From the IMG/VR virus record IMGVR_UViG_3300018424_000043, positions 1 to 46,411 of that record: a DNA stretch of 46,411 nucleotides; one strand, written 5' to 3'. Positions 1 through 46,411 of the stretch are shown piece after piece. The notes under the pieces were generated by a model, which saw nothing but the letters and a program-made list of their open reading frames with translations, was not told the DNA's origin and ran no database searches. Position 1 is the first letter of the stretch, and each line of letters begins with the position of its first letter. A program made the position numbers and the translations under genes. The DNA comes from a virus.

Positions 1-3
1 CAA

Positions 4-1338
<1,335 letters not shown>

Positions 1339-1343
1339 ACTTT

Positions 1344-1372
1344 ATAACAATGTTATCTTTTATATTGATAAC
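1344..1372. promoter_or_regulatory. Palindromic operator-like site overlapping the -35 box
   Basis: ATAAC (1344-1348), GTTAT (1352-1356) and a second ATAAC (1368-1372) alternate in orientation. The first two form a perfect palindrome with a 3-nt centre. GTTATC at 1352-1357 also pairs with GATAAC at 1367-1372. The last arm overlaps the -35 element of the next promoter, so a repressor site is plausible. A weak terminator for the fibre gene is an alternative. Confidence 0.45.
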
Positions 1373-1394
1373 GTAGTCATAGCAGTGATATAAT
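1365..1394 (+). promoter_or_regulatory. Sigma70-type promoter of the ribonucleotide reductase gene
   Basis: TTGATA (1365-1370) and TATAAT (1389-1394) are separated by 18 nt, with an extended -10 TGA at 1386-1388. The leader then carries an AGGAGA ribosome-binding site at 1421-1426, seven bases before the ATG at 1434. This is one of the few promoters in the window with both recognisable boxes. Confidence 0.75.
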
Positions 1395-1433
1395 TTTTAC
1401 TTACACAAAATTCAAATTCTAGGAGATTGCCAT

Positions 1434-3389
1434 ATGTCATTAGTTGACGAAAAGGGATCAATTGTTGATCCTTATAGAAATTTTATTCATATTAGTAGGT
1501 ATGCTAGGTGGGTTCAAGAAGAAGGTAGAAGAGAGACATGGGGAGAAACAGTTGAAAGATACATAAAGTTTATTAAGAATCATGTTGTAGAAAATTACCA
1601 ATACGATGAAAACGATATAGTCTTTTCTCAGGTAAAAGATGCAATTATTAACCACAAGATAATGCCATCTATGCGTGCCCTGATGACAGCGGGGGCAGCG
1701 TTAGAGAGAGACAATATTGCAGCATACAATTGTTCTTTTATTGCCGTTGATAGTCTTAGGTCTTTTGACGAGGCCATGTATATTTTAATGAACGGTACTG
1801 GGGTAGGATTTAGCGTTGAGCAAAAGTACATAGATTCGTTGCCAACTATCTCAGAAGATTTTTTTAACACAGAAACAACCATAGTTGTTGAGGATTCTAA
1901 GTTGGGGTGGGCAAAAGCATATAAAGAACTTGTCGGGCTTCTTGTTACAGGACAGGTGCCAAATTGGGACACTTCAAAGGTTCGTCCAGCGGGAGCAAGA
2001 CTAAAGACTTTTGGTGGTCGTGCATCAGGACCAGAGCCATTACATGCTTTGTTTCAATTTACAGCAGATGTTTTTAGGAAGTCAGCAGGACGCAGGTTGA
2101 AGCCAATTGAGGCACACGACATTATGTGTAAGATTGGAGAGGTAGTGGTGGTTGGAGGCGTTCGTCGTTCAGCCCTTATTTCTTTGTCCAATCTAGATGA
2201 CTTTGAAATGGCAAAGGCAAAGAGTGGTAATTGGTGGGAGTCAGATCCTCAGAGAGCACTTGCCAACAACTCTGCCGTTTATAATTCTAAGCCAAATACT
2301 GCACAATTCCTTAGAGAATGGAGAAATCTGTACGAATCAAAGTCTGGAGAACGAGGAATATATAATATGGAATCAGTTAGAGGACATATTGATAAATTCG
2401 GTCGCCGCGATTCAAGCAAGGTAATGGGAACAAATCCATGTGGAGAGATTCTTCTGCGACCAAATGAATTTTGCAACCTTACAGAGGTAGTTATTGATGC
2501 AAGTGATACAGTTGAAGATCTCTCAGAAAAGGTTAGACTAGCAACAATCCTTGGAACCTGGCAGTCAACTTTGACAAACTTTAAATACATTCGTAAGTCC
2601 TGGAGACATAATTGTGAAGAGGAAAGGCTTCTTGGTGTCTCCCTCACAGGAATCTTTGGAAACAAGATTACTGCTACCAACGGTGAAAAGTTGGCTGGAA
2701 TTCTTGACACCCTTCGTGAAGAAGCGGTTATGGTAAATGCAAAGGAGGCAGAAAGTTTGGGAATTAACCCATCTGCATCTATTACTTGTGTAAAGCCATC
2801 TGGAACTGTTTCTCAGTTAACTGGAGTATCAAGCGGCATCCACCCTTGGTATTCAGAATACTATATCCGATCTGTTCGCGGAGACAACAAAGATCCGCTA
2901 ACCGTATTCCTAAAGGAAAGTGGTGTTCCTAATGAGCCAGATGTAATGAAGCCAAACGACACAACGGTTTTCTATTTCCCCATCAAGGCTCCAAAAAACG
3001 CTGTATTAACGAAAGATCTTTCTGCTATTGATCACCTTGAAATCTGGAAGACATATCGTGAACATTGGACAGAGCATAATCCATCAGTAACAGTTAATGT
3101 TCATGAAGATGAATGGCTTGGGGTAGGTTCTTGGGTATTTGACAATTTTGATCATATTGGTGGAGTATCATTCCTACCAGCATCAGAGCATACCTATAAG
3201 CAAGCACCATATCAGGAAATAACTAAAGAAGAATATCAAGCGTGGCTAAAAAAGATGCCTTCTAGAATTGACTGGAATATGCTAACATTGTATGAGACAG
3301 AGGACGGAACTACGGGAAGCCAGGAGTTGTCTTGTACGGCAGGTGCTTGTGATATTGTAGACATTTCCACCTCTGCTATAACCGCCTAA
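1434..3389 (+). CDS. nrdJ: Class II (adenosylcobalamin-dependent) ribonucleoside-triphosphate reductase
   Basis: Reduces ribonucleotides to deoxyribonucleotides for phage DNA synthesis, using coenzyme B12 to generate the thiyl radical. The 651-residue protein has Cys100 in AYNCSF (substrate-site redox Cys), the active-site finger TNPCGEILL (Asn334, Cys336, Glu338) and a C-terminal CTAGAC pair (Cys634, Cys639). That pair matches the CxxxxC re-reduction motif of monomeric Lactobacillus-type RTPR. It is somewhat shorter than that enzyme (739 residues). No small radical-generating subunit is seen nearby, as expected for class II. It is a single-gene transcription unit with its own promoter and strong terminator, placed among structural genes rather than with the replication genes. 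A cobalamin-making or cobalamin-scavenging host is implied. Confidence 0.92.
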   Translation: MSLVDEKGSIVDPYRNFIHISRYARWVQEEGRRETWGETVERYIKFIKNHVVENYQYDENDIVFSQVKDAIINHKIMPSMRALMTAGAALERDNIAAYNCSFIAVDSLRSFDEAMYILMNGTGVGFSVEQKYIDSLPTISEDFFNTETTIVVEDSKLGWAKAYKELVGLLVTGQVPNWDTSKVRPAGARLKTFGGRASGPEPLHALFQFTADVFRKSAGRRLKPIEAHDIMCKIGEVVVVGGVRRSALISLSNLDDFEMAKAKSGNWWESDPQRALANNSAVYNSKPNTAQFLREWRNLYESKSGERGIYNMESVRGHIDKFGRRDSSKVMGTNPCGEILLRPNEFCNLTEVVIDASDTVEDLSEKVRLATILGTWQSTLTNFKYIRKSWRHNCEEERLLGVSLTGIFGNKITATNGEKLAGILDTLREEAVMVNAKEAESLGINPSASITCVKPSGTVSQLTGVSSGIHPWYSEYYIRSVRGDNKDPLTVFLKESGVPNEPDVMKPNDTTVFYFPIKAPKNAVLTKDLSAIDHLEIWKTYREHWTEHNPSVTVNVHEDEWLGVGSWVFDNFDHIGGVSFLPASEHTYKQAPYQEITKEEYQAWLKKMPSRIDWNMLTLYETEDGTTGSQELSCTAGACDIVDISTSAITA

Positions 3390-3402
3390 ATAGGTCGGTT
3401 TT

Positions 3403-3442
3403 GGGAGGGTAGGTGTATGAGTCCTACCCTCCCTTCTATTTT
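3403..3442 (+). terminator. Rho-independent terminator after nrdJ
   Basis: A perfect 11-bp stem, GGGAGGGTAGG (3403-3413) with CCTACCCTCCC (3423-3433), has a 9-nt loop and is followed by a T-rich tail TTCTATTTT. It begins 14 bases after the stop codon and ends directly at the next promoter. Confidence 0.9.
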
Positions 3443-3450
3443 GGTATAAT
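3443..3450 (+). promoter_or_regulatory. Extended -10 promoter of the 1501-residue structural gene
   Basis: TATAAT at 3445-3450 is preceded by TGG (3442-3444, the T being the last base of the terminator tail). No convincing -35 is possible because the terminator stem occupies that position. The predicted start is near 3457, leaving a leader of about 11 nt that begins around the AGAGG site at 3456-3460. Confidence 0.65.
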
Positions 3451-3467
3451 AGTTTAGAGGTAAACAG

Positions 3468-6400
3468 ATGACTAATCCATCAAACTTATATGCGACTAGC
3501 ATATTTTCTGAGCAACCAATCAGTGTGTACCCGCTGGACGATAATGTTAAATACATATCTTTAATATCTGATGACATTAGACTTTTTGGTTCGGGTGGGT
3601 GGTCAGCATCAGCAGATAACTCTGCTTCTGTTGTTTTTAATGATTCTCCTACACTACCCTTAGAAGCCTCCACCTTTATTGGGGATGATAATTATACTCA
3701 AATTGAAGCATCTGGAATATCTGTAGCAGGAACAAATATTGAGATAGAGAGTCCAGGTACATTTAGATTTGATTCATTAAATAAAGATCTTGCAACATTT
3801 TCCATAAGTTTTCATTTATTTCAAAATTCTTTTTTTGTAAACTGGTATGAGGTGGGGTATAAGTATTACAACAATGCTTTGGGTCAAGACGTAGAAGTTA
3901 CAACAAGGGTTACTGGAGAAGAAGGAAGATTCTGGACTAATTTTGATTTTTCTTTTCTTCCAACAGAATATGATAGCGATAGGATGAGAATATTCATTAG
4001 AATAAACGTAGATCCTGGTGGAGCAGAGCAAGACTATAGATTTATTATGAATGGGTTGGCGGTAGGACAATGGTCTGAAACATCTCACACAGAGTTTTTA
4101 GGAAACAAAACAGTTATAGACTCTTTAGGGTATACCTCAATACCAGCACTTGAATATGGAATACAAGAACAGTCAGGCTCCTACATAGTTGAAGATAATA
4201 AAATACTTGCAAAAAACGAAGGCATACCTCTAGTTTTTGGCTCCACTTCTTGCACTAGACTTTATCCATCTAAAGATGAATCTCTTCCATCAATAATCTT
4301 CCCAGGCAAGGGATTTCTTCATTCTTCAGGTAAATATAACGACTACACAGTAGAATTTTGGATGAACATACATCCTAAAACTTTTTTAACAAAAAGAATA
4401 TTTGGTCCCATAGACACAGATGACGGAATATATATAAATAATGCCTTTATATCCTTGAAAATAGGAGATAACTATTCTTCTCATCCAGTTTCAGAGTGGT
4501 ATAGGCCAATGATTTGTCATCTAACAATTTCAAGTGGTGAGGCTACATTGATAATAAATGGAGAGCAGGTAGCCTCTGTATCCTACATAAAAGATGAATT
4601 TCAATTTTCTTCAATTAAAAATTGGATTGGATTTTTTACATATTCCGACATAGATACATTCACCATTGACTGTGTATCTATATACCCCTATATAGTGCCC
4701 ATTCCAGTAGCAAAAAGAAGATTTGCTCTGGGGCAAGCAACTGAGTCTCCACAATCAGTAGCAGATGCGTTTGAGGGAAAGAGTGCATATGTAAACTACT
4801 CTAATGCAAATTATACTGCAAATAAAATATATCCAGATACATCCAACTGGGACGCTGGATACTCAGATAATTTAAACAGCACAAAGTCTTTTATATCTAT
4901 GCCAGAATACTCTCTACCAAATATATATATAGGTGGAAGAAATGTTGAAGATCTTTATGCAGATAATAAAATAGTCAATGAATTGCAGGGAGATAAATTT
5001 TTTACTTTTAGACCCAATGTTGATGAAAACAATCAGTTCTCGCTAGACGGATTAAAATGGACAGAGCCAGGGTACATATATTTTGATTCCTTGGGAATAG
5101 TAGACTCTCTCTCCTCTATTTATGGAGTGTTTTCAACAACTAAGGTAGAGCAGCAGTCCACCCTTATTCTTATAACAAACTCTATAAATTCAGATAAGTT
5201 TCATGTACACATAAACAATGGAACCATATATTATGATTTTAATGATGAAACTATATACACAGAAACATTTGCCACAAGTTCCTTTGATGATGGAGGGTAT
5301 AGTTTTTATCCAGGATACTCAGATCAGGATAATTACTCTTGGAACAGTTACTCAGAGTATGGATACGACAACTATTATGGATATTCCTATGACTATTTCG
5401 GATACTATTCATACAGCAGAATGCTATGGGAATATTCATTTGCTGTTGGAATAAATATAGAAAAACTGTTGCAGTCGTCAGAATACAGATTAAAAAAGTT
5501 TTTTAGTTCTATCAATACTTTACAAGTATATTTTGCAGGAAACAAAATAAACACTTTTGAGGGAAAGATACACTCAATAGGATTGTCTAATAAAAAGAAT
5601 AGTGCTGAAATAGAACCCTACTTTTTAGACAATGGAGTATTGGACTATACAGAATACAATATTATGTCAAATCACTTTGCCACCTATACGCTTTCTCCAT
5701 TAGTTAGATTCAACAAATTCTTTATGGATATATCAGTGTCCTCCTCATGGGAAGAATATATTCCACTTTCCTTTTTTGGAGGATACGTTCAAAATAACGA
5801 TGGAGAAACTTACTATGATCTAGATTTTCTTCAGATAAATATTGGATACCCAACAGTTAATGATGCAGTAGAAAAGGTAATAAAAAATCTTAGGTGGTCA
5901 TATGTAGATCTTGAAAAAGATTTTTCTCAGTCCTCCCTGAAGCCATACTACATATTAGACAACCCATTAATCAGCGGGTATGGGACGTATGAAGAACTAA
6001 AAACTAAAAATGAGATAGAAAGATTTTTAAATACATCACAATCAAGCCTTAGATCTTTTCTAACATTTCAACTTTTATCAGAAGGGGCGAACGAACCAAT
6101 ATCTAATTTCCCGTACTTTAGAGAAATAACTGAGTCTAGATATATTGACGCAGATAAAGAAGCATCGTTGTTTGATGAAAAAAGACCTTATTTGACAAGG
6201 TTTGAGTTTGTTGATAAAACAGTGGTTTTCCCCCCATCATATTTTGATTTTAATAAAGTTGCAATAGTTTTTAATTTTTCAATAAAGCATGAAGGAATTT
6301 TAAGCAACCCTCTAATTATTAGAGATTTCGAAATTGTTTCTAAAGCATTAAACCATAATAGATTCAACGAGGTAGGTGCAGAAAGCGGATCTCCATTCTA

Positions 6401-7973
6401 CACATATGTTAAAGACGGAATATACTATGAAAATAAAGCAAAAAATCCAGTTGCAATTTCTAAAAAAAGATCTCCATACTTATATTTGACCGAAGATTCA
6501 GGTCTTTCTATTCGGGGAAACCATACAAAAGAAAAAGAGTATGGTGTTGCTGTTCCAATTAACGAAAAAGAAAATGAAAATTACAGAGTTCATGCCATAC
6601 AAATGTTTATGAAATATGATAAAACAGTAATTCCTCAGGTCGCATATCCAGTATTTGAAGTTGACTCTAAAGACAAAACCATAGAATTTATAATGAAGGT
6701 TGATGCATCTGGACAAAGAGCAATGATTGCTGCAAGAGATAAAAAAACAAGACAGTTAGAGCCAGGAGTAGTTTTTTATCAAAATGGAATTAGGGTAAGA
6801 AGCCCGTTTATTAAGTATGATGAGTGGAACTCTATAGGAATAACTTTTGACGAAGAACTGATATTCTCTGGATATGCTGGATATATAAACTTTTTTAGAG
6901 GCTTTACTGTAGACAATGTTTGCCACTTTAAGTCAGAGGGCATGGGAAGAACTGCTGAAACAGTAAAAAGGAGGTGGAGAAGAGTCCTGTCAGTAGACGA
7001 CATAGACAACTTAACTTGGGCATCTTGGTATGTTGAAGATGGAACAAAAACAAAAGTTAGGACAAACATTTGTTACAACCCCAATATAGAAGAAAGTGAT
7101 TATGGGTGGGGTCCAGTAGAACCAGGAACGATAGTTTCTAGAAGTTCTGATCAAAGTCTCTTTAGCAATTATTCACTTAAATGCATAACCTCGTCTCAAA
7201 ACTACTCTGGTGCAACTTTTGCAACTGAACAAAATATAAAGATGAACGTCCTTCCAGAAAATGAATATACTGTGAGTGCATACATATACGTTCCAGAAGA
7301 GAGTAGTGACAAAAATATAAAGATAGTGGTAAAAGAATATACTGGGATTGATGGAGGAAATGCAGAAACAAATATTTTTTCAGACTCAATCGACGGAGGA
7401 TCTTCCTTATCATCGTTTGAGGACTCTATAGATGGGGGAGTTTCATCACCTCTGTTGCCCCTAGCAACAAGCGAAGGAATAGAAACACCAATAGCGTCTG
7501 GAGCAGGGTGGCTTAGAGTTTCGCACACAGTAACCCTAGAGCAAGAAACAACAATGCTAGGAATTGACATAGTTCAAGAGGGTTCAAATTCCGCTGGTGA
7601 GGTTTTCTATATAGATGCTGTTTTAATAGAAAAGACTACAAACGAATTCCCCAAGTTAAGAAGATATTTTGATGGCACTGATTCAGCGGGAGGCAACCTA
7701 TTCCAAAGTTTTGGTTGGGATGGGGCAGAAAATAATTCAACTTCTACTGCTGTGTACTTTATACCAACAGAAGATGAGATAAGGCTGTGGGCAAATGTAT
7801 ATGTTGAGAGTGAAAAAATAGTGTTCTCCGTTGGGTCTAAAGACTTGTTTAATGCCTTTACTGGAAACAGTGGTTTTGTTATAAACGATGAATCCTCAGT
7901 AGTTTTGGACTCAGATTTAATAAAGATAATTTCTGACGCTTCATTGTCCAGGTTTGAAGCAATACCAGCATAA
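3468..7973 (+). CDS. Very large LamG/CBM-like minor tail protein
   Basis: This 1501-residue beta-rich virion protein is probably a tail or baseplate component that binds cell-surface polysaccharide. Residues ~280-400 resemble a concanavalin/LamG fold (YTVEFWMNIHP, then an INGEQVASVSY strand). A second LamG-like segment lies at ~1055-1150 (KTIEFIMKVDASG through DEWNSIGITFD). Residues ~1195-1400 resemble a carbohydrate-binding module of the CBM4/9 type (TNICYNPNIEESDYGWG, ENEYTVSAYIYVP, FYIDAVLIEK). A Tyr-rich low-complexity tract occupies ~608-654. Arginine is written almost only as AGA/AGG. Domain calls are by eye and the exact role is inference. The location, between nrdJ and the portal rather than in the tail cluster, is unusual. 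Confidence 0.75.
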   Translation: MTNPSNLYATSIFSEQPISVYPLDDNVKYISLISDDIRLFGSGGWSASADNSASVVFNDSPTLPLEASTFIGDDNYTQIEASGISVAGTNIEIESPGTFRFDSLNKDLATFSISFHLFQNSFFVNWYEVGYKYYNNALGQDVEVTTRVTGEEGRFWTNFDFSFLPTEYDSDRMRIFIRINVDPGGAEQDYRFIMNGLAVGQWSETSHTEFLGNKTVIDSLGYTSIPALEYGIQEQSGSYIVEDNKILAKNEGIPLVFGSTSCTRLYPSKDESLPSIIFPGKGFLHSSGKYNDYTVEFWMNIHPKTFLTKRIFGPIDTDDGIYINNAFISLKIGDNYSSHPVSEWYRPMICHLTISSGEATLIINGEQVASVSYIKDEFQFSSIKNWIGFFTYSDIDTFTIDCVSIYPYIVPIPVAKRRFALGQATESPQSVADAFEGKSAYVNYSNANYTANKIYPDTSNWDAGYSDNLNSTKSFISMPEYSLPNIYIGGRNVEDLYADNKIVNELQGDKFFTFRPNVDENNQFSLDGLKWTEPGYIYFDSLGIVDSLSSIYGVFSTTKVEQQSTLILITNSINSDKFHVHINNGTIYYDFNDETIYTETFATSSFDDGGYSFYPGYSDQDNYSWNSYSEYGYDNYYGYSYDYFGYYSYSRMLWEYSFAVGINIEKLLQSSEYRLKKFFSSINTLQVYFAGNKINTFEGKIHSIGLSNKKNSAEIEPYFLDNGVLDYTEYNIMSNHFATYTLSPLVRFNKFFMDISVSSSWEEYIPLSFFGGYVQNNDGETYYDLDFLQINIGYPTVNDAVEKVIKNLRWSYVDLEKDFSQSSLKPYYILDNPLISGYGTYEELKTKNEIERFLNTSQSSLRSFLTFQLLSEGANEPISNFPYFREITESRYIDADKEASLFDEKRPYLTRFEFVDKTVVFPPSYFDFNKVAIVFNFSIKHEGILSNPLIIRDFEIVSKALNHNRFNEVGAESGSPFYTYVKDGIYYENKAKNPVAISKKRSPYLYLTEDSGLSIRGNHTKEKEYGVAVPINEKENENYRVHAIQMFMKYDKTVIPQVAYPVFEVDSKDKTIEFIMKVDASGQRAMIAARDKKTRQLEPGVVFYQNGIRVRSPFIKYDEWNSIGITFDEELIFSGYAGYINFFRGFTVDNVCHFKSEGMGRTAETVKRRWRRVLSVDDIDNLTWASWYVEDGTKTKVRTNICYNPNIEESDYGWGPVEPGTIVSRSSDQSLFSNYSLKCITSSQNYSGATFATEQNIKMNVLPENEYTVSAYIYVPEESSDKNIKIVVKEYTGIDGGNAETNIFSDSIDGGSSLSSFEDSIDGGVSSPLLPLATSEGIETPIASGAGWLRVSHTVTLEQETTMLGIDIVQEGSNSAGEVFYIDAVLIEKTTNEFPKLRRYFDGTDSAGGNLFQSFGWDGAENNSTSTAVYFIPTEDEIRLWANVYVESEKIVFSVGSKDLFNAFTGNSGFVINDESSVVLDSDLIKIISDASLSRFEAIPA

Positions 7974-7975
7974 TC

Positions 7976-7984
7976 TGGTATAAT
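7976..7984 (+). promoter_or_regulatory. Extended -10 promoter for a leaderless transcript
   Basis: TGG (7976-7978) and TATAAT (7979-7984) stand only seven bases before the ATG at 7992, so transcription should start at or next to the start codon. The arms GGTAT and ATACC flank AATTA (7977-7991), making a palindrome over the -10 and start site that could be an operator. No Shine-Dalgarno sequence is present. Confidence 0.65.
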
Positions 7985-7991
7985 TAATACC

Positions 7992-8360
7992 ATGAGCAAC
8001 ACTAAAAAGGCAGAAATCAGTAAATCAAAGGCCACCTTTATCCCTAAAATGTATGACTGGGGTCTATATTTTTGGAGACTTCCTAGTGGTCACCTATTTA
8101 AAGATCAAGACGGAAACATGCTGAACATACCTTCAATGCGCGGTGATTTGTCAAAAATAGCAGAAATTAGAAAAGCCGCCGCACACTACGGTCAGCCAGA
8201 GGGGGAGGCATGGTTTTATGCTGGAGTAAGAAGAGCAACAGATGAACAATACGAGGAACAAAGGCAAAGACTTAAAGAGGGCCTTATCCCCAATCTAAAT
8301 GATCTTGGAGCAGTTCATGCAGCGCAGCAGGGTATTAAGCAGCATGGGAATGGCGAATAA
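7992..8360 (+). CDS. Unrecognised 122-residue protein preceding the portal
   Basis: I do not recognise a family. The protein is soluble and mixed alpha/beta, with an aromatic patch (YDWGLYFWRLPSG) near residues 21-33 and a charged helical region DEQYEEQRQRLKEG near 79-92. It is translated from a probable leaderless mRNA and its TAA overlaps the portal ATG (TAATG), which suggests translational coupling. The position is where a small head or packaging accessory protein would sit. It does not look like a terminase subunit: there is no Walker motif and no clear HTH. Confidence 0.75.
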   Translation: MSNTKKAEISKSKATFIPKMYDWGLYFWRLPSGHLFKDQDGNMLNIPSMRGDLSKIAEIRKAAAHYGQPEGEAWFYAGVRRATDEQYEEQRQRLKEGLIPNLNDLGAVHAAQQGIKQHGNGE

Positions 8361-9988
8361 TGACACAATATAGAGCAGAGGTTTTTGCAGACGATCCAAT
8401 TGAGACAAACAATGAGTTTAAAGAGGCAGATCCATTTTCTAAGTCCTGGGAAGATCTTAAGGCTTTTATCGGAATAGACACTAACTTTAAGCGTAGAACT
8501 ACTCGCAATGAAAATAAGATGGAAAAGGCTTATGACGTTCCAAGAAATAATCGTGGAGAAATTGCTACCTCATATGCTGAATCAGCAGGAACCCGTCCAG
8601 TAGGTCAAGAAGATACTGGGTCAAAGCAAATAAATCCTGGCGAGGTCTGGAGAAATGGTTATGGAATTTTTGATGTTATTACCCCACCATATAATCTATA
8701 CGAACTTGCAAATTTTTACGACACTAATTTTGCCAACCACGCCTGTATTGATGCAAAAGTAGAAAACATCGTCGGTCTTGGGTATATGTTTGAAATAACA
8801 AATCCTGTAAAGATGAGACTTGAGGACGAAGAAGATAAGGGAAAGTCTGACAGGGCAAGAAAAAGAATAGAAAGATTAAAGGTTCAAACAAGGGATTGGC
8901 TAGAAAGCCTTAATGATGAAGATAGTTTTATCAACATAATGGAGAAAATACAGACAGATGTTGAAGCCACTGGAAACGGATACATGGAGATTGGTCGCAA
9001 GGTAAATGGAGAAATTGGATATATAGGTCACATTCCATCTACAACAATGCGCGTCCGTCGAATTCGTGATGGATTTATTCAAATTATTGGGGGTAAGGTA
9101 GTTTACTTTAGAAATTATGGTGCTACTAATCCTAATCCAGTAACTAACGATAATAGGCCAAATGAAGTAATTCACTTCAAGGCTTACTCTCCACTAAATA
9201 CATTTTACGGAGTTCCAGACATTATTTCAGCCTATACTGCATTACGCGGTGATCAGATGGCTGCACAATACAACATTGATTATTTTGAGAATAAAGCAGT
9301 CCCTCGCTATATCGTGGTTACAAAGGGAGCACAACTCAGTGGAGATTCACAAGATAGATTGTTTAGATTCCTTCAAACGGGACTAAAGGGACAAAATCAC
9401 AGGACGCTATATGTTCCTCTACCCACTGACTCAGATGGAAACAAGATTGATTTTGAAATGCATCCGATTGAGAATGGTGTTCAAGAAGCATCATTTGAAA
9501 AATACAGGACGCAAAACCGCGATGATATTCTTATGGCACACCAAGTTCCACTTTCCAAGTTGGGAAGTACATCAGGATCTCTGGCAGCGGCACTTGCAAA
9601 TGATCGAACATTCAAGGAGCAGGTAGCAAGACCAGCACAAAGACACATAGAAAAAATTGTAGGCAAGGTAATACAAGAATTTACCGATATAATAGAACTT
9701 AAGTTTAATGAACTTACTCTTACTGACGAAGTAGCAAAGTCTCAGATTCTTGAACGCTATGTTAAGAATCAGATTATGTTGCCAAATGAGGCAAGATCAC
9801 AGATTGATCTTCCACAAATTCCTAGCGGAGAAGAGCCTCTAGTCCTTGGTGCCCGTCAAGCAGCAGATGCTAGAGCAAACAATATGCAAAATCGTGAAAG
9901 AGACTCTGAAAGAATGAACAACAATTCTGACAGTGTTGCCACTACCACAGGAAGAAACCCTCAGGGTGAGGGAAGAAGAACTCAATAG
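8360..9988 (+). CDS. Portal protein
   Basis: Forms the dodecameric DNA channel at the capsid vertex, which docks the terminase and later the head-tail connector. The 542-residue sequence has the PBSX/HK97-type portal pattern: DTNFANHACIDAKVENIVG near the N-terminus, the stem and wing region with ADSDG-like loops, and a conserved stretch HQVPLSKLGSTSGSLAAAL followed by RTFKEQVARPAQ. The C-terminal ~40 residues are polar and probably disordered. Protease and capsid follow in the usual head order. Start chosen by the TAATG junction. Confidence 0.88.
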   Translation: MTQYRAEVFADDPIETNNEFKEADPFSKSWEDLKAFIGIDTNFKRRTTRNENKMEKAYDVPRNNRGEIATSYAESAGTRPVGQEDTGSKQINPGEVWRNGYGIFDVITPPYNLYELANFYDTNFANHACIDAKVENIVGLGYMFEITNPVKMRLEDEEDKGKSDRARKRIERLKVQTRDWLESLNDEDSFINIMEKIQTDVEATGNGYMEIGRKVNGEIGYIGHIPSTTMRVRRIRDGFIQIIGGKVVYFRNYGATNPNPVTNDNRPNEVIHFKAYSPLNTFYGVPDIISAYTALRGDQMAAQYNIDYFENKAVPRYIVVTKGAQLSGDSQDRLFRFLQTGLKGQNHRTLYVPLPTDSDGNKIDFEMHPIENGVQEASFEKYRTQNRDDILMAHQVPLSKLGSTSGSLAAALANDRTFKEQVARPAQRHIEKIVGKVIQEFTDIIELKFNELTLTDEVAKSQILERYVKNQIMLPNEARSQIDLPQIPSGEEPLVLGARQAADARANNMQNRERDSERMNNNSDSVATTTGRNPQGEGRRTQ

Positions 9989-10019
9989 TAACAATTTGAT
10001 AAAAAACTATAAAAACATT

Positions 10020-10028
10020 TGATATAAT
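10020..10028 (+). promoter_or_regulatory. Extended -10 promoter for the protease/scaffold/capsid unit
   Basis: TGA (10020-10022) plus TATAAT (10023-10028). A TTGATA at 9996-10001 is 21 bases upstream, too far for a standard -35. The predicted start near 10035 leaves only two or three bases before the ATG at 10038, so the transcript is nearly leaderless. Confidence 0.6.
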
Positions 10029-10037
10029 TAGGATAGT

Positions 10038-11336
10038 ATGAATATGTCTAAGGCTCACTGGTCTAGCGAAGGCAACGACATTAAACTTTCAATGCCGATT
10101 GCCAAGGTGGACAAAGAGAGAAGAATAGTATCTGGTTTTGCCACGCTTGATAATGTGGACAAACAAGGAGACATTGTTCCCTCAGAGGCATCTCTCAAGG
10201 CTTTTAAAACATTTCGCGGTAATCTTAGGGAGATGCATCAGCAAATTGCCGTAGGCAAGGTTGTATCTTTTAAAGAAGACAAGTACTTTGATTCTGAATC
10301 AAAAAAGTTTTATAACGGAGTATATGTTTCTGCATACGTCAGCAAGGGTGCTCAAGATACCTGGGAAAAGGTTCTTGATGGAACACTAACTGGATTTTCT
10401 ATTGGTGGCAACATCAAAGATGCAGAAGATGTATATAGCGAAGATATGGATAAGTCCATTCGTGTAATTAAAGACTATGACCTATATGAACTTTCTCTTG
10501 TTGATAACCCTGCTAATCAATATGCAAATGTTATTAGCGTTGAGAAAAATAGTCAAGGTGGTTATCTTGCTAAGGCATCAATTGAGAACGTCTACTGGTG
10601 CAGCACTGATGACCTTGTTCAACTTTCTGCCGAAGGCTCTTCCGACTGCCCACGCTGCGACAAAGGTATGCAAAACATAGGGTTTGTTGAGTCCAATGAT
10701 GCAGAGAAGGCAGATATAGTCAAGACAATTCTAAACAGAATAAAAAATGATGAAAAGGAGGTAAGCAAGATGGCAGATGAAAACATTGAAACTTCTGAGA
10801 CAGAGATCGTAGAGACAGTTGAAGAAGTTGATAAGGCAGTGGAAACCCCTGTAGAGGAGGATGAGGCTGTTGCTAAGGCAGAAGAGGAAACAACTTCTGA
10901 GGATACAGAGGCTGTCGAAAAGACAGAAGAGGTAGCAGAAGAGTCAGTTGAGAAGTCTGAGGAGGCTTCAAAGACTGAAAGTGTTGAGAAGTCAGATGAA
11001 ACAATTAACGAGACAGAAGTTCTCAAGACTGTTGCTGATACTGTAACTTCAGCCGTAGAGACTCTTGCTGAGACCATGAAGGCTCTAAACGAAAAGGTAG
11101 AGGGGCTTCATAAAACAATTACTGGTGTATCACAGGAAGTTGCTAGTGTTAGCCAGGAGGTCAAAGAAGTAAAGGGTATCAACGAAGAGTTTGGAAAGCG
11201 TGTAGACGCAGTGGAAAACGATACCGCTTTCCGTAAGTCTGGCGATCTCGGAGAGATCGTTCAGGAAGAACCCACAAAGGTTCAAAAATCTCTATGGGGC
11301 GGTCGTTTCCTCACAAAGTCCGACCTATTTAACTAA
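10038..11336 (+). CDS. Prohead (capsid maturation) protease with C-terminal scaffold domain
   Basis: This 432-residue fusion is a serine protease that trims capsid proteins, followed by a scaffold-like tail. Residues 1-165 match the HK97 gp4-type (S78) prohead protease, with a visible triad: His67 in REMHQ, Ser121 in GFSIGG and Glu151 in YELSLVDNPAN. Residues 188-207 hold Cys188, Cys204 and Cys207 (CPRC), possibly a zinc knuckle. Residues ~245-345 are strongly acidic and rich in Glu, Val, Thr and Ser; ~345-395 look like a coiled coil; the end carries a short basic/aromatic segment (KSLWGGRF). An in-frame start at Met245 with an excellent ribosome-binding site implies that the C-terminal half is also made alone. 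ATG 10044 is an alternative start. Confidence 0.88.
   Translation: MNMSKAHWSSEGNDIKLSMPIAKVDKERRIVSGFATLDNVDKQGDIVPSEASLKAFKTFRGNLREMHQQIAVGKVVSFKEDKYFDSESKKFYNGVYVSAYVSKGAQDTWEKVLDGTLTGFSIGGNIKDAEDVYSEDMDKSIRVIKDYDLYELSLVDNPANQYANVISVEKNSQGGYLAKASIENVYWCSTDDLVQLSAEGSSDCPRCDKGMQNIGFVESNDAEKADIVKTILNRIKNDEKEVSKMADENIETSETEIVETVEEVDKAVETPVEEDEAVAKAEEETTSEDTEAVEKTEEVAEESVEKSEEASKTESVEKSDETINETEVLKTVADTVTSAVETLAETMKALNEKVEGLHKTITGVSQEVASVSQEVKEVKGINEEFGKRVDAVENDTAFRKSGDLGEIVQEEPTKVQKSLWGGRFLTKSDLFN
10770..11336 (+). CDS. Internal-start scaffolding protein nested in the protease gene
   Basis: Proposed separate 188-residue product read in the same frame as the protease. AAGGAGG at 10755-10761 lies eight bases before ATG 10770, a far better ribosome-binding site than the nearly leaderless one of the full gene. 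The product starts exactly where the acidic, helical scaffold region begins (MADENIETSE) and runs to the shared stop. Lambda C/Nu3 uses the same design to make excess scaffold over protease; applying it here is inference. The acidic helical composition and C-terminal coiled coil suit a scaffold that is degraded by the protease during maturation. Confidence 0.7.
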   Translation: MADENIETSETEIVETVEEVDKAVETPVEEDEAVAKAEEETTSEDTEAVEKTEEVAEESVEKSEEASKTESVEKSDETINETEVLKTVADTVTSAVETLAETMKALNEKVEGLHKTITGVSQEVASVSQEVKEVKGINEEFGKRVDAVENDTAFRKSGDLGEIVQEEPTKVQKSLWGGRFLTKSDLFN

Positions 11337-11357
11337 GAAAACAGGAGGTGAAAGTAA

Positions 11358-12491
11358 ATGTCAGAAGAAATTCTAGAGAAGAACCAGCCATCAGATTCAG
11401 GTAAGTATGGCGATCCAAACCCAGGTCTATACCAGGGCCAGGGCGCAACCGCTGCTGGTGGTGTCGGTGGTGTAACAGACCCCGCTGCTGGTGTATTGGG
11501 TAACATCCCAAACGCTAACATGGGCGTTACTACAGGACCAAACGCAGTAAATCCTACGGGAACTCTTAGCGGTCTACTCAACCCTGAGCAGGCCAACCGA
11601 TTCATTGACTATGTATGGGACGCAAGCGTTCTTGCCAATGACGGTCGTAGAGTTACAATGCGTGCAAACACAATGGAGATCGAAAAGGTCAACGTTGGAG
11701 AGCGTGTAATTCGTGCTGCTTCACAAGCACTCGGTACATACGACAACGCTGGTGCAACATTCACCAAGGTAGAACTTACAACAACTAAGATCCGCCTTGA
11801 CTGGGAGGTTTCAACTGAGTCACTTGAGGATAATATCGAAGGTGGCGCACTTGAGGATCACCTAGTACGTTTGATGACTAATGCATTTGCTAACGATATT
11901 GAGGATCTTGCCATCAATGGTGATGGAGGATCTGATCCATTCCTAGGAATTATGAATGGTTTCGTTAATCAGGTTACAAGCGGAAGCGATGCCCATGAAG
12001 CAATCGTTACAGTTTCCAACAACGCTTGGACACCAGAGGTAATGCAGCAGATCATTTACGCAATGCCACGCAAGTACCGCGCAGTTAAGAGCAATCTTAA
12101 GTTCTACGCAGGCACTGATGCATTCGCAGGAATCGTTGCTAACAACGGCACACTTGCTGACGCTATTGCAGCAGCATTTGATCCCCGCGTTGCTGGCACA
12201 GAGCGTAACCGTCAGGCATACCTTGACGGTGCAGGCCAGACATTCGGTGGTGCTAACGTTACTCGCGTTCTTGGTGTCGATGTTCTAGAGGTTCCCTACT
12301 ACCCTGCTGATTATGTCGATTTGACATTCCCAAGCAACCGTGTATGGGGCTTCCAGCGCGATATCACAGTTAACCGTGAGTACCAGGCCAAGAAGGACAC
12401 AATTGAGTACACAGTATTCGTCCGTCTGGGCATCACATGGGAAGAACTTGACGCAGTTGCTTACGCAGATGCTGCTTCAGATCCTTCCTGA
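11358..12491 (+). CDS. Major capsid protein (HK97 fold)
   Basis: This 377-residue protein is the icosahedral shell subunit. The first ~65 residues are Gly/Pro/Asn-rich and flexible. The remainder shows the HK97-fold order: an N-arm, the E-loop region (RVTMRANTMEIEKVNVG), long P-domain helix (EDHLVRLMTNAFANDIEDLA, with AINGDGG following), then A-domain strands near GVDVLEVPYYP and a C-terminal ITWEELDAVAY. The ribosome-binding site AGGAGGTGA is strong. Arginine codons here are almost all CGT/CGC, whereas surrounding tail genes use AGA/AGG, which fits very high expression. A strong hairpin terminator follows. Confidence 0.9.
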   Translation: MSEEILEKNQPSDSGKYGDPNPGLYQGQGATAAGGVGGVTDPAAGVLGNIPNANMGVTTGPNAVNPTGTLSGLLNPEQANRFIDYVWDASVLANDGRRVTMRANTMEIEKVNVGERVIRAASQALGTYDNAGATFTKVELTTTKIRLDWEVSTESLEDNIEGGALEDHLVRLMTNAFANDIEDLAINGDGGSDPFLGIMNGFVNQVTSGSDAHEAIVTVSNNAWTPEVMQQIIYAMPRKYRAVKSNLKFYAGTDAFAGIVANNGTLADAIAAAFDPRVAGTERNRQAYLDGAGQTFGGANVTRVLGVDVLEVPYYPADYVDLTFPSNRVWGFQRDITVNREYQAKKDTIEYTVFVRLGITWEELDAVAYADAASDPS

Positions 12492-12512
12492 TAACTAAAT
12501 ACACTAACTTGT

Positions 12513-12541
12513 GGGGGGGTAGGACAAAAACCTACCCCCCT
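12513..12541 (+). terminator. Strong hairpin terminator after the capsid gene
   Basis: GGGGGGTAGG (12514-12523) pairs perfectly with CCTACCCCCC (12531-12540) around ACAAAAA; a G-T pair at 12513/12541 can extend it. There is no U-tract, so it would work as an intrinsic terminator without a U-tail or as an mRNA 3' end stabiliser. It shares the GTAGG...CCTAC core with the terminator after nrdJ. Confidence 0.75.
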
Positions 12542-12552
12542 CAAGCATATTC

Positions 12553-12561
12553 TGATATAAT
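12553..12561 (+). promoter_or_regulatory. Extended -10 promoter of the head-tail connector operon
   Basis: TGA (12553-12555) and TATAAT (12556-12561) lie directly after the capsid terminator. The leader contains AGGAGG at 12575-12580, four bases before ATG 12585. Confidence 0.65.
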
Positions 12562-12584
12562 TGATATTAGACATAGGAGGATTA

Positions 12585-13037
12585 ATGGAGCATCTATCAT
12601 CAAAGACAGCCAAGCAACTTAGAGAATATGCAAAAGAAAACGGCATTGATTTAGGTGACGCAAAAACAAAGACAAAGATTTTAGCCATAATTATGGATAT
12701 TGAAGCGGGAATTTCTGTAGCAGAAGAGTATTCAGAAACTGTTATCCAGACACCATCAAAGACTAAGATTTCTCCGCAATCTAACGTACATGCCAATGAT
12801 GATAAAGTTATTTCTGTAAGGTCAGCAGAAAGACCAGTTAAAGCAGAAGTTAAAAACAAAAAGGAGTCTGAAAAGATTGCTTTGTTTTCAGAAAAAAATT
12901 TGCATTGGATGGGCGTAGGAGACTTAAAATCAGGTTACAATATTATTACAAAGGAGGCTGCCGAAAAGTGGCTTACACGAAAAAGCGTTCGTGAGGCAAC
13001 GCCAGAAGAAGTTGCCACTTATTACGGTAAGGCATGA
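12585..13037 (+). CDS. Head-tail region protein with SAP/HeH-like N-terminus
   Basis: This 150-residue protein has a helix-extension-helix motif at residues ~4-40 (SSKTAKQLREYAKENGIDL, then TKTKILAIIMD). This resembles SAP/HeH nucleic-acid-binding domains often found next to phage capsid genes. A polar linker follows, then a conserved-looking C-terminus (KNLHWMGVGDLKSGYNIIT through ATPEEVATYYG). ATG 12585 is chosen over an upstream in-frame TTG because of the AGGAGG site. It could be a head completion or decoration protein. The last four bases overlap the next gene (ATGA). Confidence 0.7.
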   Translation: MEHLSSKTAKQLREYAKENGIDLGDAKTKTKILAIIMDIEAGISVAEEYSETVIQTPSKTKISPQSNVHANDDKVISVRSAERPVKAEVKNKKESEKIALFSEKNLHWMGVGDLKSGYNIITKEAAEKWLTRKSVREATPEEVATYYGKA

Positions 13038-13996
13038 TATTTCTAAGACAACCATCAGAGTTTCCATTAACCCTTGAATACTCTGGTTTAACTCCATCGA
13101 CAGACTACCTTTTAAGAATTTATGGCACAGATTCCGTTTTGCTATATTCGTATGACGTAACCTCTGACTCTAGTGGCAATATTTCACAAGAACTGGATCA
13201 ATATTTTGAAAAGTTTGATGATGAGTACGCAGTAAATGTTTTTTCATTAGATGTAGATGAAAATCCAGAAAACACCGTAGTAATAGATAATCTTTCCATC
13301 AAGCGTCCATATGTAGATCCATATGCAATAGGAAATACAGCGGGGGAAGATCAAGAGGCAATATATAATGAAAGAATAGCCAGATCAATAATTGATGGAG
13401 TGACTGGTGGATTTTATTATACATATGATTCAGTAGACATTACAGGTCTCGGAGGAGACTACTTGGCTGTTCCAAATAGAATTAACAGAATTAATTATGT
13501 ATATAGAAACAACCTAAAGGTTTATGATAGATTTGCAAGTGCTAGCGTAGTTCAAGATTCATATTTTGTAACTTCTGACAATTCAGCGATAACGATACAG
13601 CAGTATGGACTTTACAATAGATCTGAATCAAAACCAGTGGCCCTGCCACTAGCCGCATCAGACTCTTTTAATCTTTACAATGACTCAGATGATCCAATTG
13701 CCGCTTTAACAAAGATTAGAGAGTTTGACTTATTCCCTAGCGGATATGATTTTACCATTGTTGGTGAATTTGGTTACCCAGTTGTTCCACTAGACATTCA
13801 AGAGGCAACAAAGTTATTGATAGACGACATTAATTGTGGAAGAACTTCTCATATTGATAAATATATAAAGGAATATAAAACAGATCAGTTTACTATTAAG
13901 TACGATGACCTAGTTTATTCAGGAACAGGAAACAGAATAGTTGATCAAATTTTGCAGGGGCACAGAAGCAATTTTTACAAAATAGGTGTTCTATAA
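13034..13996 (+). CDS. Head-tail connector (adaptor) with an N-terminal Ig/Fn3-like domain
   Basis: This 320-residue protein probably attaches below the portal. Residues ~1-95 form a beta-sandwich-like domain (LTLEYSGLTPSTDYLLRIYG). Residues ~105-320 resemble gp6/gp15-type head-tail connectors: a helical stretch EAIYNERIARSIIDGVTGGF, strands, and late helices VPLDIQEATKLLIDDI. The fusion of an adhesion-type domain to a connector is unusual, since connectors are commonly 100-200 residues. Overlaps (ATGA upstream, TAATG downstream) tie it to the connector operon. The role rests on position and local sequence pattern. Confidence 0.6.
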   Translation: MIFLRQPSEFPLTLEYSGLTPSTDYLLRIYGTDSVLLYSYDVTSDSSGNISQELDQYFEKFDDEYAVNVFSLDVDENPENTVVIDNLSIKRPYVDPYAIGNTAGEDQEAIYNERIARSIIDGVTGGFYYTYDSVDITGLGGDYLAVPNRINRINYVYRNNLKVYDRFASASVVQDSYFVTSDNSAITIQQYGLYNRSESKPVALPLAASDSFNLYNDSDDPIAALTKIREFDLFPSGYDFTIVGEFGYPVVPLDIQEATKLLIDDINCGRTSHIDKYIKEYKTDQFTIKYDDLVYSGTGNRIVDQILQGHRSNFYKIGVL

Positions 13997-14445
13997 TGAA
14001 GGCATGTTCAGATTTTAAATTCAGTATGAATTTTGATATTTACTATGCATCACAGGAACAAGATAAATATGGCATAGAAGAAAATATTTGGTCTTGGAAT
14101 CAAACACTTTCTGGATATGCAGAAGTATTGGGTTCGGTAGATAAGGAAGCCCTAAAGACTGGAAAATTTAATGAGTATGAGGACAAACTAATTGGAAGAT
14201 CAAAACTAGATCCCAGAATTGATCTTAATGGAATATATCACCCAATAACTAGTATTCTTGTTACCAATATTAGAGATATAAAGACCTCCCAACACTACTT
14301 TATTGAAGCGGCGGGGGATAGAGATGGACTATCCACAGTCTATGAAATATTTGCTATAGAACCATACGTTAATCCATGGAATGAAATAGAGTATTGGAAA
14401 ATACTTTTTAATAGATCAGACACACAGGCACTTGATGAACTATGA
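13996..14445 (+). CDS. Head-closure / head-tail stopper protein (probable)
   Basis: This 149-residue beta-rich protein sits between connector and neck genes, where SPP1 gp16-like head-closure proteins occur. It has features of that class (a DIYYASQEQDKYG start, then GIYHPITSILVTNIRD strands and an IEAAG turn), but the match is weak by eye. The start codon overlaps the upstream stop (TAATG) and its stop overlaps the next start (ATGA). Assignment is mainly by gene order. Confidence 0.55.
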   Translation: MKACSDFKFSMNFDIYYASQEQDKYGIEENIWSWNQTLSGYAEVLGSVDKEALKTGKFNEYEDKLIGRSKLDPRIDLNGIYHPITSILVTNIRDIKTSQHYFIEAAGDRDGLSTVYEIFAIEPYVNPWNEIEYWKILFNRSDTQALDEL

Positions 14446-15128
14446 CATTAGGAATAAGGTTTGACGCAAATGATCTAAATTTAAAAATAAGAAATTCTAT
14501 AGAGTATTCCTATGGATTCCTAGATGGCGCACAAAAAAATAGAGTGGTTTTTAATAAAAAACTTTCAGACATTACAGCAGAGATTTTAAAAAGATACATT
14601 GATTCAAGAGCAAAGGTTTCCCCAGAGTCCTTACACCATGTTTATGAATGGGACAGGGTGGGAGATCCAAACTCAAGATTGTTTGAAATTGATTGTAGTG
14701 CCACAAAAGACACAATAACTCTTTACGGCAAATTTTTGCCATCAACATCAGTCAATGAAGGATCAAGGGTTCCCTTTGTTGATAAAGCCAACATTATGGA
14801 AAATAGAATATCTGTGGAGATAGAGCCAAGGGATGCAGACGTTCTAGCATTTGAAGTTGATGGAGAGCCAGTATTCACAGTCAAATCTGTTTTTGTGGCA
14901 AACCCAGGAGGGGACGAAGTTGCTGGAAGTTTTGGTAGAGTAGTAGAAGAATTCTTTGATTCTTATTTTTCTGCAATTGTTTTAAATCAATCTGGAATAT
15001 TTAATGACCTAAAAAGGCCAAAAGAGTTTTTAGATTATTTCTCTAAAGCATCAAAGGGGGCAGGAAGATCCCTTGGTCAAATTGCTGGAAGAAAATATAT
15101 GGATATTGATGAGGTAGGAATGATATGA
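14442..15128 (+). CDS. Neck / tail-completion protein (HK97 gp10-like, probable)
   Basis: This 228-residue protein begins with a helical segment (NLKIRNSIEYSYGFLDGAQ) followed by strands containing EIDCSATKDTITLYG and a helical C-terminus. The layout resembles HK97 gp10/tail-completion proteins, and the position before the tail terminator fits. It is longer than typical gp10 proteins because of the ~60-residue C-terminal helical extension. ATGA overlaps on both sides. Confidence 0.55.
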   Translation: MTLGIRFDANDLNLKIRNSIEYSYGFLDGAQKNRVVFNKKLSDITAEILKRYIDSRAKVSPESLHHVYEWDRVGDPNSRLFEIDCSATKDTITLYGKFLPSTSVNEGSRVPFVDKANIMENRISVEIEPRDADVLAFEVDGEPVFTVKSVFVANPGGDEVAGSFGRVVEEFFDSYFSAIVLNQSGIFNDLKRPKEFLDYFSKASKGAGRSLGQIAGRKYMDIDEVGMI

Positions 15129-15658
15129 GTTTTGAACAATTAGGAGTGCCACCACTTGCTATAAACGGGTACTTATGGGATACCATGAAAACTATAGATC
15201 CAACACTAACAAAAACAAGTAGGTATGGAAACAAAATTCCATTTTTTCCCATTGGAGATTCAGCATCTGGACAAAAACAATGGGAAAACAAGCCATATTT
15301 TATTTATGACAGGGTTATGAGATTTTCTTCTGAGCCATTTTATGTAAAGAAAAGAGAAAGTTTTCTTTATTATCTAAAGGCAAAGCCAGTAGAGACTTTG
15401 CAGTGGACAGCAGCATTTCAGTTAATACTAGACAGAGAAGATGATTCTGCAAAAGATATAAATAATTGGATAAGAAATAATGGGGGAAACGATGTTCACC
15501 CAGTATTCTTTCATACCCTAAGAGTGTATCAATCAAGGTCGGGTGCTCCCAGTTCAGATGGTGGACAAAGAGAAGAAACGTCTAGGCCAAACTATATATC
15601 AGAGTTTTTGGTAGACACATGTTATCATTTCACCACCTCTCTTGAAGATTATCTATAA
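15125..15658 (+). CDS. Tail terminator protein (probable)
   Basis: This 177-residue protein sits immediately before the tail tube gene, the normal position of the tail terminator that caps the tube and sets the joint to the head. The sequence has an alpha/beta pattern (RVMRFSSEPFYVKKRESFLYYL, ETLQWTAAFQLILDRED, then FHTLRVYQ) consistent with that class but not diagnostic. It overlaps the previous gene by four bases and carries the -35 of the next promoter at its 3' end. Confidence 0.5.
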   Translation: MSFEQLGVPPLAINGYLWDTMKTIDPTLTKTSRYGNKIPFFPIGDSASGQKQWENKPYFIYDRVMRFSSEPFYVKKRESFLYYLKAKPVETLQWTAAFQLILDREDDSAKDINNWIRNNGGNDVHPVFFHTLRVYQSRSGAPSSDGGQREETSRPNYISEFLVDTCYHFTTSLEDYL

Positions 15659-15671
15659 AATGATGTATAAT
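15642..15671 (+). promoter_or_regulatory. Promoter of the tail tube gene
   Basis: TTGAAG (15642-15647) and TATAAT (15666-15671) are 18 bases apart. The -35 lies inside the end of the tail-terminator coding sequence. A leader of roughly 50 nt rich in A ends in AGAGGTG (15714-15720) ahead of ATG 15727. Confidence 0.65.
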
Positions 15672-15726
15672 TGAAGAGAGGAAACGCCCTATAGTTATAA
15701 AAAAAATATAAAAAGAGGTGAAATAT

Positions 15727-16410
15727 ATGTCATATACACGCGGAGATTCTAGACAAATCATTGTAGGCGCAGCCGCAATGTTCGTCAGCACAGGAACAGA
15801 GTTTTCCCCTAGTACAGCACTTCCAGACTTTGTTGCAGGAGAGCAGTACCTGGAGACACTATCAGGTTCTGCTGGAGCAGCACTTGTTCGTAACATCGGT
15901 TACACCATGAATGGTCTAGAGTTGCAGTTCCAGCCAGATTTTGGTGAGGTCCAGGTAGATCAGGTTCTTGACGTAGCCAAGTTGTACAAGCAAGGTATGC
16001 AGGTTAATCTTGCTACCGCATTTGCAGAAGCAACACTAGAGAACCTTCTAGTAGCCATTGCAGCACCATCAGCAGATTACGATGCCGATGCTACTGTTGA
16101 TGGACCACTAAAGGCAGACGGTGGCTCAAATGCCACTGCATCAATTCTCAACCTTTCTGCTGGAGCAATTGGAGAGTGCCCAGTTGAAAGAGGTATGGTT
16201 GCAGTAGGACCAGGCACGGGAGACTGTGATCCAGGAGATTACATTGAGAGAATCTATATTGCCTACCGTGCATTGTCAATTGACAATGTTACTGTTTCAG
16301 CAAAAAGAGATGAGCCTTCAATGTTTGAGGTATCATTCCGTTTGCTACCAGAAGACTCAACAGGTTCCTATGGAAAGATTGTTGACCGAACTGTAGCGGC
16401 ACCTGCATAA
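15727..16410 (+). CDS. Major tail tube protein
   Basis: This 227-residue protein probably polymerises into the tail tube. The start ATG 15727 (MSYTRGDSRQ) follows AGAGGTG; an in-frame GTG at 15718 lies inside that ribosome-binding site. The sequence is beta-rich with paired tube-type elements: an N-terminal LVRNIGYTMNGLELQFQPDF and a C-terminal ISYRAL-like strand in YIAYRALSIDNVTVSAKRD followed by FEVSFRLLPED. It has its own promoter and a strong terminator, expected for an abundant virion protein. The next gene is the tail-assembly chaperone, as in most siphoviruses. Confidence 0.78.
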   Translation: MSYTRGDSRQIIVGAAAMFVSTGTEFSPSTALPDFVAGEQYLETLSGSAGAALVRNIGYTMNGLELQFQPDFGEVQVDQVLDVAKLYKQGMQVNLATAFAEATLENLLVAIAAPSADYDADATVDGPLKADGGSNATASILNLSAGAIGECPVERGMVAVGPGTGDCDPGDYIERIYIAYRALSIDNVTVSAKRDEPSMFEVSFRLLPEDSTGSYGKIVDRTVAAPA

Positions 16411-16434
16411 TCTAAAATTAAATAAATTGGCACT

Positions 16435-16463
16435 GGCCCCCCGCGAATGCGAAGGGGGCCTTT
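16435..16463 (+). terminator. Rho-independent terminator after the tail tube gene
   Basis: GGCCCCC (16435-16441) pairs with GGGGGCC (16454-16460). Inside it CGC (16442-16444) pairs with GCG (16449-16451) around a GAAT tetraloop, with two unpaired A's. TTT follows at 16461-16463. The next -10 box begins eight bases further on. Confidence 0.85.
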
Positions 16464-16467
16464 GTCA

Positions 16468-16476
16468 TGCTATAAT
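16468..16476 (+). promoter_or_regulatory. Extended -10 promoter of the tail-assembly chaperone
   Basis: TGC (16468-16470) plus TATAAT (16471-16476). The terminator occupies the -35 region. The leader carries AGAAAGGA ending six bases before ATG 16507. Confidence 0.65.
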
Positions 16477-16506
16477 TCTCTTATAAAGTCAAAAGAAAGG
16501 AAAAAA

Positions 16507-16842
16507 ATGGCTACAACTGTTTATGAAACAACCGAACTTGAACTGATTGATGGTACAAAAATCAGTATGCGTCCTCTAAAGATCTCCCTTTTGAGACATT
16601 TTATGAAAACATTCTCTGCCCTTGAAGATGTTGCAGATGATAACGATAAGTCGATGGACGTACTTGTTGATTGTGCTCAGATTGCTATGAAGCAATACAA
16701 TCCATCAATTGCTGAAGATAGAGAGGCCCTTGAAGACAACATAGACCTTCCAACCCTGTACAAGATTATTGAGGCAGCGTCGGGAATTAAGTTTGATGAT
16801 TCGGGAAACGCACTGGCGGCGGGGATAGTTGGGACGAACTAG
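16507..16842 (+). CDS. Tail-assembly chaperone, short (G-type) product
   Basis: This 111-residue protein is the zero-frame chaperone product that helps tube subunits assemble on the tape measure. It starts at ATG 16507 (MATTVYETTE), preceded by AGAAAGGA. The body is a helical bundle (LKISLLRHFMKTFSALEDVA and onward) typical of G-type chaperones. It ends at TAG 16840 shortly after a slippery heptamer, so most ribosomes stop here. Position between tube and tape measure is the classic one. Confidence 0.8.
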   Translation: MATTVYETTELELIDGTKISMRPLKISLLRHFMKTFSALEDVADDNDKSMDVLVDCAQIAMKQYNPSIAEDREALEDNIDLPTLYKIIEAASGIKFDDSGNALAAGIVGTN

Positions 16843-17228
16843 ATCTCGCCAAAATAGAGTCTGAAGTTTTTATTTTAGGAATATGGAAAGATTATCAAGA
16901 ATTAGAGGATAATCTTTGCATGGCAGAACTCACCTCTATCCTTATTGCTAAAAGGGAAAAAGAAAATGAAGAACGAAAGTTCTTTGCTGCCATTCAGGGT
17001 ATAGACATTGATAAAAGTGTTAATTCCTCTGATGGAAAAGAGCGTGGTCAAAAAGAATGGGAAGACCTTAAGGCCAGAGTTTTTAGTGGAGGTCAAGCCA
17101 AAGACTCTAATGATGTTTTGTCTTTGCAAGGAAGCACTGCTGCAAAAGCAGGAATTGGAATCAATAATGGCTTAGAATATACTTCTGTAAAAGATGGGGA
17201 AGGTGGACCAAAAAATCCAATGCAGTAG
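16507..17228 (+). CDS. Tail-assembly chaperone, frameshifted (GT-type) product
   Basis: A -1 slip at GGGAAAC lets ribosomes bypass TAG 16840 and read the -1 frame from the CGC codon at 16809 to the stop ending at 17228. This gives a fusion of 240 residues (101 zero-frame plus 139 shifted). The shifted frame is open throughout and encodes SWDELDLAKIESEVFILGIW then a basic, helical T domain. There is no ribosome-binding site before the first in-frame ATG of that region (16920), so separate initiation is unlikely. The lambda G/GT system works the same way. The T domain is thought to bind the tape measure. Confidence 0.8.
16803..16809 (+). other. Programmed -1 ribosomal frameshift slippery site
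   Basis: GGGAAAC is in the phase G GGA AAC relative to the chaperone frame, which is the canonical X XXY YYZ arrangement; lambda uses GGGAAAG. It lies 30 bases before the zero-frame stop, and only the -1 frame remains open beyond. No strong stimulatory hairpin is obvious downstream. Confidence 0.8.
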
Positions 17229-17230
17229 TG

Positions 17231-17236
17231 TATAAT
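17231..17236 (+). promoter_or_regulatory. -10 promoter of the tape measure gene
   Basis: TATAAT at 17231-17236 lies two bases after the chaperone stop, with no clear -35. The predicted start near 17243 falls within the AGAGGTG site (17242-17248) that serves the GTG start at 17256. Confidence 0.5.
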
Positions 17237-17255
17237 TAGATAGAGGTGCTTATCT

Positions 17256-20200
17256 GTGGAAAACAATGTAAACGCTAGTATCAGAGTTAATCTTGATACA
17301 TCAGAGGCATTGTCTAGTCTACAATCCTTACAAACTAGAATATCTTCATTTAACAAGTCTGTAATTCAAAGTAATGCTCAGGCTGTTGCTGCACAAAGAG
17401 GTCTTCTTAGTAACTTTCAGGCAGAAATTGGATCTTCTCGTCAATTTAGCACATCAATTAGAACCTCTGCTACTGAAGTATCAAGACTACAGACAGCAAT
17501 AGACAAAAATAAACTTTCTACTGGACAATATTTTAAGTATGCGGCGGCATCTAGTAAAAATTTTGGAAAAATATTTACACAAGAAAATGAGAAAATTACT
17601 CGTCTTGCCACAGAAAGAGTAAGAAGTCTACAGACTCAATACATTGCTTTGGGCGAGGCTCAAGGGGGTATGCAAAAATCACTTTTGGCAAGACCCTTAA
17701 ACCTTTTTAATGCTGAAGCCGCAATATCTGTTCAAAAAATGCAGATTTTTAATAAACTTCTCCGTGACGGTGGGACGAGCATTGTAAACTGGGGCAAGAA
17801 TACTCAGTGGGCTGGTCGTCAGTTAATGGTTGGCTTTACCGTACCTTTAACAATTTTTGGTGCCACAGCATCAAAGATTTTTATGGATCTTGAAGAGCAG
17901 GCAATTTCCTTCAAAAAGGTTTATGGAGATATCTTTACCACAACCACTGAGGTTGAGGAAAATCTTGAAGCAGTTAGAAGTCTTAGCGAAGAACTAACTA
18001 AGTATGGTATCGCCATTACAGATACCATGGAAACTGCAAACGTTGCTGCACAGGCTGGTTTCCGAGGCGAAGATCTTATGTCCCAGACACAAGAGGCCAC
18101 AAGGCTAGCGGTCCTTGGTCAAATGGAACAATCAGAGGCAATGAGAACAACCATTACACTGCAAAATGCATTTAAATTGTCTAATGAGGATCTTGCCGAC
18201 GCAGTTAACTATCTAAACATTGTTGAAAACCAAACAGTTCTTAGCATTCAAGATTTCGCTGGTGCCATTCCTCGCGTTGCCCCAGTAATTCAATCTTTGG
18301 GTGGCGACGTTAGAGATCTTTCGGTCATGCTTGTTGCTATGCGTGAAGGTGGTGTAACAGCGGCAGAAGGTGCCAATGCACTTAAGACTTCTCTCGCACG
18401 ATTAATTAGTCCAACATCAGGCGCATCCTCCATGGCTAAAGAACTAGGAATTAATCTAGATGGCATAGTTGAGGCAAATCAAGGAGACATTCTTGGCGCA
18501 GTTATGCAACTTGCAAAAGCCATGGAAAGTCTTGATGAACTTGCACAGCAAAGACTTCTAAGCGAAATATTTGGTAAGCGGCAGTATGCAAGAATCGGTG
18601 CCCTGTTTAACAACATTACGGACGAGGCATCTCAGTCAGCAAGGGCACTCGATTTGGCGGGTATGTCGGTAGAACAACTTGCTGAAACAGCAGAAAACGA
18701 ATTAGGTGTAGTAGAGCAAGCAATTGGAACAAAATTTGCAGGGGCGGTAGAAAGACTTAAATTGGCTGTTGCGCCTATTGGTGAAATCTTCCTAAAGATT
18801 GCTACACCAATTATTAATGCCGCAGGAAACCTCCTTGAAAAATTTAACGAACTAAGCCCAACTGTTAAAAACTTTGTTGCCATTCTAGCCTCTGGTGTGG
18901 GAATTGTTGTTCCCTCTGTTCTGATGCTCGTTGGTCTTTTTGGAAACCTACTTGGTAATTTGGTAAAAGGTTTTGGAACACTTAACACATTCTTTAATAG
19001 GCTTAAATATGGAGCAGAAGCAACACAGTATCTTTCTGGAGAACAACTAGATGCAGCAGCAGCCGCAGCATCTTTAGAAGGACAAACAACATCTTTAACA
19101 GGATCTCTTAACATTCAAAGAGAGGCAGTAGATCAACTATCAGCAGCATACAGAAGATATGTTGCTGGAGCAAATGCAGCAGCCGCAAGTCTTCCACAAG
19201 GATTTAGAACACCAAATGTTGCGCCACAAATGTTGGCAAGTGGCGGTATGGTGGCAGGAATGGGTAATTCTGATAATCAGCCAGCACTTCTAACCCCTGG
19301 CGAATTTGTTATGAATAAAGAGGCTACCAAACAGTTTTTGCCTATTCTTGACTCAATGAACAGAGGAACAATAGAGGGTCTTGCAGAAGGAAGCAGGGCA
19401 TCAAAACAATCTGGTGCTGCATCAAGAAAATTTAAATCTGGAGCATTTGTTTTAAGAGGGCTTGGCGCAAACATTGGTGCAGGCGGTTCTGGAACAGGAA
19501 TTTTGACCAGCATACTTACTGTTAGTGCAAATGATATAGCAGATGTAACATCTCTTTATGTATCAGAAATTGCTAAAGCAGCCAAAGTAAGCGTAACAAC
19601 AATAAATTCAGAGATTAAAAATTGGCAAAACCAAAATATGGCTTATCTAGAAAAGTTTAATCGTGAACTGGCTGTGGCAATTGAGTCAGGAGATCTTGGC
19701 GAACAACAAAGGCTTTTGGATCAGGTAAGTCAAAAATTTGTTGCAGATATGGAAAGAGCAGGGGGGCCAGTTTCTCAATTTGCTGCACAAGCAGAAAGGC
19801 AGTTCCCAGAACTTAGTGCAGACTTAGAAAAAACCCAATCGCTCATTAGAAATACTAACTTAAACTTAAAAGAGGCTGGTCAAGCATCACAATTTTTTGA
19901 AGAAAATATGCAAGAAACTGCATTAATGTCAAAATTATCAAAACCAGGATCTTTTCAAACTCAAGCCCGTGTAGCATCTGGCGTTCTCCCATTTTTTGGC
20001 CCAGATATTTCTAGAACTGGCGTTCCTGGTCAGTTCATTGATCCTAGAGCAAGAGCAACCGCTGGAAATGTTTCAAGTTTTGGTCTAGCAAGATCTCAGT
20101 CTAAACTTCTTTACGGAGCAGGAACATCGGCAGAGCATGTGATGAAGACTCCTCAACAATTAGCGAAAGAAGCAAGGACAATTGCCGTTGTTTCTTCTCA

Positions 20201-23200
20201 AGCCGCAGGCAAAGCAGTTATTGAAGAAATGGAAAAAGCATCGGTAAAGGCTGGCAAAGCAGTTGGTCCAGCAGTTATGAGAGGGGCCAGTGCTGCTTCT
20301 CCCCCACCATGGTCAACACAGTTGGGTATATGGATAGGCGAGGGTATTGAGCAAGGAGCCGTAACTGCACTACAAGATGTTAATGCACAAATTAGATCAC
20401 GTTTTGGTGGACAACCCTTTGCTGGAATGCCTACTGGACCAGCAGTTCCACTCTCTGTTAATCCTTTTGCTGGAATGCCAAAGGGACCAACATCACCACT
20501 GGTTGGCGGAATGCCAATGGCACCAAAATCAGTTCAAGATGACTTAATTAAGGCAACAAAGAATGCTTCAAATAATTTAGATAATGTTGGAAAACAATCT
20601 GGTCAAGTAGCGAAAAGATTTTCAAGATTGAAGGGGGGGGTGTCAAAGTTTGGTGGGGCACTTAAAAACGGTAGTGTGAAGATGCAAGGAGCATTTTTTG
20701 CACTAGATGGTCTTGTGTTTGCTGCATCCATGATGAATAATAGACTGGGTGAGATTGCTCAGAAAGCCCTGCCAGTCGTTTTTGGACTACAAGGAATTTC
20801 TATGGTTTTGCCAATGCTAAAGGGAGTCCTTTTAGCATTAATATCTCCAGCAGGATTAATAGTTGGTGGCTTAGTAGCACTTGCTGGAGCAGTATTTCTT
20901 ATGAAAAAAAATCTTGAAAATATGTTTGATAATGCAGTAGATGCTGGAATAGAAGCCGCAGGATCTATGAGGAAAATAGCAGAGTCAGCAGATATATTTT
21001 CTAAAAGTATTAGGTCTCTTGCACCAGAAAAATTACAGATAGCACCTAAAAAGCAAGGTAAGGTAGCAGAATACTTTGAAACAGAAGAGGGTCAGGCAAA
21101 ACTGGAAGAACTTTTATCACAAAGACAACAACTTGGAAGAACTGCTTTCTCTGAAGAACTTGGTAAGCAGATAGCATTTGAGGCAGCAACTAAGGGACTT
21201 AGCGGAAAAGAAATTGAGGCATATATTGCAGAAATTGCCAACCAACTTGGGGATAAAAAACTATATGTTGATTTAAAGGGAAGGCTAATAGAACTGCTTG
21301 ATCCACAAGGAAGAGGAGAAAATATTCTAAAGGATGGCTTAATTGTCGATATTAAGCCAGAACTTGCGGGTAAGTTTATCAGAGGAGAAGCAAACTTTAC
21401 GCAACAAATGCAAAAAGATGTTATGGAATCTTTGTCTCAGGTCGATGAATTCCTAGATGCAAGCGCAATTCAAGAAAGGGCAATTCAAGAAACAGTTGAG
21501 CAGGGGGATGCATTTGAAGAACTTAGTGAAAAAATAAAACAGGCAAGAGAGCAGTGGGAATATTTAACAGATACTAAAGCACCATTTAATGAAATTCAAG
21601 CAGCACTTGACGAATTAGATAGATTGCAAACACAAAGAGACTTGTTGCCAGTTTCTGGAATGCCTGCTATGCCAGCGATAGAGCAGGCTGGAAGGATCGC
21701 TGGAAGAGAGACACCCGCTGAAACACAAAAGGCATTTGAAAAAGCAACAGACGCGGCAGCAAAGTATGGAAAGTCACTTTTCTTAAATAGGCAGGCCCTG
21801 GCACTTTACAATGATGCTGTTGAAAGAGGAGCCATAAGTCAAAAAGAATATGAAAAAATGGCATCTGGAGTAGCCACACAATTTATTAGAGTAAAAAAGT
21901 TCGCTGGTCAAGCAATAGATACTCTGGAAGGTCTTGATAATACAACAGCACTAAAAGCATTTAGGGAATCATTTACTCTGCAAACGTTCGCTGGTATTGA
22001 TGAAGAAATGAGAACAAAAATTACTGATGCACTTAAGAGTGTCAGCGATAAAGCCGTTGTAACATTGGGGGTAGAGTATGCAAGGGGTAGTATCACAGAA
22101 CAAGAAATTATAGATCTAGCAAACGTTATTGATAGATTGCCTGCTGATCATACAAGGCAAACTAAAATAATAGTTGCTTATGGAGAAGGTTCTTTAACAA
22201 CAGCAAATCTTGAAGTCTTAGCAAACAATTTGGAAAATATTTCTAGTTTTGATGGAAAGCAAGTAGATTTTCTGTTGAATTTAGGGGTTCTTGGTGAAGA
22301 AAAATTTGCACAAGCAATTCAAATGATGTTGGCTGTTGATAAAATGCTTTCTGGAGAAACAACATTTATTGCTGGACAAGTTTCTGGAGCAGAAACAAAA
22401 CTCGCTCAATTGAAAAAGGAGGCAGACGAAGCAAAAGCACTCATGGATCAACTGTTTGGCGGTGGAGAAGAAGATGGAAAGGGTATGGGGGAAACAGAAG
22501 AAACTGGTGGCAGTGCTGAAAAATCCTTCCTTGAAGACTTTATAGACAATATTAATGCTAATGCGAAACTCTATCTTAATGCAGAAAAGGGCATGAAGGG
22601 ATATCTAAAGAATCGTGGAAAGTTCCTTGGTGTTTTCCAAAAACTCAGAAATAGGGGATTATCTGAAGATATTATTTCAGCACTGGGCACTGGCCCAGAA
22701 GGTCTAAAAAATGCAAAAGAACTGCTTAAAAAGAACAGAGAACAAATTAAAAAATTAAGTGAAGGATCAAGGCTTGATTCTTTAGGTCAGACAGTAGAAA
22801 GCCTAAGACGAGAAAAGGGAAAAACAAAAGAAAAAACAGCAGCAGCCAGGGCTATAGAGGGGCTTTCTCCAGAACTTCAAGATATCGTTATGAACGATGA
22901 ACAATTTATTTCATCTTTTGCAAAAGTAAAGGTGGGGTCTAAAGAGTACAACAAACTTGTAAAAGAAGTTCAAAAATTAGCAAACGCAAAGAGAGAACTT
23001 GCTGAGGAAACGCAAACGGAGTTTGAGGCTCAAGAGCAGGCTACAAAAGCAATGATAGATTCTTTGGAACTACAGATAAAGAAAAATGAAGATGATTTAA
23101 TTAATGCATTTGAAAAAACCCACGGAATGCTCCCAGAAATGATGGAACTAGAGATTTCAAAGAGGGAGGAAAGCATAAGGGTTATACAAAAGCAGATTGA

Positions 23201-24608
23201 TGAATTAGAAGAACTCAATGAAATAGACGAAGAAAGAATAGAAGGATTATCAAGACAGCAAGAAATGCTTGAAAGACAGATTGAGGTTCTTGATCGTGCC
23301 AACGAAATGGATCAAAGAAGAATAGAATTGTTAAATAGGCAAGACGAAATAAGGTCTAGAGAATCTGAGGCACTATCTAAAGAACTTGATGATATGTCAA
23401 AAATTGAACAAGAACTTAGGGATAGCCACCAAAAAAGAGTTGAGCAACTTGAAAAGGTAGCAGATGTAAATGACTATATACTTAATCAACAAAAACAGCA
23501 ACTAAATATATCTAGGGCAATTTCTGAAGGGGACATTTATTCGGCTACTGCCGCAGCACAAGAAATGCGTGCAGGCTCCGCAGAGTTTTCAAAGAGGCAG
23601 TTGATTTCTGGACTAGAGGCTGGTTTAGAAAATCAAGTTTCAAACCTAAGAACATCCGATGGTTTAACAAGAGATCAGGCAGAAAGACAAATTGCAAACA
23701 TAAAAGAACAATCTTATCAAACTTCATTGCAAATAAGACAGATTGAGGATATGATATACCAAAGAAATCAGCAAATGATTCCGCTAAAAGATCAACAACA
23801 CTCCCTTGACATGCAAATAAGAGATATTGAAGATTTAATATACGACAGAAATGTTCAAAAGAAACAAATTTTTGATGAACAAATTGATCCATTGCAAAGA
23901 CAAAATGATTTGCAAAACGAATATTTAAGAAAACTTAACATAGAAATTGATCATGTTAATGGTCCACTAAAAGCAAAACAAAATCATTTAAATAGAATTC
24001 TAGAGTTAGAGGGGGCAAGCCAAAAGGTAACTGGGGAGATTAGAGACATGACAATTAAAGCAAGGAAAAAAGCAGATGAACTGTCAGGATCTTGGGATGG
24101 TGTAACAAGATCAATCGTATCCGCCCTTGGAGCGTTAAGTCAATTTAATGGAGCGAAAGCAGCAAAGTCCTACGCTGGAGGAATAGTAAAGTCCTACGCT
24201 GGAGGAATAGTAGAGGGGTATTCAAAAGGAGGAAAAATAAAGGGGTACTCCGTGGGCGGGGTAGCAGGAAATGGATCAAGAGACTCAGTTCCAGCAATGC
24301 TCACTCCTGGAGAGTTCGTAATTAGGAAGGCAATGGTAAATAAATATGGTCAGTCAATGATGCATGATATAAACATGGGTTCCTTCTCTATGCCAGGTTA
24401 TGGAGCACCAGAAAGATCATCTAATGTGTCTCCAGCAGATGTAAGCGTTTCAAATATTTCTAGCATAAGTGCTCCAGTGTATAATGTATATGATATGAAT
24501 TTTTCCATCAATGGCTCCAATCAGTCAGCAGACGAAATTGCAAACAGGGTTATGGTTAAAATGAGACAACTACAAAGCCATAATATAAGGAGTAATCGTG
24601 GCAACTAG
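17256..24608 (+). CDS. Tail tape measure protein
   Basis: This 2450-residue protein sets tail length and is the largest gene of the window. Start is GTG 17256 behind AGAGGTG. The N-terminal ~110 residues are coiled coil; ~180-460 resembles the TP901-type tape measure core (QLMVGFTVPLTIFGATASK). Hydrophobic stretches lie near 540-575 and 1195-1225. Two copies of a TPGEFV element occur (near 680 and 2349, the second with SRDSVPAMLTPGEFVIRKA), a feature of actinophage tape measures. Residues ~1960-2150 form a long coiled coil. At roughly 0.15 nm per residue the tail would be about 370 nm, very long for a siphovirus. Confidence 0.92.
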   Translation: MENNVNASIRVNLDTSEALSSLQSLQTRISSFNKSVIQSNAQAVAAQRGLLSNFQAEIGSSRQFSTSIRTSATEVSRLQTAIDKNKLSTGQYFKYAAASSKNFGKIFTQENEKITRLATERVRSLQTQYIALGEAQGGMQKSLLARPLNLFNAEAAISVQKMQIFNKLLRDGGTSIVNWGKNTQWAGRQLMVGFTVPLTIFGATASKIFMDLEEQAISFKKVYGDIFTTTTEVEENLEAVRSLSEELTKYGIAITDTMETANVAAQAGFRGEDLMSQTQEATRLAVLGQMEQSEAMRTTITLQNAFKLSNEDLADAVNYLNIVENQTVLSIQDFAGAIPRVAPVIQSLGGDVRDLSVMLVAMREGGVTAAEGANALKTSLARLISPTSGASSMAKELGINLDGIVEANQGDILGAVMQLAKAMESLDELAQQRLLSEIFGKRQYARIGALFNNITDEASQSARALDLAGMSVEQLAETAENELGVVEQAIGTKFAGAVERLKLAVAPIGEIFLKIATPIINAAGNLLEKFNELSPTVKNFVAILASGVGIVVPSVLMLVGLFGNLLGNLVKGFGTLNTFFNRLKYGAEATQYLSGEQLDAAAAAASLEGQTTSLTGSLNIQREAVDQLSAAYRRYVAGANAAAASLPQGFRTPNVAPQMLASGGMVAGMGNSDNQPALLTPGEFVMNKEATKQFLPILDSMNRGTIEGLAEGSRASKQSGAASRKFKSGAFVLRGLGANIGAGGSGTGILTSILTVSANDIADVTSLYVSEIAKAAKVSVTTINSEIKNWQNQNMAYLEKFNRELAVAIESGDLGEQQRLLDQVSQKFVADMERAGGPVSQFAAQAERQFPELSADLEKTQSLIRNTNLNLKEAGQASQFFEENMQETALMSKLSKPGSFQTQARVASGVLPFFGPDISRTGVPGQFIDPRARATAGNVSSFGLARSQSKLLYGAGTSAEHVMKTPQQLAKEARTIAVVSSQAAGKAVIEEMEKASVKAGKAVGPAVMRGASAASPPPWSTQLGIWIGEGIEQGAVTALQDVNAQIRSRFGGQPFAGMPTGPAVPLSVNPFAGMPKGPTSPLVGGMPMAPKSVQDDLIKATKNASNNLDNVGKQSGQVAKRFSRLKGGVSKFGGALKNGSVKMQGAFFALDGLVFAASMMNNRLGEIAQKALPVVFGLQGISMVLPMLKGVLLALISPAGLIVGGLVALAGAVFLMKKNLENMFDNAVDAGIEAAGSMRKIAESADIFSKSIRSLAPEKLQIAPKKQGKVAEYFETEEGQAKLEELLSQRQQLGRTAFSEELGKQIAFEAATKGLSGKEIEAYIAEIANQLGDKKLYVDLKGRLIELLDPQGRGENILKDGLIVDIKPELAGKFIRGEANFTQQMQKDVMESLSQVDEFLDASAIQERAIQETVEQGDAFEELSEKIKQAREQWEYLTDTKAPFNEIQAALDELDRLQTQRDLLPVSGMPAMPAIEQAGRIAGRETPAETQKAFEKATDAAAKYGKSLFLNRQALALYNDAVERGAISQKEYEKMASGVATQFIRVKKFAGQAIDTLEGLDNTTALKAFRESFTLQTFAGIDEEMRTKITDALKSVSDKAVVTLGVEYARGSITEQEIIDLANVIDRLPADHTRQTKIIVAYGEGSLTTANLEVLANNLENISSFDGKQVDFLLNLGVLGEEKFAQAIQMMLAVDKMLSGETTFIAGQVSGAETKLAQLKKEADEAKALMDQLFGGGEEDGKGMGETEETGGSAEKSFLEDFIDNINANAKLYLNAEKGMKGYLKNRGKFLGVFQKLRNRGLSEDIISALGTGPEGLKNAKELLKKNREQIKKLSEGSRLDSLGQTVESLRREKGKTKEKTAAARAIEGLSPELQDIVMNDEQFISSFAKVKVGSKEYNKLVKEVQKLANAKRELAEETQTEFEAQEQATKAMIDSLELQIKKNEDDLINAFEKTHGMLPEMMELEISKREESIRVIQKQIDELEELNEIDEERIEGLSRQQEMLERQIEVLDRANEMDQRRIELLNRQDEIRSRESEALSKELDDMSKIEQELRDSHQKRVEQLEKVADVNDYILNQQKQQLNISRAISEGDIYSATAAAQEMRAGSAEFSKRQLISGLEAGLENQVSNLRTSDGLTRDQAERQIANIKEQSYQTSLQIRQIEDMIYQRNQQMIPLKDQQHSLDMQIRDIEDLIYDRNVQKKQIFDEQIDPLQRQNDLQNEYLRKLNIEIDHVNGPLKAKQNHLNRILELEGASQKVTGEIRDMTIKARKKADELSGSWDGVTRSIVSALGALSQFNGAKAAKSYAGGIVKSYAGGIVEGYSKGGKIKGYSVGGVAGNGSRDSVPAMLTPGEFVIRKAMVNKYGQSMMHDINMGSFSMPGYGAPERSSNVSPADVSVSNISSISAPVYNVYDMNFSINGSNQSADEIANRVMVKMRQLQSHNIRSNRGN
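24164..24211 (+). repeat. Perfect 24-bp tandem duplication in the tape measure gene
   Basis: Two identical 24-base units, 24164-24187 and 24188-24211, encode SYAGGIVK/E-type repeats just before the second TPGEFV element. Being in frame and exact, this looks like a recent duplication in the Gly-rich C-terminal region. Confidence 0.9.
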
Positions 24609-25224
24609 TGGATATATGAGAAATAGGATTAAATTTCAAAGACCGCAGGCTATTATCTTTTCCAATAATCCAGGATTGCTGACAGACGGCATATATGTTC
24701 CATCAGGAGATGAGGGCACAGACTTTATAATACTTTCAGATCACAACAGAAGCCCATTTAATGTGTCTAAGCAAAGAATTGAAATAAGACAAAGAATGAT
24801 TAATGGATCAATGAGATCCTATCATACTGCTGACAAGATTAATTTATCTTGCTCATGGTCACGGCTACCCTCCAGATCTTATTCCTCCGCTCCAGAATAT
24901 ACGGATGGCGAACTTAATCAAGAAGATGTTGTACAACCTGGCACAGGAAGTTTTTTAGGATTTAATCCAGAAGAATACACAGTTGATGGAGGAGCGGGTG
25001 GCGCAGAACTTCTTGACTGGTATGAGTCTAACGTAGGAGCCTTCTGGGTATTTTTATCTTACGATAAAGATGGGGCTGGAAACTTGAATAGATATACTCA
25101 CATTCTTAAAATGTATTTTTCTGCATTTGATTACGAAGTAGAAAAAAGAGGTCAGTCTTGGGGAAGCGGAACATCTTCTGGCTTTGATATGTGGAACATA
25201 AGTCTTAGCATGGAAGAAGCATAA
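24598..25224 (+). CDS. Distal tail / minor tail protein (Dit position)
   Basis: This 208-residue protein is encoded right after the tape measure, the usual place of the distal tail protein linking tube to hub. It starts at GTG 24598 with AAGGAG a few bases upstream and overlaps the tape measure stop. The sequence is beta-rich with a Gly-rich insert (TVDGGAGGAELLDWYES) and a C-terminal strand pattern YFSAFDYEVEKRGQSWG. Family not firmly recognised; role inferred from order. Confidence 0.6.
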   Translation: MATSGYMRNRIKFQRPQAIIFSNNPGLLTDGIYVPSGDEGTDFIILSDHNRSPFNVSKQRIEIRQRMINGSMRSYHTADKINLSCSWSRLPSRSYSSAPEYTDGELNQEDVVQPGTGSFLGFNPEEYTVDGGAGGAELLDWYESNVGAFWVFLSYDKDGAGNLNRYTHILKMYFSAFDYEVEKRGQSWGSGTSSGFDMWNISLSMEEA

Positions 25225-28200
25225 TGTTTATATCAGAAGAACTAAACAATCATTTAAAAACATCTAACACAATTTCAACAGAGTCAATAATTATTGGCGA
25301 AATTAACATGAATGACTCTAACAATTTAGAAAAAATAGGTAACTATAGATATAGGCCAGGAACAGAAGGTGGACAATTCTCCGAATTGCCAAGGTCTTAT
25401 GATCCAATTGATGAAGGTGGATACTACACTGGAGCAACAGATTCAAACATAGTTGTAAGCAATCTATCAGACAATGAAGATAGACCAATTAGTTTTACAA
25501 AAAATAATGAAAAAATGAAGTTGTTATATTCTTTAAAGGACTGTCTACTTGAAAATAGGCCAAGGTCAGGAATAAACAAGTTGTTATATTTGGGTCAGCG
25601 TGGTAATCAATATTTAGATACAGGAGATAGAAATTTTACATCTCAGGAAATTTTAAGCGTTTCTAATAGACCAAGATACTATATGTCTTCCAGAAAAGAT
25701 CTTTTTAAATACTGGACCTCGTATAGAAATGATTTAGAAAATAATCAAGAAGAAGAGTTTGGAATATCTCGTCCATCTTCTTTAGGAAATTACTATATAT
25801 ACGATGCTGTACCATTTGTTGTTTACAAGGAAAATGTTCCAGCAAACAGACTAATATTTAAAATGCAAACAAATGTGGGTGACGTTAATCTGGGTAGTTT
25901 TATATATGATGGCGTTGAAATTGAAGATCCATTGTATGGGCAAAATAATCAAACAACTCCAAAAAGATGGAGGATTGAGGTTCTTAAAGATACTGAATGG
26001 GTGGAGGTCGCATCTTTTGATGAGAACTATAGGGATGCCAATGGAAACACCTTGATAGGCAGCGATGGGTATGTTGAATTATCTTATGGACTAAGATTGC
26101 CAGTGCAGTATGAAAACAATTACATTTATTTTGGAGAAATTACAGATGAATCTTTTCTTCCAGATCAAGCAAGTTATGGATCGGTCTATTTAATTAAAAC
26201 CTCGGAAGAAGAGAGGGGAACGTTAAAGGTATATGACGGAACAAATTGGGAATCCGTAAGGCCAGAATATTATTGGGGAGTCTCTAATCAAAACTTTGAT
26301 GTTAGAAGTCATAAACTAACAAAGGCAACAAACCCAGAATATTTTATTAATGGATCAGGTGAAACACAATTTAGAGAATTTGATCTTATTCGCGGGATAA
26401 GAATTGTAGTAGAAAGTATGAATAGAGAAGGATGCACATTTGACCTAATAGAAATGTCTCCAAGAATTGTTTTTGATTTATCAGACAAAGTTTCTTCTTT
26501 TAATATTACAAAAACAATGTCAGACCTAGGAAATGCCTCAGTTCCCGTGGGTGGAATTTTTGCTTCAATCGGTTCCATGGATATTTTTGATGATGATTTT
26601 TCCTTTAACTCTAACAACACATTTGATATAGAATCAAAAACTGGAAGCATTCTTTCTAGTTATGTAGACAAGAGGATAAAATTTAATTTTTATAAAATAG
26701 TTAGAAATGTTAAAAATTATGATTATTATATTCCAATAAAGTCTATGTATGTAGACTCCTTTCCTAACGTTTCGAAACAGACTGGTACCATATCCTTTGA
26801 ACTAAGAGATCTATTTTTCTTTTTAGAATCAATGAAGGCACCAGAATTATTAATACCTGACTGCTCAATTAGTTATGCTGTTAGTTTGCTGTTGGATTAC
26901 ATTGGTTATAGCAACTATGTTTTTAAAAGAATAGATAATGAGTCTGAAATGATAATACCATTTTTCTTTACAGGAACTCAAAAAAATGTTGCAGAGGTTT
27001 TAACAGATATAGCGGTTGCCTCACAGACTGCTATGTTTTTTGATGAATACAACAACCTTGTTGTAATGTCTAAAGAATACCTAATGCCTGAAACGGAAAG
27101 CAGCAGGGAAACTGATTCAATTCTGTACGGTCAGATTGAAGAAGATAAACTTCCCAACATCATAAATCTTTCTTCAGAAGATAAGCAGGTATATAATGAT
27201 GGAAAAATAGACTTTACCACCAGATATATTCAAAGAGAAATCTCTCAGTATTCTCAGGCCAGATATACAGATAGATATAAAACTTATGGATATAAGCCAG
27301 TCCTTCTGTGGGAAATTTCAGGAAAAGAAAATCTTAGAACTAGAAATGCTAGATCTAATACATCTCAGGGCTACACCTTGACTGCTGCTCCATTAAACAC
27401 AACACTATCCTCAGACATTCCATTAGTGGAAAACAATCAAGTAATAAACAACATACTTGATTTAGGAGAAAACATAGACTTTCCTTCAGCATCACTGTCA
27501 TCTCATCAAGGATACTTTTATGCTAACGGAGAAATTATCAAATACGATGCAATAGAGTACGCAATTTCTGGAGTACTAGGCGATGGCCTTGAAGGAAACT
27601 TAAGATGGATATCAAGCAACGAAGAATATCAAAAATATTTTTCTAAACTACCATTTAATGGCAAAATGTATCCAACTGGAAATGTCAGAATATATTCTGA
27701 GCCAATTTATGAGACAATAAACGGAATAACAAGGCCAAAAAATGGAGAAGTTAAACGTCACGGAAGAGGACAGTTTGGAACTCCCATTACAGAACATACA
27801 GCAGGGCTTTCAGAATACTGGTCTGAAAATACATATGCCGCTGGATGCCTACAAGAAGCAAAAGATTACTTGTTTACAACTAATAGATTTATAGAGTATC
27901 CAACAACAGTGCAGAATCAGGTTGCTGGAAAATCAAAAGAATTTGAAGAGTTTGGAGTATTTGAATCAGATACTGTGGCACAAAGTTCAACAAGAAATGG
28001 AATAATAAAAAATTTCAGAGCCAATAAACATTATACAGAAAATGAGGTTAATTATTTTAGTACTGCTAGGGAGGGTACGATACAATCTTCTGCCTTAGTC
28101 TTTAATGGACCAGATTTACCAGAGCAAGTAGATCCAGTAAACTTTGTTTCTTATATGTACAAAGAGTTTAATGATTCATTCAAGCATTTTGGAACCAGGA

Positions 28201-29918
28201 TGAGAATCATAGGCAGCATAAATGCTGGAGAGTCTGGATTACAAAGTCCTGAAGGATCTTTTATCTTTCTACAAAATCAAGATATAAATGCAGATGATCC
28301 GAGCAAAAACCTAGATATCAGGGGGGGATCTGGAGGTATAGCGATAAATATTAATAAAGAAAGAAATACTGGATACTTCTTTGAGATAGTTGCACTGACT
28401 GAAGGCAATGCTCAAGATTATATAAATCCTTCAAAGCAGCAGTTAACCGCTAATGAAATTTTAAGCAGCCCTGCACCAACTTGTAATAACAATGTGGTCA
28501 CAATAACCTTAAAAAATGAAGTAGATTTTGTTGTAGGTCAAACAGTTGAGATAACTGGTCTAGTAGATTCTTTAAATCCAACAGATACTAGAACTCCGTT
28601 AAATGGTGAGTACAAGGTAACAGCAATTAATGAAAATAAAAAAACAATAAAGTACACCATACCTGGGGCCGCAATTCCAAATAGAACCTCTACCACTGGA
28701 GGAACCCTTAGACTTTCTAATGCTTATCCCACGAATATTGCAAATGTTTACTTTTATAAGGTTGAAGCAGATGAAAATAATAATGCAATACCTAAAAGGC
28801 TGTGGAGCGGAACGTCCCAAATTGTAGTCGATGATGGAAAATTTACTGGACAAAATAGATTTATAACAGAAGATGTTTCCACAGTTTACGATTTATCTGT
28901 TGAGCACATAAATTCTGGAGAATCAAGAACCTTCTTTTTGTTTATTAATGGAAAGCAAGTACAAACTGTAGTAGACACAGACCCCCTTCCAGAATATAAC
29001 TCAATGGCACTTTTTGTCAGGGGAACAAGTAGGTGTATGTTTGAGAATATTTATGCGGTAGGGCCAAATGTTTCTCAAAACAGCAATGTAACTTTAGCGC
29101 AACCCCTGTCTGAAGTTTGGCAGGATCAGGAGGTCGATTTCCCTGAGTTTTTCAAAAAGTATGCAATTAGTGGAATAATACAAAAGACTTATCTGTCTGG
29201 AATAAATTCAGAGGGTGGTCCAGAACACTCTCTCTACTATGATGAGTTTGGAACGATAATGAGAGAAGCGGCTTTCTTAAACATAAAATATGATAGGGCA
29301 TATCCAGCACTGTATTCAAGAATAATGAAAACATTTAATCAAATTAAGGGGTATTCTATTTCAGGATTTTATGCAAACTCGTATGGAGCAGAGTTTCTTA
29401 TTATTAACTGCACGGACGCTAATCTAAATATTGATGATACAACAGGAAACTTTTTAAGAATACAAGGAGTTGCCTTTACGCAAGAAACTAGTAGAACCCT
29501 AACTGTTGATGATTATTACAAAAAAATATCTTCTTTGTCAGATCCCATATATGAAGACGATGGAACTCTAAAGAACCCTCTTATACAAAGAGATGAGTAT
29601 AACAAAATAATAAATAGCAGATACAGATACGGAATAAGAGACTTTTCTTTAACAAGCCCCTATATTCAGACTGAAGAATCAGCAGAAAAAATATTGGGTT
29701 GGATTATAGAAAAAGTTTCCAAGCCTAAAATTCTATTAGGAATAAATACATTTTCAACATTTGATTTGCAATTAGGAGACATAGTTAAAATTAATTATAA
29801 AAATAATGATGGAGTAGATGTTGTATGCGATACCGATAAAAGATTTGTAATATATAATATTGAAAATAATAAATCATTACAAGAAGAAACTATGACTATG
29901 TATTTGGTGGAGGTATAG
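25224..29918 (+). CDS. Tail hub / tail-associated protein (Tal-like)
   Basis: This 1564-residue baseplate protein starts at a TAATG junction. Residues ~430-690 have the character of a gp27/Tal-type hub: KINFYKIV-like strands, SISYAVSLLLDYIG, and VAEVLTDIAVASQTAMFFDE followed by NNLVVMSKEY, a pattern common to hub proteins that fold like a tube subunit. Flanking regions (~150-400 and ~920-1280) are beta-rich and may hold lectin-like domains. The C-terminal ~100 residues (FDLQLGDIVKINYK) resemble the hub closing strand. No peptidase or lysozyme motif was recognised. Arginine codons are nearly all AGA/AGG. Confidence 0.7.
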   Translation: MFISEELNNHLKTSNTISTESIIIGEINMNDSNNLEKIGNYRYRPGTEGGQFSELPRSYDPIDEGGYYTGATDSNIVVSNLSDNEDRPISFTKNNEKMKLLYSLKDCLLENRPRSGINKLLYLGQRGNQYLDTGDRNFTSQEILSVSNRPRYYMSSRKDLFKYWTSYRNDLENNQEEEFGISRPSSLGNYYIYDAVPFVVYKENVPANRLIFKMQTNVGDVNLGSFIYDGVEIEDPLYGQNNQTTPKRWRIEVLKDTEWVEVASFDENYRDANGNTLIGSDGYVELSYGLRLPVQYENNYIYFGEITDESFLPDQASYGSVYLIKTSEEERGTLKVYDGTNWESVRPEYYWGVSNQNFDVRSHKLTKATNPEYFINGSGETQFREFDLIRGIRIVVESMNREGCTFDLIEMSPRIVFDLSDKVSSFNITKTMSDLGNASVPVGGIFASIGSMDIFDDDFSFNSNNTFDIESKTGSILSSYVDKRIKFNFYKIVRNVKNYDYYIPIKSMYVDSFPNVSKQTGTISFELRDLFFFLESMKAPELLIPDCSISYAVSLLLDYIGYSNYVFKRIDNESEMIIPFFFTGTQKNVAEVLTDIAVASQTAMFFDEYNNLVVMSKEYLMPETESSRETDSILYGQIEEDKLPNIINLSSEDKQVYNDGKIDFTTRYIQREISQYSQARYTDRYKTYGYKPVLLWEISGKENLRTRNARSNTSQGYTLTAAPLNTTLSSDIPLVENNQVINNILDLGENIDFPSASLSSHQGYFYANGEIIKYDAIEYAISGVLGDGLEGNLRWISSNEEYQKYFSKLPFNGKMYPTGNVRIYSEPIYETINGITRPKNGEVKRHGRGQFGTPITEHTAGLSEYWSENTYAAGCLQEAKDYLFTTNRFIEYPTTVQNQVAGKSKEFEEFGVFESDTVAQSSTRNGIIKNFRANKHYTENEVNYFSTAREGTIQSSALVFNGPDLPEQVDPVNFVSYMYKEFNDSFKHFGTRMRIIGSINAGESGLQSPEGSFIFLQNQDINADDPSKNLDIRGGSGGIAININKERNTGYFFEIVALTEGNAQDYINPSKQQLTANEILSSPAPTCNNNVVTITLKNEVDFVVGQTVEITGLVDSLNPTDTRTPLNGEYKVTAINENKKTIKYTIPGAAIPNRTSTTGGTLRLSNAYPTNIANVYFYKVEADENNNAIPKRLWSGTSQIVVDDGKFTGQNRFITEDVSTVYDLSVEHINSGESRTFFLFINGKQVQTVVDTDPLPEYNSMALFVRGTSRCMFENIYAVGPNVSQNSNVTLAQPLSEVWQDQEVDFPEFFKKYAISGIIQKTYLSGINSEGGPEHSLYYDEFGTIMREAAFLNIKYDRAYPALYSRIMKTFNQIKGYSISGFYANSYGAEFLIINCTDANLNIDDTTGNFLRIQGVAFTQETSRTLTVDDYYKKISSLSDPIYEDDGTLKNPLIQRDEYNKIINSRYRYGIRDFSLTSPYIQTEESAEKILGWIIEKVSKPKILLGINTFSTFDLQLGDIVKINYKNNDGVDVVCDTDKRFVIYNIENNKSLQEETMTMYLVEV

Positions 29919-29919
29919 T

Positions 29920-30714
29920 ATGGCGATACCAAGAGGGCAGTTTGGAAATAGGCTTGACACTGCTGCTGGCAGGGCAAAAGAGGCACAAATGGCTGCCGCC
30001 GCTCACGCACTACAGGTAGCACACTCTGAAGCAGTGCATGGCAGGGCAGAAAATGCTCAGGCAGCAATACAAAAGGCAATTGAACATACAAATAACGCAG
30101 GGGTAGCACCAGCAGGACAATTTGAACAGGCAGTAATTAGAGATATTAATGCGATTAACGCAATTTCCCAACCAAGCAATAACCCCCCACCTACTGGTGA
30201 CAGCGGCGATGGCGGTGGTGGCGGCGGTGGCGGTGGTGGCGGCGGTGGTGCCCCAGCACCACCAGCAAAACCAGCCAATCCATGGATAACCTCCTCAAAC
30301 TTTGTTAGTCCTTCAGGAATAAAGCAGGCAGATCCAGATATTGTAATAACAAGACCAGAGCCAGTTGGACCAGAAGCCGTCCTTGAATTAAACTATGAAG
30401 ATATTTCTGGAATGGAATTAATAAATGTTTCAAGGTCAGATCTTGTGGATGGTAAAAAGGTGATCTATTCTCCAATAAAAAATTTATCAAAATTGAGAAA
30501 TAAATATAATCCAAACAACCTTATCAATGTTTCTTCTACATCATCTAACTATTTTGCAACCTTCGGAATAGACTTAATCGGTAGAGGAATGAGCACTCCG
30601 TACTTTGATGATTCAGGCGACTTGGTTATAGAGATTGACGATATAAGAGATAATGAGTTGATTGAGATAGATGTTGACACAAGTGGTACAATTAGTTTAG
30701 TGGATTTCTCATGA
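29920..30714 (+). CDS. Minor tail protein with polyglycine linker
   Basis: This 264-residue protein has three parts: an Ala-rich helical N-terminus (~1-85), a linker at ~95-120 with an uninterrupted run of 13 glycines, and a beta-rich C-terminal half (~125-264) ending in acidic strands (DLVIEIDDIRDNELIEID). A GGAGG site lies seven bases before ATG 29920. Such flexible linkers are common in tail-tip adaptors. Family not recognised. Confidence 0.65.
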   Translation: MAIPRGQFGNRLDTAAGRAKEAQMAAAAHALQVAHSEAVHGRAENAQAAIQKAIEHTNNAGVAPAGQFEQAVIRDINAINAISQPSNNPPPTGDSGDGGGGGGGGGGGGGAPAPPAKPANPWITSSNFVSPSGIKQADPDIVITRPEPVGPEAVLELNYEDISGMELINVSRSDLVDGKKVIYSPIKNLSKLRNKYNPNNLINVSSTSSNYFATFGIDLIGRGMSTPYFDDSGDLVIEIDDIRDNELIEIDVDTSGTISLVDFS

Positions 30715-32057
30715 TTACTAACGACGGAAAAGAAGTAATATCAAAATACCTGTTGGGGCAGGCACCCTCTTATGCCACCCACATATCAATAGGTTGCGGG
30801 GCAGATCCATTAGATCTTTTAGATCCAGAACAAAGTGATGCGTCAACAAAAAAAAGAATGAATTTTGAAATGAATAGGGTTCCTATAATTTCAAAAGGGT
30901 TCGTTGAAGAGGATGGAATAACAAAGATAGCATTTACTGCAAAACTTCCAACAGAAAATAGGTACGAGATTACTGAGGTGGGACTATGGTCTTCGGCAAA
31001 TAATTCACTAGCAAAGGGCTTTGATAGCAGAACAATCTTTGATTTTGAAGAAAACTGGGAAGCGCACGATTCAACAATAGAACCAGTTATATTGCTCTCG
31101 GATTTAGGATCAAATGGTGTTGTGGAAGATAATGGTCTAAAGATTTTTAAGATAAATAATGAACATGCACTTTTGGAAGAAACAGAAAGAAGAAATAGAA
31201 AAGAGGGTCCAAGATTTTTAAATAATTCAATCTTTGTAAGAGGTGATTCTGCAAATATAGAGTCTATAGACTTCAACATTTCCTCCGCATCATCTGATGG
31301 AACCTTGGTTGAATATACCTCTACATCTTCTTCAAACACTTTTGTTATAGGAGACAGTGTGACAATATCGGGATGCGCTGATTCTAATTTTGACTTTGTT
31401 TCAGCAGAGGTTACATCGGTAACCTCTAATAGTTTTACTATAACAAAGCCCGTAGCCGCAGGTACGACAAACGGAGGAATAGCATGGAAGACTGGAACGT
31501 GGACTCCAGAAGAAGATGAAGAAGGTTTTATGTCTAAGCACATTCATCTCAAGAACATCAGTTTAAACATATCAAAGAACAATCCATCAGATATTATTAG
31601 TTTTGCTTTTAGCGTAATAGATAAAACTTCTATCGGATCAGGGACTCCAGAATATGTAAAAATATTGATTGAGTTTCTAAGAAACGAGTTGAATAAAGAT
31701 GTTGGATTTGCAAAAGCAGAAATATATATACCCTCTTATGCTTTAACAAATGACAGATATAAGGTTATTTCTTTTCCAGTATCAGATTTAATTAATACTC
31801 CAGATTTTTCTTCGGATCAGATAACTGTTGCTAAAATTTACTGCCAAGTTACAACTCAAGGAGTAGGCTCTTTGGTAGGTTCAGACGAACACTATGTTGC
31901 TTTAGACGGAATAAGAATAGACAACGTTTCAACAGTTAATCCACTATATAAAATGGTTGGATATTCTTCTACAAGGACAGTTGATGGTTATCCAATAATT
32001 AAGTATAGAAATTCTAACAACTTTGTTGAGTTTAGGTTCGGCATAGGAGTAACCTAA
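30711..32057 (+). CDS. Baseplate / tail fibre-associated protein
   Basis: This 448-residue protein opens with a segment typical of phage tail fibre-attachment proteins: NDGKEVISKYLLGQAPSYAT, then ISIGCG and a region RYEITEVGLWSS. Residues ~100-300 are beta-rich and contain a small insert (VIGDSVTISGCAD). Residues ~300-448 form another beta domain. It overlaps neighbours by ATGA and TAATG. Probably anchors or forms receptor-binding structures. Assignment rests on the N-terminal pattern and position. Confidence 0.6.
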   Translation: MITNDGKEVISKYLLGQAPSYATHISIGCGADPLDLLDPEQSDASTKKRMNFEMNRVPIISKGFVEEDGITKIAFTAKLPTENRYEITEVGLWSSANNSLAKGFDSRTIFDFEENWEAHDSTIEPVILLSDLGSNGVVEDNGLKIFKINNEHALLEETERRNRKEGPRFLNNSIFVRGDSANIESIDFNISSASSDGTLVEYTSTSSSNTFVIGDSVTISGCADSNFDFVSAEVTSVTSNSFTITKPVAAGTTNGGIAWKTGTWTPEEDEEGFMSKHIHLKNISLNISKNNPSDIISFAFSVIDKTSIGSGTPEYVKILIEFLRNELNKDVGFAKAEIYIPSYALTNDRYKVISFPVSDLINTPDFSSDQITVAKIYCQVTTQGVGSLVGSDEHYVALDGIRIDNVSTVNPLYKMVGYSSTRTVDGYPIIKYRNSNNFVEFRFGIGVT

Positions 32058-32869
32058 TGTCAAAAATAGTTAAACTTAATTATAAACAGATGCCTAATAT
32101 AAATACTTTTACAAAAGAGTATCAGGTAAGATATAGAATAGTTTCAGAAGATGGAAATTTTAGGTCTGCCTTTTCCCCCATGTACTCTATAGATCCAGAA
32201 TTAATTTATCAACCAGGAAGAATAGATTCTCCAGGATTTTTGATAGTGGAGCAAGTAGGCTCTTCTTTCATAAGCACCACCTGGGATGCTGTTTCTGTGT
32301 ATAAAAAAGTAAATGAAGGGTTGTCATTGCTGGACGAAATATCAGAGTATGATATTTGGATAAAATGGGCAGATAGTTCTGCACAAAATGAATCAGAGTG
32401 GATACATAAAGAAAGAGTATCTACCACCTCGTTAAGCATAAATGTTCCCTCTACATATCCATATGTAGATCCAAACACTAACAATGTTAGCAATTTAGTT
32501 CCTGGATATCTGTACGTTGAGATATTGAGGCCTTCAAATCCGCTGATGAGATATGAAGAAACAACATCATTCAATCAGGACTCCACCACGATAGATATCT
32601 CAAATAGTTCTTTATACTTTGAAAAAGGAAATCCATTTTCTACTGGATCTAGTGTTTTGTATGAGTCTTCTTCCGCAATAGGGGGTCTAATTGATTCTAC
32701 AATATACTATATAAGAGTCATTGACTATTTTAATATTTCTTTGTATCCAACAGAAAACGATGCAAAAAATAATAGTAATAGAATAACCCTTTCTGGAACA
32801 CCTTCTGGAGTTGGGTCAATAACAGGACTTCCATTTAGATCCTACTCTGGATCTATTGCGATATCCTGA
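32057..32869 (+). CDS. Fn3-like minor tail protein
   Basis: This 270-residue protein contains a fibronectin-III-like beta sandwich (KEYQVRYRIVSEDGNFRSAF and EYDIWIKWADSSAQNESEW, with the aromatic/Arg core spacing of that fold), then a Ser/Thr/Tyr-rich beta C-terminus. Fn3 modules are common on phage tails and bind surface glycans weakly. It is the last gene of the large tail transcription unit before an internal promoter. Confidence 0.6.
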   Translation: MSKIVKLNYKQMPNINTFTKEYQVRYRIVSEDGNFRSAFSPMYSIDPELIYQPGRIDSPGFLIVEQVGSSFISTTWDAVSVYKKVNEGLSLLDEISEYDIWIKWADSSAQNESEWIHKERVSTTSLSINVPSTYPYVDPNTNNVSNLVPGYLYVEILRPSNPLMRYEETTSFNQDSTTIDISNSSLYFEKGNPFSTGSSVLYESSSAIGGLIDSTIYYIRVIDYFNISLYPTENDAKNNSNRITLSGTPSGVGSITGLPFRSYSGSIAIS

Positions 32870-32878
32870 TGGTATAAT
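32870..32878 (+). promoter_or_regulatory. Extended -10 promoter after the Fn3-like gene
   Basis: TGG (32870-32872) plus TATAAT (32873-32878) begins at the base after the upstream TGA stop. Predicted start is near 32885, at the CAGGAGA ribosome-binding site (32884-32890) for ATG 32895. Confidence 0.6.
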
Positions 32879-32894
32879 TATTACAGGAGAAAAT

Positions 32895-33344
32895 ATGCCA
32901 GGTATAAGTGAACCAGATATAGGCCAGCCATTAGATGTTCCCTATATATATAGACTTGTTAGCGTAGTAAATGATATTGCTAGTCAGGTAAATGATTCTG
33001 CAACAAGACTAAGTAAGGTAAAAACGTCAAATGGGGTAGTTAATACTAGAACATCAAATTTAATAGTATTTGCCAGTAATTTTATAGTTCAACAACAATC
33101 TGTTGTAGATCAAGGTCAGGTGGAAACAATAGACGTTTCCTTCGGAGATGCAGCATTTTCTTATCCACCAATAGTTGTTGCTAGCCCTGTTAGCACTGAT
33201 GAAAACCCAGTTAGTAAAGACGTTCTTGTAACTGTTAACTCAGTAAGTAATTCAGGTGCCACAATATCTGTTAGATTTAATTCTTCTGGATCTGTAGATG
33301 TTTCCCTGAATGTTATGGCAGTAGGCGTTTCCTCTAGTGTATAA
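32895..33344 (+). CDS. Small structural protein with beta-rich C-terminus
   Basis: This 149-residue protein starts at ATG 32895 behind CAGGAGA; an upstream in-frame TTG (32856) lies inside the previous gene and has no such site. The N-terminal ~50 residues are helical (VPYIYRLVSVVNDIASQVND), a possible trimerisation or attachment stalk. The rest is a beta domain (FSYPPIVVASPVS, SVSNSGATISVRFN) like the H-type tip domains of tail fibres. Its TAA stop lies within the next TATAAT. Confidence 0.6.
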   Translation: MPGISEPDIGQPLDVPYIYRLVSVVNDIASQVNDSATRLSKVKTSNGVVNTRTSNLIVFASNFIVQQQSVVDQGQVETIDVSFGDAAFSYPPIVVASPVSTDENPVSKDVLVTVNSVSNSGATISVRFNSSGSVDVSLNVMAVGVSSSV

Positions 33345-33345
33345 T
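33340..33345 (+). promoter_or_regulatory. -10 promoter opening the early/replication module
   Basis: TATAAT at 33340-33345 overlaps the stop codon (TAA 33342-33344) of the last structural gene. GTG 33354 follows after eight bases, so the transcript should be nearly leaderless. No -35 is evident. It marks the border between structural and replication genes. Confidence 0.55.
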
Positions 33346-33353
33346 TTATTCTT

Positions 33354-33548
33354 GTGCTAACATGTAGAAAGTGTAAAGGAAGGGTGTTTATTGATAGAGC
33401 CTACACCTCTAAAAATCATATAGAACTTTTTTGTATACTGTGTGGTAAAAGAGAGATGTACCATAACTTTACTAAAAAAGATAGGAAGGCATCATGGCTT
33501 CTAAAAATGGAGCAGATGAGATCGGTAACCTCAATCTCAAGCCTGTAG
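33354..33548 (+). CDS. Small zinc-ribbon protein
   Basis: This 64-residue protein has two CxxC pairs (Cys4/Cys7 in CRKC and Cys27/Cys30 in CILC), a treble-clef or ribbon layout, and a basic C-terminus. Start is GTG 33354 with no Shine-Dalgarno, consistent with leaderless initiation from the promoter just upstream. It overlaps the following gene by 55 bases. It may bind nucleic acid; nothing more specific can be said. Confidence 0.6.
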   Translation: MLTCRKCKGRVFIDRAYTSKNHIELFCILCGKREMYHNFTKKDRKASWLLKMEQMRSVTSISSL

Positions 33549-34036
33549 TTAAGCCCAAAACAAAAATATGGTTTTTAAATGGTGATCTAGTTAAAATAGT
33601 TCACACTAGCAGGGCGGCAGGAATAGTTACCCTGTACAACAAAACAAAAGATGAAACAATGACTACTACCATTGTTGAATTTAAAAAGAAAAGAAAGAAA
33701 GCGTTTACAGTCAAAGAAACAGCACAACTTCTAAACTGTCATGTGAAGCATATTCCAAGACTAGTAAAAAGAGGTGCAATACCAGAGCCTACGGGTGAAT
33801 TGCCAGGGGGCAAGAGAGCATTTCATTACACATCTTATTATTCAGAAGATGTAATTATGGAAGCAAGGAGGGCAATGTCCATGATTCATCAAGGGCAGCC
33901 AAGAAAAGACGGACTCATAACAAACAACAAAACTCCTACCGAACAGGAGTTGCGTGCAGCAATGGGAGATGGTATCCTATTGTACACGAAAGACGAAAAC
34001 GGTAATTTTATACCAGTGTTTTCTGAAACTATCTAG
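33494..34036 (+). CDS. Helix-turn-helix DNA-binding protein (MerR/excisionase-like)
   Basis: This 180-residue protein has a winged-helix MerR/Xis-type motif at ~70-115: AFTVKETAQLLNCHVKHIPR, then VKRGAIPEP and the wing GKRAFHYTS. The N-terminal ~60 residues form a small beta domain (KIWFLNGDLVKIVHT). AGGAAGG lies before ATG 33494. As second gene of the early region it may be a transcriptional regulator; no integrase is visible, so an excisionase role is not supported. Confidence 0.7.
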   Translation: MASKNGADEIGNLNLKPVVKPKTKIWFLNGDLVKIVHTSRAAGIVTLYNKTKDETMTTTIVEFKKKRKKAFTVKETAQLLNCHVKHIPRLVKRGAIPEPTGELPGGKRAFHYTSYYSEDVIMEARRAMSMIHQGQPRKDGLITNNKTPTEQELRAAMGDGILLYTKDENGNFIPVFSETI

Positions 34037-34050
34037 AGAAGGGTTGTGCT

Positions 34051-34248
34051 ATGGAGCCAACAAAGGTCCAGTGGTCACTGGGTTATACATTGAATACAGG
34101 AAATTTTCAGTCACTACGTCTGGATTGCCAGGTAGAGGACTATGTGCGTGATAGTGAATCCACTAAGGAAGCATCGGATCGTGTCTACTCTTTTGTTGAG
34201 CAGCAACTGATTGAGAAGTTGCAGGAGGCAAAGGAAGAACTTGAGTAA
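34051..34248 (+). CDS. Conserved-looking 65-residue early protein
   Basis: Unrecognised. The N-terminal half is a beta hairpin pattern (QWSLGYTLNTGNFQSLRLD) and the C-terminal half a charged helix (SFVEQQLIEKLQEAKEELE). Proteins of this shape are frequent small genes in phage replication modules but have no known function that I can name. AGAAGGG lies upstream and the stop overlaps the next start (TAATG). Confidence 0.6.
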   Translation: MEPTKVQWSLGYTLNTGNFQSLRLDCQVEDYVRDSESTKEASDRVYSFVEQQLIEKLQEAKEELE

Positions 34249-34490
34249 TGGATGATTTTTGGGTTGAGTTTAATAACTCAGATAGTTCAAATAATTACGC
34301 ATACATCGCATCAAATGAGCAGGTATCTGTCTTATGCTCTTATGGCATCACAGAGGCAGAAGCGTTTAGGCAAATGGGCAACCTTCTTGGAGATACAGAT
34401 TTTGTAACTCTGATATCTCATACTGGGCACTACATGGATGATGATGCTTATGCTATAACCGCTGTTGTTTCTCATGTAAGGATTGATTAA
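34248..34490 (+). CDS. Unrecognised 80-residue acidic early protein
   Basis: Acidic and aromatic, with a pattern YGITEAEAFRQMGNLLG suggesting one helix packed on beta strands. It is linked to both neighbours by TAATG junctions, which argues for a true gene. No family or function recognised. Confidence 0.55.
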   Translation: MDDFWVEFNNSDSSNNYAYIASNEQVSVLCSYGITEAEAFRQMGNLLGDTDFVTLISHTGHYMDDDAYAITAVVSHVRID

Positions 34491-34798
34491 TGGCTGACAG
34501 AAAGCAGCGTTTCGCCGTTTTGAGCAGGTATGAGAAGCATTGCAAGATTAATGGAATGCCTGCCCCCAATCTAAATAAGTACAATGAGCAATGGGCAGCA
34601 GATGCTTTGCTAGAGTCCTTTGATCTTGAAGAGATTTATGACGCAATGACATATTATTTTATGATTAACCCAAGGCCAACATGGAAGGGGTTTGCTAACA
34701 ACATAGATCGTCTGCTACAATCTAAGGCGGCAAAAGAAGAAGATGATAAGTTGCGTGCTGAGAGGCGTGCTAAGGCTAAGGAGTGGCTGTCAGGGTGA
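34490..34798 (+). CDS. Small helical protein in helicase-loader position
   Basis: This 102-residue, all-helical, basic protein is encoded immediately before and overlapping the DnaB-type helicase. The C-terminus is a charged helix (KAAKEEDDKLRAERRAKAKE). Phage helicase loaders are often small helical proteins encoded next to the helicase, so that role is possible. No AAA+ motif is present, so it would not be a DnaC-type ATPase. Inference from context only. Confidence 0.5.
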   Translation: MADRKQRFAVLSRYEKHCKINGMPAPNLNKYNEQWAADALLESFDLEEIYDAMTYYFMINPRPTWKGFANNIDRLLQSKAAKEEDDKLRAERRAKAKEWLSG

Positions 34799-36006
34799 AT
34801 CTAGAAGACAAGATTATTTCGGCGGTATTGAAGGATAAGCAGGTCCATGTTTTGCTACAGGCAAACGTAGACAATATGCTTAGGACACACGCAGATATTT
34901 GGGAATTTGTTAGAAATTATTATGAGAAGAATCAATCTGTTCCACCAGTAAACATTGTAAAGCAGAACTTCTCTGACTTTGATTATCAAGATGATGTGGG
35001 TTCAACAAAGCACCACCTTGACGAACTGCGTTCTGACTATATGAATGATGGCATTACAAATATGCTGCGAGCAGCGGCTCAAGAAATCAAAGAGGGCAGG
35101 GCTACAGATGCCCTCAACACTCTAGTAAATGAAACAACAAACTTAAAGAAGGTAACCGCTGATATCCGCGATCTTGACGTAACAGACGTTGATGACGCTA
35201 TTGGATATTTTCAGCGTATTAGAGAAATGCAAGAGGCAGGAACACATGGGATCTACACAGGTTTGGCAGGATTCGACAACTACCTCCCTGCGGGAATTAC
35301 GCAAGGCCAGTTGGGAGTTCTTTTGGCTTACCCTGCTATCGGTAAGTCTTGGATGGCTCTTTACTTGGCTGTTCAGGCATGGAAGAATGGAAAATCACCA
35401 CTAATTGTTTCTCTGGAAATGACGGAGGAAGAGGTTCGTAATCGTATTTTTACTATTATTGGGCAGGGTATATGGAGCCACCGTAAGTTGTCTGCTGGGC
35501 AAGTAGAGATTGATATGTTTAAGAAGTGGGCTGCAAAAGAATTTACAAACAAGCCATCTATTCATATCATTTCCAACGATGGAATTGGCGAGGTATCTCC
35601 AAGCGTATTGCGTGGCAAGATTGATCAGTACAAGCCAGACATTGTATTTGTAGACTATCTTAATCTTATGACCTCAAATACTAAGACTGAAAATGAGGTT
35701 GTTAAGATGAAGAACCTCAGTCGTGAATTGAAGTTGCTTGCTATCTCAGAACAGATTCCTATTGTTGCTATCTCTTCTGCAACACCAGATGATGTTACTG
35801 ATATGAACAGCGTTCCAACACTTGGTCAAACCTCATGGTCACGACAGATTGCCTACGATGCTGACTGGTTGCTAGCACTTGGTCGTGCCCCAAACAGCGA
35901 TGTTCTTGAGGCGGTATTTAGGAAGAATCGCAATGGATATCTGGGAGAGTTTATGGTGCAGGTAGATTTCGATAGTGGTAGGTTTATTTACAAAGACTTT
36001 GAGTAA
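34795..36006 (+). CDS. Replicative DNA helicase, DnaB type
   Basis: Hexameric 5'-3' helicase at the phage fork. GTG 34795 (403 residues) is preferred because it makes the usual GTGA overlap with the upstream stop and has AAGGAG at 34778-34783; GTG 34783 would overlap that site. The N-terminal ~120 residues are the helical interaction domain. The RecA-like core has Walker A AYPAIGKS (178-185; Ala replaces the usual first Gly), a glutamate/strand VSLEMTEEE, Walker B PDIVFVDYLNLM (Asp287), and the sensor stretch IPIVAISSA. Primase, SSB and polymerase follow. Confidence 0.88.
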   Translation: MNLEDKIISAVLKDKQVHVLLQANVDNMLRTHADIWEFVRNYYEKNQSVPPVNIVKQNFSDFDYQDDVGSTKHHLDELRSDYMNDGITNMLRAAAQEIKEGRATDALNTLVNETTNLKKVTADIRDLDVTDVDDAIGYFQRIREMQEAGTHGIYTGLAGFDNYLPAGITQGQLGVLLAYPAIGKSWMALYLAVQAWKNGKSPLIVSLEMTEEEVRNRIFTIIGQGIWSHRKLSAGQVEIDMFKKWAAKEFTNKPSIHIISNDGIGEVSPSVLRGKIDQYKPDIVFVDYLNLMTSNTKTENEVVKMKNLSRELKLLAISEQIPIVAISSATPDDVTDMNSVPTLGQTSWSRQIAYDADWLLALGRAPNSDVLEAVFRKNRNGYLGEFMVQVDFDSGRFIYKDFE

Positions 36007-36010
36007 TCGC

Positions 36011-36019
36011 TGGTATAAT
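36011..36019 (+). promoter_or_regulatory. Extended -10 promoter for the primase unit, leaderless
   Basis: TGG (36011-36013) plus TATAAT (36014-36019) lies four bases after the helicase stop. ATG 36026 begins six bases after the box, at the expected transcription start. The first 13 bases (TGGTATAATTAAT) are identical to the promoter at 7976. Confidence 0.65.
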
Positions 36020-36025
36020 TAATGC

Positions 36026-36364
36026 ATGAAAAACTTCATACATAGGTCTATTAAGCGTTTCCATTTAGATGGACAGATCTATGATGATGCACTAATACCA
36101 AGATTACAAAATGAATATATAAATATACTAAATACACAAATGAAATTACAAGGATATGCACCAAGACTAGATATTGACCCACAGTTTACAATCGACTATA
36201 ATGGCAAACATTACAATTTCAAATTATCTGTTTACGGTACTTTTGTAGGGAAGAGGAATGCAGAATGGATGAAAGGTATATACGGCAGCAAGCCAATCTA
36301 TACACCCCAGAACAAATCGGGCAAGTCATCACAGGATCGGGAATCCAGATCGAATCAGAAGTAG
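36026..36364 (+). CDS. Unrecognised 112-residue basic protein
   Basis: Unrecognised. Basic, with a central region FTIDYNGKHYNFKLSVYGTF and a lysine/serine-rich tail. It starts as a leaderless ORF directly at the promoter and overlaps the primase gene by 100 bases in another frame. The overlapping tail is low-complexity and could be dispensable. Confidence 0.55.
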   Translation: MKNFIHRSIKRFHLDGQIYDDALIPRLQNEYINILNTQMKLQGYAPRLDIDPQFTIDYNGKHYNFKLSVYGTFVGKRNAEWMKGIYGSKPIYTPQNKSGKSSQDRESRSNQK

Positions 36365-37209
36365 ATTCTGACTATATTATCTTTTGCCCATTTCACGATA
36401 ATCATCGTACCCCTGCGGGAGAAATATCTAAAGAACGAGGAACCTTCTTTTGCTTTTCTTGCCAGGTATCTAAATCTTTAGTAGAGTTCGTAATGTTTGT
36501 TACACACAAGACATACTTTGAGTCAATTAGATTTATTGACTCTATGGCAACAGAGTCAGACATTGTGGGTGCTATAGATAAGGCTTTGTATAAAGAACCA
36601 GAGTGGAAGGCATATGACGAGGTTCTTATTCGTAGGCTTCACTCTCAGGCACTAGAGTCCCCCAGGGCTATGAGATATTATGAGGGTAGAAGATTATCAG
36701 AAAATTCCGTCAATAAGTTTTTATTGGGATATTCAAGTAATCAAGACATGGTTATTGTTCCTATGCATAATCCAGACGGCTCAGTGCTGCTTGGTTTTGT
36801 CGCAAGGTCAGTAGAGGGTAAAGAGTTTAAAAATACCCCAGGATTGCCTAAGTCCAGGATACTTTTTAATCTTCATCGTGCAAGAAAACATGACACGGTG
36901 TATGTAGTCGAATCATCTTTTGATGCCATTCGTCTAGACCAAAACGGTATACCAGCGGTAGCCACTTTGGGAGCAAATGTATCACGAAACCAGATAGAAC
37001 TATTGACAAAGTATTTCAATAATGCTATAGTTGTCGGAGATAACGACGACGCAGGAAAGGGAATGCAGCAAAAGATCTTGGATCGTCTAGGAAGTCGTGC
37101 TACACTTATCAACATACCGTCACGCTTCAAGGATATTGGAGATATGACAGATGATGATATACAAAAATTAAATGAAAAAATATCAGATCCATTATTTGCA
37201 TTACTATAA
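36265..37209 (+). CDS. DnaG-type DNA primase
   Basis: Makes RNA primers at the fork. The 314-residue protein has a CHCC zinc site in the first third (Cys41, His44 in CPFHDN; Cys63, Cys66 in CFSC) and a TOPRIM domain: Glu216 in VVESSFDAI, and Asp259/Asp261 in VVGDNDDAGKGM. It is shorter than bacterial DnaG and lacks an obvious C-terminal helicase-binding domain. GAGGAA lies before ATG 36265. The long overlap with the upstream gene is needed because the residues before the zinc site belong to the fold. Confidence 0.88.
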   Translation: MDERYIRQQANLYTPEQIGQVITGSGIQIESEVDSDYIIFCPFHDNHRTPAGEISKERGTFFCFSCQVSKSLVEFVMFVTHKTYFESIRFIDSMATESDIVGAIDKALYKEPEWKAYDEVLIRRLHSQALESPRAMRYYEGRRLSENSVNKFLLGYSSNQDMVIVPMHNPDGSVLLGFVARSVEGKEFKNTPGLPKSRILFNLHRARKHDTVYVVESSFDAIRLDQNGIPAVATLGANVSRNQIELLTKYFNNAIVVGDNDDAGKGMQQKILDRLGSRATLINIPSRFKDIGDMTDDDIQKLNEKISDPLFALL

Positions 37210-37220
37210 GGAGAAGTATT

Positions 37221-37901
37221 ATGGGAATTATGAAGGGGCTAAAGGCCATGGAACAGGCCATTGATAAGCCCACAGCAATCGAAAGCAACGGAGTAAAGGT
37301 CCGTTGGCTTAAGTTGGAGGATGGTCAGTCAGTCAAGGCTCGCTTTATTAACGAACTTGATTCTGATTCACCCAACTTTGACGAGGCACGCGATCTTGCT
37401 ATCGTAGTGTCAGAACACACAAATCCAAAGGACTACAAGCGCAAGGCTGTTTGCTCACAGGACACAGAGGGTCGCTGCTTTGGATGCGAGATGGCTCGCA
37501 AAGAAACAATGGAAGATCGTAAGCGCGGCGGTTCGTGGAGGCCACGTTTGCGCTATTACACCAACTTGCTAGTTGATGATGGCATGGAAGATCCATATGT
37601 TGCAGTATGGTCGCAGGGTGTAGGAAAGCAGTCTGCATTCAATAGCATTCGTGAGTACGCTATTGACACAGGTAGCATTAGTAACCTCACATGGCGTTTG
37701 AAGCGTCAGGGTACTGGTACAGATACCACCTATGTTCTGCTACCTACGGCCCCCGATACAGAGCCATTTGATTGGAATGGTGTTGAGTCATTCAATCTTG
37801 AAAAGGTTGTTCGTGAGGTTCCTTACGCAGAGCAGGAATCTTTCTATCTAGGGTTTGATACCCTCTCAGCAACTTCATCGTCCACTAACATTGATTGGTA
37901 A
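37221..37901 (+). CDS. Single-stranded-DNA-binding protein, T4 gp32-like
   Basis: Coats single-stranded DNA during replication. This 226-residue protein has a zinc-ligand set His66, Cys78, Cys86, Cys89 whose spacing (H-x11-C-x7-C-x2-C) closely resembles T4 gp32 (H-x12-C-x9-C-x2-C). The region around it is OB-fold-like (VRWLKLEDGQSVKARFIN; RYYTNLLVDDG). The C-terminus ends in TNIDW, similar in style to the acidic-aromatic tips that SSBs use to recruit partners. AAGGAGA lies six bases before the ATG. Arginines are mostly CGT/CGC, indicating high expression. Confidence 0.8.
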   Translation: MGIMKGLKAMEQAIDKPTAIESNGVKVRWLKLEDGQSVKARFINELDSDSPNFDEARDLAIVVSEHTNPKDYKRKAVCSQDTEGRCFGCEMARKETMEDRKRGGSWRPRLRYYTNLLVDDGMEDPYVAVWSQGVGKQSAFNSIREYAIDTGSISNLTWRLKRQGTGTDTTYVLLPTAPDTEPFDWNGVESFNLEKVVREVPYAEQESFYLGFDTLSATSSSTNIDW

Positions 37902-37908
37902 TTAGGCT

Positions 37909-38007
37909 GGTGGGGGGAGTCGCAACGTGCTGGATTTCGCAAAACTTAGGATGGTTGTAGTTAACTGCTGAGTTACGGTTGAAATTCCAGAGAAGTCTCC
38001 CCCCACC
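37909..38007 (+). ncRNA. Candidate structured RNA / riboswitch-like leader of the polymerase gene
   Basis: Three nested helices fill the SSB-polymerase gap. P1: GGTGGGGGGA (37909-37918) with TCCCCCCACC (37998-38007), 10 perfect pairs, extended by G37919-C37997. P2: CTGGATTTC (37930-37938) with GAAATTCCAG (37981-37990), nine pairs and one bulged T (37985). P3: AACTTAG (37943-37949) with CTGAGTT (37968-37974), one T-G wobble, 18-nt loop. CAAC (37923-37926) in the P1/P2 junction can pair with GTTG (37954-37957) in the P3 loop, a possible pseudoknot. I do not recognise it as a known RNA class. An origin-type DNA structure is an alternative. Confidence 0.65.
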
Positions 38008-38021
38008 TTTACAAGAAAGGA
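38006..38021 (+). promoter_or_regulatory. Ribosome-binding-site hairpin competing with helix P1
   Basis: CCTTT (38006-38010) can pair with AAAGG (38016-38020) around ACAAG, hiding the polymerase ribosome-binding site GAAAGGA. The two C's (38006-38007) are also the last bases of helix P1. P1 formation would therefore remove both G-C pairs and free the site, so P1 would act as an ON state for translation from TTG 38027. Confidence 0.5.
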
Positions 38022-38026
38022 ATATT

Positions 38027-41000
38027 TTGTACGCACCACTTCACGTTCATACTCATTACAGCCTCATGGACGGCGTAGCAACACCAGAGGAGTATTCAGC
38101 AAGAGCAGCAGAGTTGGGGATGCCTGCCATTGCAATTACAGATCACGGCACGCTATCTGGTCATAGGCCAATGTATCGTGCTGCTAAGGCACAGGGCGTT
38201 AAGCCTATTTTGGGGATAGAGGGGTATATCACGGCAGACCGCTTTGATAAGAGAGATAAGTCAGAGAGAGCAGCCCCGCTTGATCTTGTCTATAATCATA
38301 TTGTTATTCTTGCTAAGAATGATGAGGGTCTAGAGAATCTTGGCAAACTAAACGAGATTGGGTGGAACGAGGGATTTTATAAGAAGCCCCGCATTGACTT
38401 TGAGGTATTGGACAAGTACGGTGACGGCCTGATTGTCACTTCAGCATGTATGAGTGGACTAATCAACAAGGCAATTGAGCAAGAAGAGTTTGCGGTAGCC
38501 AAACAGCACCTTCAGTGGTTTGGAGATAGGTTTGGCGATGACTTTTATGTAGAGGTTATGCCACACAATCAGCCTGGTATGAATGAGGCACTTGTTGAAT
38601 TGGCAGATGCAGGAGGCTACAAGATTGTTGTTACGCCAGACTGCCACCATGCGACGGTAGATCAAAAAGAAATCCAAGAGATGATGCTTATTCTCAATAC
38701 TCATGCCAAGTTAGACAAAGAGGCCACGTTTGAGAAGTCAAAGAAGTATGAAGATATGATGGAACGCCTTGATTATCTTTACGGTCATGACCGAATGATG
38801 AGTTTTAACAAGTTTGACATTCATCTTCTATCGCCAGAAGAGATGCGTGAGTCTATGGAAGGCAACGGTGGGTTTAGAGATGATATGTTTGTCAATAGCC
38901 TTGAGATTGCAGACAAGGTTGAGGACTATACTATCAGTCGCAATCTTAATCTTCTTCCTGCCGAACACCGCAACCCTGACGCAGAGATTAGAAAGTATGC
39001 AGAAGAGTTCCTAGAAGCCAATAATCTGCATACTAATCAAGAATATGTTGATCGCCTAGAAGAAGAGTTAGCGGTTATCAAGGAAAAGAATTTTGCTCCA
39101 TACTTTATCGTTGTTCGTAACATGCTTAACTGGGCGAAGAAGAATGGCATCATGGTTGGTCCTGGTCGTGGATCATCAGCAGGATCTCTGTTGTGTTATG
39201 CACTAGGAATTACAGACATTGACCCCATCAAGCATGGGCTACTGTTCTTCCGATTTATTGATATTGACCGTGATGACTGGCCTGACATTGATAGTGATAT
39301 TCAGGATAGCCGTCGTGAAGAGGTGAAAGATTATCTAGAAAAGCAGTATCGCTATGTTGCTAGCATTGCCACCTTCCTTCAGTTCAAGGATAAGGGAGTT
39401 GTACGAGATGTTAGCCGTGCCCTCAATATCCCCCTTGCAGACGTAAACCGTGCTCTCAAGACGGTAGATACATGGGAAGAATATCTAACCTCCAAGAACA
39501 CCGCCTGGTTTAGGGAAAAGTACCCTGAGGTAGAAAAGTATGGTGACAAGATGCGTGGTCGTATCCGTGGCACAGGGGTACATGCAGCAGGCGTTGTAAC
39601 ATCCAAGACACCCATTTCCAAGGTTGCCCCAATGGAGACACGCTCCGTTACAGGATCTACTGGCAGAATCCCTGTGGTAGCCGTAGATATGGAAGAAGCG
39701 GCAGACATTGGTCTAATCAAGATTGATGCACTTGGTCTTAAGACCTTGACGGTAATCAACGATGCTATCTCAATTATTGAAGAGCGTACAGGAAAGAAGA
39801 TTGATCTTAGTTCTATTGATATGGAAGATAAAAACATCTACGCTATGCTTTCTGATGGGTATACCAAGGGTGTATTCCAGTGTGAGGCAACACCTTACAC
39901 AAACCTCCTGGTCAAGATGGGCGTAAGCAAGTTCGATGAGTTGGTTGCATCTAACGCACTAGTTCGTCCTGGTGCCATGAACACTATTGGCAAGGACTAT
40001 ATTGCTCGCAAGCGTGGCAAGGAAATGGTTGTATATCCTCATCCAATAATGCAGGAGTTTACCTCAGATACATACGGTACAATTTTATATCAGGAGCAAG
40101 TTATGCTTGCCTGTACCAAACTTGGCGGTATGACTATGGGCGAGGCAAACAAGGTCCGTAAGATTATTGGCAAGAAGAAGGATGCGAAAGAGTTTGACCA
40201 ATTCAAGGAGTTATTTATTCGGAACGCAACTGGGCCACTTGGCGGGGCTGCTGCTGAAAAGATGTGGCATGATTTTGAGGCCCACGCAGGATACTCCTTT
40301 AATAAGTCTCATGCTGTCGCTTACTCAACGCTCTCGTACTGGACGGCATGGCTAAAGTATTATTATCCACTAGAGTTTATGTTTGCCCTTCTTAAGAATG
40401 AGAAGGACAAGGATGCTCGCACAGAGTATTTGATTGAGGCAAAGCGCATTGGTATTCCGTTGCGTCTACCACACATTAATGATTCTGATATTGATTTTAA
40501 GATTGAAGGGAAAGGTATTCGTTTTGGGTTGGCAGCAATTAAGTTCATTTCTGATAAGATCGCTTCAAGATATATTGAAGGAAGGCCATTTAACTCTTAC
40601 AAGGAAGTTGAAGAGTATACATTTACCAAGGGAAATGGAGTAAACTCTAGAGCACTAAACGCTCTCAATGCCGTTGGAGCATTGACGTTCTCAGACAATC
40701 CAAGGGACGATGAGAAGGTCAGGGAGAATCTTTATGAATATCTAAATCTTCCAGAGTTTAGTAATGAGGTTCCACAACACTATCGCGCACACCTTAATTC
40801 CGTTGATGAGTTTGATGAGGATGGAGTATTTATCCTGATGGGCGTAGTCAGAGGAATCAAGCGAGGTAAAGGTTGGTCAAGAGTAGAAATACTAGACAAC
40901 ACAGGATCTATTGGAGTATTTGATGATGAAGACACTAAGATTGAGGCTGGCAAGACTTATATTATTCTTGTTGGATCTAACAGAGTCATGGAAGCGATTC

Positions 41001-41299
41001 CTGTCGAAAATATACAGGGTAGTGAGTCCACACTACTAAAGTTTCTTAACTATAGGCAGTTGCCATATAGCGAAAAAGAGCATTATGTGCTATCCTTTAA
41101 GCCTCGCGTAACGAAATCAGGTAAGAGGATGGCAAGCCTTGTCGTGGCAGACCACAACAGAGAACTGTATTCAGTAGTTGTATTTCCTACAGCCTTTGCT
41201 ATTGCATACACAAGACTAGATGAGGGCAAGGCTTTTGAGATGGAATTTGGCAAGACAAAAGAAGGAGGGCTAACATTAAAGGAGGTAGTTCAAGCATGA
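38027..41299 (+). CDS. dnaE: DNA polymerase III alpha subunit (DnaE-type)
   Basis: Phage replicative polymerase of family C, 1090 residues. The start is TTG 38027 after GAAAGGA, giving MYAPLHVHTHYSLMDG, the usual N-terminus; the upstream in-frame TTG 37979 lies inside a structured element. The PHP domain has HVHTH and ITDHGT near residues 6-42. The palm has GPGRGSSAGSL and PDIDSD (Asp422, Asp424), and the third aspartate is Asp567 in LIKIDALGLK. An HhH-like region and an OB domain (~960-1030) follow. No separate proofreading subunit is seen; an intact PHP domain might supply it. It overlaps mazG by ATGA. Confidence 0.92.
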   Translation: MYAPLHVHTHYSLMDGVATPEEYSARAAELGMPAIAITDHGTLSGHRPMYRAAKAQGVKPILGIEGYITADRFDKRDKSERAAPLDLVYNHIVILAKNDEGLENLGKLNEIGWNEGFYKKPRIDFEVLDKYGDGLIVTSACMSGLINKAIEQEEFAVAKQHLQWFGDRFGDDFYVEVMPHNQPGMNEALVELADAGGYKIVVTPDCHHATVDQKEIQEMMLILNTHAKLDKEATFEKSKKYEDMMERLDYLYGHDRMMSFNKFDIHLLSPEEMRESMEGNGGFRDDMFVNSLEIADKVEDYTISRNLNLLPAEHRNPDAEIRKYAEEFLEANNLHTNQEYVDRLEEELAVIKEKNFAPYFIVVRNMLNWAKKNGIMVGPGRGSSAGSLLCYALGITDIDPIKHGLLFFRFIDIDRDDWPDIDSDIQDSRREEVKDYLEKQYRYVASIATFLQFKDKGVVRDVSRALNIPLADVNRALKTVDTWEEYLTSKNTAWFREKYPEVEKYGDKMRGRIRGTGVHAAGVVTSKTPISKVAPMETRSVTGSTGRIPVVAVDMEEAADIGLIKIDALGLKTLTVINDAISIIEERTGKKIDLSSIDMEDKNIYAMLSDGYTKGVFQCEATPYTNLLVKMGVSKFDELVASNALVRPGAMNTIGKDYIARKRGKEMVVYPHPIMQEFTSDTYGTILYQEQVMLACTKLGGMTMGEANKVRKIIGKKKDAKEFDQFKELFIRNATGPLGGAAAEKMWHDFEAHAGYSFNKSHAVAYSTLSYWTAWLKYYYPLEFMFALLKNEKDKDARTEYLIEAKRIGIPLRLPHINDSDIDFKIEGKGIRFGLAAIKFISDKIASRYIEGRPFNSYKEVEEYTFTKGNGVNSRALNALNAVGALTFSDNPRDDEKVRENLYEYLNLPEFSNEVPQHYRAHLNSVDEFDEDGVFILMGVVRGIKRGKGWSRVEILDNTGSIGVFDDEDTKIEAGKTYIILVGSNRVMEAIPVENIQGSESTLLKFLNYRQLPYSEKEHYVLSFKPRVTKSGKRMASLVVADHNRELYSVVVFPTAFAIAYTRLDEGKAFEMEFGKTKEGGLTLKEVVQA

Positions 41300-41637
41300 A
41301 GTATTTACGAGATATGGATGATTTAGCGTTTACTCTTAACGCTAATGCACGGAGAAAGGGCTTCTGGGACGCAGATACAGAAGACAACAGGGTTATCTTT
41401 TATCTGAAGCAGTTGGCTATGGTTCATAGCGAGGTAAGCGAAACTCTTGAGGCTATTCGCAAGGAGATGGGAGATGATGTTGTAGTTGAAGAACTAGCAG
41501 ACATTATTATTCGTGTCCTTGACCTATGGGCTGGTATGAGTACAGATCAATATACCAATCAATCATTAGCAAAGGCCATCAATGAAAAGATGGAGAAGAA
41601 TGTTTCTCGTCCTAAGATGCATGGAGTGCTTGCTTAA
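41296..41637 (+). CDS. MazG-like nucleotide pyrophosphohydrolase
   Basis: Hydrolyses (d)NTPs to monophosphates; phage versions may adjust nucleotide pools or ppGpp. This 113-residue protein has the four-helix MazG pattern with metal ligands EVSE (46-49) and EELAD (65-69, ExxD), followed by helix IIIRVLDLWAG. It is read between polymerase and RecA with four-base and TAATG overlaps, so it belongs to the replication operon. Confidence 0.8.
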   Translation: MKYLRDMDDLAFTLNANARRKGFWDADTEDNRVIFYLKQLAMVHSEVSETLEAIRKEMGDDVVVEELADIIIRVLDLWAGMSTDQYTNQSLAKAINEKMEKNVSRPKMHGVLA

Positions 41638-42653
41638 TGTCTGATGTTATGAGTGCAGAAGAAGTTCTGTCACAACTAAATCCAAAGTTGCGTAAGAGTA
41701 TAACTACTGGAACTGGCATTGTGATTGAGAAGCAGCCAACTCCCTCATATGGTCTTAACAGGGCATTGGGGGGTGGATTGCCGTATGGTCGTCAGATTCT
41801 TATATGGGGATCAAAGTCCTCTGCTAAGTCATCTTTGTGCCTGCAAATGATTGGTATGGCTCAAAAGGAAGGAAAGGTTTGTGCATGGATAGATGCAGAA
41901 ATGTCTTATTCAGAAGATTGGGCGAGAACTCTGGGGGTAGATCCAGACAACCTAATCTACTCTACGGCTCGCACTATAAACGATATGGTGGATGTTGGTA
42001 CGGATCTTATGCAAGCAGGAGCAGATATCATTGTTGTGGATAGTATCTCTGCCCTTCTTCCAGCAGTCTACTTTGAGAAGGATAGCAATGAGTTAAAGCA
42101 ACTAGAAAACACCAAGCAGATTGGTGCGGAGGCAAAGGATATGACCAATGCCGTAAAGATGCTTAACTATGCAAACAATCAAACAAAGCCAACGCTGTTG
42201 GTGCTTATCAGTCAGGCTCGCAATAACATTACTGCTATGTATACAAGCCAGCAACCAACAGGGGGCATGGCTACAAAGTTCTATTCTTCAACCATTATTA
42301 AGTTGTTCTCCTCTGAATCAGACAACCAGGCAATCAAAGGAAAGATTCATGTGGGAGATAAGATTATTGAAGAAAAAGTAGGAAGAAAGGTTAGATGGGA
42401 TGTTCAGTTCAGCAAGACAAGCCCTGCGTTCCAAAGTGGGGAATATGATTTCTATTTCAGGGGAAACGATATTGGGATTGACAGTATCGCTGATTTGGTT
42501 GATACAGCAGAAATTCTTGGATTCATTGAACGAGCAGGAGCATGGTATACAGTCAATGGAGAAAGATTCCAAGGCAGGGACAAGTTGATTCTTGGAGTAA
42601 AAGAAGATCTTGATATTCAAGAGTCTCTTATCGACAAGGTTACTAATGCCTAA
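41637..42653 (+). CDS. recA: RecA-like recombinase
   Basis: This 338-residue strand-exchange ATPase serves phage recombination and fork repair. The core shows an altered Walker A GSKSSAKSS (58-66; Ala63 replaces the Gly before the catalytic Lys64), a RecA-type glutamate in DAEMSY (Glu88), Walker B IIVVDSISALLP (Asp135) and an L1/L2-region QARNNITAMYTS then PTGGMATKFYSS. The N-terminus is short and the C-terminal ~60 residues are acidic/helical. It starts at TAATG with mazG and its end overlaps the next small gene. Confidence 0.85.
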   Translation: MSDVMSAEEVLSQLNPKLRKSITTGTGIVIEKQPTPSYGLNRALGGGLPYGRQILIWGSKSSAKSSLCLQMIGMAQKEGKVCAWIDAEMSYSEDWARTLGVDPDNLIYSTARTINDMVDVGTDLMQAGADIIVVDSISALLPAVYFEKDSNELKQLENTKQIGAEAKDMTNAVKMLNYANNQTKPTLLVLISQARNNITAMYTSQQPTGGMATKFYSSTIIKLFSSESDNQAIKGKIHVGDKIIEEKVGRKVRWDVQFSKTSPAFQSGEYDFYFRGNDIGIDSIADLVDTAEILGFIERAGAWYTVNGERFQGRDKLILGVKEDLDIQESLIDKVTNA

Positions 42654-42801
42654 GTTTTCTATATATTCAGGAGCATTTGTATGTCAAGAGTGTAAGAAAG
42701 AAGTATTAGAGGCAAGGTTTTATATAAAATCATACGACCTAACATGGATGTGTCAAGAAAAACATCTATCCAAAGTCAATCTTTATGTTCGGGGCTACTA
42801 A
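42646..42801 (+). CDS. Small zinc-binding protein (51 residues)
   Basis: The ATG at 42646 overlaps the RecA stop and the TAA overlaps the next ATG (TAATG), which supports a genuine small gene. It has Cys13/Cys16 (CQEC) and Cys36 with His40 (CQEKH), a likely single zinc site. Function unknown. Confidence 0.6.
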   Translation: MPKFSIYSGAFVCQECKKEVLEARFYIKSYDLTWMCQEKHLSKVNLYVRGY

Positions 42802-43100
42802 TGAGTGAGCGAGGAGAGGCAAAAAGAATGGGGGCAAGGCTTCATAAAAACTCAGGGAGGAACCAGAAGAAGGGTGACGCAACCTGGAATAATTATGTTG
42901 TCGATATAAAAGAATACTCTAAGTCCTTTTCTATATCTCAAGATGTTTGGGCTAAAGTGGTAACAGATCAAATGAAGGTAGACAAACAAAAATCTCCTGC
43001 ACTTATACTTGTATTGGGAGAGGGAAGTCGCAAAACTAGGCTAGCCGTGATAGAATTGTCTGAACTAGAAAGGCTAATAGAAAATGACAACGACGATTGA
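42801..43100 (+). CDS. Possible PD-(D/E)xK nuclease / Holliday junction resolvase
   Basis: This 99-residue protein starts at ATG 42801 in a TAATG junction. The basic N-terminus (MGARLHKNSGRNQKKGDATW) and the strand-helix NYVVDIKEYSKSFSIS contain a D-x-K core (Asp35, Lys37) like small resolvase-type PD-(D/E)xK nucleases, followed by SPALILVLGEG and a C-terminal helix. Similar small proteins are annotated as resolvases in actinophages. The remaining metal-binding acidic residue is not obvious, so this is tentative. Confidence 0.5.
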   Translation: MSERGEAKRMGARLHKNSGRNQKKGDATWNNYVVDIKEYSKSFSISQDVWAKVVTDQMKVDKQKSPALILVLGEGSRKTRLAVIELSELERLIENDNDD

Positions 43101-43407
43101 ACTCGTCAATGAGGTAGCAGAATTTACTGAGATCTCAGAACTAATGAATGACGATCAACTTACTGACGCACTTGGAGTCATTGTTAAGTTAATGATGAAC
43201 CCAGATGTTCCTCCGCAAAAGGCAGTAGGTCTTATTGTGCAACTGGAGGCTTATGCAGCCAAGTTTAAGATGTTAGCGTCATACTATACAAATGTAAAGA
43301 AAGATGACAGAGCAAAGAAAAACCTATACTACTCCGCTAATGAGGCGGTACAAAGGTTGGTAGACAGCCTGAAGTATAGTGCTAAATTAGGGAGTTACTA
43401 TGGCTAA
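43084..43407 (+). CDS. Unrecognised 107-residue helical protein
   Basis: Almost entirely helical and acidic at the N-terminus, with conserved-looking blocks ALGVIVKLMMNPDVPP and AVGLIVQLEAYAAKFKMLAS, ending in YSAKLGSYYG. It is encoded between a possible resolvase and a Cas4-like nuclease, overlapping both. It may be a partner of the nuclease; no family recognised. Confidence 0.55.
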   Translation: MTTTIELVNEVAEFTEISELMNDDQLTDALGVIVKLMMNPDVPPQKAVGLIVQLEAYAAKFKMLASYYTNVKKDDRAKKNLYYSANEAVQRLVDSLKYSAKLGSYYG

Positions 43408-44170
43408 GAATTTTTTGAAGCAAGTAATGGACAAGCAACCATCTGGTCCTATTGACACCAGGGAACTTATTAGTAAGATTGAAGAAGGATATACAGCAAA
43501 TCGTGTGCCTGAGTTTAAGACTAAGAAATCATTTAGTCCATCAACAATCGTTTATGGAAATGGTGCGTGCCCACGATACTGGTATCTAGCATTTGAGGGT
43601 GCAGAGTTTGAAGATGATGCAGACGCTTACGCATCAGCAAATATGCAGAGTGGTATCGATGCCCACGCACGCATCCAGAGGGCTATTACAGACGCTGGAA
43701 TTATGGTTGAGGAAGAGAAGAAGGTCATGATCTCCGATCCTCCTATTTTTGGCTTTGCTGACGGTATTCTACAATGGGGAGAGACACAGCCCATTCTTGA
43801 GATTAAGACAATGAGGGAAGAGTCTTATTCATATCGCAAGCACGCCAAGCCACCAAACTATCATCTCATGCAGTTGCTTATTTATATGAAGATATTGGGA
43901 AGAAGGTTAGGGGTTCTTCTTTATGAGAATAAGAATTCACACGAACTACATGCTATTACTGTAGAGGCAGATGAAGAGAAACTTGCATGGGTAGAGTATG
44001 CTTTTGATTGGATGAGAACGGTACGCAAGGCTTGGGAGGATAAGAAAATTCCAAAGAAGACCTATCGTGCAAACTCAAAGGTGTGCAAGACATGTCCAAT
44101 TCAAAAGGCGTGCGCTTCCGCTGATAAGGGAGAATTGAAAATAGAACCCTTGGAGTACCTTGAGACATGA
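43400..44170 (+). CDS. Cas4/RecB-like Fe-S exonuclease
   Basis: This 256-residue PD-(D/E)xK nuclease probably resects DNA ends for RecA-driven recombination. Catalytic residues visible in order: His89, Asp121 in GFADGIL, Glu134 and Lys136 in PILEIKT, and Gln158 in LMQLLIYM. Cys57 (ACPRYWYL) with Cys229, Cys232 and Cys238 (CKTCPIQKAC) form the four-cysteine iron-sulfur cluster typical of Cas4/AddB-type nucleases. No CRISPR array or Cas genes are present, so a phage replication or recombination role is favoured. Confidence 0.8.
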   Translation: MAKNFLKQVMDKQPSGPIDTRELISKIEEGYTANRVPEFKTKKSFSPSTIVYGNGACPRYWYLAFEGAEFEDDADAYASANMQSGIDAHARIQRAITDAGIMVEEEKKVMISDPPIFGFADGILQWGETQPILEIKTMREESYSYRKHAKPPNYHLMQLLIYMKILGRRLGVLLYENKNSHELHAITVEADEEKLAWVEYAFDWMRTVRKAWEDKKIPKKTYRANSKVCKTCPIQKACASADKGELKIEPLEYLET

Positions 44171-44457
44171 AAACTTGTTCTTGGTGTGCAAACGAATTTA
44201 ATCCTTCAGTAAGTTATCAAATTTATTGTTCCCCAAGTTGTCGTCAAAATTCAACAAAACAAAAAATATATGACAGATATCAAATTAATAAAATAAAAAA
44301 CAAATCAAAAAATAAAAAAGTTTGTAGTGGAGGCTGCGGCACAGTAATTAGCATATACAACAAAAATGGATTCTGTCAAATATGCATGATAAATAAAAAA
44401 AAGGTACATAAAACTTTTAAAGAAATAAAAGGATTTTTTGAAAATGACAAAGACTAG
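44167..44457 (+). CDS. Double zinc-finger protein
   Basis: This 96-residue, strongly basic protein has two Cys clusters: Cys4, Cys7, Cys21, Cys25 (CSWC...CSPSC) and Cys53, Cys57, Cys70, Cys73 (CQIC). The linker between them is Lys/Asn-rich. It is probably a nucleic-acid-binding zinc protein. ATG 44167 overlaps the nuclease stop (ATGA). Confidence 0.65.
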   Translation: MKTCSWCANEFNPSVSYQIYCSPSCRQNSTKQKIYDRYQINKIKNKSKNKKVCSGGCGTVISIYNKNGFCQICMINKKKVHKTFKEIKGFFENDKD

Positions 44458-45040
44458 GCTATCGGAGGTAGCAAAGATACAATCTCCTAAAAACTTTTGT
44501 GCAATCGATGCAAGCACACAAAGCATGGCGTTTGCCCACTTTGTTGATCACAAATTAAATAGTTGCGGGAAAATAGTATTTTCTGGAAACACTATATATG
44601 AAAAAATAGGAGATACCGCACATAAGGTAAGTTCATTTTTTAATGCATACCCAGTTGATGTTATTTTAATTGAAAAAACTATTTTTGCCAACAGCCCACA
44701 AGTAGCAGCAAATCTAGCATTGAGTCAGGGAGCACTGATAGGTGCAGCAAAGTTGGGGGGAGTCAAGAGTGTGTACGGGGTCACCCCAATAGCATGGCAG
44801 TCATTTATTGGAACTAGGCTGTTGACAACTGATGAAAAATCTCTTATTAGAAGGAAAACACCAGGAAGATCAAATTCCTGGTATAAAGCACAGGAAAGAG
44901 AAAAACGTAAGCAAAAAACTATATTCACAGTTAATAATGAATTTGATATAAATGTAGACGATAATGATATAGCAGACGCATGTGGTATAGGAATGTATGC
45001 GTTAAAAAACTGGATGAAAGTGGTTAAAGATGAGAAGTAA
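44444..45040 (+). CDS. RuvC-like Holliday junction resolvase
   Basis: This 198-residue RNase H-fold endonuclease probably resolves branched DNA before packaging. Catalytic acids visible: Asp22 in CAIDASTQS, Glu77 in VILIEKT, and the C-terminal DNDIADACGI (Asp175, Asp178). The helix SQGALIGAA matches the RuvC family. ATG 44444 is preferred over TTG 44438 because AAAAGGA lies at a better distance (10 bases). It overlaps the zinc-protein gene upstream and the HTH gene downstream. Confidence 0.8.
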   Translation: MTKTRLSEVAKIQSPKNFCAIDASTQSMAFAHFVDHKLNSCGKIVFSGNTIYEKIGDTAHKVSSFFNAYPVDVILIEKTIFANSPQVAANLALSQGALIGAAKLGGVKSVYGVTPIAWQSFIGTRLLTTDEKSLIRRKTPGRSNSWYKAQEREKRKQKTIFTVNNEFDINVDDNDIADACGIGMYALKNWMKVVKDEK

Positions 45041-45179
45041 AGGATTGCATCTTTCTAAAGCATATATGGAAAAAAGATATATCCGTGATAAAAAAACTCC
45101 AGAGGCTATTGCGGAAGAGTGTGGAGTTAGCGTACAATTAATCTACCGCCAACTTAAGAAGTTTGGTTTAAAGAAATAG
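45030..45179 (+). CDS. 49-residue helix-turn-helix protein
   Basis: A small gene starting 11 bases inside the RuvC gene. It encodes a basic protein with an HTH of the Sigma70-region-4/Hin type: YIRDKKTPEAIAEECGVSVQ then LIYRQLKKFGLKK. The whole protein is essentially one DNA-binding domain, so it may regulate transcription or act as an adaptor. Confidence 0.65.
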   Translation: MRSKGLHLSKAYMEKRYIRDKKTPEAIAEECGVSVQLIYRQLKKFGLKK

Positions 45180-45187
45180 GAGAGTAA

Positions 45188-45451
45188 ATGTCTGACATGG
45201 TAAATCATCCATCCCACTATACAAGCGATCCTAGTGGGGTTGAATGTATTGACATTGTTCGTCATAGGAACTATAATATAGGTAACGCCATTAAATATCT
45301 ATGGCGTGCAGGACTAAAGAATGAAGACAAGCATATAGAGGATCTTAAGAAGGCGATCTTTTATATTACCGACGAGATCAAAAGGTTGGAGAACCGTCAT
45401 GGGTCGCAGGAAGAAAGTAGTTCCACCGCTAGCACATCTTTACCATCGTGA
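45188..45451 (+). CDS. DUF3310 family protein
   Basis: This 87-residue protein matches the DUF3310 pattern common in phage replication modules: NHPSHYTSDPSGVECIDIV, then IGNAIKYLWRAGLK, and HIEDLKKAIFYI. Its biochemical function is unknown to me. AGGAGAG precedes ATG 45188. The C-terminal Ser/Thr tail overlaps the next gene by 53 bases. Confidence 0.8.
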   Translation: MSDMVNHPSHYTSDPSGVECIDIVRHRNYNIGNAIKYLWRAGLKNEDKHIEDLKKAIFYITDEIKRLENRHGSQEESSSTASTSLPS

Positions 45452-45692
45452 ACCTACATTCACTACCCCCGAAGGCAGAACGCTAGAGCCTGGGGAAATT
45501 ATAAAAATCAAAGGTGTCTGGGGAACTAAGTTTAAGTTTAAGGAATATGTGCGTCGCACAGACACGGGAACAGACTGGATTGACTGCTATGAACTAGAGC
45601 GTGGTCAAAACTGTGGTCACCGTTCCTTTAGGACAGATAGAATTAAGGTTCTCCCCAAAAAGCGAAGGAAGCGCAAAAAGACTCAGGTATAA
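45399..45692 (+). CDS. Small basic early protein
   Basis: This 97-residue protein has a compact beta core (GEIIKIKGVWGTKFKFKEYV, then DWIDCYELE) and Arg/Lys-rich ends (MGRRKK, KKRRKRKKTQ), suggesting nucleic-acid contact. Its stop codon TAA is inside the TATAAT of the next gene. Function unknown. Confidence 0.6.
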   Translation: MGRRKKVVPPLAHLYHREPTFTTPEGRTLEPGEIIKIKGVWGTKFKFKEYVRRTDTGTDWIDCYELERGQNCGHRSFRTDRIKVLPKKRRKRKKTQV

Positions 45693-45693
45693 T
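45688..45693 (+). promoter_or_regulatory. -10 promoter of the HNH gene, leaderless
   Basis: TATAAT at 45688-45693 overlaps the upstream stop codon (45690-45692). ATG 45700 lies six bases after it, at the predicted transcription start. There is no Shine-Dalgarno sequence. Confidence 0.6.
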
Positions 45694-45699
45694 AATGTT

Positions 45700-46035
45700 A
45701 TGCCAGGGGAAAACCTAGCAAAAAATAAATACGTTCAGCAGTCTTTGTTTTCCAAAGAAAGGCCAAAGAGAAGATCCCCCAAGCGCAAAAAAGAAATAGC
45801 GCAAATGTTGGCAAACATAAAAGAAAAAAGTGGCTGCGTGGACTGTGGTGGAAAGTTCCCATATTACCTGCTTGACTTTGATCATGTAAGAGGAATAAAA
45901 GTAAGTAGCATATCTAGAATGCTAGACAAGCATCCACTAGAAGACATATTTAAAGAAATAGATAAATGTGAGATAGTTTGTGCTAATTGTCACAGAAATC
46001 GTACATTTCACAGGAAACATAATAGACAATTTTAG
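45700..46035 (+). CDS. HNH endonuclease
   Basis: This 111-residue protein has a zinc-HNH layout: Cys46/Cys49 (CVDC), DFDH (His62 in LLDFDHVRG), and CANCHRNRTFH (Cys94, Cys97, His98). The N-terminus is very basic. HNH proteins in phages act in packaging or as free-standing homing nucleases. This one is among early genes and away from the visible structural genes, so either is possible. ATG 45700 is chosen by the leaderless promoter and by domain length. Confidence 0.75.
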   Translation: MPGENLAKNKYVQQSLFSKERPKRRSPKRKKEIAQMLANIKEKSGCVDCGGKFPYYLLDFDHVRGIKVSSISRMLDKHPLEDIFKEIDKCEIVCANCHRNRTFHRKHNRQF

Positions 46036-46045
46036 AATTTAAATA

Positions 46046-46074
46046 TTGCATAATTGAGACAACTATGTTATGCT
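46046..46074 (+). promoter_or_regulatory. Promoter of the endolysin gene
   Basis: TTGCAT (46046-46051) and TATGCT (46069-46074) are 17 bases apart. The -10 (TANNNT form) differs from the TATAAT boxes elsewhere in the window. A leader with AAGGAGGA (46093-46100) precedes ATG 46106 by five bases. Confidence 0.6.
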
Positions 46075-46105
46075 AGATATTGTTGCCGCCGCAAGGAGGA
46101 AACAG

Positions 46106-46411
46106 ATGAAAACGAAACTGCTAGGAGGTATGCTGGGGATGGTACTAACAATTACTATTGCTTCCCCCGCCATTGCCTCTGACACGGTGTATGCTAAGTC
46201 TGCACCAACTGCGACGGGAAAGGTCGTATACATCAGCCATGAGCATAAGTCTGCTCGCTCCGCTGATGCTGACGATATGAAGGGCTACGAGCCATCTTTG
46301 TATCGCGGTAAATGGTTCGATTCTAAATGGGAAAATTCTCGTAAATGTATTATGAAGCGTGAATCCCGTTTTTCTTATCGGGCTGCCAATAAGTCATCCT
46401 CGGCAAGAGGA
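46106..46411 (+). CDS. Secreted transglycosylase-type endolysin, 5' part
   Basis: Only the first 102 codons are in the window; the gene runs off the end. The N-terminus is a Sec signal peptide: basic MKTK, a hydrophobic core (LLGGMLGMVLTITIA) and a small-residue cleavage region SPAIAS. After a Ser/Ala-rich linker comes the start of a lysozyme/transglycosylase (SLT or Rpf-like) fold: WENSRKCIMKRESRFSYRA, with the predicted catalytic Glu in KRES, and NKSSSARG. Such enzymes cut peptidoglycan. The Rpf-like style suggests an actinobacterial host. Arg is mostly CGT/CGC, unlike the tail genes. Confidence 0.75.
   Translation, partial: MKTKLLGGMLGMVLTITIASPAIASDTVYAKSAPTATGKVVYISHEHKSARSADADDMKGYEPSLYRGKWFDSKWENSRKCIMKRESRFSYRAANKSSSARG

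What the first reader, a model, noticed from the sequence alone, without database searches (positions are those of the whole stretch)
37909..38007. Nested, possibly pseudoknotted RNA element between SSB and polymerase genes
Three helices fit inside one another: a 10-11 bp G-rich outer helix, a 9-bp helix with one bulge, and a 7-bp helix with an 18-nt loop. A CAAC/GTTG contact could link the outer junction to the loop. The neighbouring junctions in this operon overlap or are nearly flush, so a gap of about 125 nt filled by structure is exceptional. I cannot match it to a named riboswitch or phage RNA. It could sense a metabolite, SSB or polymerase (autoregulation), be a small stable RNA, or be a replication origin structure.
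Basis: partly seen in the sequence, partly recalled or inferred. Interest (0 to 1): 0.85.

Follow-up and report, generated by a model that had tools for sequence, protein, structure and literature searches.

The report
Phage RNA complementary to host ribosome
The structured gap between this phage's SSB and DNA-polymerase genes encodes an RNA whose loops are antisense to the helix 69-70 region of the host ribosome, and similar untranslated elements follow unrelated genes in many aquatic phages, which suggests an undescribed class of phage RNAs that dock on the large ribosomal subunit.

Summary
The fold is real: a 125-nt ssb-pol gap holds three nested helices (z = -3.3), conserved in 12 distinct relatives although synonymous sites are near saturation. 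It matches no Rfam family. Its + strand is antisense to host 23S rRNA: the apical loop and adjoining strand match H69 (about 1911-1929), the next strand H70, and the two internal-loop strands about 1963-1986. The H71 hairpin is skipped and the order is circularly permuted (shuffle p 1e-5 to 1e-10; sense strand at chance). The match is to the class Actinomycetes version at two places. Scanning IMG/VR with the other common anti-H69 18-mer found 55 non-rRNA contigs, against 0 for an anti-sarcin-ricin control. Such elements lie just 3' of unrelated genes (capsid, RNR, others), on the mRNA strand (73:1), before terminators; 10 of 17 gene contexts also carry anti-H70 TCGCTA, which was not searched for. 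247 Actinomycetes genomes had none outside 23S. Pairing with free or immature 50S is inferred; the physiological effect is unknown.

The parts
37221..37901 (+). ssb gene (single-strand DNA-binding protein); the element is its 3' UTR
   Evidence: PHROG 9721, E 2.5e-39
37909..37919 (+). outer helix, 5' arm GGUGGGGGGAG
   Evidence: MFE; covarying pairs in relatives
37921..37930 (+). 5' internal loop CGCAACGUGC, antisense to 23S about 1963-1976 (GCACGAAUGGCG); better match in L085/L087
   Evidence: permuted alignment
37930..37938 (+). helix B, 5' arm CUGGAUUUC
   Evidence: MFE and homologue folds
37932..37940 (+). anti-H70 GGAUUUCGC (23S GCGAAAUUCC, about 1933-1942); overlaps the helix B 5' arm
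37943..37949 (+). helix C, 5' arm AACUUAG
37945..37963 (+). anti-H69 CUUAGGAUGGUUGUAGUUA, complementary to 23S 1911-1929 of Actinomycetes with one G-U (U1917); invariant core
37950..37967 (+). 18-nt apical loop presenting the H69 complement
37968..37974 (+). helix C, 3' arm CUGAGUU
37977..37982 (+). GGUUGA, antisense to 23S UCAACC (about 1994-1999)
37981..37990 (+). helix B, 3' arm GAAAUUCCAG
37991..37996 (+). 3' internal loop AGAAGU, antisense to 23S ACUUCU (about 1980-1986, Actinomycetes version)
37997..38007 (+). outer helix, 3' arm CUCCCCCCACC, followed by UUU; a longer T run follows in relatives L007 and L093
38014..38020 (+). probable ribosome-binding site AGAAAGG of pol
   Evidence: sequence
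38027..41299 (+). DnaE-type DNA polymerase III alpha gene (TTG start)
   Evidence: Pfam PF07733, PF17657, PF02811

Best explanation
The element is an untranslated RNA at the 3' end of the ssb message that is built to base-pair with host 23S rRNA at helices 69-70 and the strand beyond H71. Helix C presents the anti-H69 sequence in its apical loop; the 5' arm and the internal loops carry anti-H70 and anti-1963-1986; the GC-rich outer helix closes the unit. H69/H70 lie on the subunit interface and are open in free 50S subunits, so the RNA should dock on free or immature 50S particles rather than on 70S. It is the actinophage version of a wider class of phage 3'-UTR anti-H69 elements. Shown here by computation: structure, complementarity, conservation, mRNA-strand orientation, host-type match, recurrence in unrelated phages. 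Inferred: that pairing happens in the cell, that free or pre-50S is the bound form, and (weakest step) that it modulates 50S joining or assembly rather than protecting the message or the rRNA.
For: Permuted antisense alignment p 1e-5 to 1e-10, sense strand at chance. The only other genomic places with the loop motif are 23S genes. Two Actinomycetes-specific sites both match. The skipped stretch is exactly the H71 hairpin. Element conserved while 4-fold sites are not. The other H69 version recurs in 55 non-rRNA viral contigs, control probe 0. Anti-H70 TCGCTA, not searched for, in 10 of 17 upstream-gene clusters, binomial 1.6e-11. Same-strand upstream long ORF 73 vs 1 on the opposite strand. Absent outside 23S in 247 Actinomycetes genomes. 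PNA against H69 inhibits E. coli growth (PMC7038079); MazF-mt6 cuts loop 70 in 50S but not 70S (PMC5408214).
Against: No transcription or binding data; hosts unknown. The complementary bases partly sit in helices B and C that must open. Permuted order means not all segments can pair with one rRNA copy without unfolding. A phage depends on host translation, so an inhibitory role is not obvious. One large family has U opposite U1917. No match was found in cultured phages, so nothing can yet be tested in a known pair.
Confidence: 0.65

Rival explanations
1. Cis-acting 3'-UTR tether: the anti-H69 loop captures 50S subunits released at the nearby stop codon, keeping them on the message to protect its 3' end or aid re-initiation, and does not act on other ribosomes.
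For: Elements lie 2-50 nt after the stop codon of genes expected to be highly expressed (capsid, RNR, SSB).
Against: One copy lies in a tRNA array (L319), and that copy has no terminator and could be chance; a plain hairpin could already protect the 3' end.
Confidence: 0.25
2. Shield against ribosome-cutting defence toxins: the RNA covers H69/H70 in free 50S and so blocks MazF-like or other nucleases that cut there.
For: MazF-mt3 and MazF-mt6 of an actinobacterium cut helix/loop 70, mt6 in 50S only (PMC5408214); a Pseudomonas ribonuclease cuts eukaryotic H69 (PMC13189344, title and abstract).
Against: No toxin gene link was tested; hosts unknown; the duplex itself might hinder the ribosome.
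Confidence: 0.12
3. Only a transcription terminator or RNA-stability hairpin between ssb and pol; the rRNA resemblance is without function.
For: Many relatives and phage Wakanda have a plain GC hairpin in the same place; T runs follow in L007 and L093.
Against: Explains the outer helix but not the invariant loops, the H69/H70 match, or its recurrence in unrelated phages.
Confidence: 0.1
4. Minus-strand 23S mimic (decoy for rRNA-modifying enzymes or toxins), or a DNA-level target site (homing endonuclease, attachment site).
For: The minus strand resembles 23S; an HNH gene follows the element in L113/L114.
Against: Minus strand folds worse, has few G-U pairs and lacks the H69 5' strand; orientation is always antisense on the mRNA strand; hairpin stems compensate.
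Confidence: 0.05
5. Metabolite riboswitch or SSB/polymerase autoregulatory leader.
For: Position before pol; conserved structure.
Against: No Rfam match; conserved loops are explained by rRNA complementarity; unrelated upstream genes carry the same loop.
Confidence: 0.03

Closest known systems
3'-UTR-derived base-pairing small RNAs of bacteria (e.g. CisR, PMC13250501, title and abstract only)
   Same: Untranslated RNA after a gene, often ending in an intrinsic terminator, with a loop complementary to a target
   Different: Target is 23S rRNA, not an mRNA; carried by phages; processing not shown
Synthetic PNA against 23S helix 69 (Kulik et al. 2017, cited in PMC7038079)
   Same: Antisense to the same rRNA helix
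   Different: Artificial reagent, not a gene product
Kissing-loop antisense RNAs of plasmids (CopA, RNAI; own knowledge)
   Same: Recognition sequence displayed in an apical loop of a stable hairpin
   Different: Those act on their own plasmid's RNA; here the match is to host rRNA
MazF-mt3/mt6 toxins
   Same: Act on the same H70 region, mt6 in free 50S only
   Different: Protein nucleases of the bacterium, not RNA

Membership tests
Known riboswitch or other Rfam family | covariance-model match above the family threshold | tested here: not met
   window; eight related elements; only tRNAs
Trans-acting 3'-UTR small RNA | loop or single-stranded seed complementary to a target | tested here: met
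Trans-acting 3'-UTR small RNA | location after a gene on the mRNA strand | tested here: met
Trans-acting 3'-UTR small RNA | intrinsic terminator at the 3' end | tested here: inconclusive
   11-bp GC helix but only UUU in the window; T runs in L007, L093 and 87 of 102 contexts
Trans-acting 3'-UTR small RNA | released or processed RNA, chaperone binding, effect on target | not testable with these tools
   needs RNA from infected cells
rRNA gene fragment (sense) | sense-strand similarity to 23S on the transcribed strand | tested here: not met
   sense scores at chance
Intrinsic terminator | GC hairpin followed by a U tract | tested here: inconclusive
   hairpin met, U tract weak in the window
Guide RNAs for rRNA modification (H/ACA, C/D) | box motifs, and target order in the guide pocket | tested here: not met
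   no Rfam match; target order across the internal loop is the reverse of an H/ACA pocket (read with general knowledge); box motifs were not scanned separately

The most novel reading that the evidence does not exclude
Aquatic phages of several host groups carry natural anti-ribosomal RNAs: 3'-UTR elements that pair with helix 69-70 of the host's large subunit and thereby control 50S joining, assembly or protection during infection.
Probability: 0.6. Interest if true: 0.95.

Novelty: categorically new. Interest (0 to 1): 0.88.

Why it matters
If true, phages act on the ribosome itself with RNA, at its central intersubunit bridge, which is also a drug and toxin target. It would explain conserved 'terminator' regions after capsid, RNR and SSB genes and give a sequence handle for linking uncultured phages to host groups. 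The claim is cheap to test because the predicted contact is known to the base.

Tried and rejected
Rfam at gathering and relaxed thresholds: nothing. RNAalifold on the raw MAFFT alignment mis-registered the inner helices, so helices were counted per sequence. A hairpin-ribozyme resemblance (AGAGAAGUC) was considered by eye and dropped, as no loop B was seen. Cultured phages: no copy by blastn; cultured relatives by RNR, capsid or polymerase lack it. Simple ssb-pol hairpins in relatives gave no notable rRNA match. A search for hosts with GGAGUAACGACUUCUC, predicted for L093-type phages, found none in 296 genomes, so fine host-matching in that subgroup is unproven. Literature searches found no description (open-access library only).

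Full report
Observation. The ssb stop codon is at 37899-37901 and the polymerase TTG start at 38027, so the gap is 125 nt, while neighbouring junctions overlap or leave 11 nt. The upstream gene is an SSB (PHROG 9721) and the downstream gene a DnaE-type polymerase. The nearest cultured relatives of the polymerase are Streptomyces phages at about 54% identity.

Conservation. IMG/VR scans with SSB and polymerase gave 160 loci. The ssb-pol gap holds nothing (9-17 nt), a plain GC hairpin, an inserted gene, or the structured element. The element occurs in 12 complete distinct sequences, always in this gap and on the same strand. Four-fold sites of ssb are 36-55% identical between the window and most carriers, while the element core is 68-96% identical. 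All 12 fold better on the + strand. Helices B and C hold 21 G-U pairs on + against 6 on -, and the outer helix covaries.

What the loops match. The invariant loop motif TAGGRTGGTTRTAGTTA hits at least 119 actinobacterial genome loci, and these are 23S rRNA genes, on the opposite strand. The + strand RNA is therefore antisense to 23S rRNA. Aligned with 23S (approximate E. coli numbers), the element core covers about 1911-1942, skips the H71 hairpin, and continues through about 1963-1986 and on to about 2010, but in circularly permuted order, as if the rRNA ran down one side of the hairpin and up the other. With permutation allowed, scores are 28-38 against a shuffle maximum of 18. With 1000 shuffles per element the fitted p is 1e-8 for the window and 1e-5 to 1e-10 for five others; the 3' part alone finds about 1979-2011 out of 3060 positions in four of six. 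The sense orientation is at chance. A search of three whole rRNA operons against all fetched viral loci returns this element as the top matches. Individually those blastn matches are weak (E 0.3 to 8), so the weight lies in recurrence and co-linearity. RNAduplex also puts the best + strand pairing at this region in six of seven elements.

Host match. Among actinobacterial genomes the H69 3' strand is CCAUCC in one group and CGGUCC or CCGUCC in the others, and the 1979 region is ACUUCUC-like mainly in the CCAUCC group and ACUUGGG in many others. Named members of the CCAUCC group are class Actinomycetes. The window element has GGATGG and AGAAGT, matching that version at both places. The host itself is not known.

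A wider class. The antisense of the other common H69 version, TTAGGACCGTTRTAGTTA, was scanned in IMG/VR: 56 contigs, only one of them a 23S gene. An equally long antisense probe for the conserved sarcin-ricin loop gave 0. Related patterns extended the set to 117 distinct contexts, 102 outside long ORFs. An ORF ends just upstream on the same strand in 95 of 102, and a T run follows in 87 of 102; in a stricter test a long ORF ends upstream on the motif strand in 73 of 94 and on the opposite strand in 1. The 17 upstream-protein clusters include ribonucleotide reductase (nearest cultured relatives are Flavobacterium phages), two capsid families, SSB and several unknowns; a few single-member clusters may be chance matches. 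The sequence TCGCTA, antisense to the adjacent H70 and not part of the search pattern, lies in 10 of 17 clusters, commonly in a downstream terminator loop (binomial 1.6e-11). In the capsid, SSB and FmdB-like families the anti-H69 sequence is displayed in a CUUAGG/CCUAAG-type hairpin, in which A-U/G-C swaps keep both the stem and, by wobble, the rRNA match. No copy outside 23S occurs in 247 Actinomycetes genomes (actinobacterial version only), and none was found in cultured phages.

Mechanism. Shown by computation: structure, antisense complementarity, strand, host type, recurrence. Inferred: base pairing in the cell. H69/H70 are at the subunit interface. A PNA against H69 inhibits E. coli growth (PMC7038079), and MazF-mt6 cuts helix/loop 70 in 50S but not in 70S (PMC5408214), so free 50S is the likely bound form. 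I favour a 3'-UTR RNA that docks on free or immature 50S and modulates joining or assembly. A cis tether for released 50S and a shield against H70-cutting toxins are serious rivals. A plain terminator explains the position (relatives and phage Wakanda have plain hairpins there) but not the loops.

Novelty. No Rfam family and no paper found in the open-access library describes it; most subscription journals were not searchable. The mode (antisense RNA) is known, while the target and the phage 3'-UTR class appear new.

Noticed in passing
L304 ~1470-1560, L305 ~930-1020, L306, L307 (Jilinvirus-type enterobacterial phages): Intergenic region beside the integrase holds a sense-orientation 23S H71-like piece (TGTCGGGTAAGTTCC, score 24-26 vs 10-13 antisense) and, just upstream, GGATCACCTCCT/GGATCACCTGCCTTA resembling the 16S 3' end. 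Unexplained.
   Followed up: partly
L113, L114 ssb-pol gap; L488 1158-1454 (phage Wakanda): An HNH-type gene sits between ssb and pol, after the hairpin, in these phages; other relatives (L008, L100, L108, L095, L088, L091) carry an unrelated ~230-aa gene there.
   Followed up: no
L006, L097, L099, L101, L102, L110 ssb-pol gap: The plain-hairpin version overlaps a good promoter-like TTGACA-N17-TAGAAT/TACACT just before pol, suggesting a terminator-promoter boundary between ssb and pol (read).
   Followed up: no
window 12512-12541: Strong GC-rich hairpin after the window's own capsid gene (GTGGGGGGGTAGGAC...CCTACCCCCC) without an anti-H69 loop, although capsid-gene relatives such as L313 carry one at that place.
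   Followed up: no
L319 ~1883-1900 (minus strand of the locus): An anti-H69 18-mer lies inside a tRNA array rather than after a protein gene and without a clear terminator; could be a free RNA gene or a chance match.
   Followed up: no
L085 ssb-pol gap: Carries both a plain GC hairpin and, after it, the full anti-23S element, so the element with its outer helix behaves as a separate module.
   Followed up: no
window 4-1338: Collagen-like ORF with many GPTGPTG repeats.
   Followed up: no
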